DNA from: Cupriavidus oxalaticus
GTDB lineage: Bacteria > Pseudomonadota > Gammaproteobacteria > Burkholderiales > Burkholderiaceae
Direction: 5' to 3'
Assembly: GCF_004768545.1 (NCBI RefSeq)
Contig: NZ_CP038635.1
Location: 1,364,001 to 1,428,000, forward strand
Length of the DNA: 64,000 nucleotides
Position numbers and translations under genes: made by a program. Positions within the stretch are counted from its first letter, which is position 1. The number at the start of each line of letters is the position of its first letter. Positions 1 through 64,000 of the stretch are shown one piece after another. The notes under the pieces are model-generated. The model did not search any database and was not told the DNA's origin. It saw only the letters and a list, made by a program, of their open reading frames with translations.

Positions 1-1
1 G

Positions 2-625
2 TTCGACTTGCGCCGTGTGCTGCTGAAATTGTCTGTCCCGGCGCTGGCTGCCGTGCTCGTCCTGGCGGGCACGGCGCAGGCGGCACCGGCGACCGAGTTG
101 TCGACCGGCCCGGTTGGGGCGGCATCGGTTGGCGGTGAAAGCCTGGGCATCAACCAGGCCATCCGCGATGGCGAGGCCAAACGTGGCACGGCACTGTCGA
201 CCGGCGCGCCCAGGCCGCTGGCGCCGCGCCCCGAGTATTCCTCGCTGCCGGTCTATGTCGGCAAGGTCGGCGACCAGCCCGTGCGACTGCGGCTCGGCCC
301 CAAGCCCGACGAGCGCGACAGCGTGCGCGGCGAATACAGCGGCCGCGGCGCCGGTGTGCGCCTGCTTGCCGGCGAATGGGAAAACGGCGCTTTCCTGATG
401 GAAGAGTCGGACGATGGTACGCGCGTAACCGGCAACTGGGAGGGCAACATCGACGCCAGCGGCGCCGTGCGCGGCACCTGGACCGATGCCTTCAATCCCG
501 CCATCGTGCTGCCGTTCTTTATCCGCCCGCTGGGCGTGCTGGTCATCCCGCCTTTCGACATGACGCCCAACAGCGGCGTCACCTACGCCCCGCCGCCGCC
601 CAAGTCGTCGATCTCGGGCTGGTAA
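2..625 (+). CDS. secreted protein of unknown function, start just outside the window
   Basis: The reading frame is open from the first complete codon. The first base of the window is g followed by codons for F-D-L-R-R, so the true start may be an ATG whose last base is position 1; a TTG at 8 is the only start inside. Residues about 3-26 form a basic, then hydrophobic segment ending in AQAA, a classical Sec signal peptide. The mature part has a glycine-rich beta-like stretch (GEYSGRGAGVRLLAGEW, TGNWEGNIDASGAVRGTW) that could be a small beta-barrel or beta-sandwich binding fold, then a hydrophobic run and a proline-rich tail. I do not recognise the family. Export to periplasm or outer membrane is inferred from the signal peptide only. 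Confidence 0.7.
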   Translation, partial: FDLRRVLLKLSVPALAAVLVLAGTAQAAPATELSTGPVGAASVGGESLGINQAIRDGEAKRGTALSTGAPRPLAPRPEYSSLPVYVGKVGDQPVRLRLGPKPDERDSVRGEYSGRGAGVRLLAGEWENGAFLMEESDDGTRVTGNWEGNIDASGAVRGTWTDAFNPAIVLPFFIRPLGVLVIPPFDMTPNSGVTYAPPPPKSSISGW

Positions 626-789
626 GCGCACGCATCTTCCCCTGAAATGCGAACCGCCGTCGTTCCCGGTGGCGCGGCCGGCATTTGCTGGTAAGCTCGA
701 AGGCTCACCGAGTCTCATTCCTGGCCGGACAGCGTGATGCCTGCTTGGCATCGTGCCAGCGCCGGCCAGCAGCCAGCAAGGAATCCGCC

Positions 790-2016
790 GTGTCCGATTC
801 GCCGTCCGACAAGCCCGCATCCCGCCCCCATTACCTGCAGACCGTCGCGGTCCAGCCCGAGCTGGACATCGCCTCCGGCTTTGCCTCATTCTCGCCCGCC
901 ACCCACCGTGGCTCGACCGTGGTGTTCCGCAACCTGGCCGAACTGCGTGCGCAAGGTGACGGTGCCACCACCTACTGGCGTTACGGCCTGCACGCCACCC
1001 CGACCAGCGAGGCGCTGTGCCAGCACCTGGCACTGATCGAAGGGGCGCGCCATACCTTGCTGCTGCCTTCCGGGCTGGCGGCGATTTCGCTGGTCTACTT
1101 CGCGCTGCTCAAGAGCGGCGACGACGTGCTGATGCCGCACAACGTCTACGGCCCCAACCGCGACCATGGCGAATGGCTGGCGCGCGACTATGGCGTGTCG
1201 GTGCGCTACTACGATCCGATGGACGCTGCCGGCATGGCCGCGATGATCCGGCCCGAGACGCGCCTGATCTGGATGGAGTCGCCGGGTTCGGTGACGATGG
1301 AAGTGGCGGACACCGATGCCATCGTCGCCGCCGCGCGGGCGCATGGCGTGCTGACCGCGATCGACAACACCTGGTCGGGCGGCGTCTACTTCCGCCCGTT
1401 CGAGAAAGGCATCGATATCTCGGTGCAGGCGCTGACCAAATACCAGTCCGGCGGCAGCGATGTGCTGATGGGCGCGGTCATGACCTGTGACGATGCGCTG
1501 CACGACCGCCTGCGGCGCACCCGCATGCTGATGGGCTGGGGCGTGTCCGCCGATGACTGCCACCTGGTGCTGCGCGGGCTGCCGAGCCTGCCGGTGCGGC
1601 TGGCGGCGCACGACCGCGGCGCGCGCGAAGTCGCCGAATGGCTGCGCCAGCGGCCCGAGGTCGCGCGTGTGCTGCATCCCGCGCTGCCTGACTGCCCGGG
1701 CCACGCCAACTGGCGGCGCGACTTCACCGGCGCTACCGGCCTGTTCGCCATCATCCTGCGCGCGCGCTACTCGCGCCAGCAGGTCGATGCCTTTGTCGAG
1801 GCGCTGCAGTTGTTCGCGATCGGCTGGTCGTGGGGCGGCGCGCACAGCCTGGCAGTGCCTTACCACGTCCAGAACATGCGTCCGGCAGGCACCTGGCCGC
1901 CGGCCGGCTGGCAGGACACCGGTGAACTGGTGCGGCTCTATATCGGCCTGGAGGACACGCGCGACCTGATCGCCGACCTGCGCCAGGCGATGGAGGCGCA
2001 GTTGGGCGCGGCGTAA
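790..2016 (+). CDS. metC: cystathionine beta-lyase / PLP-dependent Cys-Met metabolism enzyme
   Basis: This is a fold-type I PLP enzyme of the Cys/Met metabolism family, 408 residues from the chosen start. Such enzymes cleave cystathionine to homocysteine, pyruvate and ammonia in methionine synthesis. The PLP lysine is Lys217 in ALTKYQSGGSD, preceded by the cofactor-binding aspartate in TAIDNTW. An early segment (STVVFRN, YWRYGLHATPTSEALCQHLALIEGA) matches the substrate entry region, and the C-terminal SWGGAHSLAVP and RLYIGLED motifs are typical of MetC. The GTG at 790 was chosen because AAGGA lies 7 nt upstream (778-782); an in-frame extension to 685 has no such site and reads as non-conserved sequence. 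Separating lyase from gamma-synthase activity would need a family tree. Confidence 0.88.
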   Translation: MSDSPSDKPASRPHYLQTVAVQPELDIASGFASFSPATHRGSTVVFRNLAELRAQGDGATTYWRYGLHATPTSEALCQHLALIEGARHTLLLPSGLAAISLVYFALLKSGDDVLMPHNVYGPNRDHGEWLARDYGVSVRYYDPMDAAGMAAMIRPETRLIWMESPGSVTMEVADTDAIVAAARAHGVLTAIDNTWSGGVYFRPFEKGIDISVQALTKYQSGGSDVLMGAVMTCDDALHDRLRRTRMLMGWGVSADDCHLVLRGLPSLPVRLAAHDRGAREVAEWLRQRPEVARVLHPALPDCPGHANWRRDFTGATGLFAIILRARYSRQQVDAFVEALQLFAIGWSWGGAHSLAVPYHVQNMRPAGTWPPAGWQDTGELVRLYIGLEDTRDLIADLRQAMEAQLGAA

Positions 2017-2032
2017 GGGATGTAAGGCTTAG

Positions 2033-2054
2033 GCGGGGCGCGCAGGCGCCCCGC
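2033..2054. terminator. GC-rich hairpin between convergent metC and DUF2789 gene
   Basis: A perfect 9-bp stem (GCGGGGCGC / GCGCCCCGC) with a 4-nt loop lies in the 45-bp gap between convergent genes. There is no T-tract, so it is a weak terminator candidate or an mRNA 3' end stabiliser working in both directions. Confidence 0.45.
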
Positions 2055-2061
2055 GCCCGCT

Positions 2062-2301
2062 TCAGGCAGGCTTGCGCAGAGCCAGGTTGAGCTGGTCGAC
2101 CACCTCGGCCCAGTCGGCGTCGTCGAGAAGCTCGTCGTGCAGCAGCGCTGACTGCGCCGGCGTCCAGAACGGCGCCTCTGCCAGCTCCACATCGTCTGGC
2201 AGCGGCGCGTGCTGGCCGATGAAGCTGCGGATGCTGGCCTCATCGGAAGCCAGGCCGAGTTGCGCGAACAGTTCGGAAAACTGGTGGAAGGTCGGTTCCA
2301 T
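2062..2301 (-). CDS. DUF2789 family protein
   Basis: A 79-residue acidic cytoplasmic protein starting MEPTFHQFSELFAQLGL, matching in length and pattern the DUF2789 family, whose function is unknown. The pattern is a helical N-terminus, a HxPLPDxVxLxxAPFWTPxQ segment and a final helix-rich part ending in LRKPA. The ATG at 2301 was chosen because the family begins there; the upstream in-frame sequence is low complexity. A possible -10 (TACACT on the minus strand, 2339-2334) sits in the loop of an inverted repeat, GGGGCTC (2323-2329) with GAGCCCC (2343-2349), 20-50 bp upstream. Confidence 0.8.
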   Translation of the reverse strand: MEPTFHQFSELFAQLGLASDEASIRSFIGQHAPLPDDVELAEAPFWTPAQSALLHDELLDDADWAEVVDQLNLALRKPA

Positions 2302-2365
2302 GGCGGTCGGGTCTGTTGGTTGGGGGCTCATGTAGTGTAGCCGAGCCCCGTTCAACCGCCGGCGC

Positions 2366-2746
2366 TCAGCGGGCGTCGGCGCCGGACATCGGCTTGGCGC
2401 CGGCGGCGGCCGTGTCCGTGGCCGCGGCGGCGGCACGCGGCAGCGCCCACACCGACTCGGCCGGTCCGCTGCGCGCACGCCGCCGGGTGGCGCGGGCGAG
2501 GGCGACGAAGCCTGCCGCCAGCGCGATGGCGCCGATATCGAAGCCGGCGATGATCCAGTGCCCGCTGGGGATGCTGCGCAGCAGGTGGTCGCCGGTCAGG
2601 ATGGCGTTGGACAGCGGCACGGCCAGCGCGGCCAGTGCCGCAGTAGATTCCGCTGACCGGGATGCCCGGAGTGTTGGAGAAGGGGCGTCGAAAGGTGGCA
2701 CAACCGCCACCCAGCGGCGCAACGGACCCGACGCCATGGAATCCAC
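2366..2746 (-). pseudogene. remnant of a PepSY-type membrane protein (C-terminal part)
   Basis: The frame encodes about 126 residues. Only the central portion looks like protein: two hydrophobic stretches (ALAALAVPLSNAIL and HWIIAGFDIGAIALAAGFVALA) around TGDHLLRSIPSGHW. This resembles the last transmembrane pair of PepSY-associated TM proteins linked to iron reduction or uptake. Upstream of the match the frame reads as non-conserved sequence, and serB begins within about 50 bp, so the rest of such a gene (normally several hundred residues) is missing. I read it as a decayed fragment. A small two-TM membrane protein is the alternative. Confidence 0.4.
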
Positions 2747-2796
2747 GCCACGGAATCGACGCCACGGAAGCGGCGCTGCCGCCCCCTTGCGTGACT

Positions 2797-3651
2797 TCAG
2801 TGGGGGAACAGTGCCAGCAGCCCGTCCAGCCCGACATGGTTGAACGCCACGCTGGCCTGCGCGCGCACCACCGGCTTGGCGCGGAAGGCCACCGAGAGCC
2901 CGGCTACGGCCATCATCTTGAGGTCATTGGAACCGTCGCCCATGACGATGGCCTGGTCCGGCGTGGCGCCGATCTGTGCGCAGACTTCCCGCACGGTACG
3001 GGCCTTGACGTCGGCATTGACGATCTCGCCGACCACGCTGCCGGTCAGCTTGCCGTCGACGATTTCCAGCGTGTTGGCGCGGGTGAAGTCCAGCTTCAGG
3101 CGCGGCTTGAGCTGGTCGGTGAAGTGGACGAAGCCTCCGGACACCAGCAGCGTCTTGATGCCCAGCGCCTGCACGGCCTGCAGCATGCGCTCGGCACCCG
3201 GCGACAGGCGCAGGCGCTCCGCGTAGACGCGGTCGAGCACGCTGGCGTCCAGGCCCTTTAGCAGCGCCACGCGGCGCCGCAGGCTTTCGTTGAAGTCGGT
3301 GATCTCGCCACGCATCGCGGCTTCGGTGATGGCGGAGACCTCGGCCTTGAGGCCGCAGAAGTCGGCGATCTCGTCGATGCACTCGATCGTGATCAGCGTC
3401 GAGTCCATGTCCATCGCCACCAGCCGGAAATCCGACAGCCTGCGTCCGGCCGGGACCACGGCCCAGTCGATCGCGCGCGGACCGCAGAAATCATCCAGCG
3501 CATCGCGCAGCGCCGGCGTCAGCGGCGCGCAGTCCTCGGCGGCAGCCACGGTGTCGCTGCGCGGCACCAGCGCGGAGGCGCGGGCGAGGGTGCGGGCGGT
3601 GTCGAGGTCGGCGGCGGAAAGCGGGGCGGTGCTCTGGAGGATCAGGGGCAT
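2797..3651 (-). CDS. serB: phosphoserine phosphatase
   Basis: Catalyses the last step of serine synthesis, hydrolysing O-phosphoserine to serine. The protein is 284 residues, the usual size for proteobacterial SerB. An N-terminal regulatory-type region (about 1-75) precedes a HAD phosphatase domain. HAD motif I is DMDST at 81-85 (Asp81 nucleophile, Asp83 acid/base), followed by the cap helices with ECIDEIADFCGL. Motif II is LLVSGGF, motif III is the conserved lysine region, and motif IV is GDGSNDLKMM. The final FNHVGLDGLLALFPH resembles the family end. It is followed on the same strand by the PepSY-like remnant and DUF2789; gaps are too large to claim an operon. Confidence 0.95.
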   Translation of the reverse strand: MPLILQSTAPLSAADLDTARTLARASALVPRSDTVAAAEDCAPLTPALRDALDDFCGPRAIDWAVVPAGRRLSDFRLVAMDMDSTLITIECIDEIADFCGLKAEVSAITEAAMRGEITDFNESLRRRVALLKGLDASVLDRVYAERLRLSPGAERMLQAVQALGIKTLLVSGGFVHFTDQLKPRLKLDFTRANTLEIVDGKLTGSVVGEIVNADVKARTVREVCAQIGATPDQAIVMGDGSNDLKMMAVAGLSVAFRAKPVVRAQASVAFNHVGLDGLLALFPH

Positions 3652-3759
3652 GGCAGGTGAGGATCGGGCGCGCGCAGCATGGCGGGCAGGCAGGGCGGCA
3701 ACGCGGAAAAACCGCTATTGTAGCCGCCCTGGCCGGCTGGCTGAGCACTGCCCGGATGC

Positions 3760-3879
3760 TCAGCGCCGCGCCATCAGCATGTAGTCCACCGTCAGGTTGG
3801 ACAGCGCGCGCACGCCGTTGATCAGCGCCGGCTCGTCCACATAGAACTCGGGCGAGTGGTTGAAGGGCGCCCTGGTCAC
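3760..3879 (-). pseudogene. 3' remnant of an M20 amidohydrolase (hippurate hydrolase type)
   Basis: The minus strand encodes about 37 in-frame residues and a stop. They read FNHSPEFYVDEPALINGV followed by RALSNLTVDYMLMARR, the characteristic C-terminus of M20 amidohydrolases of the hippurate hydrolase/aminoacylase group. The upstream part of the gene is absent: only about 34 bp separate it from the argE stop. ArgE is itself an M20 enzyme but of a different subfamily and ends differently, so this is a leftover of a second M20 gene. Confidence 0.65.
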
Positions 3880-3913
3880 ATCCTGAGCCTGGTGTCACGC
3901 CAGACATAGTTGG

Positions 3914-5128
3914 TCAGGCCATGCGCAGGCTATCCACCACCTTATGCAGGAACGCTTCGCACGCCGCCAGCTGCTCCAGCGCGACAAACTCATCCGGCTT
4001 GTGCGCCTGCTGGATATCGCCAGGCCCGCACACCACCGCCGGAATGCCCGCGCGCTGGAACAGCCCGGCCTCGGTGCCATAGGCAACCTTGTTGGTCTCG
4101 CGATCGGCCGTCAGCGCGCGCACCAGCTGCGTGATCGCGGCCTGCTCGGCAACATCCAGCGACGGCGCGGCGGCAATCTTGCTGAGCGTCAGGTCGGCAT
4201 CGGCATGCTCGGCGCGCATCTTCGGCAGCAGCACGTCGTTGGCGTAGGCATGGATCCGCGCGTAGATCGCTTCCGGATCCACCCCGGGCAAATTGCGGAA
4301 CTCGAATACGAACTCGCACAGCGCCGGGATGGTGTTGAGCGCGATCCCGCCCTGGATAGTGCCGGTCTGCGCGGTGGTATAAGGCACGTCGAAGGCCTGG
4401 TCGTAAGGGCCGTTGGCCTTGAATTCATCGGCGATATCGCGGATGAAGCAGATCAGCCGCGCCGCGTATTCGATCGCATTGACGCCGCGCGGCGTCAGCG
4501 ACGAGTGCGCGGCCTGGCCCCGCACGCAGCAGCGGTAGGCATTGATGCCCTTGTGCGCGACGATCACGCGCATGCTGGTCGGCTCGCCCACGATGCAGCC
4601 GCCGGGCGTCACGCCGCGGTCGCGCAGTTCGGCCAGCAGGTAGGGCGCGCCCATGCAGCCGATTTCTTCATCGAAGGAGAGGGCGTAGTGCACCGGCTCG
4701 CGCAGCTTCGCGCCGAGGATGGCTGGCAGCAGCGACAGGCTGGTGCCGATGAAGCCCTTCATGTCGCAGGTGCCGCGGCCATAGAGCTTGCCGTCGCGGA
4801 TCACCGGCCTGAACGGATCGGTGGTCCAGTCCTGGCCGTCCACCGGCACCACGTCGGTGTGGCCCGACAGCACGATGCCGCCGTTGGTGCCGCCATCGGC
4901 CGCGGGCACCGTGACAAAGAGATTGGCCTTGTCCTGTTGCGGGTTGTAGCTCAGATGCGGCTTCAGGCCCTTGGCCAGGAAGTGGTCGCGCACGGTCTCG
5001 ATCAGGCCGAGGTTGGAGTGGCGGCTGGTGGTGTCATAGGCGACCAGCCGCTGGGTCCATTCGAGCGCGCTGCCTCGCGCGGCGTGGTCATTGACGGTCT
5101 GGCTGGGGGCGGCGGCTTGGGCTGGCAT
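3914..5128 (-). CDS. argE: acetylornithine deacetylase
   Basis: Zinc hydrolase of the M20 family that converts N-acetylornithine to ornithine in arginine synthesis. It has 404 residues, a normal length. Metal-binding features are visible: SGHTDVVPVDGQDW (His90, Asp92), GRGTCDMKGF (bridging Asp), DEEIGCMGA (catalytic and metal Glu pair), and a late HKPDEFV motif with the final metal His. VAYGTEAGLFQ and the substrate-binding region between are ArgE-like. The gene lies downstream of mfd on the same strand with a 91-bp gap. Succinyl-diaminopimelate desuccinylase (DapE) is the main alternative, but the GTEAGLFQ and the spacing favour ArgE. Confidence 0.88.
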   Translation of the reverse strand: MPAQAAAPSQTVNDHAARGSALEWTQRLVAYDTTSRHSNLGLIETVRDHFLAKGLKPHLSYNPQQDKANLFVTVPAADGGTNGGIVLSGHTDVVPVDGQDWTTDPFRPVIRDGKLYGRGTCDMKGFIGTSLSLLPAILGAKLREPVHYALSFDEEIGCMGAPYLLAELRDRGVTPGGCIVGEPTSMRVIVAHKGINAYRCCVRGQAAHSSLTPRGVNAIEYAARLICFIRDIADEFKANGPYDQAFDVPYTTAQTGTIQGGIALNTIPALCEFVFEFRNLPGVDPEAIYARIHAYANDVLLPKMRAEHADADLTLSKIAAAPSLDVAEQAAITQLVRALTADRETNKVAYGTEAGLFQRAGIPAVVCGPGDIQQAHKPDEFVALEQLAACEAFLHKVVDSLRMA

Positions 5129-5219
5129 GGGGCGCTATCACTAACCGATCAGGAGTCCGATGCTACACCCGGTCGTGTACCGAGTCCATGCAATCGGCGC
5201 ATGACGCCGCCCCGCAGGT

Positions 5220-8200
5220 TTACGACAGTTGCCGCAGCGTGTGCTTGATCGTCTGCGCGCGTACCGTCACGTCCGGCATCTTGGCCTCGATGCGCAGCTT
5301 GTCCTGCCCGGCCAGCTTGATATGCCGGTTCTTCTGCACCAGGTCGATGATGCGCATGGCATCGATCGGCGGGTTGGGCACGAACTGCACGCTGAAGGTG
5401 GCCTCGCCCGCATCGATCTTGCGCACGCCCAGCGGCGCCGCGGCGATGCGCAGCCGGTGCGTTTCCACCAGCGCCTGCGCCTGCGCCGGCAGGCGGCCGA
5501 AGCGGTCGATCAGTTCTTCCTGGATATCGTCGACACGCTCGGCGGTTTCGCAATTGGCCAGGCGCTTGTACAGCGACAGGCGTTCATGCACATCGCCGCA
5601 GTAGTCGTTGGGCAGCAGCGCCGGCGTGCCGAGGTTGATCTCGGTGGTCGCCGCCAGCGGTGCCATCAGGTCCGGCTCCTTGCCGGCCTTCAGCGCCTTG
5701 ACCGCGTGGTTGAGCATGTCGGTGTAGAGCTGGAAGCCGATCTCGTGGATCTCGCCCGACTGCTTGTCGCCGAGCACCTCGCCGGCGCCGCGGATTTCCA
5801 GATCGTGCATGGCCAGGTAGAAGCCCGAGCCCAGTTCCTCCATCTGCTGGATCGCCTCGAGCCGGCGCTGCGCCTGCTTGGTCAGGCCGTCGACATCATG
5901 CACCAGCAGGTAGGCATAGGCCTGGTGGTGCGAACGCCCGACGCGGCCGCGCAGCTGGTGCAGCTGCGCCAGCCCGAACTTGTCGGCGCGGTGGATCAGG
6001 ATGGTGTTGGCGGTCGGCACGTCGATGCCGGTCTCGATGATGGTGGTGCACAGCAGGATGTTGTCGCGGCGCGAGACGAAGTCGCGCATCACGCGCTCCA
6101 GCTCGCGCTCGTGCATCTGGCCGTGCGCCACCGCGATGCGCGCCTCGGGCACCAGCTCGGCGAGCTTCGCGCGCTTGTTCTCGATGGTCTCGACCTCGTT
6201 GTGCAGGAAGTAGATCTGGCCGCCGCGCTTGAGTTCGCGCAGGATGGCCTCGCGGATCACGCCGTCTTCCTCGCGGCGCACGAAGGTCTTGATCGCCAGC
6301 CGCTTCTGCGGCGCGGTCGCGATTACCGAAAAATCGCGCAGGCCTTCCAGTGCCATGCCCAGCGTGCGCGGAATCGGCGTGGCGGTCAGCGTCAGGATGT
6401 CGACCTCGGCGCGCAGCGTCTTCAGCGCTTCCTTCTGGCGCACGCCGAAGCGGTGTTCCTCGTCGATGATGACCAGGCCCAGCCGCTGGAACCTGACCTG
6501 GTCGGACAGGATCTTGTGCGTGCCGATGACGATATCGACGCTGCCCTCGTTGATTTGCCTGATGGCCGCGTCGATCTCCTTCTTGGTCTTGAAGCGCGAC
6601 AGTTCGACGATGCGCACCGGCCATTCCGCGAAGCGGTCGGACAGCGTCTGGAAGTGCTGCTCCGCCAGCAGCGTGGTCGGCGCGAGCATCGCCACCTGCT
6701 TGCCGCCCAGCACCGCGACAAAGGCCGCACGCAGCGCGACCTCGGTCTTGCCGAAGCCGACGTCGCCGCAGACCAGCCGGTCCATCGGCTTGCCCGAGGT
6801 CATGTCGGCGATCACTGCGGCGATGGCGGCGGCCTGGTCCGGCGTTTCCTCGAAGCCGAAGCTTTCGGCAAAGGTCTCGTAGTCCTTCGGCGACAGCGGG
6901 AAGGCGAAGCCCTCGCGAGCGGCGCGGCGTGCGTAGAGGTTGAGCAATTCGGCAGCGGTATCGCGGATCTGCTGCGCAGCGCGGCGCTTGGCCTTGTCCC
7001 ACTGGCCCGAGCCCAGGTGGTGCAGCGGCGCGGTGTCCGGGTCGGCGCCGGAGTAGCGCGAGATCACGTGCAGCTGGTGCACCGGCACATACAGCTTGCT
7101 GCTTTTGTCGTATTCGAGGTGCAGGAATTCCTCGTCGCCCTGGCCCATGTCGAGGGACACCAGGCCGTGGTAGCGGCCGATACCGTGCTCGCTGTGCACC
7201 ACCGGATCGCCGATCTTCAGTTCGGCCAGGTCGCGCACCATCGAGTCGACGGCGGTGGCCTGCTCCTGCTTGCGGCGGCCGGCGCGGCGCGCGGTGCCGG
7301 CATATAGCTCGGCTTCGGTGACGAAGGCGAGCTGACCTTGCGGCAACGCGAAGCCGCTCTGCAAGGGTGCCACCGCGATCGAGAAATGCGCCTCGCCGGC
7401 GAGGAATGCGGCAAAGTCGTCCACCGGATGCGGGCGCAGGCCGCTTTCGGCGAACAGCTGCAGCAGCGTCTCGCGCCGGCCGGCGGAATCGGCGCACATC
7501 AGCACGCGGGTCTGCGTGTCGAGCAGCAGCGATTCCAGGTTTACCAGCGGATCTTCCGCGCGCCGGTTGACGGAGACATCCGGCAGGATCGCCGAGAACG
7601 GCACCTGGTCCGCGCCTGGCTCCGTCTGCAGCACCAGCCGCGCCATCGGCTTGGCGCCGACGAAAAACTGCTCCTCGGACAGGAACAGGTCGGCCGGCGG
7701 CAGCAGCGGACGCTCGCGGTCGTGCCGCATGAAGTTGTAGCGCTGCGTGGTGTCGGCCCAGAAGCGGCGGATCGCTTCGTCGATGTTGCCCGCGAAGGCC
7801 AGTTGGGTATCCGCGGGCAGGTAGTCGAACAGCGTCGCGCTCTCTTCGAAAAACAGCGGCAGGTAGTACTCGATGCCCGCCGACGGCACGCCGTTGCCGA
7901 TGTCCTTGTAGATCGGCGACTTGGTCGGGTCACCCTCGAAGACTTCGCGCCAGCGGCCGCGGAACGCGGTGCGCGCGGCTTCGTCGAGGGGGAATTCGCG
8001 GCCCGGCAGCAGGCGCACTTCCTTGACCGGGTAAAGGCTGCGCTGCGTGTCCGGGTCAAACGCGCGGATAGTCTCGATCTCGTCGCCGAACAGGTCGATC
8101 CGGTACGGCAGCGCAGATCCCATCGGGTACAGGTCGATCAGGCCGCCGCGCACGCTGTATTCGCCCGGGCGCATCACGGCGCTGACGTGCTCGTAGCCGG

Positions 8201-8669
8201 CCAGCGTGAACTGCGCCTTCAGCGCGGCCTCGTCCAGGCGCTCGCCCTGCTTGAAGAAGAAGGTGTAGGCGGCCAGGAAGGACGGTGGCGCGAGCCGGTA
8301 CAGCGCGGTGCTGGCCGGCACCAGCATCACGTCGCATTGCCCGCCCTGGATGTCGTGCAGCGTGGCCAGGCGTTCGGAGACCAGGTCCTGGTGCGGCGAG
8401 AAGCTGTCGTAGGGCAGCGTTTCCCAGTCGGGCAGCAGGCGCACGCGCAGCTCGGGCGCGAACCAGGGGATTTCCTCGGCCAGGCGCTGGGCGTCGACGG
8501 CATTGGCGCACACCACTGCCAGCATCGGCGCGCGCGCGCGGTGCTGCCGCGCGTAGGCGGCAAGGGCCAGGGCATCGGCCGAGCCACGCAGGCCGGCGAC
8601 GGTGTGGCGCAGGCCGGGCTTGACCAGCGGCAGGTTGACGAAGGGCAGGGAGGGCGTAGCGTCAGGCAT
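5220..8669 (-). CDS. mfd: transcription-repair coupling factor
   Basis: Mfd displaces RNA polymerase stalled at DNA damage and recruits UvrA, coupling transcription to nucleotide excision repair. From the chosen ATG at 8669 it has 1149 residues, the family length. An in-frame extension to 8798 adds 43 non-conserved residues. Domain order: UvrB-like N-terminal module (about 1-350); CarD-type RNA polymerase interaction domain near 490 ([16 protein letters not shown]); RecG-like helicase with Walker [10 protein letters not shown] near 636, DEEH box near 736, TATPIPRTL, and motif [11 protein letters not shown]; then the C-terminal TRCF domain. It is divergent from ispD across 234 bp. Confidence 0.96.
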
Positions 8670-8804
8670 GTCGGCAACGGGGCGTTCAAAACGACGACAC
8701 CCCGCCGGCAGCGCGGGCGGGGGTCGGACAGAATGCTGCGGGCACGTGGCGGCACCCGCCCACGCCGCCGGGCACGCATGCGCCATGGCGACGGGCAAGG
8801 GCCG

Positions 8805-8815
8805 TATTATAGAAT
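8805..8815 (+). promoter_or_regulatory. probable -10 region for ispD-ispF
   Basis: The AT-rich island TATTATAGAAT stands out in a GC-rich divergent intergenic region, 89 bp upstream of the ispD GTG. It offers two overlapping -10 hexamers (TATTAT, TAGAAT). No good -35 was found, so the promoter is tentative. Confidence 0.4.
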
Positions 8816-8903
8816 GCGACCCGGTTGTCCCGCTGGCGCCACGGCGCCTGCGCTAGCCCAGTCCCTTGCAGCTTCACTTCGCCATCCACTTCCTGCCCCA
8901 GCC

Positions 8904-9653
8904 GTGTCCGCTCGCCGCTTTGCCCTGATTCCCTGTGCCGGTACCGGCAGCCGCGCCGGCGGCGCCGTTCCCAAGCAATACCAGACCGTGGCCGGCCGGC
9001 CGATGATCTGGTACGCGCTGGCGGCGTTCTCGGCGTGCGACGCGATCAACGCCACCGCGCTGGTGCTGGCGCCCGACGACATGCCGCTGGAATCGCGCTT
9101 CGGCGCCGCTGCGTTCGCCGGGCTGCGCTTCGACACCGCCTTCGTTGGCGGCGACACGCGGCATGCGTCGGTGCTGGCGGGGCTGCATCACCTGGCCCAG
9201 CTCGGCGCCACCGATACCGACTGGGTGCTGGTGCACGACGCGGCGCGCCCGGGCCTGACCCCGGCGATGATCCACGCGCTGGTGCGCGCGGTCGAAAGCG
9301 ACGGCGACGACGATCCGGATGCGGCCATCGGTGGCATCCTGGCGGTGCCGGTGCCCGACACCCTCAAGCGCGCGCAGGACGATGCCCGCATTGGCGGCAC
9401 CGTGCCGCGCGAAGGGCTGTGGCAGGCGCAGACGCCGCAGATGTTCCGGCTGGGCGTGCTGCGCCAGGCGCTGCAGGATGCCTTGGCGGCCGGCGCGGTG
9501 GTGACCGACGAAGCCAGCGCGATCGAACGGCTGGGGCTGCATCCGCGGCTGGTCAACGGCTCGCTGCGCAATTTCAAGGTGACATACCCGGAAGACTTCG
9601 CGCTCGCCGAAGTGCTGCTGGGTACAGGCGCACCAGGAGCAACAGGAGCATAA
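8904..9653 (+). CDS. ispD: 2-C-methyl-D-erythritol 4-phosphate cytidylyltransferase
   Basis: Transfers CMP from CTP to MEP, the third step of the non-mevalonate isoprenoid pathway. The protein has 249 residues. The nucleotide-binding loop is [11 protein letters not shown] (residues about 10-20) followed by [13 protein letters not shown] near 110 carries the catalytic and metal Asp; TLKRAQDD and [11 protein letters not shown] are family motifs. GTG at 8904 was chosen since the family starts a few residues before FALIPCAG; there is no strong ribosome-binding site. It is followed by ispF after 23 bp, so the two MEP-pathway genes are probably cotranscribed. Confidence 0.95.
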
Positions 9654-9669
9654 GGAGCATAAGGAGCGT
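9634..9669 (+). repeat. four tandem 9-bp units carrying Shine-Dalgarno-like cores at the ispD-ispF junction
   Basis: Units CAGGAGCAA, CAGGAGCAT, AAGGAGCAT and AAGGAGCGT run head to tail across the ispD stop (9651-9653) into the ispF leader. Each contains AGGAGC, a near-perfect ribosome-binding core. The last core is about 9 nt before the ispF ATG. Confidence 0.85.
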
Positions 9670-9676
9670 AACCGCA

Positions 9677-10186
9677 ATGATGCCTTTCGATATCCGCGTG
9701 GGTCAGGGCTATGACGTCCACGCGCTGGTGCCGGGCCGCAAGCTGATACTGGGCGGCGTGGAGATCCCGCACGACCGCGGCCTGCTGGGCCATTCCGATG
9801 CCGACGCGCTGCTGCACGCGGTGACTGACGCGCTGTTCGGCGCAGCCGCGCTGGGCGATATCGGCCGCCATTTCCCCGATACCGACGCGCGATTTGCCGG
9901 CGCCGACAGCCGCGTGCTGCTGCGCGAGGCAGCGCGCCGCGTGCGCGAGGCGGGCTATGAAATCGGCAATGTCGATGCCACCGTGATTGCGCAGGCGCCC
10001 AGGCTGGCACCGCATATCGGCGCGATGGTGGCTAACCTGGCGGAAGACCTCGGGCTGGCGCCGGGGCGCTGCAACGTCAAGGCAAAGACCAACGAAAAGC
10101 TGGGCTTCGAAGGACGGCAGGAAGGCATCGTGGCGCAGGCCGCGGTGCTGGTCTGGCGCGCCTCGGTGACGGGCGCGCAGGACTGA
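9677..10186 (+). CDS. ispF: 2-C-methyl-D-erythritol 2,4-cyclodiphosphate synthase
   Basis: Cyclises CDP-ME 2-phosphate to MEcPP with release of CMP, the fifth MEP-pathway step; acts as a trimer. It has 169 residues. Metal ligands are in GYDVHAL (Asp13, His15) and a later conserved His; [36 protein letters not shown] is the diagnostic core, and [13 protein letters not shown] at the end binds the nucleotide. The ATG at 9677 is followed directly by a second ATG (9680), either of which could serve. The preceding SD-like repeat suggests efficient or tunable initiation. Confidence 0.96.
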
Positions 10187-10228
10187 GCGACCTGTGGCGG
10201 GCGCAGTGGGTGGCGCGGACGAGCTTTG

Positions 10229-10822
10229 CTAGCTGCGCGGCGCGTCCGCCGCCGGGGCGTTGTCCGGCGGGATGGTGTAGGTGTAGTCGATCAGCCGCGC
10301 CATCGCGCCCGAGCGCGCACCGGCCTCGGTGCGCTTGGTGAAGCCCATCTGCTGCACCAGCCGGTTGGCCGAGTCCATCTCCGGCATGGTTCGCACCAGC
10401 AGCGTAGGGGAGCCGATATCGCGCGCGCGCTGGATGCAGATCTGCATCAGGGTGCGCCCCAGCCCCAGGCCGCGCGCCTGCGGGCTGACCGACAGCAGCC
10501 GCGCCTCCGGCTGCGTCAGCGTGATGGTGCTGCCGTCGAGCGCGGGCAGCGTAGCCCCGGGATGGCAGAACAGCACGGCACCCATGATGCCGTGATCGGT
10601 TTCCGCCACCCACCATTCCATGTCGGGATTGCTGGTCGCCAGTACCGCCTGCATGCCGCGCTGGAACGAGGCCCGGCAGTCTTCCATGATTTCCAGCTCA
10701 TACTGGCCATAGGCTTGCTGCGTGACGGCAGCGATGTCGCCCCAGTCTTGCACCGCGGCAAGGCGGTAGTGGAAACGGGGGGAAGTCGGCGAAGGCAGGG
10801 TCATGGCAGGCTGAAAGTGCAT
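10229..10822 (-). CDS. GNAT family N-acetyltransferase
   Basis: A 197-residue cytoplasmic acetyltransferase that should use acetyl-CoA; the acceptor is unknown. The core GNAT strands are seen in WWVAETDHGIMGAVLFCHPG, and the acetyl-CoA loop in LSVSPQARGLGLGRTLMQICIQRARDIG, which fits the Q/RxxGxG/A motif. PTLLVRTMPEMDSANRLVQQMGFTKR is the usual C-terminal motif with the substrate-proximal helix. A second in-frame ATG at 10804 gives 191 residues and is equally possible. It lies downstream of ahpD on the same strand, separated by about 200 bp containing two hairpins, so it probably has its own transcription unit. Confidence 0.85.
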   Translation of the reverse strand: MHFQPAMTLPSPTSPRFHYRLAAVQDWGDIAAVTQQAYGQYELEIMEDCRASFQRGMQAVLATSNPDMEWWVAETDHGIMGAVLFCHPGATLPALDGSTITLTQPEARLLSVSPQARGLGLGRTLMQICIQRARDIGSPTLLVRTMPEMDSANRLVQQMGFTKRTEAGARSGAMARLIDYTYTIPPDNAPAADAPRS

Positions 10823-10894
10823 ATGCTGCCTGGATTGTAGGCCGATCGCCGCGCCAGTGCAGTCCCGATGCGGGGGGCGGTTGCAAGATGGGAA

Positions 10895-10957
10895 CAGCCG
10901 GCAGTTCCCGCTGGGAAGCTGCCGGCTGCTGTGCTACAGGGGCCGTGGGACGGCCCC
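10895..10957. other. two adjacent strong hairpins between ahpD and the GNAT gene
   Basis: Hairpin 1 pairs CAGCCGGCAG-TTCCC (10895-10909) with GGGAA-CTGCCGGCTG (10913-10928), a 15-bp stem with one bulge and a 3-nt loop. Hairpin 2 pairs GGGGCCGT (10939-10946) with ACGGCCCC (10950-10957). No T-tract follows on either strand. They probably define or protect the 3' end of the ahpC-ahpD mRNA. Confidence 0.55.
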
Positions 10958-11019
10958 GTCGGAGGGCGCGGGGGCGCGCTGTGTGCTTGTTGCGTGCTCG
11001 TTACGTGCTCGCTGCCTGC

Positions 11020-11541
11020 TTACTCGGCGGCGATCACGTTGGCCGCGGCCACGATCACCGCGGCGATGCGGCCCACGTCGCGCAGCTGCTGCGCGGTCAT
11101 GCCCTGTTCGTTCTTCAGCAGCTGGTAGTGCGACTTCACGCAGAAGTGGCACTTGCCCACGATCGACGCGGCCAGAGCGTACATCTCGAAACGGCGCTTG
11201 TCCACGCCGCCATGGGTGGCGTAGGCGTTCATCCGCAGGCCGGCCGGCTGGGTCGACAGGTCGGTATCGTCCGCCATTTCGACGTACGGGTACCAAGTGT
11301 TGTTCATGCCCATCAGCGCCGCGGCGGTCAGTGCGCCGTTGGTTTCCTCGGGCGATAGCACGCCGGCATTGCGGATGGCATCCACCAGCACCTTGCTCTG
11401 CGCCGCGAATGCCGCCGCCAGCGCCACGCCGACCGCATCGTTGCCTTCCAGCGAGGAACGGGCGATGGTGCCGTCCACATTCAGGCGGATATCCTTGGCG
11501 TAATCGGGGATGAGATTTTTAATTGTGCTGAGGAATTCCAT
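11020..11541 (-). CDS. ahpD: alkylhydroperoxidase AhpD
   Basis: Thiol peroxidase/reductase partner that recycles AhpC in the mycobacterial-type system. It has 173 residues. The active-site CxxC is Cys131-His-Phe-Cys134 in GKCHFCVKSH with proton-relay His138; Glu in the upstream FEMYALAAS helix is the expected relay partner. MGMNNTWYPY is a family motif. A good ribosome-binding site (AGGAGA) lies just before the ATG at 11541. It follows ahpC by 118 bp, but an intrinsic terminator stands in that gap, so expression should depend partly on read-through. Confidence 0.95.
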   Translation of the reverse strand: MEFLSTIKNLIPDYAKDIRLNVDGTIARSSLEGNDAVGVALAAAFAAQSKVLVDAIRNAGVLSPEETNGALTAAALMGMNNTWYPYVEMADDTDLSTQPAGLRMNAYATHGGVDKRRFEMYALAASIVGKCHFCVKSHYQLLKNEQGMTAQQLRDVGRIAAVIVAAANVIAAE

Positions 11542-11566
11542 TTATTTCTCCTATCGATCGGGGCCC

Positions 11567-11589
11567 AAAAAACCCGCGCAAGCGGGTTT
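11567..11589 (-). terminator. intrinsic terminator between ahpC and ahpD
   Basis: On the minus strand AAACCCGC, a TTGC loop and GCGGGTTT form a perfect 8-bp stem running into six T residues (11572-11567). It sits after ahpC and only about 25 bp before the ahpD start, so it can attenuate ahpD. Confidence 0.85.
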
Positions 11590-11659
11590 CGGAGCGGAGG
11601 GCAGGGCCCTCCGCGGCTCGCCACGGTGTCTGGCGAAGAATTGCAGGTGACAGCGCAAA

Positions 11660-12208
11660 TTACAGCGTTGCGCCACCAACGGCACGGTTGCACGGGCACA
11701 GCTCGTCCGTTTGCAGGCCGTCGAGGATACGCAGGACTTCGTCCGGGTTGCGGCCGACGTTCAGGTTGTTCACCGAAACGTGCTGGATCACGTTGTCCGG
11801 GTCGACGATGAAGGTCGCGCGCAGGGCAACGCCGGCGGCCTGGTCACGCACGCCCAGCTGGTCGATCAGCGAGCCGGTCACGTCGGCGAACTGCCACTGG
11901 TTCAGCTTGTTCAGGTCCTTGTGCTCGCGGCGCCATGCCAGCTTGACGAACTCGTTGTCGGTCGAACCGCCCAGCACGATCGCGTCGCGGTCAGCGAAGT
12001 CGCCGTTCAGCTTGGCGAAGGCAACGATTTCGGTCGGGCACACGAAGGTGAAGTCCTTCGGGTAGAAGTAGATGACCTTCCACTTGCCTTCGAACGACTT
12101 TTCGGTGATGTCTTCGAAAGCCGACTGGCCGTTCTCTTCGTGATTGTTGAAACCCGGCTTGACACCGACGACGTGGAAGGCTTCGAGCTTTTCACCAACG
12201 GTCTTCAT
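11660..12208 (-). CDS. ahpC: peroxiredoxin AhpC (mycobacterial type)
   Basis: Reduces hydrogen peroxide, organic peroxides and peroxynitrite. It has 182 residues from the ATG at 12208, preceded by GGAGATAGTCTT as ribosome-binding site; an in-frame extension to 12295 is not conserved. The peroxidatic cysteine is Cys57 in FYPKDFTFVCPTE. C-terminal Cys171 and Cys173 (ELCPCN) are the resolving pair. Length and the FVKLAWRREHKDL segment resemble mycobacterial AhpC, which uses AhpD as reductant, and ahpD is the next gene while ahpF is absent. Confidence 0.95.
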   Translation of the reverse strand: MKTVGEKLEAFHVVGVKPGFNNHEENGQSAFEDITEKSFEGKWKVIYFYPKDFTFVCPTEIVAFAKLNGDFADRDAIVLGGSTDNEFVKLAWRREHKDLNKLNQWQFADVTGSLIDQLGVRDQAAGVALRATFIVDPDNVIQHVSVNNLNVGRNPDEVLRILDGLQTDELCPCNRAVGGATL

Positions 12209-12309
12209 AAGACTATCTCCAGATACGGTTGCGATAAGTACAGTGTCCGCCGCTGGCCCGGCGTGAAGCTTGCCAGGCACTTTGCTGCGGCGCACCGCGA
12301 CAAAACGTG

Positions 12310-12339
12310 ATTATGCGTGAACATCCCGCGGGGGGCTAA
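12310..12339 (-). promoter_or_regulatory. candidate ahpC promoter
   Basis: On the minus strand CATAAT (12315-12310) is a -10 match and TTAGCC (12339-12334) a moderate -35 with an 18-bp spacer, about 100 bp before the ahpC start. The 317-bp gap 12209-12525 holds nothing else clear apart from a hairpin (GCCGCGC/GCGCGGC) at the envZ stop. I looked for an OxyR pattern (ATAG-N7-CTAT repeats) and found no convincing match. Confidence 0.4.
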
Positions 12340-12525
12340 TTGATATTCTCAAAGAGCCCGATAGGCACGGCATGCAGTGGTTCAGCGCCGGGCAGGGTCG
12401 ACGCTGCGAAGCGGCAAGTATGCCATGCAAGGCAGGCACACAAAGGGCAAGTTGGTGACGATCCGCCGGGATTCAAGCCGGCTGCAGCACGGCACCACTG
12501 CGACGCGCGCGGAAGGCAGCCGCGC

Positions 12526-13875
12526 TCAGGCGCGGCGGAAGCAGGCGCTGACCACCAGGCCCGAATCCGGCGCGGGGCGGTTGGCCAGCAGCAGCCGTCC
12601 GCCGTTGCGCTGCATGATGCGGTTGACGATGGACATGCCCAGTCCCGCGCCCTTGGCCTCGCTGCGCGCGCTGTCGAGCCGGTAGAACGGCCGCGTCAAC
12701 AGCGACAGCTGGCCTTCGGGCACGCCATTGCCGCGGTCGGCTACGGTCAGCACGGCTTCCTTGTCATCGACGCGGGTGGAGATCTCGACCACCGCCATGC
12801 CGCTCTGCTCGTCCTTGGCATAGCGGCGCGCGTTCTCGACCAGGTTGTCGAGGATGCGCTGGACTTCCATGCGGTTGGCCACGGCCATCACCGGCGCGTT
12901 GGCGCGCACATGCACGCGCACGTCGTCGTGCGCGGCATAGACGCCCACGGCATCGTGCACCAGTGCCGACAGGTCGACCGGTTCGACGGTCTCCAGCGGC
13001 GGCCGCGCGTAGTTGAGAAACTGGCCGATGATCGCGTCCATCTGCTCGATGTCGGCGATCATGGCGTCGCGCGTGGGCGTGTCCATCGGCGACATCTCGG
13101 TCTCCAGCCGCAGCCGCGTCAGCGGCGTGCGCAGGTCGTGCGAGATGCCGGCCAGCATCACCACGCGGTCGTCGTCAAGCTGGCGCAGGTCTTGCACCAT
13201 CTGGTTGAAGCTGTGGTTGGCCAGCGCCACCTCGCTGGCGCCGCGCTCGGGCAGCGGCGGCGGGTCGCCGCCGGCGCCGATCGCGCGCGCGGCATTGGCC
13301 AGGCGCTTGAGCGGATAGTTGACGCGCGCGGTGATAAAGGCCGCGCCGATGATCGACAGCAGCAGCGCGGCAATGCTCCACCACAGCCACTGGATGCCGG
13401 GCACGCGTTCGAAGCGCTCGGGGCTGATCGCGACCCAATAGTCGTCGCCCTCGATCTCGAAGCTGACCCAGACACCAGGGATATCGTTGACGGTGGTGGC
13501 CAGCACGGTGTCCTCGCCCAGGCGGCTGCGGATTTCCTGCTGGACCAGCGAGGTCAGGAAGGGATTGGCGGTAGGCGCGGCGAAGTCGTCGTCCTTCTCG
13601 CGCGGATAGACCTTGATGCCTTCGTTCTGCACCAGGTCGAGCAGCAGGAAGCGGCGCCGCGCGGGGTCGGAGTAGAGCAGCGCGGCGCGCGTGAGCTTGA
13701 CCACGCTGACCACCTGCATGGCGATCTGCTGCGCGCGCGGGGCGCGTTCGAACAGCCGGTAGCTCTGGAACCAGATGCCCAGCGAGATCGCCAGCAGCAG
13801 GGCGATAAGCATGAAGGTTCGCCAGAACAGCGAACCAAAGAACCGCGTCGCGGTTCTGCCGATAACGGTCGCCAC
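12526..13875 (-). CDS. envZ: sensor histidine kinase, EnvZ type
   Basis: Inner-membrane sensor kinase, 449 residues, partner of the adjacent OmpR-type regulator. Transmembrane segment 1 is about 15-37 (FWRTFMLIALLLAISLGIWF), a periplasmic sensor region follows, and TM2 (WLWWSIAALLLSIIGAAFITA) is at about 165-185. Then come HAMP (RVNYPLKRLANAARAIG) and the H-box with phospho-accepting His246 (ISHDLRTPLTRLRLE). ATP-binding boxes are N (NLVENARRYA), G1 (VADRGNGVP) and G2 (GAGLGMSIVNRI). Translation starts at GTG 13875, 24 bp after the ompR stop. That start lies in the loop of a perfect 10-bp inverted repeat and has only a weak ribosome-binding site. Confidence 0.92.
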   Translation of the reverse strand: MATVIGRTATRFFGSLFWRTFMLIALLLAISLGIWFQSYRLFERAPRAQQIAMQVVSVVKLTRAALLYSDPARRRFLLLDLVQNEGIKVYPREKDDDFAAPTANPFLTSLVQQEIRSRLGEDTVLATTVNDIPGVWVSFEIEGDDYWVAISPERFERVPGIQWLWWSIAALLLSIIGAAFITARVNYPLKRLANAARAIGAGGDPPPLPERGASEVALANHSFNQMVQDLRQLDDDRVVMLAGISHDLRTPLTRLRLETEMSPMDTPTRDAMIADIEQMDAIIGQFLNYARPPLETVEPVDLSALVHDAVGVYAAHDDVRVHVRANAPVMAVANRMEVQRILDNLVENARRYAKDEQSGMAVVEISTRVDDKEAVLTVADRGNGVPEGQLSLLTRPFYRLDSARSEAKGAGLGMSIVNRIMQRNGGRLLLANRPAPDSGLVVSACFRRA

Positions 13876-13899
13876 GATAGGAACAGCGGCCGTTATCGG
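13859..13899 (-). promoter_or_regulatory. inverted repeat enclosing the envZ start codon
   Basis: CCGATAACGG (13859-13868) and CCGTTATCGG (13890-13899) are perfect inverted copies separated by 21 nt. In the minus-strand mRNA they form a 10-bp stem with the envZ GTG (13873-13875) in the loop, directly after the ompR stop. A second palindrome (AGAACCGCG-T-CGCGGTTCT, 13839-13857) follows in the first envZ codons. Confidence 0.7.
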
Positions 13900-14622
13900 T
13901 TATTTCACGCCATCGGGAATGAAGACGTAGCCCAGGCCCCAGACCGTCTGGATAAAACGCGGGTTGCTGGGGTCCGGCTCGATCAGCTTGCGCAGGCGCG
14001 AGATCTGCACGTCCAGGCTGCGATCGAACACTTCATATTCGCGGCCGCGCGCCATTTCCATCAGCTTTTCGCGCGACAGCGGCTGGCGCGGATGGCGGGC
14101 GAATACCTTGAGCACCGAGAATTCGCCGGTGGTGAGCGTGATTTCCTCGTCGTTCTTGGTCAGCGTGCGCGTGGCCAGGTTCAGCACGAAGTCGCCGAAG
14201 GCAAAGGTCTCGGGAGTTTCCGACGGGGCGCCGGGCACTTCGGCCGGGCCCTTGCGGCGCAGCACCGCGTGGATGCGCGCGATCAGCTCGCGCGGATTGA
14301 ACGGCTTGGGCAGGTAATCGTCGGCGCCCATTTCCAGGCCGACGATGCGGTCCACGTCCTCGCCCTTGGCGGTGAGCATGATGATCGGAGTCTGGTCGTT
14401 GGCACCGCGCAGCCGGCGGCAGATCGACAGGCCGTCTTCGCCCGGCATCATCAGGTCCAGCACCAGCAGGTCGAAACGCTCGCGCAGCCAGAGCTTGTTC
14501 ATCGCGGTGGCGTTTTCCGCCACCAGCACGGTGAAACCCTGTTCGCCCAGATAGCGGCGCAGCAGATCGCGCAGACGCGGGTCATCGTCGACGACAAGAA
14601 TCTTGTGGCTGGTATTTTCCAT
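13900..14622 (-). CDS. ompR: response regulator, OmpR family
   Basis: A 240-residue DNA-binding response regulator. The receiver domain (about 1-125) has the acidic pocket VDDDP (12-16), phospho-acceptor Asp56 in LLVLDLMMPGEDG, the switch Thr in MLTAKGEDV and Lys in LPKPF. A winged-helix trans_reg_C domain (about 145-238) includes LTTGEFSVLKVFARHPRQPLSRE, the DRSLDVQISRLRKLIE recognition region and IQTVWGLGYVF. The linker is of OmpR length. It is the first gene of an ompR-envZ operon, a pair that in other proteobacteria responds to osmolarity or acid. The minus-strand promoter is not obvious. Confidence 0.93.
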   Translation of the reverse strand: MENTSHKILVVDDDPRLRDLLRRYLGEQGFTVLVAENATAMNKLWLRERFDLLVLDLMMPGEDGLSICRRLRGANDQTPIIMLTAKGEDVDRIVGLEMGADDYLPKPFNPRELIARIHAVLRRKGPAEVPGAPSETPETFAFGDFVLNLATRTLTKNDEEITLTTGEFSVLKVFARHPRQPLSREKLMEMARGREYEVFDRSLDVQISRLRKLIEPDPSNPRFIQTVWGLGYVFIPDGVK

Positions 14623-14937
14623 GGCGGTATCTTAGCGACTATCGCTTTCGCTCAAAATGGCTTAACAAAACGTTACATACTTTACCCCGTGGTATGGCAG
14701 CGTGCATCAATCGTGCGACTACACTGCGCCATCCCGTCTATTTGCGCTCCTTGCGGACTGATTTTCCGCGCATTTGCACTGCATGATCCGCGGCATCGGC
14801 TTCCCTGGCTCGCGGGCCCTGGCCCGATGCTTGCAGAGGCCAGCAGCGCCAGGCGGGGATCGGACGGGGTAACGAAATTTCCCGGCTTCAGATGGTTTCA
14901 ACGACCGCGTTTCCCGAAGCCAAGACCGCCATTATCA
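14623..14937. other. divergent intergenic region between ompR and a secreted-protein gene
   Basis: 315 bp without a gene. The part next to ompR (about 14640-14700) is clearly more AT-rich than its surroundings, as expected for promoters. A TACACT hexamer at 14719-14724 could be a -10 for the plus-strand gene. I see no convincing operator or RNA structure. Confidence 0.4.
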
Positions 14938-15288
14938 ATGAAAGTGAACCGAACCCGGCACGGGCCTCCGCAGCATGGTATAGCCGGCGCATGTATTGCG
15001 CTTGCGGCTGCCGCATGGCTGCTGGGGCCGGCCGGGCCGGCGCGGGCCCAGTCGGCCGGCATGGCCAACCTGCTCAAGCGCCATCCGTCGACGCAGGCGA
15101 GCGATCCGGGCAACGGCCAGCGCGAGGCGCGTGCCCGTGCCGAGCGCCATCGCGCCGAGCAACGCGAGACCGACCGCCGCCGCGCGGACGAACGCGAGCG
15201 CGGCGGTTCGCGGCTGTCGCCGGACGAGCGGCGCCGCCTGCGCAAGAGCCTCTACGATTTCGGGCGGGAGATGTACGACGGCAGCTGA
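14938..15288 (+). CDS. small basic secreted protein of unknown function
   Basis: A 116-residue protein. Residues about 1-37 form a signal peptide with a hydrophobic core (GACIALAAAAWLLGPAGPARAQS) and cleavage near ARAQ. The mature part is short, highly charged and helical: an Arg/Glu-rich stretch (ARARAERHRAEQRETDRRRADERERG) followed by LSPDERRRLRKSLYDFGREMY. Many Burkholderiales have small exported proteins with an LSPEERRxLRxxxxxxGRxxY tail; their function is unknown. The ATG at 14938 was chosen because it gives the signal peptide directly. It is divergent from ompR-envZ, so regulation by OmpR is conceivable but only inferred. Confidence 0.7.
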   Translation: MKVNRTRHGPPQHGIAGACIALAAAAWLLGPAGPARAQSAGMANLLKRHPSTQASDPGNGQREARARAERHRAEQRETDRRRADERERGGSRLSPDERRRLRKSLYDFGREMYDGS

Positions 15289-15304
15289 GCGCTGCCGTGT
15301 GCTG

Positions 15305-16567
15305 TCAGCCGCGCGGCTGGAAGTGGCGCAGGAAGTCGACGAAGACTTCGGCCGCCAGCTGCGCATCTTCGGCGGTGATGGTCTCCAGCGGGTTGTGGCT
15401 GATCCCGCCATTGCCGCAGCGCACGAACAGCATCGCCACGTCGGTGATGCGGTGCATCATCATGGCGTCGTGGCCGGCGCCGGAAGGCAGCTCGAACGCC
15501 TCCATCCCCCGCTTCTTCAATACCGCGCCGAACTGGTCCATCAGCCAGCGGGCGCAGGGCGCGTTGTTGACCGGCGGCACGCGCTCGACCTGCGCCAACA
15601 GCCCGCGCCGTGCGGCGATCCGTTCGATGCCGGCGACGATGTCGGCAATGGCCGCCTCGCGGATGTCGTCGGCGCCGGCGCGGATGTCCATCGAGAAGGT
15701 GCAGGCGGCCGGGATCACATTGCTCGAGCCATTCGGCACCTGCAGCTGGCCGACGGTGCCGACCAGCGTGGGCGCGGCGGCGCAGCGCTCTTCCACCAGC
15801 AGGATCATCTCGGCCGCACCCGCGGCGGCGTCCTTGCGCATGCCCATCGGGGTGGTGCCGGCATGGCTGGCCTGGCCTTCCACCCGGACCTGGAAGCGGC
15901 TGCTTCCGGCAATCTGCGTGACCACGCCCAGCGGCAGGCCGTGGTGCAGCAGCACCGGCCCCTGTTCGATATGCACTTCGACAAAGCCCAGCAGTGTCGC
16001 CGGATCGATCGCCGCGGCACGCAGCGCATCCAGGCCGCCGGCGCCGGGCAGGCCGGAGGCGGCCAGCGCCTCGGCCAGCGTGACGCCGTCAGCGTCGGCG
16101 CGGGCGAGCAGCGCGGGGTCGAAGCGGCCCGCCAGCACGCTGCTGGCCAGGAAGCTGGTCTTGAAGCGCAGCCCTTCCTCCTCGGCGAACCCCACCACCT
16201 CGAAGTGGTACGGCAGCCGTATCCCGGCCCGGTTCAGCGCATCCACCACGGCGATCGGCAGCAGGATGCCGAGGCGCCCGTCATAGCGGCCGCCATTGCG
16301 CACCGTATCGAAGTGCGAGCCGGTCATCAGCACGCGCGCATCGGTGACGGCGGGGTCGGCGGCGTAGCGGCCGATGACATTGCCGATGGCGTCGATGCGC
16401 ACCTGCATGCCCGCGGCTTCCATCCATTGCGCCAGCCGGTCCTGCGCGGCGCGGTGCGCCGGCGTCAGGTAGGCGCAGGTGAGGCCGCCTTCCATGTCGG
16501 AGAAGCGGGCGAGCTGGTCGGCGTGGTCGAGGATGGCCTGGCCGAGGGAAGCGGTGGTCTGGGTCAT
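15305..16567 (-). CDS. allC: Zn-dependent amidohydrolase, allantoate amidohydrolase / N-carbamoyl amino acid hydrolase family
   Basis: M20-type bimetal hydrolase of 420 residues that cleaves a carbamoyl or ureido group. Metal-binding motifs are TGSHFDTVRNGGRYDG (His and bridging Asp), EEEGLRF (catalytic Glu-Glu), HIEQGPVL (metal His) and a C-terminal GAGHDAMMM with the final metal His. RVEGQASHAGTTPMGMRKDA in the lid domain is typical. Family members act on allantoate, ureidoglycolate, N-carbamoyl amino acids or beta-ureidopropionate; sequence alone does not settle which, and no purine or pyrimidine degradation genes are next to it, so the symbol is provisional. The gene ends 16 bp from a convergent gene. 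Confidence 0.82.
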   Translation of the reverse strand: MTQTTASLGQAILDHADQLARFSDMEGGLTCAYLTPAHRAAQDRLAQWMEAAGMQVRIDAIGNVIGRYAADPAVTDARVLMTGSHFDTVRNGGRYDGRLGILLPIAVVDALNRAGIRLPYHFEVVGFAEEEGLRFKTSFLASSVLAGRFDPALLARADADGVTLAEALAASGLPGAGGLDALRAAAIDPATLLGFVEVHIEQGPVLLHHGLPLGVVTQIAGSSRFQVRVEGQASHAGTTPMGMRKDAAAGAAEMILLVEERCAAAPTLVGTVGQLQVPNGSSNVIPAACTFSMDIRAGADDIREAAIADIVAGIERIAARRGLLAQVERVPPVNNAPCARWLMDQFGAVLKKRGMEAFELPSGAGHDAMMMHRITDVAMLFVRCGNGGISHNPLETITAEDAQLAAEVFVDFLRHFQPRG

Positions 16568-16603
16568 GGCGGGTATCGTGGCTTGCGGCCTGTTTGCTAT
16601 GTG

Positions 16604-17440
16604 TCAGCTATTGCGGATCCAGGTCTTCCATGCGATCCACAGCTTGCGCAGCGGCGTCAGCGCGATGCGCTGGCTGAGGACCTGGAACTGGCTGGCTTCC
16701 AGCTCATCGAGCAGCGCATGGTAGATCGCCCCCATCAGCAGGCCGGCGCGCTGGGCGCGGCGGTCCTGGCGGGGCAGGGCTGCCAGCGCCTCGCGGTACA
16801 GCTTGCGGGCGCGTTCGGCGTGGTATTGCATCAGCGCGACGAAGCGCTCGGAATGCTGGCCCTTGAGGATTTCCGAAGCCGGCACCTGGAACTGCTGCAG
16901 CGTATTGACGGGCAGGTAGATGCGGCCGCGCCGGGCATCCTCGCCAACGTCGCGCAGGATATTGACCAGCTGCAGCGACAGGCCGAGCTTCTCGGCAAAC
17001 TCCAGCGTCTTGGGGTCGGTATAGCCGAACAGCCGCGCGCTGAGCGTGCCGACCACGCCGGCCACGCAATGGCAGTAGCGGTTCAGGCCGGCCTCATCAA
17101 GGTAGCGTGTCTGCGTCAGGTCCATCTCCATGCCGTCGAGCACTTCGGCCATTTCGCCCTGCGGCAGGCCGGCGCCGGCAACATGCGGCTGCAGCGCCTG
17201 GGTCGTCGGGTGCGTGGGCGCGCCGTCGAACAGCCGCCGCAGTTCCGCGCGCCACCAGTCCAGTTGCTGGTGCGCCAGGCCAGTATCATGCGTATCGTCG
17301 ACCATGTCGTCGACTTCGCGGCACCAGGCGTACAGCGCGGTGATGGCGCGCCGGCGCTCGGCCGGCAGGAACAGGAAGCTGTAATAGAAGCTGGAGCCGC
17401 TCTGGGCGACTTTCTCTTGGCAATACTGATCGGGCGTCAC
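16604..17440 (-). CDS. hpnD: presqualene diphosphate synthase
   Basis: Squalene/phytoene synthase family enzyme that condenses two farnesyl diphosphates to presqualene diphosphate for hopanoid synthesis. It has 278 residues from the GTG at 17440. Start codons further upstream add low-complexity sequence, whereas the family begins just before PDQYCQEKVAQSGSSFYYSF. The two Mg-diphosphate aspartate motifs are visible: REVDDMVDD (44-49) and NILRDVGEDARRGR. LFGYTD and SLQLVNI are family features. No hpnC or hpnE is present within the window, so the hopanoid genes are split here. Phytoene synthase is less likely because no carotenoid genes are nearby. Confidence 0.85.
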   Translation of the reverse strand: MTPDQYCQEKVAQSGSSFYYSFLFLPAERRRAITALYAWCREVDDMVDDTHDTGLAHQQLDWWRAELRRLFDGAPTHPTTQALQPHVAGAGLPQGEMAEVLDGMEMDLTQTRYLDEAGLNRYCHCVAGVVGTLSARLFGYTDPKTLEFAEKLGLSLQLVNILRDVGEDARRGRIYLPVNTLQQFQVPASEILKGQHSERFVALMQYHAERARKLYREALAALPRQDRRAQRAGLLMGAIYHALLDELEASQFQVLSQRIALTPLRKLWIAWKTWIRNS

Positions 17441-17621
17441 GCCGGTCTCGGTCTGAAGATGGGGTGGGGGAAGGATGGCAGAAGCGCGGGGCGCCGATTG
17501 TAGCATCGCCGATCCGGACAGCCGGACGCCGGCTGACGACCCGGCGGCGGCCATTTAACCACAGCTCGTCCGCCGGGAACGGCACCCGAGGAGGCATTCC
17601 AGACGTTTCGTCGCCTGTCGT

Positions 17622-17651
17622 TTGACGCACCCCCGCGGGGATCGCTATATT
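17622..17651 (+). promoter_or_regulatory. sigma-70 type promoter of the RND efflux operon
   Basis: TTGACG (17622-17627) and TATATT (17646-17651) are near-consensus -35 and -10 elements with an 18-bp spacer, about 90 bp upstream of the efflux adaptor gene. Confidence 0.75.
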
Positions 17652-17665
17652 ACTGACCGGCCAGT
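17652..17665 (+). promoter_or_regulatory. palindromic operator candidate ACTGACCGGCCAGT
   Basis: ACTGACCGGCCAGT is a palindrome with one mismatched pair (ACTGrCCGGyCAGT when symmetrised) directly downstream of the -10, covering the likely transcription start. TetR-family repressors commonly bind at this position of RND efflux promoters. No regulator gene lies beside the operon. Confidence 0.55.
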
Positions 17666-17741
17666 TATTTATTGCCCCGCACTGGCCTCCACGGCCGACG
17701 GCCTGCCTTGCCAGCTGTTCCATCCGAATCCTAGCTTACCG

Positions 17742-18929
17742 ATGCCAGTGCTTTGCCCAGTGCCGGAAGTTGCGGCCGCAGCGACTCTTTTTGACACAAA
17801 ATCGTTACGCCGCGCGCGCTTCGGGCGCTTCGCGGCTGCCGCGCTGGTGACCGTCGCCGCTGTCATGGTCGCGGGCTGCGGCAAGAAGGCCGAACCGGTG
17901 CAGGAAGTCCGTCCGGTGCGCCTGATGCAACTGAGCCAGCACAGCGGCAAGACCGCCTTCGAATTTTCCGGCGACGTGCGACCGCGCGTCGAATCGCGGC
18001 TGGGGTTCCGTGTGGGCGGCAAGATCGCGGCCCGCCTGGTGGATGTGGGTGCCGTCGTCACCAAGGGCCAGCCGCTGGCCCGGCTCGACCCGACCGATCT
18101 TTCGCTGGCCGAAGCAGGCTCGCGCGCCCAGTTCGAGGCGGCGAAGACCGACCGCGACCTTGCCGCGTCCGACCTGAAGCGCTACAACGACCTGTTTGCC
18201 AAGGGCTTTATCAGCGCCGCCGAGCAGCACCGCCGCCAGGCCAGTTTCGAGGCGGCCGACTCGCGCCTGCGCCAGGCCCAGGCCGGCCTGCGCAGCCAGG
18301 CCAACCAGACCGGCTATGCCGTGCTGCACGCCGACGCCGACGGCGTGGTCACGGCCATCGACGCCGAGGTGGGCCAGGTCGTCACCGCGGGCCAGCCGGT
18401 GGTGCGCGTGGCCCAGACCGCGGAGAAGGAAGTGGCGATCGGCCTGCCGGAAGACCAGGTAGACCTGCTGCGCGGCATTACCGATGTCAGTATCCATACC
18501 TGGGCCGAGCCGAAGCGCGCGCTGCCCGCCCGCGTGCGCGAGATTGCCGCGGCAGCCGACCCGGTCACGCGCACCTATGCGACCCGCGTCACCATTCCCG
18601 ATCCGCCCGCCGACCTCAAGCTCGGCATGACCGCTGTGGTGACCTTCGTGCGGACCGGGGCCACTCCCGCGATCCGCGTGCCGCTGACCGCGCTGCTGCA
18701 GGAGCAGGGCCGCAACCAGGTGTGGATCTACGACGCCGCCGCCGGCACGGTCAAGCCGGTCACGGTGACGCTGGGCGAGGCCGTCGGCAACGAGGTGGAA
18801 GTGCGCCAGGGGCTGGCGCCGGGCCAGGCCATCGTCACCGCAGGCGTACACCTGCTGCGCCCGGGGCAGAAGGTGCGGCCGCTGCAGACCGTCGCGCCCG
18901 CTTCCGCGCCGACCCCCAGGGAGGGCTGA
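17742..18929 (+). CDS. RND efflux periplasmic adaptor (membrane fusion) lipoprotein
   Basis: A 395-residue periplasmic adaptor that links an inner-membrane RND pump to an outer-membrane channel. The N-terminus has a long basic leader and a lipoprotein signal ending in the lipobox VAGC (Cys46). The barrel-sandwich/lipoyl halves are GFRVGGKIAARLVDVGAVVTKGQPLARLD and LHADADGVVTAIDAEVGQVVTAGQPVVRVAQ, flanking an alpha-hairpin coiled coil (about 130-190, KTDRDLAASDLKRYNDLFAKGFIS). A beta-barrel and membrane-proximal domain follow. ATG 17742 was chosen over an extension to 17622, which would start inside the promoter. The pump gene follows after 7 bp. No outer-membrane factor is in this operon. Confidence 0.92.
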   Translation: MPVLCPVPEVAAAATLFDTKSLRRARFGRFAAAALVTVAAVMVAGCGKKAEPVQEVRPVRLMQLSQHSGKTAFEFSGDVRPRVESRLGFRVGGKIAARLVDVGAVVTKGQPLARLDPTDLSLAEAGSRAQFEAAKTDRDLAASDLKRYNDLFAKGFISAAEQHRRQASFEAADSRLRQAQAGLRSQANQTGYAVLHADADGVVTAIDAEVGQVVTAGQPVVRVAQTAEKEVAIGLPEDQVDLLRGITDVSIHTWAEPKRALPARVREIAAAADPVTRTYATRVTIPDPPADLKLGMTAVVTFVRTGATPAIRVPLTALLQEQGRNQVWIYDAAAGTVKPVTVTLGEAVGNEVEVRQGLAPGQAIVTAGVHLLRPGQKVRPLQTVAPASAPTPREG

Positions 18930-18936
18930 AGCCGGC

Positions 18937-21900
18937 ATGGATCATTCCCGCTTCAACCTGTCGCGCTGGGCGCTCGAGCACCAGCCGCTGACCCGTTACC
19001 TGCTGGTGGTGCTGTTGCTGGGCGGCCTGCTGGCGTTCTTCCAGCTGGGCCAGGACGAGGACCCGCCCTTTACCTTCCGCGTGATGGTGGTGCAGGCGTT
19101 CTGGCCGGGCGCCACCGCCGAGCAAATCGCGGTGCAGGTGACCGACAAGATCGAACGCCAGCTGCAGGAAGTGCCTTACGCCGACAAGATCCGCAGCTTC
19201 TCCAAGCCCGGCGAGACCACGGTGATCTTCCAGCTCAAGGACACCTCGCCGGCGAAGGAAACCGCGCAGATCTGGTACACCGTGCGCAAGAAGATCGGCG
19301 ACATCCAGCAGACGCTGCCCGCGGGCGTGCGCGGGCCGTTCTTCAACGACGAGTTCGGCGACGTCTACGGCACAATCTATGCGTTGTCCGCCGACGGCTT
19401 CAACTACAAGGAGCTGCGCGAGTACGCCGACCTGGTGCGGCAGGAATTGCTGCGCGTGCCGTCGGTGGCCAAGGTGTCGCTGATCGGGCTGCAGGACGAG
19501 AAGGTCTATATCGAGTTCAACCAGGCGCGCTTTGCCCAGCTCGGGCTGGACATCAATGCCATCGCCGACCAGATCTCGCAGCAGAACAACCTGACCGGCA
19601 GCGGCGTGCTGGTCACGCCGAGCGACAACCTGCAGGTGCGCCTGTCCGGCCAGTTCGCCAGCGTCGGCGACCTGGAGAACCTGGTGCTGCGCGGGCCCAA
19701 CGGCATCGCCAATATCCGTCTCGGCGACATCGCGCATGTGTACCGCGGCTATGTCGACCCCACGCAGACACGCATGCGCTTCAACGGCAAGGATGTGATC
19801 GGGCTGGGCATCTCGATGCAGAAGGGCGGCGACATCATCCAGCTCGGCAAGGACCTGCGCGCGGCCTTCGAGAAGCTGCGCGGCCAGCTGCCGGTCGGCA
19901 TCGAGATGGACCAGGTGCAGGACCAGCCCAAGGCGGTCAGGCAATCGGTGGGCGAGTTCGTGCGCGTGCTGATCGAGGCCGTGGTGATCGTGCTGGCGGT
20001 CAGCTTTGTCGCGCTGGGCTTGCATACGCGGCCGCTGCGGCTGGACGTGCGGCCCGGGCTGGTGGTGGCGCTGACGATTCCGCTGGTGCTGGCGGTGACC
20101 TTCCTGTTCATGCACATCTTCGGCATCGGCCTGCACAAGATCTCGCTGGGCGCGCTGATCGTGGCGCTGGGGCTGCTGGTCGACGACGCCATCATTGCGG
20201 TCGAGATGATGGTGCGCAAGCTGGAAGAGGGCTTCTCCAAGATGGAGGCAGCCACCTTTGCCTATACCTCGACGGCGATGCCGATGCTGACCGGCACGCT
20301 GATCACGGCGGCGGGTTTCCTGCCGGTGGGGTTGGCGCGCTCGACGGTGGGCGAGTACACCTTCGCCATCTTTGCCGTGACCGCGCTGGCGCTGGTGCTG
20401 TCGTGGCTGGCGGCGGTGTACTTCACGCCTTACCTCGGCTACCTGCTGCTCAGGACGCGCGGGCCGGGCGCCGGCGAGCACCATGAGGTGTTCGACACGC
20501 CGTTCTACGCGCGCTTCCGCCGGCTGGTGGACTGGTGCGTGACGTGGCGCAAGACCGTGATCGCCATCACGCTGGTGACGTTCGTGCTGGGCATCTATGC
20601 GTTCAAGTTCGTCGAGAAGCAATTCTTCCCCGACTCCAGCCGGCCCGAGCTGATGGTGGAACTGTGGATGCCGGAAGGCACCAGCTTTGCCCAGATGGAA
20701 GCCGAGGCCAAGCGCTTCGAGCGGCTGGTGGGCAAGGACAAGCAGGTGGAAAGCCTGACCACCTTCGTCGGCACCGGCGCGCCGCGCTTCTACCTGCCGC
20801 TCGACCAGATCTTCCCGCAGAGCAACGTGGCGCAGGTGATCGTGATGCCGGTCAGCACCGAGGTGCGCGATGCATTGCGCCGTCGCATCATCGCGCTGCT
20901 CGACACCGAATTGCCGTACCTGCGCGGCCGCGTCAAGCTGCTGCCGAACGGGCCGCCGGTAGCGTATCCGGTGCAGTTCCGCGTGATCGGCCCGGAGGCG
21001 GGCGCGGTGCGCCAGCTGGCCGACCAGGTCAAGGCCGAGATGCGCGCGAACCCGAACACGGTCGGCGTCAATGACAACTGGAACGAGAACGTCAAGATGC
21101 TGCGCCTGGAGATCGACCAGGACAAGGCGCGCGCGCTGGGCGTCACCACCAGCGCGATCGCGCGCGTGACGCAGACCGTGCTGACCGGCGTGCCGGTCGG
21201 GCAGTACCGCGACGGCGACAAGCTGATCGAGATTTTGATGCGCACGCCGCGCAACGAGCGCGATGCCATGTCCGACCTGAACAACGTGCTGGTGCCGACC
21301 AACACCGGCCGCACCGTACCGCTGACGCAAGTGGCCCGCGTGGCGCTGAAGTCCGAGCCCGGCGTGGTCTGGCGCGAGAACCGCGACTTCGGCGTGACCG
21401 TGCAGGCGGACGTGGTCGACGGCATCCAGGGCCCGACCGTGACCGCGCAGATCAACCCGCAGCTGGACAAGCTGCGCGCGCAGTTGCCGGCGGGCTACCG
21501 CATCACGGTGGCCGGCGCGGAAGAGGAAAGCGGCAAGGCCGGCGCTTCGATCGCGGCGCAGCTGCCGCTGTGCATCTTCCTGATCTTCACGCTGCTGATG
21601 CTGCAGCTGCACAGCTTCTCGCGCGCGCTGATGGTGTTCCTGACCGGCCCGCTGGGCCTGATCGGCGCCGCCGCGACGCTGTTGCTGCTGCGCGCGCCGA
21701 TGGGGTTCGTGGCGCAGCTGGGGATCACCGCGCTGCTGGGCATGATCATCCGAAACTCGGTGATTCTGGTCGACCAGATCGAGCAGGACATCAGCGCGGG
21801 CGTGCCGCCCTGGACCGCCATCGTCGAGGCCGCGGTGCGCCGCTTCCGCCCGATCATCCTGACCGCCGCGGCGGCGGTGCTGGCGATGATCCCGCTGTCG

Positions 21901-22050
21901 CGCTCGATGTTCTGGGGGCCGATGGCGGTGGCGATCATGGGCGGGCTGATCATCGCCACCGTGCTGACGCTGCTGTTCCTGCCGGCGCTGTATGCGGCGT
22001 GGTTCCGCATCAGGCGGCCCGAGGCAGGGGTGGGGGCGCTGGCGGCCTGA
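18937..22050 (+). CDS. RND efflux transporter permease (AcrB/TriC-like)
   Basis: Inner-membrane proton-driven pump of 1037 residues, the normal size for HAE-1 type RND proteins with 12 TM segments and two large periplasmic loops. TM1 (YLLVVLLLGGLLAFFQLG) begins near residue 20. The N-terminal porter domain includes DPPFTFRVMVVQAFWPGATAEQIAVQV. TM4 carries the proton-relay acid pair (LGLLVDDAIIAVEMM), and the C-terminal half repeats the pattern. FNDEFGDVYGTIYALSADGF resembles TriC/VexF-like pumps rather than AcrB. Substrate is unknown; drugs, detergents or triclosan-like compounds are typical for the group. Confidence 0.92.
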   Translation: MDHSRFNLSRWALEHQPLTRYLLVVLLLGGLLAFFQLGQDEDPPFTFRVMVVQAFWPGATAEQIAVQVTDKIERQLQEVPYADKIRSFSKPGETTVIFQLKDTSPAKETAQIWYTVRKKIGDIQQTLPAGVRGPFFNDEFGDVYGTIYALSADGFNYKELREYADLVRQELLRVPSVAKVSLIGLQDEKVYIEFNQARFAQLGLDINAIADQISQQNNLTGSGVLVTPSDNLQVRLSGQFASVGDLENLVLRGPNGIANIRLGDIAHVYRGYVDPTQTRMRFNGKDVIGLGISMQKGGDIIQLGKDLRAAFEKLRGQLPVGIEMDQVQDQPKAVRQSVGEFVRVLIEAVVIVLAVSFVALGLHTRPLRLDVRPGLVVALTIPLVLAVTFLFMHIFGIGLHKISLGALIVALGLLVDDAIIAVEMMVRKLEEGFSKMEAATFAYTSTAMPMLTGTLITAAGFLPVGLARSTVGEYTFAIFAVTALALVLSWLAAVYFTPYLGYLLLRTRGPGAGEHHEVFDTPFYARFRRLVDWCVTWRKTVIAITLVTFVLGIYAFKFVEKQFFPDSSRPELMVELWMPEGTSFAQMEAEAKRFERLVGKDKQVESLTTFVGTGAPRFYLPLDQIFPQSNVAQVIVMPVSTEVRDALRRRIIALLDTELPYLRGRVKLLPNGPPVAYPVQFRVIGPEAGAVRQLADQVKAEMRANPNTVGVNDNWNENVKMLRLEIDQDKARALGVTTSAIARVTQTVLTGVPVGQYRDGDKLIEILMRTPRNERDAMSDLNNVLVPTNTGRTVPLTQVARVALKSEPGVVWRENRDFGVTVQADVVDGIQGPTVTAQINPQLDKLRAQLPAGYRITVAGAEEESGKAGASIAAQLPLCIFLIFTLLMLQLHSFSRALMVFLTGPLGLIGAAATLLLLRAPMGFVAQLGITALLGMIIRNSVILVDQIEQDISAGVPPWTAIVEAAVRRFRPIILTAAAAVLAMIPLSRSMFWGPMAVAIMGGLIIATVLTLLFLPALYAAWFRIRRPEAGVGALAA

Positions 22051-22091
22051 CGGGCCGCGGCGCGCCGGCATCACGCCTCAGGCCTGCGCGC

Positions 22092-22445
22092 CTAGTTGCA
22101 GATCGTGCCGGGAACCGGCTTGCCGGAGTTGGTCAGGCCCTGGCAAGCGTCGCCGGTGGACAGGCTGGTGTCGGAGGCCGAAGCCGGCGACAGCTTGAGC
22201 TTGCCTGCTACCGTGCAGCAGCCGCGCGGCGGTGGCGGCATCGGTGTGCGCTTGAGGGTCGGCGCCGGAACCGGGCTCGGCCCGCCGGCTTCGGCCGTTT
22301 CCTCGGCATCAGGGAACACGCACTGCCCTTGCTGGCAGATCCGCTCCCCTTTGCACTGCATGTCGTACTGGCATCCGGCAGCCTGGGCGAGCGATGACCA
22401 GCCAGCGGCCATCGACGCTGCCAACAGCAAGGCAGAAACTTTCAT
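22092..22445 (-). CDS. small cysteine-rich secreted protein
   Basis: A 117-residue protein with a signal peptide (MKVSALLLAASMAAGWSSLA, cleavage near AQA-AGC). The mature N-terminus has a compact cysteine motif, CQYDMQCKGERICQQGQC, likely disulfide-bonded, then a proline-rich linker, another Cys pair (RGCCTV), and two late cysteines. Similar short DxxCxGxxxCxxGxC modules occur in exported bacterial proteins of unknown role. The ATG overlaps the stop of the upstream ORF by 4 nt (ATGA), and GGAGGG at 22449-22454 is a good ribosome-binding site, so the two are probably translationally coupled. Confidence 0.68.
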   Translation of the reverse strand: MKVSALLLAASMAAGWSSLAQAAGCQYDMQCKGERICQQGQCVFPDAEETAEAGGPSPVPAPTLKRTPMPPPPRGCCTVAGKLKLSPASASDTSLSTGDACQGLTNSGKPVPGTICN

Positions 22446-22750
22446 ATGCCCTCCGATAGGGCTGAGGTGAAGACTGGAGCGGCAGGCGAAGTGCGCAACA
22501 GCGCTCCAACACCTTCAGCATAGATGGCGGGGAAGGGCTGCGAAAGCCGTTGGCACTCAGGTGTTCTACCACCTCGCCAGTCTTTTCCTGGCATCGGCAA
22601 TACCGACACGATCGGCGCGACGAGACCACCCATGTCGACGAGGAAAAATTCCGCCTCACTGCAGGCGTACCCCTGCGCTTGCTGATACCTGTCGACGTAG
22701 CCGCGCGCCTCGAGCGTATGGACTGTCCGCTGAGCCGAACTGCTGGTCAT
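22442..22750 (-). CDS. short ORF with a partial helix-turn-helix, possibly a truncated regulator
   Basis: The frame gives 102 residues from the first available ATG, but recognisable winged-helix sequence begins upstream of it: RRPLTPPQLAALTGMTSS then AQRTVHTLEARGYVDRYQQ. The frame stays open, with no start codon, back to the tRNA-Leu 3' end about 140 bp away. This suggests a regulator (IclR- or MarR-like HTH) that lost its N-terminus by recombination at the tRNA. The C-terminal part after MGGLVAPIVSV is unlike any family I know. It overlaps the cysteine-rich protein gene by 4 nt, so if expressed it may mainly serve to couple translation. Confidence 0.4.
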   Translation of the reverse strand: MTSSSAQRTVHTLEARGYVDRYQQAQGYACSEAEFFLVDMGGLVAPIVSVLPMPGKDWRGGRTPECQRLSQPFPAIYAEGVGALLRTSPAAPVFTSALSEGI

Positions 22751-22887
22751 GCCGGTCAGCGCTGCCAGTTGTGGCGGTGTCAGCGGCCGTCGAATGGCAC
22801 GAGTGAATGCCGGCGCGGCGATCCGCGTTGCCTGAGAGGGTTCCGTGACGATTGGGGATGTGCTGGCGCCGCCACAGGAAGGGCGGA

Positions 22888-22974
22888 TGGTGCGAGGGAG
22901 GGGACTCGAACCCCTACACCATTGCTGGCGTCAGGACCTAAACCTGGTGCGTCTACCAATTTCGCCACCCTCGC
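22888..22974 (-). tRNA. tRNA-Leu (anticodon UAG)
   Basis: The minus strand reads a full leucine tRNA: acceptor GCGAGGG, D-arm with AATTGGTAGACGC, anticodon loop TTTAGGT (anticodon TAG), long variable arm as in class II tRNAs, T-arm GGGGTTCGAGTCCCC, discriminator A and encoded CCA. Length is 87 nt. No AT-rich promoter is seen in the 63 bp directly upstream; the nearest strong -10 is beyond a terminator at 23132-23137. Confidence 0.95.
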
Positions 22975-23037
22975 GGTCCTTGCGGCCCAGCCCGGACGGG
23001 CGGCCGCGATGCTCGTTGCCTGCGCAGACTCGAAAGC

Positions 23038-23066
23038 AAAAAAGGCGGCTGGAACTGCCCGCCTTT
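23038..23066 (-). terminator. intrinsic terminator upstream of tRNA-Leu
   Basis: On the minus strand AAAGGCGG and CCGCCTTT form an 8-bp stem with a 10-nt loop, followed by a six-T run. No annotated minus-strand gene precedes it, so it implies a short transcript ending here. Confidence 0.75.
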
Positions 23067-23137
23067 CATCGGTCCGCTGCTGCCGGCGCCTGCCGCGGCA
23101 GTTATGCGCCCGCAGCGCAACGAGGCTGCGGATTGTA
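23038..23137 (-). ncRNA. candidate small RNA (or tRNA-Leu leader) with promoter and terminator
   Basis: A consensus-like -10, TACAAT (minus strand 23137-23132), would start a transcript near 23125 that runs about 85-90 nt to the terminator T-run at 23038. A -35 is weak (TGGATT, 23160-23155). The predicted 5' end can fold (GCAGC...GCTGC). Either this is a stand-alone small RNA or the promoter also drives tRNA-Leu by read-through. Confidence 0.4.
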
Positions 23138-23209
23138 GCGCAAGGCGCGGGGGGAATCCAGCCCTGCCGGCCAGCGATATATATTGTCGGCATTGCCAAC
23201 GCGTGCCGC

Positions 23210-23605
23210 ATGGGGCGGCGCGCTCCTCGTCCCATGCTCCCTGGTCAGACTTCCTCCCTCAAGGCGCCGCCATGGCGCCTGCTGTTCTGGGCTTGCGCCG
23301 CCGCCGTGCTGGCGCTGTCGCTGATGCCGCCGTCCCAGCCGCTGCCGACAACGGGCTGGGACAAGAGCAATCACCTGCTGGCCTTCGGTGTGCTGGCGCT
23401 GCTGGGGCGCCGCGCGTTTGCCGGCCACGGGCTGTCCTTGCTGCTGGTGCTGGTCGTCTATGGCGGCGTCATCGAGCTGCTGCAGGGCATGACCGCCTAC
23501 CGCGAGGCCGACTGGCTCGACCTGGTGGCGGACGCCTGTGGGGTGCTGGCGGGCCTGGCGCTTGACTGGCTGTGGCGCGGCCGTGGCCGGCGCTGGCCGC
23601 GCTAG
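23210..23605 (+). CDS. VanZ-like family membrane protein
   Basis: A 131-residue integral membrane protein with the VanZ-like pattern: TM1 (LLFWACAAAVLALSLMP), the signature WDKSNHLLAFGVLALLGR, then TM2-TM3 (LSLLLVLVVYGGVIELLQGM) and a last TM after ADWLDLVADACGVLAGLALDWL. The pattern of an Asp-Lys-x-x-His near TM2 and ExxQ in TM3 fits the family, which includes a teicoplanin-resistance protein but mostly uncharacterised small membrane proteins. A second ATG at 23234 (123 residues) is equally likely as the start. It is convergent with rlmJ. Confidence 0.75.
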   Translation: MGRRAPRPMLPGQTSSLKAPPWRLLFWACAAAVLALSLMPPSQPLPTTGWDKSNHLLAFGVLALLGRRAFAGHGLSLLLVLVVYGGVIELLQGMTAYREADWLDLVADACGVLAGLALDWLWRGRGRRWPR

Positions 23606-23636
23606 TTCGCGCGGCGGCGCCTGTCGGTCTGCCGCT

Positions 23637-24494
23637 CTACCGCTCTTCGGCTTCCAGCGTGAACTTCGCCCCGCCGTCCTGGCCGAGCAGGTCGACCAGC
23701 AGCGGCATCGCCTCCTGCAGCATCTCCTTCAGCCGCCACGGCGGGTTGACGATGAACATGCCGCTGCCGTGCAAGCCGAGGCCGCCTTCGACCGGGTTCC
23801 TGACGGTCAGCGTCACGTGCAGCCAGCTCTTCAGCGGCAGCGCCTTCAGTTGCACCGGCAGCTGCAGCGATTCGCGCCGCTGCACCTGCGGGTACCAGAC
23901 CGCGTAGACGCCCGTGGCGAAGCGCTCCAGGCCGTCGCGCACGGTCTGCACGGTGCGGGCATAGTCCTGCTTGTCTTCGTAGGACGGGTCCACCAGCACC
24001 AGCGCGCGCCGCGGCGGCGGGGGCAGGATCGCCTTGATGCCGCCGAAGCCGTCGCCGTCGTACAGCATCACGCGGCGGCCGGCGCCGCGGAAGTTATCGC
24101 GCAGCACCTGGATCTCGGTGCTGTGCAGTTCGAACAGGCGCAGCCGGTCCTGCTCGCGCAGCATCTGCCAGGCGAGCCATGGCGAACCGGGATAGTGGCG
24201 CAGTGTGCCGTCCTGGTTCAGCGCCCGTACCTGGTCCAGGTACTCGTCCAGCAGCGGCGGCAGCGCGGTGCCGCTGGCGGCGGCCTGCCACAGGGGCGCA
24301 ATGCCGGTCTCGAACTCGGCCTTCTTCTGCGCCCACTCGTGCTCGAGCGCATAAAGACCGGCGCCGGCGTGGGTGTCGATGTACCAGAACGCCTTGTCCT
24401 TCTGCGTCAGATGCTCGAGCAACTGCACGACGATGGCATGTTTGAGGACATCGGCATGGTTGCCGGCATGGAAGGCGTGACGATAGCTGAGCAT
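23637..24494 (-). CDS. rlmJ: 23S rRNA (adenine-2030-N6)-methyltransferase
   Basis: SAM-dependent N6-adenine methyltransferase acting on A2030 of 23S rRNA. It has 285 residues from the ATG at 24494, since the family begins MLSYRHAFHAGNHADVLKH. The SAM-binding motif is WYIDTHAGAGLYAL; the catalytic motif IV is VDPSYEDKQDYA, where E. coli has DPPY. SWLHVTLTVRNPV and MFIVNPPWRL are conserved C-terminal elements. An extra nine upstream codons are open but not conserved. The gene is divergent from mnmC, another RNA-modification gene, across 143 bp. Confidence 0.93.
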   Translation of the reverse strand: MLSYRHAFHAGNHADVLKHAIVVQLLEHLTQKDKAFWYIDTHAGAGLYALEHEWAQKKAEFETGIAPLWQAAASGTALPPLLDEYLDQVRALNQDGTLRHYPGSPWLAWQMLREQDRLRLFELHSTEIQVLRDNFRGAGRRVMLYDGDGFGGIKAILPPPPRRALVLVDPSYEDKQDYARTVQTVRDGLERFATGVYAVWYPQVQRRESLQLPVQLKALPLKSWLHVTLTVRNPVEGGLGLHGSGMFIVNPPWRLKEMLQEAMPLLVDLLGQDGGAKFTLEAEER

Positions 24495-24637
24495 GGCGAA
24501 GCGGGCGCCGCTGAGGCGCAAGATCGGGAGCAGGGCGGCGTGGCCACTGCGGGGAAGGCCGCTATGCTACCATCCGCGGCGAGTCGCCCCCTCCCCATGT
24601 CCGGCACCTCCGCCCGGGCCCCAAGTATCCGTATCCC

Positions 24638-26611
24638 ATGCCGCGCGCACTCGAGCCCGCCGAGCCCATCCTGTCTGCCGAGGGCACCCCGTATTCACCC
24701 CGCTACGACGACGTCTACCACAGCACCGAAGGCGGGCTGGCGCAGGCCGCCCATGTCTTCCTGGGCGGCAACGGCCTGCCGCAGGCGTGGGCCGGGCAGC
24801 GCCAGTTCGTCATCGTCGAGACCGGCTTCGGCCAGGGGCTGAATTTCCTGGCGACCTGGCAGGCGTGGCGCGACGATCCCCGGCGCTGCGGCACGCTGCA
24901 TTTCGTCTCGATCGAGAAGCATCCCTTCACGCGCGAGGGCCTGTCCCGGCTGCATGCCGGCCTGCAAAGGCTGGAACCGCTGGCGCAGGCGCTGCAGGCG
25001 CAATGGCCCGACGCCTTGCCGGGCCTGCACCGGCTTGCCTTCGACGGCGGGCAGGTGGTGCTGACGATTGCGCTTGGCGACGCCGGGCAGTTGCTGCCCA
25101 GGCTGTCGGTGGGCGCCGACGCCTTCTACCTCGACGGCTTTTCCCCGGCGCGCAATGCGGACATGTGGTCGCCGCCGGTGTTCCGCGGGCTGGCGCGGCT
25201 GGCCCGGCCGGGCGCGACGCTGGCCACCTACACCGCCGCCGGGTTTGTCCGGCGCGGGCTGAAGGAGGTCGGGTTCGAGGCCAGCAAGGCGCCAGGCTTC
25301 GGTGGCAAGCGCGACATGACGGTCGCGCGCTTCCGCCCGCTGTGGAAGTCGCGCCGCCATGCGCCTCCGCTGGCGGCGCAATGGCCCGACCGGCATGCCA
25401 TCGTGATCGGTGCCGGCCTGGCCGGCTGCGCCGTGACCGAGCGCCTGGCCGCGCGCGGCTGGCGCATTACGCTGTTCGATGCCCATGACGGCCCGGCGCG
25501 GCAGACCTCGGCGCATCGCGCGGCGGCCATGCATGCCCACGTGTCTGCCGACGACAGCCTGCTGTCGCGCCTTTCGCGCGCCGGCAACCAGTACGCGCTG
25601 CGAGCCTGGGCGGCGCTGGGCGAAGCCGGTTACGCGGTCGACTGGCACGGCTGCGGCGTGCTGCAGATCGGCGAGGACGAAGCCGAGGGCGAGGCCCAGC
25701 GCGCCGCGCTCGCGGCCATGGGACTGCCGGAATCGTTCGTGCGCTGGATGAGTGCCGAAGAGGCGGCGTCCGCCCACCGGGCCGGCGTGCCGCGAGGGGG
25801 GCTGTGGTTCCCGGCCGGCGGCTGGGTTGCGCCGCCCGATGTCTGCAAGGCGCAGCTGGCGCGTGCGGGCGATGCCGTCGCCGCGCGCTTCGGTTGCCGC
25901 GTGGCGCGCATCGCGCGCGACGACGACCGGTGGCACGCGCTGGCTGCCGACGGCGCCGTGCTGGCGTCGGCGCCGGTGCTGGTGCTGGCCAATGCGCACG
26001 AGGCGCAGCACCTGCTGCCGCAGCAGCACTGGACCATGCGGCGCGTGCGCGGCCAGCTCTCCACGCTGCCGGCCGCGCAAGTCGATGCGATCGGCGGCTG
26101 GCCGGACTGCGTGGTCACGGGCGCGGGCTACCTGCTGCCGCGTGCCGCCGACGGCACGGGCCGCGTCGGCTCCAGCTACGACCCCGACGAAGGGCCACTG
26201 GTCGATCATCCGGACGTGCATGCCGCCAACCTCGTGCGCCTGGCGGGCCTGTTGCCGCGGCAGGCCGGCGCGGTGGCCGGCATCGACCCCGCCGCGCTCA
26301 CCGGCTATGTCGGCGTGCGCACGGTCACGCACAACCGGCTGCCGCTGATCGGGCAGGTCGCCGACGAAGCGGCGGCACGTGCGCACGCGGGTGCCTTGCG
26401 CGGCGCGCACCTGCGCGACCTGCCGCGAATCCCCGGCCTGTACGCGGCCCTTGCCTATGCGTCGCGCGGCCTCACATGGTCCGCACTGGGGGCCGAGCTG
26501 CTGGCCAGCCAGATCGAAGGCGAGCCGCTGCCGCTCGAGGCCGACCTGGCCGATGCCATCGATCCGGCACGCCTGCTGCTGCGCGCGCTGCGCCACGGCC
26601 AGGTGAGCTAG
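24638..26611 (+). CDS. mnmC: bifunctional tRNA 5-methylaminomethyl-2-thiouridine synthesis protein
   Basis: Completes the mnm5s2U34 modification of tRNA wobble uridines for Lys, Glu and Gln. It has 657 residues, normal for the fused form. The N-terminal methyltransferase part (about 1-240) has [25 protein letters not shown] and the SAM loop [11 protein letters not shown], with [15 protein letters not shown] and the catalytic-site region. The C-terminal FAD-dependent demodification part begins with the Rossmann motif [20 protein letters not shown] near 250 and ends with [17 protein letters not shown] and the DAAO-like [18 protein letters not shown]. The protein acts on cmnm5U made by MnmEG, which are not in this window. 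Confidence 0.95.
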
Positions 26612-26680
26612 GGGCGAGGGTGCCGGAAAGCGGTTCCCGGCCCGCTTCAGGGCAAAAACGCCGGAAGCGAATCAAAACCG

Positions 26681-26689
26681 TGCGATAAT
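26681..26689 (+). promoter_or_regulatory. extended -10 promoter candidate for tig
   Basis: TGCGATAAT is an extended -10 (TGn plus GATAAT), about 130 bp before the tig ATG. The leader contains inverted arms GTTTGCGC (26701-26708) and GCGCAAAC (26767-26774) that could close a large 5'-UTR structure. Confidence 0.5.
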
Positions 26690-26821
26690 CCCCGTTTTCC
26701 GTTTGCGCGGAGCCCTCCGTGCGCCGTCGCGCCGCGGCGGCCCCAGGCAGTGCTGCATATGGCGCAGCGCAAACGGTAGCGCCAACGAACACAACTACAT
26801 TTCTGGATTGGATCTACGACC

Positions 26822-28180
26822 ATGTCGAACGTGATTGAGAACCTCGGCAAGCTGGACCGCAAGGTGACCCTGGCCATCCCCAAGGCCGAAGTGGAGAAGG
26901 AAAAGCAGGAGCGCCTGGTTCGCCTGTCGAAGACCGTGAAGATGTCGGGCTTCCGTCCGGGCAAGGTGCCGATGAAGATGGTCGAGAAGCAGTACGGCCA
27001 GCAAGTCGAGTTCGAAGTGCGCTTCGACAAGGCCGCGCGCAAGTTCTTCGACATCACCAAGGAACAGGACGTCAAGGTTGCCGGCCAGCCCAAGTTCGAG
27101 GTCAAGACCGAAGGCGTGGGCGCTGACGAAGTCGCGTTCGATGCCACCTTCGAGGTGTACCCGGAAGTGAAGATCGGCGACCTGTCGGCCGCCGAAGTCA
27201 CCCGCACCGGCACCGAGATCACCGACGCCGAAGTCGACAAGACCGTCGACATCCTGCGCAAGCAGCGCGTGCACTACCACACCCGCGGCGAAGCCGGCGA
27301 GCATGGCGACGGCGGTGCCGACGTCACCGCCCAGAACGGCGACCGCGTGACGCTGGACTTCGTCGGCAAGATCGACGGTGAAGAGTTCGCCGGCGGCAAG
27401 GCCGAGGACTTCCCGTTCGTGCTGGGCGAAGGCCGCATGCTGCCCGAGTTCGAGCAGGCCACGCTGGGCCTGAAGGTCGGCGAGAGCAAGACCTTCCCGC
27501 TGGCGTTCCCGGAGGACTACCACGGCAAGGAAGTGGCCGGCAAGACCGCCGAGTTCACCGTGACGCTGAAGAAGATCGAGTGGGCCCACTTGCCGGAAGT
27601 CAACGAAGCCTTCGCCAAGTCGCTGGGCATCGCCGACGGCAGCGTCGAGAAGATGCGCGCCGACATCCGCGAGAACCTGGAGCGTGAAGTCAAGCGCCGT
27701 ACGCATTCGATGCTGAAGGACCAGGTCATGGAAGCGCTGCTGAAGGCGAGCGAGCTGGACGTGCCCAAGGCCCTGATCGAGCAGGACCAGGAGCGCCTGG
27801 TCGAGATGGCCCGCCGCGACCTGGAACAGCGTGGCATGCCCAATGCCAAGGACATGCCGATCCCGGCCGAGATGTTCGCGCAGCAGGCAGAGCGCCGCGT
27901 CAAGCTGGGCCTGATCCTGGCCGAGATCGTCAAGGCCAACGGCCTGGAAGCCAAGGCCGACCAGATCAAGGCCGAGATCGAGGACTTCGCCAAGAGCTAC
28001 GAAGACCCGAAGGAAGTGATGCGCTGGTACTACGGCGACCAGCAACGCCTGGCTGAAATGGAAGCCTACGTGCTCGAAAACAACGTGGTAAATTTCGTGT
28101 GCGACAAGGCCAAGGTCACCGACAAGAAGGTGTCCTTCGAGGAACTCACCGCCGAAGGCAACCAGCAGCAAGCTGCCTGA
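26822..28180 (+). CDS. tig: trigger factor
   Basis: Ribosome-associated chaperone and prolyl isomerase that receives nascent chains at the exit tunnel. The protein is 452 residues, a little longer than in E. coli. The ribosome-binding domain (about 1-145) has the signature [19 protein letters not shown]. The FKBP-type PPIase domain is about 160-255 ([20 protein letters not shown] through the [21 protein letters not shown] segment). The C-terminal substrate-binding helices follow to a glutamine-rich end. It is the first gene of the quality-control block tig-clpP-clpX-lon. Confidence 0.97.
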
Positions 28181-28199
28181 GGTCGGGGATAACCCGCAA

Positions 28200-28245
28200 G
28201 CCCGCTTTCTTCCGCGCCCCGGCGCGGAGGCAAGCGAAAGCGGGC
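28200..28245 (+). other. two-tier hairpin in the tig-clpP gap
   Basis: An outer 10-bp stem, GCCCGCTTTC (28200-28209) with GAAAGCGGGC (28236-28245), encloses an inner 8-bp stem, TCCGCGCC (28211-28218) with GGCGCGGA (28221-28228). There is no T-tract. It fits an mRNA processing or stability element rather than a terminator. Confidence 0.6.
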
Positions 28246-28300
28246 CAGTGTCCCGAGTGACTGATCGCCTTGCGATCCGATGAATCCATGGAGAACCTGC

Positions 28301-28951
28301 ATGACCCGCAATGATTTGCTTGACCGTCTCGCCACCACGCAGGCTTCGGCACTGGAAACCCAGGGCCTGGGGCTGGTGCCGATGGTCGTCGAGCAGTCCG
28401 GCCGGGGCGAGCGCGCCTATGACATCTATTCGCGCCTGCTGAAGGAGCGTGTGGTGTTCATGGTGGGCGAGGTCAACGACCAGACCGCCAACCTGGTGGT
28501 GGCACAGCTGCTGTTCCTGGAGAGCGAGAACCCCGACAAGGACGTGTCGCTCTACATCAACTCGCCGGGCGGTTCCGTCTCGGCGGGGCTGGCGATCTAC
28601 GACACCATGCAGTTCATCAAGCCGGACGTGTCCACGCTGTGCATGGGCATGGCGGCGAGCATGGGCGCCTTCCTGCTGGCGGCCGGCGCCAAGGGCAAGC
28701 GTTTCGCGCTGCCCAACTCGCGCATCATGATCCACCAGCCGCTGGGCGGCGCGCGCGGCCAGGCCTCGGATATCGAGATCCAGGCGCGCGAGATCCTGTA
28801 CCTGCGCGAGCGGCTGAACAGCATCCTGTCGGAAGTGACCGGCCAGCCGGTCGAGAAGATTGCACGCGATACCGATCGCGACAACTTCATGAGCGGCGAC
28901 CAGGCGGTGGACTACGGCCTGGTGGACAAGGTCATCGCCCGCCGCGGCTGA
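28301..28951 (+). CDS. clpP: ATP-dependent Clp protease proteolytic subunit
   Basis: Serine protease that forms a double heptameric ring and degrades proteins fed by ClpX or ClpA. It has 216 residues from ATG 28301; an upstream in-frame ATG at 28280 has no better context, and GGAG at 28289-28292 fits the chosen start. The catalytic triad is Ser120 ([10 protein letters not shown]), His145 (IMIHQPLGG) and Asp194 (DRDNFMS). [18 protein letters not shown] is the family signature. It precedes clpX with an intervening terminator. Confidence 0.97.
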
Positions 28952-29070
28952 TGCCACGGGCCGCCGGCGGCGCAATCCGCAACGGCGGCTATGCCAGCCT
29001 GCCGGGAAACCCGCATTGCGCGGAACGTCCTGGCGCGGCAGCATTGCCCAAATGGCGAAGGCTACACCGG

Positions 29071-29095
29071 AACGAGGCCTTGTGCCTCGTTTTTT
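29071..29095 (+). terminator. intrinsic terminator after clpP
   Basis: AACGAGGC and GCCTCGTT form an 8-bp stem with a CTTGT loop, followed by a T-run. It separates clpP from clpX, so clpX needs its own promoter or read-through. A -10-like TATGAT lies at 29148-29153. Confidence 0.85.
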
Positions 29096-29222
29096 GCTTT
29101 TGCCCCACAGCTGGGGGAGAGCGCCGGTGAGGCCAATTGTTTTGGCGTATGATGCGTTTAAAGCGTATTGCCGGGGAGCCTTTCGCCCCGCGATGTGCGC
29201 AATGCAAAAGTGACTGATTCCT

Positions 29223-30500
<1,278 letters not shown>

Positions 30501-30556
30501 CGCGAGGGCTGCCAACGGTGGTAAGTGTTTGGAACCACACCGGCAGCCAGGCGAGA

Positions 30557-30589
30557 AAGCCGTTCGCGTAGAAGCGAGCGGCTTTTTTT
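30557..30589 (+). terminator. intrinsic terminator after clpX
   Basis: AAGCCGTTCGC and GCGAGCGGCTT form an 11-bp stem (one G-T pair) with a 6-nt loop, followed by a seven-T run. Confidence 0.88.
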
Positions 30590-30697
30590 GTTTATTTCCA
30601 CCGACGAGAAGGAGGAAACGCGGGTATGCTGTTTCAGAGGGGCCTGCAAGTGCAGGGAGCGGCATCTCCCTGCCTTGGTGAATCGATTGGCATGTAT

Positions 30698-30725
30698 CTT
30701 GTAATCGAATCAGGCGGCCCAATTT
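30698..30725 (+). promoter_or_regulatory. heat-shock (sigma-32 type) promoter candidate for lon
   Basis: CTTGTAA (30698-30704) and CCCAATTT (30718-30725) match the sigma-32 consensus CTTGAAA ... CCCCATnT with a 13-bp spacer. The predicted start would be near 30733, leaving a leader of about 23 nt before the lon ATG. Confidence 0.6.
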
Positions 30726-30755
30726 ACGCCTTAAATGACTGACTTGGGGAAAATG

Positions 30756-33167
30756 ATGTCCGGAACACAACTCCTCCCGGCCGAGCCGATTCGCCTCCCG
30801 TTGTTGCCGCTGCGCGACGTGGTGGTGTTTCCGCACATGGTGATCCCGCTGTTCGTGGGACGCCCGAAGTCCATCAAGGCGCTTGAGACTGCGATGGAGG
30901 CGGGCAAGAGCATCATGCTCGTAGCCCAGAAGACGGCGGCCAAGGACGAGCCGACCGCCGACGACCTGTATGAGGTCGGCTGCATCGCGAATATCCTGCA
31001 AATGCTGAAGCTGCCCGACGGTACCGTGAAGGTGCTGGTCGAAGGCACGCAGCGTGCCAATATCCGCGAGGTGAGCGAGGACGAATCGCACTTCATGTGC
31101 GAAGCCGTGCCCGTGCCGCCCGCACCTGGCGAAAGCGCCGAGACCGAGGCCCTGCGCCGCGCGATCGTGTCGCAGTTCGACCAGTACGTGAAGCTCAACA
31201 AGAAGATTCCGCCGGAGATCCTGACCTCGCTGTCGGGCATCGACGAGGCAGGGCGCCTGGCTGACACCATCGCCGCGCACCTGCCGATCAAGCTCGAGCA
31301 GAAGCAGAAGATCCTGGAGATGGTCAATGTGACCGAGCGCCTGGAAAGCCTGCTGTCGCAGCTCGAGGGCGAGATCGACATCCTGCAGGTTGAAAAGCGC
31401 ATCCGTGGCCGCGTCAAGCGCCAGATGGAGAAGAGCCAGCGCGAGTACTACCTGAACGAGCAGGTCAAGGCCATCCAGAAGGAACTGGGCGAGGGCGAAG
31501 AAGGCGCCGACCTGGAAGAGCTCGACAAGCGCATCAAGGCTGCGCGCATGCCGAAGGAAGCCAAGAAGAAGGCCGACGCCGAATTCAAGAAGCTCAAGCT
31601 GATGTCGCCGATGTCGGCCGAAGCCACCGTCGTGCGCAACTACATCGACACGCTGGTGAACCTGCCGTGGCGCAAGAAGAGCAAGGTCAACAACGACCTG
31701 GCCAACGCCGAGCGCGTGCTGGATGAAGACCACTACGGCCTGGAGAAGGTCAAGGAACGCATTCTCGAGTACCTCGCGGTGCAACAGCGCGTGGACAAGG
31801 TGAAGGCGCCGATCCTGTGCCTGGTCGGGCCTCCCGGCGTGGGCAAGACCTCGCTCGGCCAGTCGGTGGCGCGCGCGACGAACCGCAAGTTCGTGCGCAT
31901 GGCACTGGGTGGCGTGCGTGACGAGGCCGAGATCCGCGGCCACCGCCGTACCTACATCGGTTCGATGCCGGGCAAGATCCTGCAGAGCCTGTCCAAGGTC
32001 GGCGTGCGCAATCCGCTCTTCCTGCTCGATGAAATCGACAAGATGGGCATGGACTTCCGCGGCGATCCGTCGTCGGCGCTGCTCGAGGTGCTGGACCCGG
32101 AACAGAACCACACGTTCCAGGACCACTACATCGAGGTGGACTTCGACCTGTCCGACGTGATGTTCGTGGCGACGTCGAACTCGCTGAACATCCCGCCGCC
32201 GCTGCTCGACCGGATGGAAGTGATCCGCCTGTCGGGTTACACGGAGGAAGAAAAGCTCAACATCGCCACACGTTACCTGCTGCCGAAGCAGATCAAGAAC
32301 AATGGTCTGAAGGTTGGCGAGATCGAGGTGACCGATGCTGCGATCCGCGACATCATCCGCTACTACACGCGCGAAGCTGGTGTCCGTTCGCTTGAGCGCG
32401 AGGTGTCCAAGATCGCCCGCAAGGCGGTCAAGCTCCTGCTGCTGAAGAAGGAGTCCGGCACGATCAAGGTCGATTCGGAGAACCTCGACAAGTTCCTCGG
32501 CGTGCGCAAGTACGACTTCGGCCTGGCCGGCAAGGAAAACCAGGTCGGCCAGGTGACCGGTCTGGCGTGGACGGAAGTGGGTGGCGACCTGCTGACCATC
32601 GAAGCCGCGATCATGCCGGGCAAGGGCAACATCACCCGCACCGGTTCGCTGGGCGACGTCATGAAGGAATCGGTCGAGGCCGCGCGTTCGGTGGTGCGTT
32701 CGCGGGCACGCCGCCTGGGTATCACGGATGAGATGTTCGAGAAGCGCGACATCCACATCCACGTACCCGAAGGCGCCACGCCCAAGGACGGCCCGTCGGC
32801 AGGCGGTGCCATGACCACGGCGCTGGTGTCGGTGCTGACCGGCATCCCGGTGCGCGCGGATGTCGCCATGACCGGCGAGATCACGCTGCGCGGCGAGGTG
32901 CTGCCGATCGGTGGCCTCAAGGAGAAGCTGCTGGCGGCCCACCGTGGCGGCATCAAGCTGGTTCTGATCCCGGAGGAAAACGTCAAGGATCTGGCCGAGA
33001 TCCCCGACAACGTGAAGAACGCCATCGAGATCGTGCCTGTGCGCTGGATCGACAAGGTGCTGGAACTGGCGCTCGAGCGCAAGCCCGAGCCGTTGCCGGA
33101 AGAAGATGCCAAGCCCGCTGACGTGGCGGACAAGGCCACGGCCAAGGTGGAGCGTCTGCACCACTGA
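30756..33167 (+). CDS. lon: ATP-dependent protease La
   Basis: Hexameric AAA+ serine protease that removes misfolded and regulatory proteins. It has 803 residues from the ATG at 30756, preferred over 30735 and 30753 because GGGGA (30746-30750) is correctly spaced and because it puts the catalytic serine at 681, close to the E. coli position. The N-terminal LON domain ([23 protein letters not shown]) is followed by a coiled-coil linker. The AAA+ domain has Walker [10 protein letters not shown] and Walker [10 protein letters not shown]. The protease domain has the Ser-Lys dyad, Ser681 in [10 protein letters not shown] and a Lys in [14 protein letters not shown]. An alanine/lysine-rich tail ends the protein. 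Confidence 0.97.
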
Positions 33168-33183
33168 TTGGCTGCGTGAAATG

Positions 33184-33220
33184 AACGCCGCGGGGCAGCG
33201 ATGCCCGGCGGCGTTTTTTT
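33184..33220 (+). terminator. intrinsic terminator after lon
   Basis: AACGCCG ... CGGCGTT closes a hairpin whose inner part pairs GGGC with GCCC, followed by a seven-T run. Confidence 0.85.
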
Positions 33221-33232
33221 ATGCGCACGGCC

Positions 33233-33262
33233 TTGGCAAACTGAAATCTCCTGTATTACACT
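33233..33262 (+). promoter_or_regulatory. promoter of the tRNA-Val-tRNA-Asp unit
   Basis: TTGGCA (33233-33238) and TACACT (33257-33262) with an 18-bp spacer precede a GC-rich discriminator (TGCGCCC), as in stringently controlled stable-RNA promoters. The first tRNA begins about 85 bp downstream. Confidence 0.6.
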
Positions 33263-33348
33263 TGCGCCCTCGCAACGCAAACCACGGCAGCTGCCGCGAG
33301 GTGCGAAGCGAAAGCAACCTGCAGGCAGCTTGCCTGCGATGGTCGAAC

Positions 33349-33424
33349 GGGTGCTTAGCTCAGCTGGTAGAGCGGCGCCCTTACAAGGCGTAGGTCGGGG
33401 GTTCGAGCCCCTCAGCACCCACCA
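33349..33424 (+). tRNA. tRNA-Val (anticodon UAC)
   Basis: A complete 76-nt tRNA with acceptor GGGTGCT/AGCACCC, D-arm with GCTCAGCTGGTAGAGC, anticodon loop CTTACAA (anticodon TAC), T-arm GGGGGTTCGAGCCCCT, and encoded CCA. It is first of two tRNA genes lying between lon and ppiD. Confidence 0.96.
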
Positions 33425-33474
33425 CGTTCCCCATCGCAAGTGCGGTACATATGCGGCAGGAAGCAACCGACAAA

Positions 33475-33551
33475 GGAGTGGTAGTTCAGTCGGTTAGAAT
33501 ACCGGCCTGTCACGCCGGGGGTCGCGGGTTCGAGTCCCGTCCACTCCGCCA
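33475..33551 (+). tRNA. tRNA-Asp (anticodon GUC)
   Basis: A complete 77-nt tRNA with acceptor GGAGTGG/CCACTCC, anticodon loop CTGTCAC (anticodon GTC), T-arm CGCGGGTTCGAGTCCCG and encoded CCA. It lies 50 bp after tRNA-Val and is followed by a terminator. Its 3' 21 nt plus terminator are repeated 149 bp downstream. Confidence 0.96.
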
Positions 33552-33560
33552 GTTTTATGA

Positions 33561-33586
33561 AACGCCCGCTTTAGCGGGCGTTTTTC
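33561..33586 (+). terminator. intrinsic terminator after tRNA-Asp
   Basis: AACGCCCGCT, a short loop and GCGGGCGTT with a T-run form a strong terminator 10 bp after the tRNA. Confidence 0.88.
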
Positions 33587-33679
33587 ATTTTTGCGGAGTA
33601 GAGGAAGCCGCCTGCGCGGCTTCCGGCGGGAGTCGAAGGGCTGCGCTTGCAAGCGCAGCCGCGGCCCGCGGGACGTGGG

Positions 33680-33735
33680 CGAGTCCCGTCCACTCCGCCA
33701 GTTTTATGAAGCGCCCGCTTTTGCGGGCGTTTTTC
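33680..33735 (+). repeat. second copy of the tRNA-Asp 3' end plus terminator
   Basis: These 56 bp repeat 33531-33586 with only two or three mismatches: the T-arm 3' half, acceptor 3' strand, CCA, the short spacer AGTTTTATGAA and the terminator hairpin. The rest of a tRNA is missing. The DNA between the copies (33587-33679) holds two perfect hairpin-forming sequences: GGAAGCCGC/GCGGCTTCC (33603-33624) and a 22-bp perfect palindrome (33639-33660) centred on TTGCAA. Confidence 0.85.
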
Positions 33736-33839
33736 CTTTCTGCGCCATGTTTCGCGCCCTCCACAAAAGGTCCGCCCCCACCGGCTCCTGCTAGAATCGC
33801 GAAGTTTGTCTTTCGTGCCAATCCACTACCCGAATCCGC

Positions 33840-35771
33840 ATGCTTGATTTCGTACGCAACAACCGGCGCCTGATGCTCTTGCTGCTGCTGGTGCTTGTTT
33901 TCCCGTCGTTCGTGTTCTTCGGCGTGGAGAGCTACTCGCGCTTCATGGACAGCTCGCACGATGCGGCCAAGGTCGAGGGCCGGGCCATCAGCGTGCAGGA
34001 AGTCGACAACGTCGTGCGTGACCAGAGCGAGCGTGCGCGCCAGATCCTCGGCAACAACTACGATCCGCGCCAGTTCGAAGGCCCGGAGGCGCGCAAGGCG
34101 GTACTGGACCAGCTGATCCTGCAGCGCGTCATGGCCAATACCGTGGCGCGCGAGCACCTGACCGTGTCGGATGCCAAGCTGCTCGAGGAAATCAGCAACC
34201 TGCCGGCGATCGCGCAGCTGCCGCGCAAGGCGGACGGCAAGATCGACGACAAGGCCTATCTGCAGCTGCTGCAGTCGCAGGGCATGACGCCCGAGCAGTT
34301 CGATGACCGCATGCGCTTCGAGTTGGCGACGCAGCAACTGGGCGCCTCGGTGGCCGCCACGGCATTCATGCCCAAGTCGCTGCTCGAGCGCCTGATCGCC
34401 GTGCGCGACCAGCAGCGCGATGTGCAGGCACTGGTGTTCAAGCCGGCCAGCTACACCGCCAAGGTGCAGCCCGATGCCGCCGCGCTGAAGGCTTACTATG
34501 ACAGCCACCAGTCGGCGTTCTCGGTGCCGGAGCAGGCCAAGGTCGAATATCTGGTGCTGTCGGGCGAAGCCCTTGCTGCCGCGCAGGCGGTCACGCCGGA
34601 AGAGCTGAAGTCCTACTACGAAAGCAATATCGCGCGCTTCCGTACCGATGAGCAGCGCCGTGCCAGCCATATCCTGATCGTCGCGCCGAAGGATGCACCG
34701 GCTGGCGAACGCCAGGCCGCCAAGGACAAGGCGACCAAGCTGCTGGAAGAGCTGCGCAAGCATCCCGAGACCTTTGCCGATGTGGCGAAGAAGCGGTCGC
34801 AGGATCCGGGCTCGGCCGAGAAGGGCGGCGACCTCGGCTTCATGGGCCGGGGCGCGCTGGTCAAGCCGTTCGAGGAGGCGATGTACGCGCTCAAGGATGG
34901 CCAGATCAGCGACGTGGTCGAGACCGACTACGGTTTCCACATCATCAAGCTGACCGGCATCAAGGCGTCGGAAACCAGGCCGCTTGAAGCCGTGCGCACC
35001 GAACTGGAAGCCGAGCTGCGCAAACAGCTGGCCGACAAGAAGTTCGCCGAGCAGGCCGACGCCTTCGGCAACATGGTGTACGAACAGGCTGACAGCCTGA
35101 AGCCGGCCGCCGACAAATTCAAGCTGACGATCCAGACCGCCGACAACGTGACGCGCAAGCCGAACCCGGCCCAGGGCGCGCAGAACCCGCTCAACAACGA
35201 AAAGGTGCTGAAGGCACTGTTCAGCGAAGAGTCGGTCCAGAAGAAGCGCAATACCGAAGCCGTCCAGGTCGCGCCGAATACGCTGGTCGCGGCCCGCATC
35301 GTCGACTATCGTCCGGCCACCGTGCGCAAGTTCGAGGAAGTGGAAGCCAAGGTGCGCGAAGGCTATATCGCCCAGCAGGCTGCGGAACTGGCCCGCAAGG
35401 ATGGCGAGGCGCGCCTCGAGGCGCTGAAGAAGGCCGACAGCGCCGACGGCTTCGGCGCGGTGCAGACCGTGTCGCGCGCCAAGGCCGATGGCGTGCCGCC
35501 GAAGGCGGTCGAGGCAGTGATGCGGGCCGATGCCACCAAGCTGCCCGCGGTAGTTGGCGTTGACCTGGGCGCCGATGGCTATGCCGTCTATCGCATCTCC
35601 AAGGTCAGCCAGCCGGCGCAAGCCAACCCGGCGCAACGCCAGGCCGAAGCGCAGCAACTGTCGCAACTCGCCGGCCAGGCTGACCTGCAGGCCTTCTATG
35701 AAAGCCTGAAGGCGCGCTCCAAGGTCAAGCTGTTGACGCCGGCGGACAAGCAGGCGCAGAACGCCGAGTAA
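33840..35771 (+). CDS. ppiD: periplasmic membrane-anchored chaperone/prolyl isomerase PpiD (SurA N-domain protein)
   Basis: Inner-membrane-anchored periplasmic folding factor at the Sec translocon, 643 residues. One N-terminal TM segment ([19 protein letters not shown], about 11-29) anchors a SurA-like N-terminal domain (about 35-200). A parvulin domain lies at about 265-375 (RRASHILIVAPKDAP, DPGSAEKGGDLGFMGRG, VETDYGFHIIKL), and a C-terminal helical domain follows. Parvulin catalytic residues appear more complete than in E. coli PpiD, so isomerase activity is possible. In E. coli ppiD follows lon and hupB; here two tRNA genes stand where hupB would be. Confidence 0.92.
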   Translation: MLDFVRNNRRLMLLLLLVLVFPSFVFFGVESYSRFMDSSHDAAKVEGRAISVQEVDNVVRDQSERARQILGNNYDPRQFEGPEARKAVLDQLILQRVMANTVAREHLTVSDAKLLEEISNLPAIAQLPRKADGKIDDKAYLQLLQSQGMTPEQFDDRMRFELATQQLGASVAATAFMPKSLLERLIAVRDQQRDVQALVFKPASYTAKVQPDAAALKAYYDSHQSAFSVPEQAKVEYLVLSGEALAAAQAVTPEELKSYYESNIARFRTDEQRRASHILIVAPKDAPAGERQAAKDKATKLLEELRKHPETFADVAKKRSQDPGSAEKGGDLGFMGRGALVKPFEEAMYALKDGQISDVVETDYGFHIIKLTGIKASETRPLEAVRTELEAELRKQLADKKFAEQADAFGNMVYEQADSLKPAADKFKLTIQTADNVTRKPNPAQGAQNPLNNEKVLKALFSEESVQKKRNTEAVQVAPNTLVAARIVDYRPATVRKFEEVEAKVREGYIAQQAAELARKDGEARLEALKKADSADGFGAVQTVSRAKADGVPPKAVEAVMRADATKLPAVVGVDLGADGYAVYRISKVSQPAQANPAQRQAEAQQLSQLAGQADLQAFYESLKARSKVKLLTPADKQAQNAE

Positions 35772-35812
35772 GGCCGGTAAGGCTGGCACGCGCCACGCCG
35801 CGCGCCGCAAGC

Positions 35813-35845
35813 AAAAAACCCCTGCCATGGAGGCAGGGGTTTTTT
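35813..35845. terminator. bidirectional terminator between ppiD and tesA
   Basis: A-run plus CCCCTGCC, loop ATGGA, GGCAGGGG plus T-run form a symmetric 14-bp stem that should end the convergent transcripts of ppiD and tesA. Confidence 0.93.
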
Positions 35846-35889
35846 GTTGCTGGAAGCTTCGCCGTGATCGTCTCTTATCTCTTAATCGT

Positions 35890-36567
35890 CTACCTGTCAG
35901 CGTTACGCTTGAGCATCGGCTTGAGCTGCGGCCACACCGTCTCCAGCAGTGCCGGCTGCGCCTCGGCGGTGGGGTGGATGCGGTCCGGCTGGAACCAATC
36001 CTGCCTGGCCATCACCTTGTCGAGGAAGAACGGCACCAGCCGCACCTTGTATTCGCCGGCCAGCTTCGGATACAGCGAGAAGAACTTTTCGGTGTAGTCC
36101 TGGCCATAGTTGGGGGGGATGCGCATGCCGACCAGCAGCACCCCGGCGCCGGCCTTCTGCGCGCTGCTGACGATCTGGCGCAGGTTGGACTCCGTGGTCT
36201 GCAGCGGCAGGCCGCGCAGGGCGTCGTTGGCACCCAGCTCCACCACCACGATGGCCGGCTTGTGCCGCGACAACAGGTCCGGCAAGCGAGTCTTGCCGCC
36301 GATGGTGGTCTCGCCGCTGATGCTGGCATTGACGACGTTATAATCGAAGCGCTCTTGCCTGAGCCGGTCTTGCAGCAGCGTGACCCAGCCGGTGCCGCGC
36401 GTGATGCCGTATTCGGCGGACAGGCTGTCGCCCAGCACCAGCAACGCAGGCGCTGCGGCCTGTGCGGGCTGCATCCCGCCCAACATCGTCAGCGTCGCCG
36501 CGGCTGCCAGCAGCAGCCTGCGCCTTTTGTGCCGGATTTCTCCGATCACTCGGATCACTTTATCCAT
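35890..36567 (-). CDS. tesA: arylesterase / acyl-CoA thioesterase I
   Basis: Periplasmic SGNH-hydrolase with esterase, thioesterase and lysophospholipase activity. It has 225 residues from the ATG at 36567. Residues about 1-37 form a signal peptide (basic RHKRRR, then LLLAAAATLTMLGG, cleavage near AQAA). SGNH blocks: LLVLGDSLSAEYG with catalytic Ser (block I), the conserved Gly in NASISGETT (II), ELGANDALRG with Asn (III) and DRIHPTAEAQ with catalytic Asp and His (V). Its ATG overlaps the ATG of the divergent ABC ATPase gene (CATG at 36565-36568). An alternative start at 36579 (MEED) would overlap more. Confidence 0.92.
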   Translation of the reverse strand: MDKVIRVIGEIRHKRRRLLLAAAATLTMLGGMQPAQAAAPALLVLGDSLSAEYGITRGTGWVTLLQDRLRQERFDYNVVNASISGETTIGGKTRLPDLLSRHKPAIVVVELGANDALRGLPLQTTESNLRQIVSSAQKAGAGVLLVGMRIPPNYGQDYTEKFFSLYPKLAGEYKVRLVPFFLDKVMARQDWFQPDRIHPTAEAQPALLETVWPQLKPMLKRNADR

Positions 36568-37264
36568 GTCCTCTTCCATTCTTGCCGTCGAGTCCCTTGG
36601 AAAGACCGTAGCCGACACGACAGGTTCGCTGACGATTTTGCACGAGGTGTCGTTTTCCGTCACGCCGGGTGAAACGCTGGCCATCGTGGGCGCGTCCGGC
36701 TCGGGCAAGTCGACGCTGCTGGGACTGCTGGCCGGGCTGGACCTGCCCAGCGCGGGCACGGTGCGCCTGCATGGGCAGGACCTGTATGCACTGGACGAGG
36801 ACCAGCGCGCAGCGCTGCGCGGCCGGCATGTCGGCTTTGTGTTCCAGTCGTTCCAGCTGGTGGGGCACCTGACCGCGCTGGAAAACGTGATGCTGCCGCT
36901 GGAATTGCGCGGTGAAACGTCGCAGGTGCGCGAGCGCGCGGTGGACATGCTGCAACGCGTCGGCCTGGGAGCGCGCCTGAGCCACTATCCGCGCACGTTG
37001 TCGGGCGGCGAGCAGCAGCGCGTGGCGCTGGCACGCGCGTTCGTCGCGCGTCCCGACATCCTGTTTGCCGACGAACCCACCGGCAGCCTCGACACGGCCA
37101 CCGGCGAGGCGGTGATCGCGCTGATGTTCGCGCTCAACCGCGACGCCGGCTCGACGCTGGTGCTGGTCACGCATGACCGCTCGGTGGCGGCACGCTGTGG
37201 GCGCATCCTGACCATCGACGCCGGCCGTGTGGCCAGCGACGAATGGATGGGCGCTGAGGTCTGA
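36566..37264 (+). CDS. ybbA: ABC transporter ATP-binding protein, YbbA (LolD/MacB-like) family
   Basis: A 232-residue ABC ATPase. Walker A is GASGSGKST, the Q-loop is in FVFQSFQLVGHLT, the signature is LSGGEQQRVALARAF, and Walker B is DILFADEPTGSLD with the H-loop His in LVTHD. The family energises extraction or export at the inner membrane with a MacB/FtsX-type permease; in E. coli YbbA pairs with YbbP and is divergent from tesA, as here. No permease gene follows: pgi lies on the other strand 5 bp downstream. The partner must be encoded elsewhere or is lost. Confidence 0.88.
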   Translation: MSSSILAVESLGKTVADTTGSLTILHEVSFSVTPGETLAIVGASGSGKSTLLGLLAGLDLPSAGTVRLHGQDLYALDEDQRAALRGRHVGFVFQSFQLVGHLTALENVMLPLELRGETSQVRERAVDMLQRVGLGARLSHYPRTLSGGEQQRVALARAFVARPDILFADEPTGSLDTATGEAVIALMFALNRDAGSTLVLVTHDRSVAARCGRILTIDAGRVASDEWMGAEV

Positions 37265-37268
37265 CGCG

Positions 37269-38912
37269 CTAGCTGGCGGCGCCTGCCTTCAGGACCGCGC
37301 GGGCGCGCTCGATCAGCGCCGCGGTCGAGGCGTCGTGCTGGCCGGTGCCGGCGCCGGTGAGCTCGGCTTCGATCGGCCGCGCGAGGATCTTGCCCAGTTC
37401 CACGCCCCACTGGTCGAACGAATTGATCTTCCACACCACGCCCTGCACGAAGGTGCGATGCTCATAGAGCGCGATCAGCGCGCCCAGCACGTGCGGCGTC
37501 AGGTCCTCCATCAGCAAGGTATTGCTGGGCCGGTTGCCATCGAACACCATATGGGCGATGCGAACTTCGTCGTTCAGCCCCGCGGCGCGCAGCTCGTCGG
37601 CGCTGCGGCCGCGCATCAGCGCCTCGGCCTGCGCAAAGCAGTTGGCGAGCAGCTTGGCGTGATGGCCCGGCAGCCGGCGCGGCGGCACCAGCGGCGCGAC
37701 GAAATCCACCGGCACCACTTGCGAGCCCTGGTGAATCTGCTGGAAGTAGGCATGCTGGCCGTTGGTGCCGGCCGTGCCCCACACCACCGGCGAGGTATGC
37801 GTGCGCACGCGCTGCCCGTCGAGCTGCACCGACTTGCCGTTGCTCTCCATCTCCAGCTGCTGCAGGAATGCGGGGAACAGTTCGAGCGAAGTCGAGTAGG
37901 GCGCCATGCAGCTGGTCGGCAGGTGCCAGAAATTGCGGTACCAGATGCCCAGCATGCCGAGGATCACCGGCATGTTGCGCTCCAGCGGCGCGGTGCGGAA
38001 GTGCTCGTCCATGGCGTGGCCGCCGGCGAGCAGGTCGGCAAAGGCGTTGAAGCCCACCGCCAGCGTGATCGACAGGCCGACCGACGACCACAGCGAGAAG
38101 CGCCCGCCGATCCAGTCCCAGAACTCGAACATGTTGGCGGGATCGATGCCGAACTCGCGCACCGCGTCGGTATTGGTCGAGACCGCGACGAAATGCTTGG
38201 CCAGGTCGTTCTCGGCCACCCCGCTGGCGATGAACCAGGCACGCGCGCTGCGCGCATTGGCCATGGTTTCCAGCGTGGTGAAGGTCTTGGAACAGACGAT
38301 CACCAGCGTACGTTGCGGGTCGAGGCGCACCAGCGTTTCGGCGAGGTCGGTGCCGTCGACATTGGAGACGAAGTGCATGCGCGGGCCGTCGTGGCCATCA
38401 GCGTCGGACAGGTGCGACAGCGCGCGGCATACCATGCGCGGCCCGAGGTCGGAGCCGCCGATGCCGATGTTGATCACGTCGGTGATGCGTTCGCCCGTGG
38501 CGCCTTTCCATGCGCCGCTGCGCACGCGCTCGGAGAAGTCGCGCATGCGCACCAACACCTGCTGGATGGCCGGCATGACGCGCTCGCCGTCGACCTTGTA
38601 GCCATCACCGGCCGTGGCGCGCAGCGCCACATGCAGCGCCGCGCGGTCCTCGGTGGTGTTGATATGCTCGCCGGCAAACATCGCGTCGCGCCGCTGCGGC
38701 ACACCGGATTCGGCTGCCAGTTGCACCAGCAGCCGCATGGTCTCGGGCGTGATGCGGTTCTTCGAATAGTCGAGATAGAGGCCGGCGGCTTCCAGCGAAA
38801 ACTGCGCGACGCGCTGCTTGCCATCGGCATCGAACCACTCGCGCATCTGTGCATCGCGAATCGTGTCATGGTGCCGAAGCAGGGCGTTCCAGGCGTGAAG
38901 GTCAGTGGGCAT
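37269..38912 (-). CDS. pgi: glucose-6-phosphate isomerase
   Basis: Interconverts glucose 6-phosphate and fructose 6-phosphate. From ATG 38912 it has 547 residues, the family length; an in-frame extension to 39005 adds 31 non-conserved residues. Signatures: VINIGIGGSDLGPRMV (phosphate binding), CSKTFTTLETMAN, the WDWIGGRFSLWSSVGL segment, catalytic Glu in the VWGTAGTNGQHAYFQ-QIHQG region and Lys near the C-terminus (INSFDQWGVELGK). In Cupriavidus-like bacteria it serves gluconeogenesis and Entner-Doudoroff linked routes. Confidence 0.96.
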   Translation of the reverse strand: MPTDLHAWNALLRHHDTIRDAQMREWFDADGKQRVAQFSLEAAGLYLDYSKNRITPETMRLLVQLAAESGVPQRRDAMFAGEHINTTEDRAALHVALRATAGDGYKVDGERVMPAIQQVLVRMRDFSERVRSGAWKGATGERITDVINIGIGGSDLGPRMVCRALSHLSDADGHDGPRMHFVSNVDGTDLAETLVRLDPQRTLVIVCSKTFTTLETMANARSARAWFIASGVAENDLAKHFVAVSTNTDAVREFGIDPANMFEFWDWIGGRFSLWSSVGLSITLAVGFNAFADLLAGGHAMDEHFRTAPLERNMPVILGMLGIWYRNFWHLPTSCMAPYSTSLELFPAFLQQLEMESNGKSVQLDGQRVRTHTSPVVWGTAGTNGQHAYFQQIHQGSQVVPVDFVAPLVPPRRLPGHHAKLLANCFAQAEALMRGRSADELRAAGLNDEVRIAHMVFDGNRPSNTLLMEDLTPHVLGALIALYEHRTFVQGVVWKINSFDQWGVELGKILARPIEAELTGAGTGQHDASTAALIERARAVLKAGAAS

Positions 38913-39093
38913 GCAGGACAATTCAGGTTGCAGGGGCGCGAGCCGAGTCGCAGACAGGAAGTATAGCGTCAGCAATGTGACCATCCGTGCAGGTCGCCAC
39001 GCCATATCGTTACCACTTGCAACATAGCATCCGGCGTGCCAGCCAGCTATCGGACGTTGTCTGACGGCCGCGTCGTGACCGGCGCACCGGACG

Positions 39094-40701
39094 TCACGCG
39101 CCGCTCTCCGTGAGCAACCGGTTGAATACGGTGCGTGCGGGCAGGTACAGTTCGCTGGCGGTCACGCCGGCCGGTCCGGTGCCTTGCGTGACGAGGTCGT
39201 CCGCCGCCTGGCCGTGGATCCATACCGCCGCCTGCGCGGCCGGCAGCGGCGGCATGCCCTGCGCCAGCAATGCGCCGATCATGCCGGCCAGCACGTCGCC
39301 GGTGCCGGCGCTGGCCAGCGCCGCGTTGCCGGTCGGGTTCAGTGTGGCGGGACTGCCGTCCGGCGCTGCGATCACCGATCCCGAGCCCTTCAGCACGACC
39401 ACCGCCTGCCATTGCCTGGCCAGCGCGGTGGCCGCCGCGATGCGGTCGCGCTGCACGTCCGTCACCGAGGTGCCCATCAGGCGCGCCGCTTCAAGCGGGT
39501 GCGGCGTCATCACGCAGGGTGCGCGGGCGGCGGCCAGCGCGCCGGCATGGGCGGGATCGGCAGCGAGCAGGTTGAGCGCATCCGCGTCGAGCACCGTCGG
39601 CACCGGCGTCGTGGCTAGTGCCTGCAGCAGCCGCGCGAAGTGTCGCTGCGCCGTGGCGTCGGTGCCAAGCCCGGGGCCGATCACTAGTGCCGACATTGCG
39701 CCCGGCGCCAGGCCGTCCAGCGCATGCAGCATCAGTTCCGGATGCACCGGGTCGAGCAGCGGCGCCGGCTGCGCCAGAAAGCCGATATGGACCTTGCCCG
39801 CGCCCAGGAACTGCGCGGCACGGGCACCGAGCAAGGGCGCGCCCGTCATGCCGTGGTTGCCGCCGATCACCGCCAGCGAGCCATGCGTGCCCTTGTTGCC
39901 GGCATGGTGCCGTCGCGGCAGCGCTGCGCCGAACAGCGCCGTGCCGTTGGCCATTGCATGCGGCGGTTCCGCGGGAGGATAGTCGAGGCCGATCGGCGCG
40001 ATGTCGACGGCGCCGGCACAATCGCGGCCATCCAGCGTCAGCAGGCCGGGCTTGGCGGCAATGAAGGTCAGCGTGCGGCGGGCGCGGATCGCCGGTGCGC
40101 CCGCACCGGTATCGGCGAACAGCCCGCTGGGAATGTCGAGCGCGAATACCGGCAGCCCGCTGCGGTTAACCTGCTCGATCCACCACGCCATGGCGCCGCT
40201 GGCCGCGCGGTTCAGCCCGATGCCGAGCAGGCCGTCGACGATGGCGGCGGCCTGTGGCGGCCACTCCGGTGCGGGATCCGATGCGGATGCCGGCATCTCC
40301 CCGGCTTCTCGGATCGGCACGCCGGCCGCCTGCGCCTGCTGCCACGCGATCGCCGCATCGGCCGGCAGCCGGGCCGGGTTCGCCGCGATCCATACCTGCA
40401 CCGTGCGGCCCGCGCCGTGCAGCAGCGTCGCGGCCACCAGTGCGTCGCCACCGTTGTTGCCCGGCCCGGCAAGAAATAACAATGGACCCGCCGGCGCATG
40501 CCGCGCCAGCCAGTCCGCGGCGGCAGCGCCGGCGCGCGACATCAGCGTGAACGAAGGCAGTCGTGCGAATGCGGCATTCTCGATGCGGCGGATGGCGGCG
40601 ACGTCGTACAGCGGCACAGCCAAGGGCGAGGCGGCGTCGAGCTCGAACCAGCCGTCGCCCTGGTCTTGCGGCGCGGCGGTGGAAGTGGCAGGGTGGCTCA
40701 T
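39094..40701 (-). CDS. nnrD: bifunctional NAD(P)H-hydrate epimerase and dehydratase
   Basis: Repairs damaged NAD(P)HX. The 535-residue protein fuses two activities. The N-terminal epimerase part (NnrE, about 30-235) has LFLAGPGNNGGDALVAA and ALDIPSGLFADTG. The C-terminal ADP-dependent dehydratase part (NnrD, about 255-530) has KGTHGSLAVIGGNHGMTGAP, VIGPGLGTD, VLDADALNLLA, VMTPHPLEAARL and NPTGNAALASAGTGDVLAGMI. The start MSHPATS fits. It sits 5 bp after dadA on the same strand and 181 bp before pgi, so it is probably cotranscribed with the upstream oxidase gene. Confidence 0.95.
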   Translation of the reverse strand: MSHPATSTAAPQDQGDGWFELDAASPLAVPLYDVAAIRRIENAAFARLPSFTLMSRAGAAAADWLARHAPAGPLLFLAGPGNNGGDALVAATLLHGAGRTVQVWIAANPARLPADAAIAWQQAQAAGVPIREAGEMPASASDPAPEWPPQAAAIVDGLLGIGLNRAASGAMAWWIEQVNRSGLPVFALDIPSGLFADTGAGAPAIRARRTLTFIAAKPGLLTLDGRDCAGAVDIAPIGLDYPPAEPPHAMANGTALFGAALPRRHHAGNKGTHGSLAVIGGNHGMTGAPLLGARAAQFLGAGKVHIGFLAQPAPLLDPVHPELMLHALDGLAPGAMSALVIGPGLGTDATAQRHFARLLQALATTPVPTVLDADALNLLAADPAHAGALAAARAPCVMTPHPLEAARLMGTSVTDVQRDRIAAATALARQWQAVVVLKGSGSVIAAPDGSPATLNPTGNAALASAGTGDVLAGMIGALLAQGMPPLPAAQAAVWIHGQAADDLVTQGTGPAGVTASELYLPARTVFNRLLTESGA

Positions 40702-40706
40702 GGTGG

Positions 40707-42002
40707 CTATCCGGCGGGGCCAAGGCCATAGCGGTCCGGCAGCAGCCCCTCCATGTCGATGTCGGGCCCGCGTGCCGCGCCGGCGCTGGCGGCGATCTGG
40801 TCAGCCGCAATCTTGCCTGATCCGCAGCTCATCGCCCAGCCCGTCGAGCCGTGGCCGAGGTTAAGGAACAGGCCGGGCACGGCGGTGGGGCCGATCAGCG
40901 GCGGTCCGTCCGGCAGCATCGGGCGCGCACCGGCCCATTGCGTGGCTTCCTGGTAGTTGCCCGCCACCGGGAACCAGTCGCGCGCTACCTTGACCAGTGT
41001 GCGCAGCGCGGCGGGGCGCAGGTCGAGCCGGCGCGAACCCAGCTCGGCCGTGCCGGCGACGCGCATGCGGTTGCCCAGCCGCGTGATCGCGATCTTGTAC
41101 GACTCGTCCATCAGCGCGCCCAGCGGCGCCTGCAGTTCGTCGCGCACCAGCAGCGTGATCGAGTATCCCTTGACCGGATACAGCGGCACGCGCAGGCCCA
41201 GCGGCCGCAGCAGCGGGACACTGTCGACCCCGGCGGCGACCAGCACGCGGTCGGCGGCCAGCACCAGCGCGCTCTCGCTCTTGCCGTGCGCGAGTTCGAC
41301 CTGCAGCTTGCCACGCTGGTCTGGCCGGATGCGCGCTACCTGAGCTTCGAAGCGAAATGCGACCCCCGCCGCCTCGGCATGCCGGTGCAGCGCGCGCACG
41401 AACATCGGGCAGTTGCCGGACTCATCCTCGGGCAGGTGCAGGCCGCCGGCCAGCGGCGTATCGGCCGCCAGGCCGGGTTCGATGCGCCGGCATTCCTGCG
41501 CGCTGACCAGCCGGTGCGGCACATTGTTCTCGCGCAGCAGCGCCACCGCGGGGCCTGCCACGTCCAGGTCGCGCGCGGTGCGGAACAGCTGCAGGTAGCC
41601 TTGCGACTGCTCGTAGTCGATCTCCAGTTCACTGCGCAGCCGGTGCAGGCAGGCGCGGCTGTAGAACGCCAGCCGCTGCATGCGCAGCTTGTTGGCACGG
41701 TAGCGTTCCAGATCGCATTCGCGCAGCCAGCGCGCGATCCAGCGCCACATCGCCGGGTCCGCCGACGGGCGGAACACCACCGGCGCCTCGCGCGCGAACA
41801 GCGTGCGCAGCACCTTGCCCGGCATGCCCGGCGCCGCCCACGGCGTGACATAGCCCGGCGCGATCATGCCGGCATTGCCGAAGCTGGTTTCCTGCGCGGG
41901 CGCGGCGCGCCGCTCCAGCACGGTCACGTCGAAACCGGCCTGGCGCAGGTACCACGCGGAACAGACGCCGATTACGCCGGCGCCGATGACAATCACATGC
42001 AT
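40707..42002 (-). CDS. dadA: D-amino acid dehydrogenase (DadA-like FAD oxidoreductase)
   Basis: FAD-dependent deaminating oxidoreductase of 431 residues that passes electrons to the respiratory chain. The N-terminal Rossmann motif is VIVIGAGVIGVCSAWYLRQAGFDVTVLE (residues 3-30). TSFGNAGMIAPGYVTPWAAPG is the DadA signature, and LGHGSTGWAMSCGSGKIAADQI is the C-terminal FAD contact. The first residues give no signal peptide, so it is a peripheral inner-membrane enzyme. It directly follows a TRAP transporter on the same strand (54-bp gap), which suggests it acts on the imported compound, possibly a D-amino acid or an N-substituted relative. A sarcosine-oxidase-like substrate is an alternative. 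Confidence 0.85.
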   Translation of the reverse strand: MHVIVIGAGVIGVCSAWYLRQAGFDVTVLERRAAPAQETSFGNAGMIAPGYVTPWAAPGMPGKVLRTLFAREAPVVFRPSADPAMWRWIARWLRECDLERYRANKLRMQRLAFYSRACLHRLRSELEIDYEQSQGYLQLFRTARDLDVAGPAVALLRENNVPHRLVSAQECRRIEPGLAADTPLAGGLHLPEDESGNCPMFVRALHRHAEAAGVAFRFEAQVARIRPDQRGKLQVELAHGKSESALVLAADRVLVAAGVDSVPLLRPLGLRVPLYPVKGYSITLLVRDELQAPLGALMDESYKIAITRLGNRMRVAGTAELGSRRLDLRPAALRTLVKVARDWFPVAGNYQEATQWAGARPMLPDGPPLIGPTAVPGLFLNLGHGSTGWAMSCGSGKIAADQIAASAGAARGPDIDMEGLLPDRYGLGPAG

Positions 42003-42056
42003 GCGGTCAGCGGCCTCCGCCCAGCGCAGCGGCGCACGAGCGGCGCCGGGCCCATG

Positions 42057-43367
42057 CTATTTGACCTCCTGCTGCATGACCAGGTCAGGCAGCCACGTCA
42101 CCACCTGCGGCCAGATCGTGATGATGCCGATGGCGACCACCATCATCATGAAGAACGGCAGCGAGACCCGGGCGATATAGTTGCTGTCCTTGCCGGTCAT
42201 GCTCTGCAGCACGAACAGGTTGAACCCCACCGGCGGCGTCACCTCGGCGATCTCCACCAGCAGCACGATGAAGATGCCGAACCAGACCAGGTCGAACCCG
42301 GCCGCCTGCACCATCGGCAGCACCGTGGCAGTCGTCAGCGCGATCATCGAGATGCCGTCCAGCGCGGTGCCGAGCACGATGTAGATCACCGTCAGCACCG
42401 CGATCAGCGCCCACGGCGACAGTTGCAGCGCCGCCACCCACTCGGCCAGTGCGCGCGGGATGCCGGTAAAGCTCATCGTCACCGACAGGAACGAGGTGGC
42501 GCCGAGCACGAACATGATCATCGCGGTCAGCCGCGTCGCCGACATCAGGCTGTCCCAGAACGCCGCGCGCGTCAGCGAGCCGCCCGCCCACGCCAGCCCC
42601 AGCGACGCCACCACGCCGTAAGCCGCCGCTTCGGTCGCGGTGGCATAACCGGTGACCATCACCCACGCGATAAAGGCGATCAGCACGATGCACGGCAGCA
42701 GCTGACGGATCGACGCCAGCCGCGCGTGCCAGTCGAAGCGGTCTGGCGCCGGGGTCTTGTCCGGGTTGGCCAGCGCCCAGACAACGATATAGCCGGAGAA
42801 CAGCAGCATCAGCATCAGCCCGGGGATAAAGCCGGCCAGGAACACGCGGATGATCGACACGTCCGCCGACACCGCATACACCACCATCGTGATCGACGGC
42901 GGGATCAGGATGCCCAGCGTGCCCGCGCAAGACAGCGAGCCGAGCGTGGTGCGCTCGTCATAGCCGCGCCGCGTCAGCTCCGGCAACGCGGACTTGGCGA
43001 TGGTGGCGCACGTCGCCGCAGACGATCCCGACACCGAGCCGAAGATGCCGCAACCCAGGATGTTAACGTGCATCAGCCGCCCTGGCAGCCAGTTCAACCA
43101 CGGCGAAAGCCCGGTGAACATCTGCTCCGACAGCTTGGTGCGGAACAGGATCTCGCCCATCCAGACAAAGAGCGGCAGCGAGGCCAGCGTGTACGACGCA
43201 CTCGACGACCACCACGCGTTGGCCAGGCTCACCAGCGCCTCGCGGTCGGAGAAGACCACCAGCCCGATCCACGACGTGACCGCGATGGCCACCGGGATCC
43301 ACGCGCCGATCGCCAGGAAGACGATCAGCACCAGCAGCAGGACCAATGCAACCAGGACTGTGCTCAT
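42057..43367 (-). CDS. dctM: TRAP transporter large permease subunit (DctM type)
   Basis: A 436-residue membrane protein with about 12 hydrophobic segments, the ion-motive channel of a tripartite ATP-independent transporter. Typical features are SLPLFVWMGEILFRT near the N-terminus, LGCGIFGSVSGSSAATCATIAKSALPELTRRGY and the AGTLGILIPPSITMVVYAV motif. The ATG at 43367 shares one base with the stop of dctQ (TGATG overlap), so the pair is translationally coupled; a longer upstream frame reads through dctQ out of frame and is not real. Substrates of the family are organic acids or amino acid-like anions. Confidence 0.93.
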   Translation of the reverse strand: MSTVLVALVLLLVLIVFLAIGAWIPVAIAVTSWIGLVVFSDREALVSLANAWWSSSASYTLASLPLFVWMGEILFRTKLSEQMFTGLSPWLNWLPGRLMHVNILGCGIFGSVSGSSAATCATIAKSALPELTRRGYDERTTLGSLSCAGTLGILIPPSITMVVYAVSADVSIIRVFLAGFIPGLMLMLLFSGYIVVWALANPDKTPAPDRFDWHARLASIRQLLPCIVLIAFIAWVMVTGYATATEAAAYGVVASLGLAWAGGSLTRAAFWDSLMSATRLTAMIMFVLGATSFLSVTMSFTGIPRALAEWVAALQLSPWALIAVLTVIYIVLGTALDGISMIALTTATVLPMVQAAGFDLVWFGIFIVLLVEIAEVTPPVGFNLFVLQSMTGKDSNYIARVSLPFFMMMVVAIGIITIWPQVVTWLPDLVMQQEVK

Positions 43368-43918
43368 CAGACCGTCTCCCCGAAATCGCCGGCGGCGAGC
43401 CTGGCTTCCTGCGCGAGCCGGTAGCGCGGCTTCTGCCGGCGCAGCACGCGCAGCCATTCGTCGGCCACCGCCAGCAGGAAGCCGATGATGCCCACCACCG
43501 CGAAGCTCTGCGGAATCCACAGCGGGATCACGATCTGTCCCTGCGAGACATCGCCGATGTCCCAGCTTTGCCAGGCGAAGGTGCCGAGTGCCCATGCCGC
43601 GTAGGCGGCAAACGCCAGGCAGACGGTCAGCGAGACCACCTCCAGCACCCAGCGCAGGCGTGGGCCGACGGCTTCGAGCAGCATTTCCACGCGCACGATG
43701 CCGCCGTGCTGGAAAGTCTGGCCCAGGACGAGAAAGGCCGAGGCCGCGCACAGCCACGCGACGATATCGTCGCCGCCCTTGAAGATCACCGCGGTCTCGC
43801 GCGACAGCGACATCAGGATCATGATCACGCAGACGGCGAAAATGCAGAGCGCGCCGAGCGCGGCGAACAGGTCGAGCAGACGGTCGAGCCAGCGCTTGGG
43901 GAGTGGGGTAGTCGGCAT
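43367..43918 (-). CDS. dctQ: TRAP transporter small permease subunit (DctQ type)
   Basis: A 183-residue protein with four TM segments, the first near LDLFAALGALCIFAVCVIMILMS. The family signature is around GGDDIVAWLCAASAFLVLGQTFQHGGIVRVEML, with a later QSFAVVGIIGFLLAVADEWL. It forms the membrane complex with DctM, whose gene overlaps the end of this one. The solute receptor gene lies 83 bp upstream on the same strand. Confidence 0.9.
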   Translation of the reverse strand: MPTTPLPKRWLDRLLDLFAALGALCIFAVCVIMILMSLSRETAVIFKGGDDIVAWLCAASAFLVLGQTFQHGGIVRVEMLLEAVGPRLRWVLEVVSLTVCLAFAAYAAWALGTFAWQSWDIGDVSQGQIVIPLWIPQSFAVVGIIGFLLAVADEWLRVLRRQKPRYRLAQEARLAAGDFGETV

Positions 43919-44001
43919 GATGGCAGCGTCAGGAAGGAAGGAATTCCCGCCATGCCAGCCTGCGCGGCCTGGCGGGAAGGCTGCGGTACGGGCTTGCTTG
44001 C

Positions 44002-44967
44002 TTACTTGCGATAAGCGTTGAGGATGGCCTTCCCGTCATCGCCCGCGGTCTTGGCCCAGTCGTCCACCATGGTCTGGCCGACCTTCTGCATGTCGGCCTT
44101 GAGCTGCGGCGAGGGCGCCTGCACCGTCATGCCGTTCTTCGACAAGGTGGCCAGGTACTCCCTGGTCTTCTGCTCCGAGACCTGCCAGCCGCGCTTCTCG
44201 GCGTCGGCGACGGCCTTGAGCAGCGCGTCCTGCGTGGGCTTGTCCAGCGCCGCGAAGGCCTTCTTGCTGACCACCAGCATGTTCTTGGGCAGCCACGCAT
44301 CCACGGTGTAGAAGTACTTCACGCTTTCCCACACCTTGGTGTCGACCCCTGTCGCCCCCGACGACATGAACGAATTGACCGTGCCGGTGGCCAGCGCCTG
44401 CGCCAGGTCGGCCGCCTGGATCGTCACCGGCTGCGCGCTGACCAGTTCGGCGATGCGCGAGGTGGCCGGGTTGTAGGCCCGCCACTTCAGTCCCTTCATG
44501 TCGGCGGCCGAGTTGATCGGCTTGTTGGCGTAGATGCCCTGGGGCGGCCATGCCACCGCATAGAGCAGCTTGATGCCCTGCTTGTCGAGCACCTTCTCTG
44601 TGACCGGGCGCGAGGCCTGCCACAGCCTGTAGGCATCGCCATAACTGGTGGCCAGGAATGGCACCGAATCCACGCCGAACACCGGATTCTCGTTGGCCAG
44701 CAGCGACATCAGGATCTCGCCCATCTGCACCTGGCCGGTCTGCACGCCGCGCTTGATCTCGTTGGCCTTGAGCAGCGAGCCATTGGGATGCAGCACGATC
44801 TTGAGCTTGCCGCCGGTCGCCTTGTCGACGTCGTTGGCCATCTGCTGCAGGTTTTCCGTATGCAGGTTGCTCGCCGGGTAGCCGGTGGGCAGGTCCCACT
44901 TGGTATCCGCCTGTACCGTCATGGCGGCCAGCGCCAGGCCAGCCGCAACGATTGCCTTGACTCGCAT
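44002..44967 (-). CDS. dctP: TRAP transporter substrate-binding protein (DctP type)
   Basis: A 321-residue periplasmic receptor with a signal peptide (MRVKAIVAAGLALAAMTVQA). Mature sequence shows TRAP receptor features: ENLQQMANDVDKATGGKLKIVLHPNGSL, IKRGVQTGQVQMGEILMSLL, and the region with the carboxylate-binding arginine, MKGLKWRAYNPATSRIAELV, followed by SAQPVTIQAADLAQALATGTVNSFMSSGATGV. The conserved Arg suggests a carboxylate ligand. It is first of the dctP-Q-M genes; the amidase gene lies upstream on the same strand. Confidence 0.92.
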   Translation of the reverse strand: MRVKAIVAAGLALAAMTVQADTKWDLPTGYPASNLHTENLQQMANDVDKATGGKLKIVLHPNGSLLKANEIKRGVQTGQVQMGEILMSLLANENPVFGVDSVPFLATSYGDAYRLWQASRPVTEKVLDKQGIKLLYAVAWPPQGIYANKPINSAADMKGLKWRAYNPATSRIAELVSAQPVTIQAADLAQALATGTVNSFMSSGATGVDTKVWESVKYFYTVDAWLPKNMLVVSKKAFAALDKPTQDALLKAVADAEKRGWQVSEQKTREYLATLSKNGMTVQAPSPQLKADMQKVGQTMVDDWAKTAGDDGKAILNAYRK

Positions 44968-45082
44968 CTCGATCTCTCCTGGTGTGCGCTCGGGGGCGCG
45001 GTTGTACAGCTTGTCTGCGTACTACCTGGTGCCTTGCGCGGCGGGCCGCGGTCGGCGCAAGATCAACAGCGCGGCGGCGGTC

Positions 45083-46447
45083 TCAGTCGTCGCGCGAAGA
45101 CGGTTGCACGATCCGTTCCAATGCAAGCGCCGTGCCCAGCAGTCCGGCATCGCGCATCGGGCCGTGCGACAGCATCAGCCCGACCGGCAGTTCGTCCGGC
45201 GCATGGCAGGGCATCGAGATCGAGCAGCCGTCGAAGAAGTTGAAGGCCGAGGTATTGCGCAACAGCAGGGCATTGACGCGGAAGAACTGCGCGTCATCGG
45301 TGCGCAGCGGGGCGATCTCGGGCGCAACCATCGGCACGGTCGGGCACACCACGGCGTCGAAGCGGGCCAGGCGCGCTTCCATGCGGGCGATCCAGTCGAG
45401 GCGGGCGCGGCCCAGGTCGATATAGTCGGCGGCGCTGACCGTTGCGCCGCGGTCGATGCGCGACGCCACGCGCGGGTCGTACAGCTCGCGCTTGCCGGCC
45501 AGTACATGGCGGTGGATGGCATAGGCCTCGGGCGCGCTGAAGCCGCCCTGTGCGTTCAGGGCGGCGAGCTCGCCAAGCTCGGGCAGGTCGACGTGTTCCA
45601 GCTGCACGCCGGCGGCCGACAGCCGGCCGAGTGCGCGGTCGAAGGCGCGGGCCACGACGGGGTCGAGGTCGTCCAGCAGGTACTGGCGCGGAATTGCCAG
45701 CCGCGTCGCCGTCGGGCTGGTGACGCGCGGCAGCACCGCCTGGTCGGCGATCACGGCATCGACCGCGACGCAGTCGCCGACCGTGCGCGCCATGGCGCAC
45801 GCGGTGTCGAGCGTATACGACAACGGGAAGGCGCCGGTCAGCGGCACGCGCCGGGCAGTCGGCTTGAAACCGGTGATGCCGCACAGCGCGGCCGGGATGC
45901 GGATCGAGCCGCCGGTATCGCTGCCGAGCGCGGCGACCGCCAGCCCGAGCGCCACCGACACTGCCGCGCCCGACGACGACCCGCCGGGAATGCGCGGCGT
46001 GCCGGGCTCGCTGGCCGGGTTGGCCGGCGTGCCGTAGTGGGGATTGATGCCGACGCCGGAGAAGGCGAACTCCGTCATATTGGTGCGGCCGACGAGGGCG
46101 GCGCCCGCCTGGCGCAGGCGCGCCACCACGGTCGCGTCCGCCGTCGCCGGGGCGGCATCGCGGCGCACGACCGAGGCTGCGCGCGTGACTTCTCCGGCGA
46201 TGTCATAGAGGTCTTTCACCGAGACCGGCAGGCCGGCCAGCGGGTGCAGCGTCTTGCCGGCACCGCTGGCGGCATCGGCGGCGCGGGCAACCTGGGCGGC
46301 AGCCTCGAACGTGCTGTGCAGGAACACCGCCTCGGCGGCGGGCCCGGCTGCCGCGGCGGCGGCCTGCTCGAGGATCGCCGCGCGGCTGGTGGCGCCCTCG
46401 CGCAGGCGGGTGTTCAGGGTATCGAGATCGGTAAGCATGGATGGCAT
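45083..46447 (-). CDS. amidase signature family hydrolase
   Basis: A 454-residue cytoplasmic amidase. The Ser-cisSer-Lys triad is visible: Lys in GLPVSVKDLYDIAG, the cis-Ser in GSDTGGSIRIPAALCG, and the catalytic serine in the same block after the glycine-serine-rich PGGSSSGAAVSVALG. The RTNMTEFAFSGVGINPHYGTPANPA segment is typical. Physical distance to the TRAP receptor gene is 115 bp on the same strand, so it probably belongs to one catabolic operon with dctPQM and dadA. GatA (Glu-tRNA amidotransferase) is unlikely because gatC and gatB are absent. A second ATG at 46438 is possible. Confidence 0.88.
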   Translation of the reverse strand: MPSMLTDLDTLNTRLREGATSRAAILEQAAAAAAGPAAEAVFLHSTFEAAAQVARAADAASGAGKTLHPLAGLPVSVKDLYDIAGEVTRAASVVRRDAAPATADATVVARLRQAGAALVGRTNMTEFAFSGVGINPHYGTPANPASEPGTPRIPGGSSSGAAVSVALGLAVAALGSDTGGSIRIPAALCGITGFKPTARRVPLTGAFPLSYTLDTACAMARTVGDCVAVDAVIADQAVLPRVTSPTATRLAIPRQYLLDDLDPVVARAFDRALGRLSAAGVQLEHVDLPELGELAALNAQGGFSAPEAYAIHRHVLAGKRELYDPRVASRIDRGATVSAADYIDLGRARLDWIARMEARLARFDAVVCPTVPMVAPEIAPLRTDDAQFFRVNALLLRNTSAFNFFDGCSISMPCHAPDELPVGLMLSHGPMRDAGLLGTALALERIVQPSSRDD

Positions 46448-46825
46448 GGGCGCGGGGTTGCGGTACCGGGGGTGGTGACCATGCTCATAATTCGGGAATC
46501 AAGTGTCAAGCTAAAAATGCCGAATGGCGCGCATAAGCGCCGCCTGCCGTGCATGGCAGGCGAGATTCGGCCCGGTGTCGGCCCGGCGGTCGCACATGCC
46601 GCATGGGCGATAAATTGCGTAAAGTGATGCATAAGCATTATCACGAATCCGTGTAGCACGGAGCCGTCGTGATGGCGCAGTGCAAAATCCCGCCCTCGGC
46701 AAGGTACAATAGCGGTTTCCCGCCAGCCGGACACCCCATGCAGCGGTGCCGGCCAAGCAGCAGCCATACCCAGCCATTACCCAGGCCTTCCCGGCCTTAC
46801 TACACGCCTCCCGACCGCTACGATC
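46448..46825 (+). promoter_or_regulatory. divergent intergenic region with purL promoter candidate
   Basis: This 378-bp gap lies between the amidase gene and purL. TACAAT at 46705-46710 is the best -10, giving a leader of about 110 nt for purL; no good -35 is present. An imperfect inverted repeat at 46623-46643 (GTGATGC ... GCATTATCAC) could be an operator for the catabolic operon. No RNA switch was recognised. Confidence 0.45.
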
Positions 46826-49800
46826 ATGGCGCATTTCTCGTGCTTCCCCGGCGCTTTGGCGCTTTCCGCCTTCCGTCAGCAACGCCTGCTTACCGCCCTG
46901 CGGCAAATCGATGCCGATATCGAATCGGTGCACGGCCAGTTCCTGCATTTTGTTGACGCGCAGACGCCGCTGTCGGCCGACGACCAGTCGCGCGTGGCGG
47001 CGCTGCTGACCTATGGCGCACCGTTCGCCGAGCAGCCCGAGGGCGACCGCTTCGTCGTGATCCCGCGCTTCGGCACGATCTCGCCGTGGGCCAGCAAGGC
47101 CACCGACATCGCCCATAACTGCGGCCTGACGCATATCCACCGCATCGAGCGCGGCATCGAGATCACCGTGATCTGCAAGAAGGGCCTGCTGCGCGGCCGC
47201 AAGTCGCTGGACGCGGACACCCGCGCCGCCGTCGCCGCGCACCTGTTCGACCGCATGACCGAGACCGTGGTGGCCTCGCGCGACGATGCCGCCGGCCTGT
47301 TCCAGGAACTGCCGGCCAAGCCGCTGCGCTTCATCGACATCTCCGCCGGCCGCAGCGCGCTGGCCGCGGCCAACGTCGAGATGGGCCTGGCGCTGTCCGA
47401 GGACGAGATCGACTACCTGGTCGACGCCTACGGCAAGCTGGAGCGCAACCCGACCGACGTCGAGCTGATGATGTTCGCGCAGGCCAACAGCGAACACTGC
47501 CGCCACAAGATTTTCAACGCCACCTGGACCATCGACGGCGTGCAGCAGGACAAGTCGCTGTTCGCGATGATCCGCAATACGCACGAGCTCAATCCGCAGG
47601 GCTCGATCGTGGCCTATTCGGACAACTCGGCGGTGATGGAAGGCGACGTGGCCGAGCGCTGGTTCCCGCGCGGCGACAGCCACAAGTACGGCCGCCACGA
47701 GGCGCTGACGCACACGCTGATGAAGGTGGAGACGCACAACCACCCGACCGCGATCTCGCCGTTCCCGGGTGCCTCGACCGGCGCCGGCGGTGAAATCCGC
47801 GACGAAGGCGCGACTGGCCGCGGCGCCAAGCCCAAGGCCGGCCTGACCGGCTTCACGGTGTCCAACCTGATGCTGCCCGAGGCGGTGGAGTCCTGGGAAA
47901 ACGACCGCGACGCCGCCCAGCCGGTGGCGCACCGCAACCCCGACGACAAGCCTGGCGTGACCGGCAAGCCGGACCGCATCGCCTCGCCGCTGCAGATCAT
48001 GATCGACGGCCCGCTCGGCGGCGCCGCGTTCAACAATGAATTCGGCCGCGCCAACCTGGGTGGCTACTTCCGCGTCTACGAGCAGAACGTCGGCGGCACC
48101 GTGCGCGGCTACCACAAGCCGATCATGATCGCCGGCGGCATTGGCAATATCGATGCCTCGCACACGCACAAGAACCCGCTGCCGGCCGGCACGCTGCTGA
48201 TCCAGCTGGGCGGCCCGGGCATGCGCATCGGCATGGGCGGCGGCGCCGCCAGCTCGATGGCAACCGGCACCAACACCGCCGACCTGGACTTCGACTCGGT
48301 CCAGCGCGGCAACCCAGAGATGGAGCGCCGCGCGCAGGAAGTGATCAACGCGTGCTGGCAGCTTGGCGACGCCAACCCGATCCTCTCGATCCACGACGTC
48401 GGTGCTGGCGGCATCTCCAACGCCTTCCCTGAACTGGTGGACGGCGCCGACCGTGGCGCGCGCTTCGACCTGCGCCAGGTGCACCTGGAAGAGTCCGGCC
48501 TGTCGCCGGCGGAAATCTGGTGCAACGAGTCGCAGGAGCGCTATGTGCTGGCGATCGCGCCGGACAGCTTCCCGCAGTTCCAGGCCATGTGCGAGCGCGA
48601 ACGTTCGCCATTCGCCGTGGTCGGCATCGCCACCGAGGAAAAGCAGCTGCAACTGGTCGATGCCAGCGTCGACGCTGCGCTCAAGGAGCACTACGCCGTC
48701 AACATGCCGATGGACGTGCTGCTGGGCAAGCCGCCGCGCATGCACCGCGACGTCAAGCGCGTCGAGCAGCCGTTGCCGGCGGTGGACGTGACCAGCATTA
48801 GCCTGGAGCAGGCCGTGCGCGACGTGCTGCGTCATCCGACCGTGGCCAGCAAGTCGTTCCTGATCTCGATCGGCGACCGCACCGTGGGCGGCATGAACGC
48901 ACGCGACCAGATGGTCGGTCCGTGGCAGGTGCCGGTGGCCGACGTGGCCGTGACCACGCTGGACTACAAGGGCAATGCCGGCGAGGCGATGACCATGGGC
49001 GAGCGCACGCCGCTGGCCGTGATCGATGCACCGGCCTCGGGCCGCATGGCGATCGGCGAGGCGCTGACCAACCTGGCGGCCGCACCGGTCAAGGAGCTGG
49101 GCAAGGTCAAGCTGTCGGCCAACTGGATGGCTGCCTGCGGCGTCGAAGGTGAAGATGCAAAGCTGTACGACACCGTGCATGCCGTCGGCATGGAGCTGTG
49201 CCCGGCGCTGGGCATCAGCATCCCGGTGGGCAAGGATTCGCTGTCGATGCGCACCAAGTGGCAGGACGAGGGCGTCGACAAGGAAGTGGTGGCCCCGGTA
49301 TCGCTGATCATCTCGGCCTTTGCCGCGGTGGACGACGTCAACCGCACGCTGACGCCGCAACTGCGCACCGACGCCGGCGACACCGTGCTGATCGCCGTCG
49401 ACCTGAGCCGCGGCAAGAACCGCATGGGCGGCAGCATCCTGGCGCAGGTCACGCAGCAGGTGGGCGACAGCGCGCCGGACGTCGACAGCGCTGAAGACCT
49501 GAAGAACTTCTTCAACGTCATCCAGCGCCTGAACCGCGAGGGCAAGCTGCTGGCCTACCATGACCGTTCCGATGGCGGCTTCATCGCCACGCTGGCCGAG
49601 ATGGCCTTTGCCGGCCACTGCGGCGTGTCGCTGAACGTCGACATGCTGGCGCTCGATCCGCAGCAGGAACAGGACTACGGCGACGCCAAGAACTGGGCCC
49701 AGCAGATCGCCGAGCGCCGCAACGACCAGACCCTGCGCGCACTGTTCTCGGAAGAACTGGGCGCGGTGGTGCAGGTGCGCCTGCAGGACCGCGACGCGGT

Positions 49801-50872
49801 CTTCGCGGTGCTGCGCGAGGCTGGCCTGTCCGCATGCAGTCACGTGGTCGGCAAGCCCAACACCACCGACCAGGTCGAGATCTACCGCGATGCCAAGAAG
49901 GTGTTCGGCGCGTCGCGCACGGACCTGCAGCGCAACTGGAGCGAGGTCAGCTGGCGCATCGCGCGCCTGCGCGACAACCCGGCCTGCGCCGACAGCGAGT
50001 ATGACCGCCTGCTGGACGCCGCCGATCCGGGCATCAGCCCGGTGCTGACGTTCGATCCGGCGGAGGACATCGCCGCGCCGTTCATCGCTACCGGCGCGCG
50101 TCCGCGCGTGGCGATCCTGCGGGAGCAGGGCGTCAACTCGCAGATCGAGATGGCCTACAGCATGGATCGTGCGGGCTTCGATACGCATGATGTGCATATG
50201 AGCGACCTGATCGCCGGGCGTGCCAACCTGGCGGATTTCACGGGCTTTGTTGCCTGCGGCGGCTTCAGCTACGGCGACGTGCTGGGCGCGGGCGAGGGCT
50301 GGGCCAAGACCATCCTGTTCAATGCGCAGATGGCCGAGCAGTTCGCGGCGTTCTTCAATCGCGAGGACACGTTTGCGCTGGGCGTCTGCAATGGTTGCCA
50401 GATGATGAGCAACCTGGCGCCGATCATTCCGGGGGCGGGGGCGTGGCCGCAGTTCACGCGTAACCAGTCGGAGCAGTACGAGGCGCGTTATGTCACGGTG
50501 GAGGTGCAGTCGTCGCCGTCGATCTTCTTTGCTGGCATGGAAGGTAGCCGCATTCCTATCGTGGTTGCGCACGGTGAAGGGTATGCGGACTTTTCGCAGC
50601 AGGGGAATATCGGCGAGGCCAACGTTGCGCTGCGTTTCGTCGACAACTACGGCGCGGTGACGCAGAGCTATCCGTTGAATCCGAATGGTTCGCCTGAGGG
50701 CATCACCTCGGTGACTACTGTCGATGGGCGCTTTACCGTGCTGATGCCGCATCCTGAGCGTGTGTTCCGTGCTGCCACGATGAGCTGGGCGCCGGATGCT
50801 TGGAAGCAGGTTGGCGATGGTGGTAGCCCGTGGATGCGGATGTTCAGGAATGCCAGGAAGTGGGTGGGGTAA
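46826..50872 (+). CDS. purL: phosphoribosylformylglycinamidine synthase
   Basis: Large single-chain FGAM synthase of purine synthesis: FGAR + glutamine + ATP give FGAM. It has 1348 residues, typical of beta-proteobacteria. The N-terminal PurS-like part is followed by a linker and two ATP-grasp-like AIRS halves ([84 protein letters not shown]). The C-terminal glutamine amidotransferase domain has the nucleophile in [10 protein letters not shown], and the His-Glu pair in [23 protein letters not shown] is the oxyanion region. The last 400 bp are visibly less GC-rich at third positions than the rest. Confidence 0.97.
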
Positions 50873-50897
50873 GGCTTGGGATCTGTCTTGCGCCTAG

Positions 50898-51757
50898 GGA
50901 CCTCGCGGTTGGTGACATGCTGTCGGGCTTTTGAAGCGCTTTGTCGCAGTTGGTGGCATGCTGTTGGCCGTTGAAGCGCCTAGTTCCGCCCTCCTGGGCG
51001 GGTCACTTTTTGGCCGAGCGCCAAAAAGTAACCAAAAAACGCGTCGCCTGAGCGGCTGGCTATCAAGTTGGCGGCGTGGGTGGTTCGGGCGGCGGTGATT
51101 TCCGTTTTGGCTTGGGTGGCCGTTCGAGCCTGCTAACGCCAGGTGAGTTAGGGATAGTGCCTGGCGTTAATCGACTATTGAACGATCCCCATGCCGGGCG
51201 TAGGCCGCCTGCTGCATGCCGTATCGGTGGGACGCCTTCGGCTGCGCTACGCGCGGGCCCTAAGGTGGCTGGGCGGCTGATTTCGACTTGGTCACCAACA
51301 GCGCCCTGCGAGCGTAGCGACGCAGGTCCGTGCCCGAGAATTTCACCGGCGAGACTGAGCCGCGCGCAGCGCAGCCGTAGGCGATGACGCGATCCCCCTG
51401 GTAGCAGGCGGCCTACGCCCGTCCTGGGGATGGTTCAAAAGTGGGGATTCGCCAGGCACCCACACTCACTCACCTGGCGTAGCAGGCTGGCATCGCGACC
51501 ACGCCCACTGAGACCAACGCCGCCCATATAGCCAGAAGCGCCAAATTGGCTCAGCCAGCCGCAGGCGACGCGCTTTTTGGTTACTTTTTGTCGCTCGGAC
51601 AAAAAGTGACCCGCCCAGCAGGGCGGAACCAGGCGCTTCAACGGCCGACAGCATGTCACCAACAGCGACAGCGACGCAGCAACGGCCGATAACATGTCAC
51701 CATCAGCGACAGCGACGCATCAACGGCCGACAGCATGTCACCAGCTGCGAGGACCGT
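50898..51757. repeat. about 860-bp near-palindromic non-coding element
   Basis: The two halves are inverted copies about a centre near 51307-51308. Matching arms include: 50984-51050 (GTTCCGCCCTCCTGGGCGGG ... CAAAAAGTAACC) with 51555-51629; 51129-51148 (CCTGCTAACGCCAGGTGAGT) with 51468-51486; 51180-51215 (GATCCCC ... GGCGTAGGCCGCCTGCT) with 51403-51436; and 50898-50980 with 51630-51757. The arms are imperfect, with local divergence. Short open frames inside are products of the repeat, not genes. There is no transposase. The right end carries 41-bp tandem repeats. Confidence 0.85.
51639..51755. repeat. 41-bp tandem repeats at the right end of the palindrome
   Basis: Units begin CAACGGCCGA at 51639, 51680 and 51721, so the period is exactly 41 bp, with about 2.8 copies. 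Each holds the core CAGCATGTCACC (or a variant) and GCGACAGCGACGCA. Two diverged inverted units are present at the left end (50898-50980). Confidence 0.85.
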
Positions 51758-51790
51758 CGATAATCTACTAAAGCCGATTCACCCCAAAAC

Positions 51791-52078
51791 CTACGCCATC
51801 AACCTAGAACTCCAAGACGCATACGCATAAGTCAACATCCGCCCCGATTCAAATCCAGGTGCAGGCTTGATTTCACCCCGAGCCTCCTTGTACGCCACCA
51901 CGGCATGCAGGATCTTCTCGGGCGCATAACGGTCACGCAGGGGAAGGTAGGGGTGGAGCTGGCGCCAGCCAGGGGCGGCGCCGTCCAGAGTCGTCCAGGC
52001 CAGCGCGCAATAGCACATGCCCCGGGACGTGAGATGCCACAGTTGCCAGTAGGGGGCGGTCGTCTCCACACGCTGCAT
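51791..52078 (-). CDS. hypothetical protein
   Basis: A 95-residue protein rich in aromatic residues (APYWQLWHLTSRGMCYCALAW; WRQLHPYLPLRDRYAPEKILHAVVAYKEARGE; TYAYASWSSRLMA). There is no signal peptide and no TM segment. I do not recognise a family. The frame fills the space between the palindrome and the ppiC gene, codon use is like neighbours, and the composition is protein-like rather than shadow-like, which supports a real gene. A start at 52078 is preceded by the ppiC end 42 bp away in the same orientation. Confidence 0.55.
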   Translation of the reverse strand: MQRVETTAPYWQLWHLTSRGMCYCALAWTTLDGAAPGWRQLHPYLPLRDRYAPEKILHAVVAYKEARGEIKPAPGFESGRMLTYAYASWSSRLMA

Positions 52079-52119
52079 CGTTCAACCTTGCAGGACCGGT
52101 GGGGGCGACCGGTCCGTGA

Positions 52120-52914
52120 TTACTGGATTTTCGCCTTGTCCTTCAGCGACTTCATCATGGCCTGGAACTGCTCGCGCTGCCAGTTCTGGTCACCCATCAG
52201 CATCTGCATCAGCTGCGGCTTGACCTCTTCGAATGACGGGATCTTCGCTTCACGCACGTCGACCAGCTCGATGATGTGCCAGCCGAACTGCGTCTTGACC
52301 GGCGTATCGGTCATCTGGCCCTTCTTCAGGCCGGTCATGGCCGCCGAGAACTCCGGCACGTAGCTGCCGCTGTTGGCCCAGTCCAGGTCGCCACCGTTGG
52401 CAGCCGAGCCCGGGTCCTTCGAGGCGGCCTTGGCTTGGTCTTCGAACTTGGCGCCGCCCTTGATCTTGGCGATGATCGCCTTGGCGTCGGCTTCCTTCTC
52501 CACCAGGATATGGCGGGCATGGTATTCCTTGCCATTTCCGAATTGCGACTTGATCTTGTCGTACTGCTTGCGCAGCTCGGCGTCGCTGGCGCCGTGGGTC
52601 TTGACGTAGTCCTCAAATACCGCGCCGGCCAGCACGTTCAGGCGTGCCTGTTCCAGTTGCTCCTGCACGTCGTCGCGCTGGGTCAGGCCGCGCTTGTTGG
52701 CTTCCTGCACGAGTAGTTCGCGGTCGATCAGCATGTCGCGGCCACGCTTGCGCAGCTCCGGATTGTCGGGCTGGCCGGTGCCGGCGATCAACTTGTCCAG
52801 CTTTGTCGACGGAATGGCCTTGCCATTCACGACGGCGGCATTCTGGGCGATGGCCGGCAAGCTGCCAGCTGCAAGCACAGCCGCCAGGCTGAACGAGAGG
52901 ACGGTGGTCTTCAT
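52120..52914 (-). CDS. periplasmic parvulin-type peptidyl-prolyl isomerase
   Basis: A 264-residue exported foldase. The signal peptide is residues 1-23 (MKTTVLSFSLAAVLAAGSLP, AIAQ). A SurA-like helical N-domain (VVNGKAIPSTKLDKLIA ... RDMLIDRELLVQEANKRG) is followed by a parvulin domain at about 130-225 (YHARHILVEKEADAKAIIAKI, DPGSAANGGDLDWANSGSYVPEFSAAM, VKTQFGWHIIELVD). ATG 52914 is chosen because it gives the signal peptide; upstream codons to 52953 do not. It is the second parvulin-like protein in the window besides PpiD. It follows the bolA gene on the same strand, an arrangement common in Burkholderiales. Confidence 0.92.
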   Translation of the reverse strand: MKTTVLSFSLAAVLAAGSLPAIAQNAAVVNGKAIPSTKLDKLIAGTGQPDNPELRKRGRDMLIDRELLVQEANKRGLTQRDDVQEQLEQARLNVLAGAVFEDYVKTHGASDAELRKQYDKIKSQFGNGKEYHARHILVEKEADAKAIIAKIKGGAKFEDQAKAASKDPGSAANGGDLDWANSGSYVPEFSAAMTGLKKGQMTDTPVKTQFGWHIIELVDVREAKIPSFEEVKPQLMQMLMGDQNWQREQFQAMMKSLKDKAKIQ

Positions 52915-52949
52915 GGAATCTGGTCTGAGAGTTGCTGAAAGAAGCGCGC

Positions 52950-53231
52950 TCATGCGCGCGATTGGTACTCTTGGTCGGTGTACGCAGTCACGGCCAAGGC
53001 GTGGATCTGCGCGGGGAACAGACTGCGCAGCGCATCATACACCATGCGGTGTCGCGCAACCCGGCTGTGACCTGCAAAGCGCTCGCTGACGATTGTCACG
53101 TCGTAATGTCCGCCTCCGGATGCGGCGCCGGCATGTCCGGCGTGCAGTGCGCTGTCGTCGCGCACGGCCAGGTAGCTGGGGGCGAGCGCTTCGCGCAGCA
53201 GTGCCTCGATCGTGGCGGGATTGGCTGCCAT
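52950..53231 (-). CDS. bolA: BolA family protein
   Basis: A 93-residue protein of the BolA/IbaG group, which works with monothiol glutaredoxins in iron-sulfur and stress biology and may bind DNA. The HYDVTIVSERFAGHSRVARHRMVYDALRSLF core is the family signature with the conserved His for cluster binding. The HAGHAG segment is typical of BolA-type loops. It lies between the yciB and parvulin genes on the same strand (about 35-bp gaps), likely one operon. Confidence 0.92.
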   Translation of the reverse strand: MAANPATIEALLREALAPSYLAVRDDSALHAGHAGAASGGGHYDVTIVSERFAGHSRVARHRMVYDALRSLFPAQIHALAVTAYTDQEYQSRA

Positions 53232-53268
53232 CGGTAGTTTCCTTATCGGGGATAAAACGGCAGAAGCG

Positions 53269-53808
53269 TCAGTCCTGGCTGTTCTCGGGCATGTGCCGCG
53301 ACAGCCAGACGCTCTGCGCGACGATGAACACCAGCATCAGCCCCATGCTGCCGAACAGCTTGAAGTTGACCCAGACGTCGGTGGAAAACTGATAGGCCAC
53401 GTAGAGGTTCAGCACACCCATGGCCGCGAAGAACCCGGCCCAGGCGGCATTCAGGCGCGCCCACACCGGATCGGGCAGGGTGACCTGCTTTTCCATCATG
53501 GCGCGGATCAGGTTCTTGCGCCAGACCATCGCCGAGCCCAGTAGTGCCACGGCGAACATCCAGTAGAGCACCGTCGGCTTCCACTTGATGAAGGTTTCGT
53601 TGTGCAGCACCAGCGTGGCGCCGCCGAATACGGCGATGATCAGCAGGCTGACCCACTGCATCGGCTCGACCTTGCGGTGGCGAAACCAGACCCAGCCGAT
53701 CTGCACCACCGTGGCGGCAATGGCCACGGCAGTGGCGGTGTAAATGTCGGCCAGCTTGAAGGCGGCGAAAAACAGGATGACCGGGAACAGGTCGAACAGG
53801 AATTTCAT
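53269..53808 (-). CDS. yciB: septation protein A / inner membrane protein YciB
   Basis: A 179-residue integral membrane protein with about five TM segments, starting [71 protein letters not shown] is the conserved family core. It influences envelope integrity and cell division in enterobacteria (also named IspZ/IspA). It lies 39 bp downstream of msrB and 37 bp upstream of bolA on the same strand, giving an msrB-yciB-bolA-parvulin series. Confidence 0.95.
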
Positions 53809-53847
53809 GCGGTACCAGGTTGTTGCCGGCCCGATGGCCGGCGCTTG

Positions 53848-54312
53848 TCAGCGCTGCGGGTCGCGCCGGGGTTCGTTGCCGCTGCCGGCATCGTGGGCAT
53901 GATCCGCCTCACGCTGCGCCGGGTCGCGATCGTCGAATTTTAACGCAGCCGAGTTGATGCAATAGCGCAGGCCGGTCGGGGCCGGCCCGTCCTCGAACAC
54001 ATGGCCCAGGTGGCTGCCGCATTCCTTGCAGCGGACTTCCACCCGCACCATGCCGTGGGTGTGGTCGGCATGTTCGGCAATGACCTCGCCGTTGATGGGG
54101 CGGAAATAGCTGGGCCAGCCGCAGCCGGCATCGAACTTGGTGGCGGACTCGAACAGCGGCGTGCCGCAGCCGACGCAGTTGTAGATGCCGCGTTCCCAGT
54201 GATCCCAGTAGCGGCCGGTGAAGGGGCGCTCGGTCGCGGCTTCGCGCGTCACACGGTATTCGATGTCGGAGAGCTGGTCGCGCCACTCGGCGTCGGTCTT
54301 GGTGGTGGTCAT
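53848..54312 (-). CDS. msrB: peptide-methionine (R)-S-oxide reductase
   Basis: Repairs methionine-R-sulfoxide in proteins. The protein has 154 residues. Zinc ligands are Cys46/Cys49 (CVGCG) and Cys95/Cys98 (CKECG); the catalytic cysteine is Cys118 in [18 protein letters not shown] and [13 protein letters not shown] are family motifs with the active-site histidines. The mixture of charged C-terminal residues after FDDRD is not conserved. Three 15-bp tandem repeats lie in the leader just upstream of the ATG. Confidence 0.95.
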
Positions 54313-54344
54313 TGTCGTTTCCTCACGGTCTTGCCCGGGATATT

Positions 54345-54389
54345 GGCCTCGGAACTTCTGGCCTCGGAACTCCTGGCCCCGGAACCTTC
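54345..54389. repeat. three 15-bp tandem repeats upstream of msrB
   Basis: Units GGCCTCGGAACTTCT, GGCCTCGGAACTCCT and GGCCCCGGAACCTTC run without gaps between msrB and selO. Such short repeats can vary in number and shift the leader length. Confidence 0.85.
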
Positions 54390-54463
54390 GTTGGTCGGCG
54401 CACTGGCGCGAACCTTACACCGGATGGCGCCGGCGTGCAGGCTCGGGCACATGAGCAATCCGG

Positions 54464-56044
<1,581 letters not shown>

Positions 56045-56464
56045 CGCGATAGGGGCGCGCGGCAAGCGCAATCCGCGGGTTCGGGTGCGGCGCGCAAAGC
56101 CGCTTCCGGGGCGGTGCGGGCGCCGCATGACTAGGGCACGGGAATGCGTAGATGGCTAGGGAAAACGACATGTTGAGGTGCAACATGCCACGCAGTATTG
56201 TACGTCCTCAACGGCTCACATCCGGTGAGACCGCCACGCACCGCGCAGTTATTTCCCTCCTTCAATGCGCACATGAATCCGGTGCATGGATTTCGCAGAA
56301 TTGCGGCCCCGATTACCACGCTTCACCACACGGCTTAACCACAGCAGTACGGCAGTGCACAACAGAATCGCAGTGACGCTGTTTCGAGGCACGCGGACAA
56401 CCGCCCAAAAATAGTACGGTTGTTCGTTTTTTGACGAATCCACCAGACTTCAGGAGGCAGTTTC
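56045..56464. other. divergent intergenic region between selO and the acyl-CoA ligase operon
   Basis: 420 bp without a gene, lower in GC than its neighbours from about 56160 to 56440. Besides a perfect inverted repeat at 56169-56187 and the ligase ribosome-binding site AGGAGG (56452-56457), I see no certain promoter. Short frames here look like chance. Confidence 0.5.
56169..56187. promoter_or_regulatory. operator candidate CATGTTG-N5-CAACATG
   Basis: A perfect 7-bp inverted repeat with a 5-bp spacer in the divergent region upstream of the ligase-liv genes and selO. The form fits a dimeric regulator. No regulator gene is adjacent. Confidence 0.5.
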
Positions 56465-58090
56465 ATGGCATTGATGGGTCAAATGATGAGCGCGCCGCTG
56501 CTCATTTCCTCCATCATCAAGCACGCCGCCCGTTACTACGGGTCGACGGAAATCGTTTCGCGCCGCACCGAGGGCGACCTGCACCGCTATACCTACCGCG
56601 ATTGCGAACTGCGCGCCCGCAAGGTGGCGCAGGCGCTCGGCGCGCTGGGCGTGCAGCAGGGCGAGCGCGTCGGCACGCTGGCGTGGAACGGTTATCGCCA
56701 CCTGGAGGTTTACTATGGCGTGTCGGGCATGGGCGCCGTCTGCCATACCATCAACCCGCGCCTGTTCCCCGAGCAGATTGCCTATATCGTCAACCATGCC
56801 GAAGACAGCTACGTCTTCTTCGACCTGACCTTCCTGCCGCTGGTAGAGGGCGTCGCGCCGCATTGCCCAAACGTGAAAGGCTGGGTTGCGATGACCGATC
56901 GCGCCCACATGCCGGCCGAGTCCAAGGTGCCGCTGCTCTGCTACGAGGAACTGGTCGACGCGCAGGATGGCAACTACGAATGGCCGCAGTTCGACGAGCA
57001 CCTCGCGTCGAGCCTGTGCTACACCTCAGGCACCACCGGCAATCCCAAGGGCGCGCTGTATTCGCACCGCTCCACCGTGCTGCACTCGTACGCCTCGGCG
57101 CTGCCCGACGCGCTCGGCTGCTCGGCGCGCGACGTGATCCTGCCCGTGGTGCCGATGTTCCACGTCAACGCCTGGGGCCTGCCGTACTCGGTGCCGCTGG
57201 TCGGCGCCAAGCTGGTGTTCCCGGGCGCCAAGCTGGACGGTGCCTCGCTCTATGAGTTGTTCGAGCAGGAGAAGGTGACTTTCTCCGCCGGCGTGCCGAC
57301 GGTCTGGCTTGGCCTGCTGCAATACGTGCAGTCGAACAACCTGAAGTTCTCCACCTTCCGCCGCACCGTGATCGGCGGCTCCGCTGCGCCGCCAGCGATG
57401 ATCCGCGCGCTCGAGGCGCTGGACGTGGACGTCATCCACGCCTGGGGCATGACCGAGATGTCGCCGCTGGGCACCTCGTGCAAGCTGCTGGCCAAGCATG
57501 AGGAACTGTCCGATGCCGACCGCCACAAGATCCAGGAGAAGCAGGGCCGCGTGATCTTCGGCGTCGACATGAAGATCGTCGACGGCGAAGGCAAGGAACT
57601 GCCGTGGGACGGCAAGGCCTTCGGCGACCTGATGGTGCGCGGGCCATGGATCATCGACCAGTACTACCGCAACGGCAGCAACCCGCTGGTCGACGGCTGG
57701 TTCCCGACCGGCGACGTCGCCACCATCGATGAAGACGGCTTCATGCAGATCACGGACCGCAGCAAAGACGTGATCAAGTCCGGCGGCGAATGGATTTCGT
57801 CGATCGACATCGAGAACGTCGCCGCCGCGCACCCCGCGGTGCATATGGCGGCCTGCATCTCGGCCTACCACCCCAAGTGGGACGAGCGCCCGCTGCTGGT
57901 GGTGGTGAAGAAGCCCGGCGCCGAAGTCACGCGCGAGGAACTGCTGCAGTTCTTCGAGGGCAAGGTCGCCAAGTGGTGGATCCCGGACGATGTCGCCTTT
58001 GTCACCGAGATTCCGCTGACCGCCACCGGCAAGATGCAGAAGCTCAAGCTGCGCGAACAGTTCAAGGACTACAAGCTGCCGGCGGCCTGA
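56465..58090 (+). CDS. fatty-acid / carboxylic-acid CoA ligase
   Basis: ANL-superfamily acyl-CoA synthetase of 541 residues that activates a carboxylic acid with ATP and CoA. The AMP-binding P-loop is [25 protein letters not shown]-type motif is [10 protein letters not shown]; the adenine/ribose motif is [36 protein letters not shown]; the catalytic Lys lies in [15 protein letters not shown]. It resembles medium/long-chain ligases of beta-proteobacteria (FadD-like, DmdB-like). AGGAGG is 7 nt before the ATG. It is immediately followed by a liv-type ABC transporter operon (170-bp gap), suggesting that the imported acid is activated by this enzyme. Confidence 0.9.
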
Positions 58091-58194
58091 AGCCGGCACA
58101 GGGCAGCATCCGGTGCGCCGCGCCTGCTTGCGGCATGGCGCCGCCCGGGGCCCGGCTGCATGGCGCGGACAGGAGGGCGCCACGCCGCCGGCCG

Positions 58195-58231
58195 CAATCA
58201 ACGACTGCAATCAACGACTGCAATCAACGAC
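58195..58231 (+). repeat. 13-bp tandem repeat upstream of the substrate-binding protein gene
   Basis: CAATCAACGACTG occurs twice in tandem (58195-58207, 58208-58220) and a third copy is partial (58221-58231), followed by the related CAAGCCAACGACAAG. It lies 30 bp before the gene start, next to the ribosome-binding site. Confidence 0.85.
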
Positions 58232-58260
58232 AAGCCAACGACAAGAGTGAAGGAGACAGT

Positions 58261-59511
58261 ATGACCAAGATGCGTCCGCTGGTGGCTGGTGTGGCCATGT
58301 TCGCCGCAATGGGTTCTGCGCTGGTTTCGGGTTCGGCACTCGCGGATACGGTGAAGATCGCCTTCATCGATCCGCTTTCGGGGCTAATGGCCCCCGTTGG
58401 ACAGAACCAGCTCAAGAGCTGGCAGTTCGTGGCCGACGTGGCCAACCAGAAGGGCTGGGCCGGCGCGCACAAGTTCGAGGTGGTGGGCTTTGACAACAAG
58501 CTCTCGCCGCAGGAGAGCCTGACCATCCTGAAGCAGGCGATCGACCAGAACATCCGCTATATCGTGCAGGGCAACGGCTCGTCGGTCGGGCTGGCGCTGC
58601 AGGATGCGGTGGCCAAGCACAACGAGCGCAACCCGGGCAAGGAAATCATCTACCTGAACTACGCCGCGGTGGACCCGGACATGACCAATGCCAAGTGCAA
58701 CTACTGGCATTTCCGGCTCGACGCCAACTCGGACATGAAGATGGAGGCGCTGACCACCTTCCTGGCCAAGGATCCCGGCGTCAAGAAGGTTTACCTGATC
58801 AACCAGAACTACTCGTTCGGGCACCAGGTGGCCAAGGCGGCCAAGGACTACCTGAAGCGCAAGCGCCCGGATATCCAGATCGTGGGTGAAGACCTGCACC
58901 CGCTGGCGCAGGTGAAGGACTTTGCGCCGTATGCGGCCAAGATCAAGGCCTCGGGCGCCGATACCGTGATCACCGGCAACTGGGGCAGCGACCTGGCACT
59001 GCTGATCAAGGCGGGCAAGGACGCCGGCCTGACCACCAACTACTACACTTACTACGCCGGCACCACCGGCGTGCCGACCGCCATGGGCGCGGCCGGTGCC
59101 GAGCACGTCAAGTACGTGGGCTACTACAACCCCAACAACAAGGGGTTCAAGGGCTCCGACGTCATCGAGGGCTTCAAGAAGAAGTACAACGATGACTTCT
59201 ACGTGATGGCGTCCTACACCGGCATCGCCATGCTGTCCAAGGCGTTCAAGGACACCAACTCGACCGACCCGGTCAAGGTGGCCAAGGCGCTGGAAGGCAT
59301 CAAGGTCGAGAGCATGAACGGCCTGGTCGAGATGCGCAATACCGACCACCAGGCCCAGCAGCCGCTGGTGGTGGCCACCTGGACCAAGATCGACGGCAAG
59401 GAAATCAAGTACGACCAGGAGAACACCGGGTACGGCTGGAAGACCAACGCGCAGATGGACCAGTACGTGTCCGCGCAGCCGACGTCCTGCCAGATGAAGC
59501 GGCCGGGCTGA
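58261..59511 (+). CDS. liv-type ABC transporter substrate-binding protein
   Basis: Periplasmic type I receptor of 416 residues in the branched-chain amino acid/amide class. Signal peptide residues 1-29 end in SGSALA. Typical segments are VKIAFIDPLSGLMAPVGQNQ, FVADVANQKGWAGAHKFEVVGFDNKLSPQE, IVQGNGSSVGLALQDAV and VKKVYLINQNYSFG. The cysteine pair around NAKCNYWHFR could be a disulfide. The start at 58261 has AAGGAGAC spaced 7-12 nt upstream. The ligand is unknown; the CoA ligase upstream suggests a carboxylic acid. Confidence 0.9.
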   Translation: MTKMRPLVAGVAMFAAMGSALVSGSALADTVKIAFIDPLSGLMAPVGQNQLKSWQFVADVANQKGWAGAHKFEVVGFDNKLSPQESLTILKQAIDQNIRYIVQGNGSSVGLALQDAVAKHNERNPGKEIIYLNYAAVDPDMTNAKCNYWHFRLDANSDMKMEALTTFLAKDPGVKKVYLINQNYSFGHQVAKAAKDYLKRKRPDIQIVGEDLHPLAQVKDFAPYAAKIKASGADTVITGNWGSDLALLIKAGKDAGLTTNYYTYYAGTTGVPTAMGAAGAEHVKYVGYYNPNNKGFKGSDVIEGFKKKYNDDFYVMASYTGIAMLSKAFKDTNSTDPVKVAKALEGIKVESMNGLVEMRNTDHQAQQPLVVATWTKIDGKEIKYDQENTGYGWKTNAQMDQYVSAQPTSCQMKRPG

Positions 59512-59723
59512 TCCTGTCCATGTCGGGCCGGCCACGATGACACGCGCAGGTGATGCAGCGTGACAGCGTGGCGGCCCGATCCTGCATACTCTCGGTCTTT
59601 CTGGATCGATAGCGGTAGCGTCCGGGGCGCCATGCGCCCTGCGGAGGGGGACGCTCACCCCAAATCCAACCGGACGGATGCCAACGCACCCCACTGCGGC
59701 GGCACCAGCTTGAAGGACACGCT
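59512..59723 (+). other. 212-bp gap with a hairpin between the receptor and permease genes
   Basis: GGGCGC and GCGCCC (59625-59639) form a small hairpin in an otherwise featureless gap. In many ABC operons such a structure after the receptor gene raises its expression relative to the membrane genes. Confidence 0.4.
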
Positions 59724-60671
59724 GTGGAATTCTTTGTCATCTCCCTGCTCAACGGCATCAGCTACGGGCTGCTGCTGTTCATGCTGTCATCAGGCCTGAC
59801 CCTGATCTTCAGCATGATGGGCGTGCTCAATTTCGCGCACGCAAGCTTCTATATGCTGGGCGCATATTTCGCCTACACCATCGCCAGCAAGGTCGGCTTC
59901 TGGCCGGCGCTGATCTTCGCGCCGCTGCTGGTCGCTGGCGCGGGCGCGCTGGTGGAGCGCTTCGGCCTGCGCACGGTGCACAAGTACGGCCACGTGGCAG
60001 AGCTGCTGTTCACCTTCGGCCTGGCCTACCTGATCGAAGAGGGCGTCAAGCTGGTGTGGGGACTGGCCGCGGTGCCTTACCGCATCCCGGCCGAACTGGA
60101 AGGCCCGCTGTTCCAGGTGTTCACCTCGACTTTCCCCAAATACCGCGCCTTCATGATGCTGGTGTCGCTGGGCATGCTGGTGGCGATCTACCTGGTGCTG
60201 ACGCGCACCCGCATCGGCCTGGTGATCCAGGCCGCGCTGACCCATCCGGAGATGGTCGAGGCGCTGGGCCACAACGTGCCGCGCGTGTTCATGATGGTGT
60301 TCGGCGGCGGCGCCGCGCTGGCGGGGCTGGCCGGCGTGATCGGCGGCAATGCCTTCGTCACCGAGCCGTCGATGGCGGCGGCGGTCGGGTCGATCGTATT
60401 CGTGGTGGCGGTGGTCGGCGGCATGGGGTCGCTGGTGGGGGCCTTCATTGCGTCAATATTGATTGGCGTGCTGCAGACCTTTGCGGTCACGATCGACGCT
60501 TCGCTTGCGGGGCTGTTGCGCAGCCTTGGCATGGCAGTCAGCGAAGCCACGCCGTTCTACGCCTTGTGGAAGCTCACGGTGGCCCAGGTGGCGCCGGTGC
60601 TGCCGTACCTGTTGCTGGTGGTGATGCTGATCTTCCGCCCGCGTGGACTGATGGGAACCCGGGAGAGCTGA
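59724..60671 (+). CDS. livH: liv-type ABC transporter permease (LivH family)
   Basis: A 315-residue inner-membrane permease with about eight TM segments, starting at GTG 59724 with AAGGA 6 nt before it. GISYGLLLFMLSSGLTLIFSMMGVLNFAHASFYMLGAYFA is the LivH signature, and GMGSLVGAFIASILIGVLQTF is the conserved region near the ATPase contact. It pairs with LivM to form the channel. The next gene begins 4 bp after its stop. Confidence 0.93.
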   Translation: MEFFVISLLNGISYGLLLFMLSSGLTLIFSMMGVLNFAHASFYMLGAYFAYTIASKVGFWPALIFAPLLVAGAGALVERFGLRTVHKYGHVAELLFTFGLAYLIEEGVKLVWGLAAVPYRIPAELEGPLFQVFTSTFPKYRAFMMLVSLGMLVAIYLVLTRTRIGLVIQAALTHPEMVEALGHNVPRVFMMVFGGGAALAGLAGVIGGNAFVTEPSMAAAVGSIVFVVAVVGGMGSLVGAFIASILIGVLQTFAVTIDASLAGLLRSLGMAVSEATPFYALWKLTVAQVAPVLPYLLLVVMLIFRPRGLMGTRES

Positions 60672-60675
60672 GGCC

Positions 60676-61989
60676 ATGGAGCAAGCGATGCAACAACCGC
60701 GCGAGCCGGTGTCGACCGGCCGCACCCTGCGCTACCGCCCGCTGAACCTGGCGCGCTGGGTAATCTGGAGCCTGACCATCGTCATCATGCTGGTGCTGCC
60801 GCTGGTGTTTACCGGGGGCTTCGCCATCACGCTGATGTCGCAGATGGGCATCATGATCATTTTTGCGCTCTCGTACAACATGCTGCTCGGGCAGACCGGC
60901 ATGCTGTCGTTCGGCCATGCGGTGTATTCCGGGCTGGGCGCCTTCATTGCCGTGCACGTGCTGAACATGGTCGGCGCCGGCACGGTCTGGCTGCCGGTGT
61001 CGATGCTGCCGCTGGTGGGCGGGCTGGCCGGCGCGTTCTTCGGCGTGATCTTCGGCTATGTCACCACCAAGAAGGCCGGCACCACCTTTGCCATGATCAC
61101 CATGGGCATCGGCGAGATGGTGTTCGCCAGCTCGCTGATGTTCCCCGAGTTCTTCGGCGGCGAGGGCGGCATCTCCACCAACCGCGTGGTCGGCGACCCG
61201 TTTTTGGGGCTCACCTTCGGGCCCGGGCGCCAGGTCTACTACCTGATCGCGGTGTGGTGCCTGGTGTCGATGGTGGCCATGTACGCCTGGACGCAGACGC
61301 CGCTGGGCCGTATCGCCAACGCCGTGCGCGACAACCCCGAGCGGGTCGAGTTCATCGGCTACAACACCCAGCGCGTGCGCTACCTGGTGCTGGTGCTGTC
61401 GGCGTTCTTCGCCGGGATCTCCGGGGCGCTCGCGGCGATCAACTTCGAGATCGTCTCGGCCGAGAACGTCAGCGCGGTGCGATCAGGCGGCGTGCTGCTG
61501 GCGGTGTTCATCGGCGGCGCGGGCGTGTTCTTCGGGCCGATCATCGGGGCGGTGGTGTTCGTGCTGTTCGCGGTGGCGCTGTCGGACCTGACCAAGGCGT
61601 GGCTGCTGTACCTGGGCCTGTTCTTCGTGCTGATGGTGATGTTCGTGCCGGGCGGCCTGGCCAGCCTGCTGCTGATGCAGCTGCCGCTGGCGGCGAAGGG
61701 CAGGTTGCGCCGCATGCTGCCCTCTTATGCAAAGGCGGGCGCGGCCGGCGTGGTGCTGCTGGTGGCGATGATCGTGACGGTCGAACTCGTCTACAAGGTG
61801 CAGGTCGACAGCGCCAATGGCACGGCCATGAAGCTGTTCGGCGTCGGCTTCGATGCGGCGACGTGGACGCCATGGGCGGTGGCGGCGGTGCTGTGGGCCG
61901 GGGGGCTGGCCGCATGGCGGCTGACGGTGCGCGCGTCGCGCGCCGAATGGGACAAGGTGCAGGCGGAGATCGCGGGAGGCACGGCATGA
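60676..61989 (+). CDS. livM: liv-type ABC transporter permease (LivM family) with C-terminal extension
   Basis: A 437-residue permease, about 60-80 residues longer than most LivM proteins. The core has FALSYNMLLGQTGMLSFGHAVYSGLGAF, TFAMITMGIGEMVFASSLMF and AISGALAAINFEIVSAENV-like segments (here GISGALAAINFEIVS). After the usual end, RGVLL-type GGLASLLLMQLPLAAKGRLRR, an extra part adds two TM segments (AAGVVLLVAMIVTVELVYK and WAVAAVLWAGGLAAWRL) and a cytoplasmic tail. The stop overlaps the next start (ATGA). Confidence 0.9.
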   Translation: MEQAMQQPREPVSTGRTLRYRPLNLARWVIWSLTIVIMLVLPLVFTGGFAITLMSQMGIMIIFALSYNMLLGQTGMLSFGHAVYSGLGAFIAVHVLNMVGAGTVWLPVSMLPLVGGLAGAFFGVIFGYVTTKKAGTTFAMITMGIGEMVFASSLMFPEFFGGEGGISTNRVVGDPFLGLTFGPGRQVYYLIAVWCLVSMVAMYAWTQTPLGRIANAVRDNPERVEFIGYNTQRVRYLVLVLSAFFAGISGALAAINFEIVSAENVSAVRSGGVLLAVFIGGAGVFFGPIIGAVVFVLFAVALSDLTKAWLLYLGLFFVLMVMFVPGGLASLLLMQLPLAAKGRLRRMLPSYAKAGAAGVVLLVAMIVTVELVYKVQVDSANGTAMKLFGVGFDAATWTPWAVAAVLWAGGLAAWRLTVRASRAEWDKVQAEIAGGTA

Positions 61990-62759
61990 CGGCGGCACTG
62001 GAACTGACCGAGGTACGCAAGAAGTTCGGCCAGACGGAGATTATCCGCGGCGTGAACCTGAGCATCCCGAAGGGTGAGCGCCACGCGCTGATCGGGCCCA
62101 ACGGGGCGGGCAAGTCCACCACCTTCAACCTGATCTCGGGCCGCTTTGCGCCCACCAGCGGCACGGTGCGCCTGAACGGGCATGAGATCGGAGGGCTGCA
62201 GCCGTTCGTGATCAACCGCATGGGGCTGTCGCGCAGCTTCCAGATCACCAATATCTTCCATCGGCTGTCGGTGTTCGAGAACCTGCGCTGCGCGGTGCTG
62301 TGGTCGCTTGGCTACAAGTACTCGTTCTGGCACCGGCTGACGGGTTTGCGCGATGCGCGCGAGCGGGCCGACGAGGTGCTGGAACTGATCGGCATGCAGC
62401 ACCGGCGCAATACACAGGCGGGCCTTCTGACCTACGCTGAGCAGCGCGCGCTGGAAATCGGCATCACCATCGCCGGTGGTGCCGAGGTGATCCTGCTGGA
62501 TGAGCCTACCGCGGGCATGAGCCGCTCCGAGTCCGACCATGCAGTCGAACTGATCCGCAAGGTCACCGTCGGCAAGACACTGGTGATGGTGGAGCACGAC
62601 ATGAGCGTGGTGTTCGGGCTGGCCGACCGCATTTCGGTGCTGGTCTACGGCGAAGTGATCGCCACCGATACCCCGCAGGCGATCCGCAACAACCGCAAGG
62701 TCAAGGAAGCCTACCTGGGGACCACGCTGGACGAAGACACCACCGAAGGAGCGCACTGA
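61986..62759 (+). CDS. livG: liv-type ABC transporter ATP-binding protein (LivG family)
   Basis: A 257-residue ABC ATPase. Walker A is GPNGAGKST, the Q-loop is in LSRSFQITNIF, the signature is LTYAEQRALEIG (a degenerate LSxGxQ as in many LivG proteins), Walker B is EVILLDEPTAGMSRSE, and the H-loop is MVEHDMSVVF. The start overlaps the livM stop by 4 nt and the stop overlaps the next start by 1 nt, so translation is tightly coupled. Confidence 0.93.
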   Translation: MTAALELTEVRKKFGQTEIIRGVNLSIPKGERHALIGPNGAGKSTTFNLISGRFAPTSGTVRLNGHEIGGLQPFVINRMGLSRSFQITNIFHRLSVFENLRCAVLWSLGYKYSFWHRLTGLRDARERADEVLELIGMQHRRNTQAGLLTYAEQRALEIGITIAGGAEVILLDEPTAGMSRSESDHAVELIRKVTVGKTLVMVEHDMSVVFGLADRISVLVYGEVIATDTPQAIRNNRKVKEAYLGTTLDEDTTEGAH

Positions 62760-63472
62760 TGGGCAAGCGGATGCTGGAAGTCACGGGCCTGCATGCCTAC
62801 TACGGCAAGAGCCATATCCTGCATGGCGTCGATGCGCATATCGACGAAGGCGAGATCGTGGCGCTGCTGGGGCGCAACGGGGTGGGGCGCTCGACCATGG
62901 CCAAGGCCATCCTCGGCATGGTCAAGGCCGAGGGCTCGGTGAAGTTCCGCGGCGAGGAGATCCTGGGGCGGCGCACGTTCGAGATCGCGCACCTGGGCAT
63001 CGGCTATGTGCCGGAGAACCGGGACATCTTCCCGACGCTGACGGTGCGGCAGAACCTGCTGCTTGGCGAGAAGCGCAACCCGCGGCAGCCCAAACCGCGC
63101 TGGTCGGTGGAAGACATGTTCAACATGTTCCCCCGGCTCAGGGAACGCGAGAACACCTCCGCGGGCGTGTTGTCAGGCGGCGAACAGCAGATGCTGACGC
63201 TGTGCCGGACGTTGATGGGCGATCCCGACCTGGTGCTGATCGACGAGCCCACCGAAGGGCTGGCGCCGATGATCGTGGCGCTGGTGGGTGACTACCTGAA
63301 GACGCTGAAGGAGCGGGGCGTCTCGGTGCTGCTGATCGAGCAGAAGCTGGCGATTGCGCTGGATATCTCGCAGCGGGTCTACGTCATGGGGCACGGGCAT
63401 ATCGTGTTCGAGGGCACGCCCGGCGAACTCAAGGCGAACTCGCAGATCCGGAAGGAGTGGCTGGAGGTTTAA
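62759..63472 (+). CDS. livF: liv-type ABC transporter ATP-binding protein (LivF family) with Arg in Walker A
   Basis: A 237-residue ABC ATPase, partner of LivG. Walker A reads GRNGVGRST, with Arg44 where the catalytic lysine normally sits; the rest is intact: signature LSGGEQQMLTLCRTLM, Walker B LVLIDEPTEGLAP with the catalytic Glu, and H-loop-like LLIEQKLAIAL, where Gln stands for the usual EQ pair of LivF. I recall GRNGVGRST in other beta-proteobacterial LivF proteins, so this is probably lineage-specific rather than a defect. It ends the operon. Confidence 0.93.
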   Translation: MGKRMLEVTGLHAYYGKSHILHGVDAHIDEGEIVALLGRNGVGRSTMAKAILGMVKAEGSVKFRGEEILGRRTFEIAHLGIGYVPENRDIFPTLTVRQNLLLGEKRNPRQPKPRWSVEDMFNMFPRLRERENTSAGVLSGGEQQMLTLCRTLMGDPDLVLIDEPTEGLAPMIVALVGDYLKTLKERGVSVLLIEQKLAIALDISQRVYVMGHGHIVFEGTPGELKANSQIRKEWLEV

Positions 63473-63480
63473 GCGTTTCC

Positions 63481-63513
63481 GCCGGCGCTGCGGGTGCCAC
63501 CCGTAGCGTCGGC
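63481..63513 (+). terminator. stem-loop after livF
   Basis: GCCGGCGCTGCGGGT (63481-63495) pairs with ACCCGTAGCGTCGGC (63499-63513), a 15-bp stem (two G-T pairs) with a 3-nt loop starting 9 bp after the stop. No T-run follows, so it may act with Rho or protect the 3' end. Confidence 0.6.
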
Positions 63514-63623
63514 GTCACTTCATGTTTCACGACAGCCGCGGGAAAGGCGCTCCTTCAACTCCGAGCGTCACTAGTGCTTCTCAGGTCGTTGACTACTCAA
63601 ATTTCCAGTCGAGGACAAGCCAC

Positions 63624-63642
63624 TTTGCAACACTGTTGTAAA
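63624..63642. promoter_or_regulatory. 19-bp palindrome upstream of the TonB receptor promoter
   Basis: TTTGCAACACTGTTGTAAA is symmetric except for one mismatched pair. It ends 35 bp before the -35 element, a common place for an activator. Confidence 0.45.
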
Positions 63643-63661
63643 TTTGTCTTAACACAAAAAT

Positions 63662-63680
63662 CGGAATGATTCGCATTTGT
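63662..63680 (+). promoter_or_regulatory. Fur-box-like site
   Basis: The 19-bp site contains AATGATT and CATT in the phase of the Fur consensus GATAATGATTATCATTATC, with about 11 of 19 positions matching. It overlaps the -35 element of the TonB-receptor promoter. Confidence 0.5.
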
Positions 63681-63705
63681 ACTTCGATTCCTACCTCCCT
63701 ATAAT
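63677..63705 (+). promoter_or_regulatory. sigma-70 promoter of the TonB-dependent receptor gene
   Basis: TTGTAC (63677-63682) and a consensus TATAAT (63700-63705) with a 17-bp spacer. The leader to the GTG start is about 115 nt. Confidence 0.75.
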
Positions 63706-63826
63706 CGCCCGCCGGGGATGGACGACTTGATTCACGGGCGACGGTGGTGCGCTTCCTTGAGCTTGTCTTCATTGACCACGCTTGTTCGCGTCAAGAACTA
63801 CAAGACAACACAGGGAAGGCAAGGCC

Positions 63827-64000
63827 GTGAAAGGAAACCAGAAGTCGTTTGAATTGACCCCGCTCGCCGCTGCACTGGCAGGCGCCGTCGCAGCGTTTGC
63901 CATGCAGGGTGCATCGGCGCAGGGGAGCCAGCCTGTCGTCGCCGCCACCGGCCAGGCTGCGCCGGTGACGCTGGAACGGGTCACCGTGACCGGCAAGCGC
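63827..64000 (+). CDS. TonB-dependent receptor, 5' part only
   Basis: The first 58 codons are inside the window. They begin at GTG (AAGG about 10 nt before) and encode a signal peptide with a hydrophobic core (LAAALAGAVAAFAMQGASA, cleavage near ASAQ), then a linker and ERVTVTGKR, a typical TonB box that starts the plug domain of outer-membrane siderophore or heme receptors. The promoter upstream has a Fur-like site, which fits an iron-regulated receptor. The substrate cannot be known from this part. Confidence 0.78.
   Translation, partial: MKGNQKSFELTPLAAALAGAVAAFAMQGASAQGSQPVVAATGQAAPVTLERVTVTGKR

Follow-up and report, generated by a model that had tools for sequence, protein, structure and literature searches.

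The question raised by this locus is what kind of element a long non-coding palindrome of Cupriavidus oxalaticus represents, and which part of it is maintained in evolution. The window, i.e. the whole stretch of 64,000 nucleotides that was analysed, contains the palindrome just to the right of the purL stop at 50872; on its other side a small ORF (51791-52078, minus strand) and then a parvulin-like gene follow, all gene names being read off the translations. This agrees with the initial annotation, which had placed the element between purL and a hypothetical gene. The extent 50898-51757 proposed there was borne out as well. The self-inverted local alignment score of the element was 315, and none of 289 random same-size pieces of the window scored above 37. 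The element is organized as follows:

50898-51757, whole element: long imperfect palindrome consisting of outer 41-bp units, end modules and arms, with its centre near 51308
50898-50902 and 51751-51755: GGACC direct repeat, a possible but unsupported 5-bp target duplication
50903-50979, plus strand: left 41-bp units (TCGC..TTGGTGACATGCTGTCGGCCGTTGAAGCG), 1.9 copies
50986-51001, plus strand: left hairpin 1, CCGCCC-TCCT-GGGCGG
51002-51039, plus strand: left triplex-like module (S1-loop-S2-GTAACC-S3), with S1 at 51007-51011 (T5), S2 at 51023-51027 (A5), GTAACC at 51028-51033 and S3 at 51034-51039 (A6)
51040-51260 (end approximate), plus strand: left arm body, type A (GTCGCCTGAGCGGCTGGCTATCAA...)
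51360-51572 (end approximate), minus strand: right arm body, type C, which differs from the left one
51573-51610, minus strand: right triplex-like module, with S1 at 51601-51605, S2 at 51585-51589, loop at 51579-51584 and S3 at 51573-51578 (AAAAAG)
51611-51626, minus strand: right hairpin 1, CCGCCC-TGCT-GGGCGG
51639-51750, minus strand: right 41-bp units, 2.7 copies

Tandem 41-bp units are present at both ends, as had been described. The near-perfect symmetry first attributed to the element holds for its outer 110 nt or so, where 50942-51050 and 51562-51670 (109 nt) are 93% alike, but not for the inner arms, where 51136-51256 and 51360-51480 (121 nt) are only 76% alike; outer inverted pairs such as 50898-50931/51722-51755 (34 nt) reach 85%. 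The predicted RNA fold of the element has a free energy of -588.7 kcal/mol, against a mean of -367.5 in 20 shuffles, and folding was far more stable than in shuffles on both strands. A coding function, which the initial annotation had denied, found no support: only short ORFs are present (the longest with 103 aa), and gene calling by codon usage called none inside 12 copies of the source genome. The element gave no match at the Rfam gathering score, and six further loci gave matches to rRNA only. Elsewhere in the window, a 13-bp unit (GCAATCAACGACT) is repeated in 2.9 perfect tandem copies (58194-58231).

The element belongs to a dispersed family. A 236-nt arm query against the source genome (7.97 Mb, 7 contigs), for which 40 of 42 candidates were scored, yielded 29 arm matches that group by position into 12 long-match sites and four short sites with end modules only. 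Eleven of the long-match sites are located on contig C2 and one on C1; the C2 site near 1502000 is complex. The left arm of the window copy (235 nt inward of hairpin 2) matches an arm of the copy at C2:1054360 at 96.2% and the ortholog in the related genome G003 at 93.2%, and the right arm matches arms of the copies near C2:1502000, 1054360 and 1430207 at 94.5, 94.1 and 90.7%, respectively. With up to two mismatches allowed, 43 of 48 matches to the end-unit core in the source genome were assigned by position to family copies, the remaining five being two-mismatch singles. Among 60 genomes, the whole-element query found matches in 14, all within the genus (14/36 against 0/24 in other members of the order), although weak copies can be missed because eight candidates per genome were scored. 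The exact end unit occurred in 36 stretches of a named genome collection, of which 35 were labelled Cupriavidus and one, a MAG, Gammaproteobacteria. A strict hairpin pattern was found in one of 300 genomes of the order, namely the source genome, in a sample that held one other member of the genus; the whole element had no match in phage and plasmid collections. The supposed occurrence of the family in other Cupriavidus genomes is supported by these counts. The initial annotation had named arms occurring nowhere else as the mark of a local inverted duplication; arms do occur elsewhere, and the presence of the element differs between related genomes.

By reading, at least three arm bodies (A, B and C) can be told apart, which the copies combine in inverted order; end modules and an innermost stretch are common to copies with different arm bodies. 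The window copy has the arm types A-C, and in other copies hairpin 1 has the stem CGCCGGC-GTA-GCCGGCG instead of the CCGCCC stem. Two copies of the source genome on different contigs, L060 (C2:3179900) and L061 (C1:1968500), are the immediate downstream neighbours of rRNA operons (5S at 2784-2897 of L060 and 1783-1896 of L061) and have the operon-side flank in common. The end unit was located very near one end of the retrieved stretch in L171, L183, L184, L186, L189, L192 and others. Where such an end is a contig end, palindromes probably break short-read assemblies, and copy numbers from draft genomes may therefore be underestimates.

Dispersed, non-coding sequences with inverted ends are typical of miniature transposable elements (MITEs). 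The family shares these three properties, including terminal inverted repeats in the window element, and the initial annotation had considered a non-autonomous mobile element. Such an element would have ends (TCGCTGTTGGTGACATGCTGTCGG...) recognized in trans by some transposase and would have spread by insertion. In favour of this, inverted ends are conserved in copies that lie in different flanks on two contigs, and the window copy is framed by GGACC. In the copies and genomes examined, however, neither an insertion nor a consistent target duplication nor a partner transposase was found, and the family would differ from MITEs in the last two. All 22 exact end-unit matches in the source genome lie at family copies, and none of the 12 copies analysed had a called gene, so that no autonomous version with these ends was seen in this genome; a consistent target duplication was absent among its copies by eye. 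The sole Y1_Tnp match of the source genome (C2:3360478) has no element ends nearby, the best element match in its 3.3-kb locus being 28 nt long (E 0.002), and a search of this genome with the Y1_Tnp family did not find a RAYT-type Y1 transposase flanked by the repeat. No clean pair of filled and empty sites was obtained at the two sites tried. A comparison of the copy at C2:2050854 with six relatives failed since the site also differs by other genes, and the copy at C2:537400 of G025 faces a scar instead of an empty site in the source genome. At the position of the one-armed copy C2:2050854, G003 (L225) and G025 (L226) carry two small toxin-antitoxin-like genes by reading. Transposase-like genes within some copies of relatives appear by reading to belong to nested insertion sequences; the inserts in L097, L174 and L133 we take to be IS256-like and that in L103 IS110-like, and the large insert of L096 consists of masked N. 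Overall, spread as a MITE-like transposon appears unlikely.

Intergenic palindromes in both orientations are also known as REP/BIME repeats. The family resembles them in these respects and differs by a far longer unit, several arm types and ends for which no RAYT linkage was found in the source genome.

Related sites record what happens to the copies. At the purL-ppiC site, a ppiC match was obtained in all 60 genomes, and the best 30 of these loci were read. The element is present in G000, G003 and G025 and in diverged form in G029 and G017; it is cut by a contig end in G026 and reduced to a 34-nt palindrome in G019. Sixteen loci with purL in view had no element match at E 1e-5, and seven loci had no purL in view. 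One of the 16, L087 (G079), has a miniature palindrome at this site with ends of the same type, GTTTCGCC..CTTTTTG..CAAAAAG..GGCGAAAC.

Against filled related sites, six deletion joints were identified, at CATG (two), GAACC/GGTTC (three) and CCGCCC (one). In G019 the outermost half-units of the purL-ppiC copy are joined at CATG, and a second CATG joint in G026 was recognized by a flank of about 75 nt common to the filled sites. The GAACC/GGTTC joints are those of G019 (L181), of L224 in the source genome, where G025 has a full element, and of C. necator SHC 2-3 (L174), the last of which adjoins a nested insertion sequence. The CCGCCC joint (G026, L185) has further changes beside it. One exact joint sequence had a match in one of the 60 genomes. 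Both ends are built of small hairpins in series, which is why they have these 4-6-nt repeats in common, and the losses thus look like deletions of palindromes between short direct repeats. Loss of palindromes at short direct repeats was reportedly described by Collins et al. in 1982. Similar to near-precise excision of the Tn5 type, the joints are at 4-6-nt repeats near the base of the palindrome; different from it, they come from a comparison of naturally occurring related loci, and one family shows several of them.

Copies were also inverted in place at two sites of the source genome. At L051, the left and right arms matched their counterparts in L128 at 65.6% each when compared in the same position, whereas the left-right and right-left comparisons gave 93.6 and 89.5%; L136 is unflipped relative to L051. 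At L050, the left-right comparison reached 93.2% with L134 and 94.9% with L163. In a third copy, L053 (C2:1054360), the arms were replaced: compared with G003, the flanks are 95.9 and 96.5% alike and the arms 73.3 and 62.0% (83.5% in the best cross pairing), while the same arms match those of other copies in the source genome at 95.7 and 96.2%. Flips and arm exchange thus point to recombination between copies, with no fresh insertion seen. The comparison of loci with and without the element, suggested at the outset as a check for mobility, did reveal differences in presence, but those that could be read are deletions, inversions and arm exchanges.

What the copies keep through these changes lies in the end module. 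Beside hairpin 1 it reads GTCAC-TTTTT-G-loop-C-AAAAA-GTAACC-AAAAAA, i.e. a pyrimidine run, a loop, a purine run, GTAACC and a second purine run, which is the order of segments in the potential intrastrand triplex (PIT/TM) motifs of the catalogue that Holder et al. published in 2015 (PMC4666352). The stem pair beside the loop is variable, with G-C in 64, T-A in 60 and C-G in five of 133 distinct contexts and four unpaired. In 44 two-armed elements, 86 of 88 arms retain this pair within the local hairpin, whereas pairing between the two arms at this position is retained in 33 of the 44; the local hairpin is therefore maintained rather than the long palindrome. The initial view of one folded element is contradicted by this difference.

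The third run usually follows changes of the stem run, in mirror order. The states TTTCT/AGAAA/AAAGA, TCTTT/AAAGA/AGAAA and TCTTTT/AAAAGA/AGAAAA were found along with the symmetric TTCTT/AAGAA/AAGAA. After addition of 60 more regions, nearly all of them known copies, a scan gave 310 strand-wise contexts. Their loops identified 156 as inward and 127 as outward, the outward ones being the reverse reading of the same modules, and 27 had neither loop; five of these 27, inward, were restored by their loop. Collapsing of repeats left 149 modules, whose loci are Cupriavidus, possibly except one MAG locus. A Watson-Crick stem together with a mirror third strand is present in 139 of the 149; modules move as blocks, so that these rows are not independent, and by our own estimate the clearly separate origins inside the genus number only about three for sequence states and two for length states. 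In G029, 31 of 34 modules agree, yet 12 of 14 elements have their two arms in different states. Among the 36 modules with a G in the second strand, 32 are fully consistent, and the 16 asymmetric modules comprise 14 in mirror order, none in direct order and two in neither. When third strands were shuffled among rows (20,000 trials), at most 102 rows agreed over five positions compared with 138 observed. Ten modules break the three-strand rule; in nine rows the change is single or only partial, as expected if states change step by step.

Run lengths are matched as well. In 165 modules, including one from Diaphorobacter, a stem run of 5 is followed by a third run of 6 in 145 of 148 cases, a stem run of 4 by 5 in 13 of 14 and a stem run of 6 by 7 in both cases. 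The third run equals the stem run plus one in 160 of the 164 rows with equal stems, one row with unequal stems being left out.

An antiparallel purine third strand requires mirror order, as does a parallel pyrimidine one on the complementary strand. If the first and third runs instead competed for Watson-Crick pairing, their order would have to be direct, and no such case was seen. A C-A mismatch (121/133) at the foot of hairpin 2 had suggested an argument for one strand; this was given up since by eye no consistent strand is apparent in modules outside the genus.

As far as the consulted sections of Holder et al. (PMC4666352) describe them, PIT/TM motifs and the window module are alike in their Y-run, loop, R-run, short loop and second R-run, and motif and family are both intergenic and multicopy, form inverted pairs and show small deletions at the motif, such deletions being reported there at inverted pairs. 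Segments able to form the PIT/TM pairing, Y-R followed by an antiparallel mirror R, were found in 139 of 149 modules in the genus and in 16 of 16 outside. In the same sections the Holder motif is GC-rich whereas the window module is A/T-rich, and the ITxF limits are runs of 6-15 nt and loops of 1-6 nt; the window module falls outside them because its run has 5 nt and its first loop seven or more. A GC-rich second repeat, CCCTCTCCCGC..GCGGGAGAGGGGCCGGGGGTGAGGG, seen by eye in the copy centres of L096, L098, L121, L141 and L064, resembles the TM(ECO) triplex motif described in those sections. A term search of the main text of PMC4666352 returned no mention of three-strand covariation, no description of the family was found in the consulted sections of the C. 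metallidurans genome paper (PMC2864759), and literature available without subscription gave no account of this palindrome family or of three-strand covariation. The motif class is thus known, and for its three-strand covariation no report was found.

Loss and rearrangement at several sites would also be expected from a selfish or neutral repeat that is merely prone to structure, with no function, in which the hairpin covariation stems from template-switch correction of quasi-palindromes. Template switching, however, makes inverted repeats and accounts neither for a mirror third run nor for matched run lengths, and we regard this explanation as improbable.

The copies are intergenic and mostly located downstream of genes. 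Genes were called by a codon-usage score trained on the window, and 168 hairpin-2 clusters were obtained in the fetched loci, of which 138 were flanked by sufficient sequence and 72 differed from one another (a copy divided by an insert, e.g. L096 or L097, counts twice); 18 of the 72 could not be classified. The other 54 comprise 29 in tail-to-tail, 24 in tandem and one in head-to-head gaps, compared with 4, 19 and 5 among the 28 window gaps longer than 80 nt. Tail-to-tail gaps are enriched (Fisher, p = 0.0007) and head-to-head gaps depleted (p = 0.016), both values being rough because orthologous copies are recounted and the background is one window.

This distribution would suit a terminator or insulator repeat, each end of which stops transcription entering from the neighbouring gene. 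Both ends carry an inward GC hairpin followed by a T-run, and all four terminator-like sites within 50600-52100 lie in the element (4 consensus sites found against 1.2 expected). In six relatives that lack the element (L074, L076, L081, L088, L089 and L093), an ordinary hairpin with a T-run is seen by eye in the same gap. Unlike in a classical terminator, the T-run begins 5 nt past hairpin 1 and pairs within hairpin 2. In Burkholderia cepacia a module separates aceF from lpdA, and in Ilyobacter one is located between divergent genes, positions at odds with termination; according to Holder et al. (PMC4666352), earlier studies had found PIT motifs to lack terminator activity. Termination as the function of the ends is doubtful, if conceivable; the modules may still plausibly serve as boundaries at gene ends, though the aceF-lpdA and divergent-gap cases weaken this role.

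These last modules belong to a set outside Cupriavidus. When 399 genomes of the order were searched at the DNA level with the 66-nt module, 21 were listed at E ≤0.05, mostly by chance; two of them, G386 and G097 (E 2e-5), carry modules, and in the 24 loci scanned modules were found in the source genome, G015, G386 and G097 only. L304 (E 0.005), a broken hairpin without a third run, was not counted. Searches of plasmid collections listed 41 matches, eleven of which were examined. Altogether, 16 modules were recognized in 13 loci outside the genus, namely in Diaphorobacter, Variovorax, two Burkholderia, Paraburkholderia, Iodobacter, Pseudomonas, Aeromonas, Pasteurella, Ilyobacter (Fusobacteriota), Bacteroides, G386 and G097, by a rule that fixed the position of the third run, admitted any purines and used loop forms chosen after the loci had been seen. 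Ten are asymmetric, all ten in mirror and none in direct order, and six are symmetric; the two Burkholderia have the same sequence, which leaves nine distinct asymmetric cases, and the loci were detected by their similarity to queries that already obey the rule, a bias toward it. In Aeromonas, Pasteurella, Ilyobacter, Burkholderia and Iodobacter all three runs differ from the query at once. Runs outside the genus have 5-8 nt. Facing pairs of modules are present in Variovorax, Paraburkholderia and G097, with different states in Variovorax and G097, which suggests that comparable two-ended elements exist in other genera. In the plasmid records of Variovorax (L327) and Paraburkholderia (L331), the inward pairs are about 0.5-0.6 kb apart. 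We see an even chance that the A/T-rich three-stranded hairpin (Y-run, R-run, GTAACC-like loop and mirror R-run) is an element of many bacterial phyla selected for its triplex fold, of which inverted pairs bracket palindromic repeats in several genera; the selection would then show in the covariation of the three strands, both in order and in run length.

From the comparisons of sequence presented here, the local three-stranded end fold, and not the long palindrome, would be the selected or propagating unit, and its pairs would make a palindrome prone to deletion; we assign this reading a probability of roughly 0.6. Each copy consists of two inverted arms, often of different type and each capped by 41-bp units, a GC hairpin and the PIT-like motif. 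The three-stranded fold may form when one strand is single-stranded, as in the lagging-strand template, a transcription bubble or a transcript, and would most likely be kept by selection or be needed for propagation. The palindrome would arise because two end modules face inwards, and it may in turn make the locus prone to recombination, slippage and deletion. Least certain is the step by which a fold at gene ends would act as a boundary slowing polymerases; candidate roles are such a gene-end boundary, a recombination substrate and a mobilisation end.

Triplex-forming motifs are abundant in bacteria, and the fold may or may not be used by cells; the in vivo test given in the consulted sections of Holder et al. 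(PMC4666352) was negative, with no stable triplex for a related motif. Covariation of strands is the type of evidence that established RNA helices, and the mirror order found here goes beyond ordinary pairing. The family is moreover a natural record of long palindromes that were flipped, re-armed and deleted. If the proposed reading is true, its end modules would provide evolutionary evidence that the intrastrand triplex matters in living cells.
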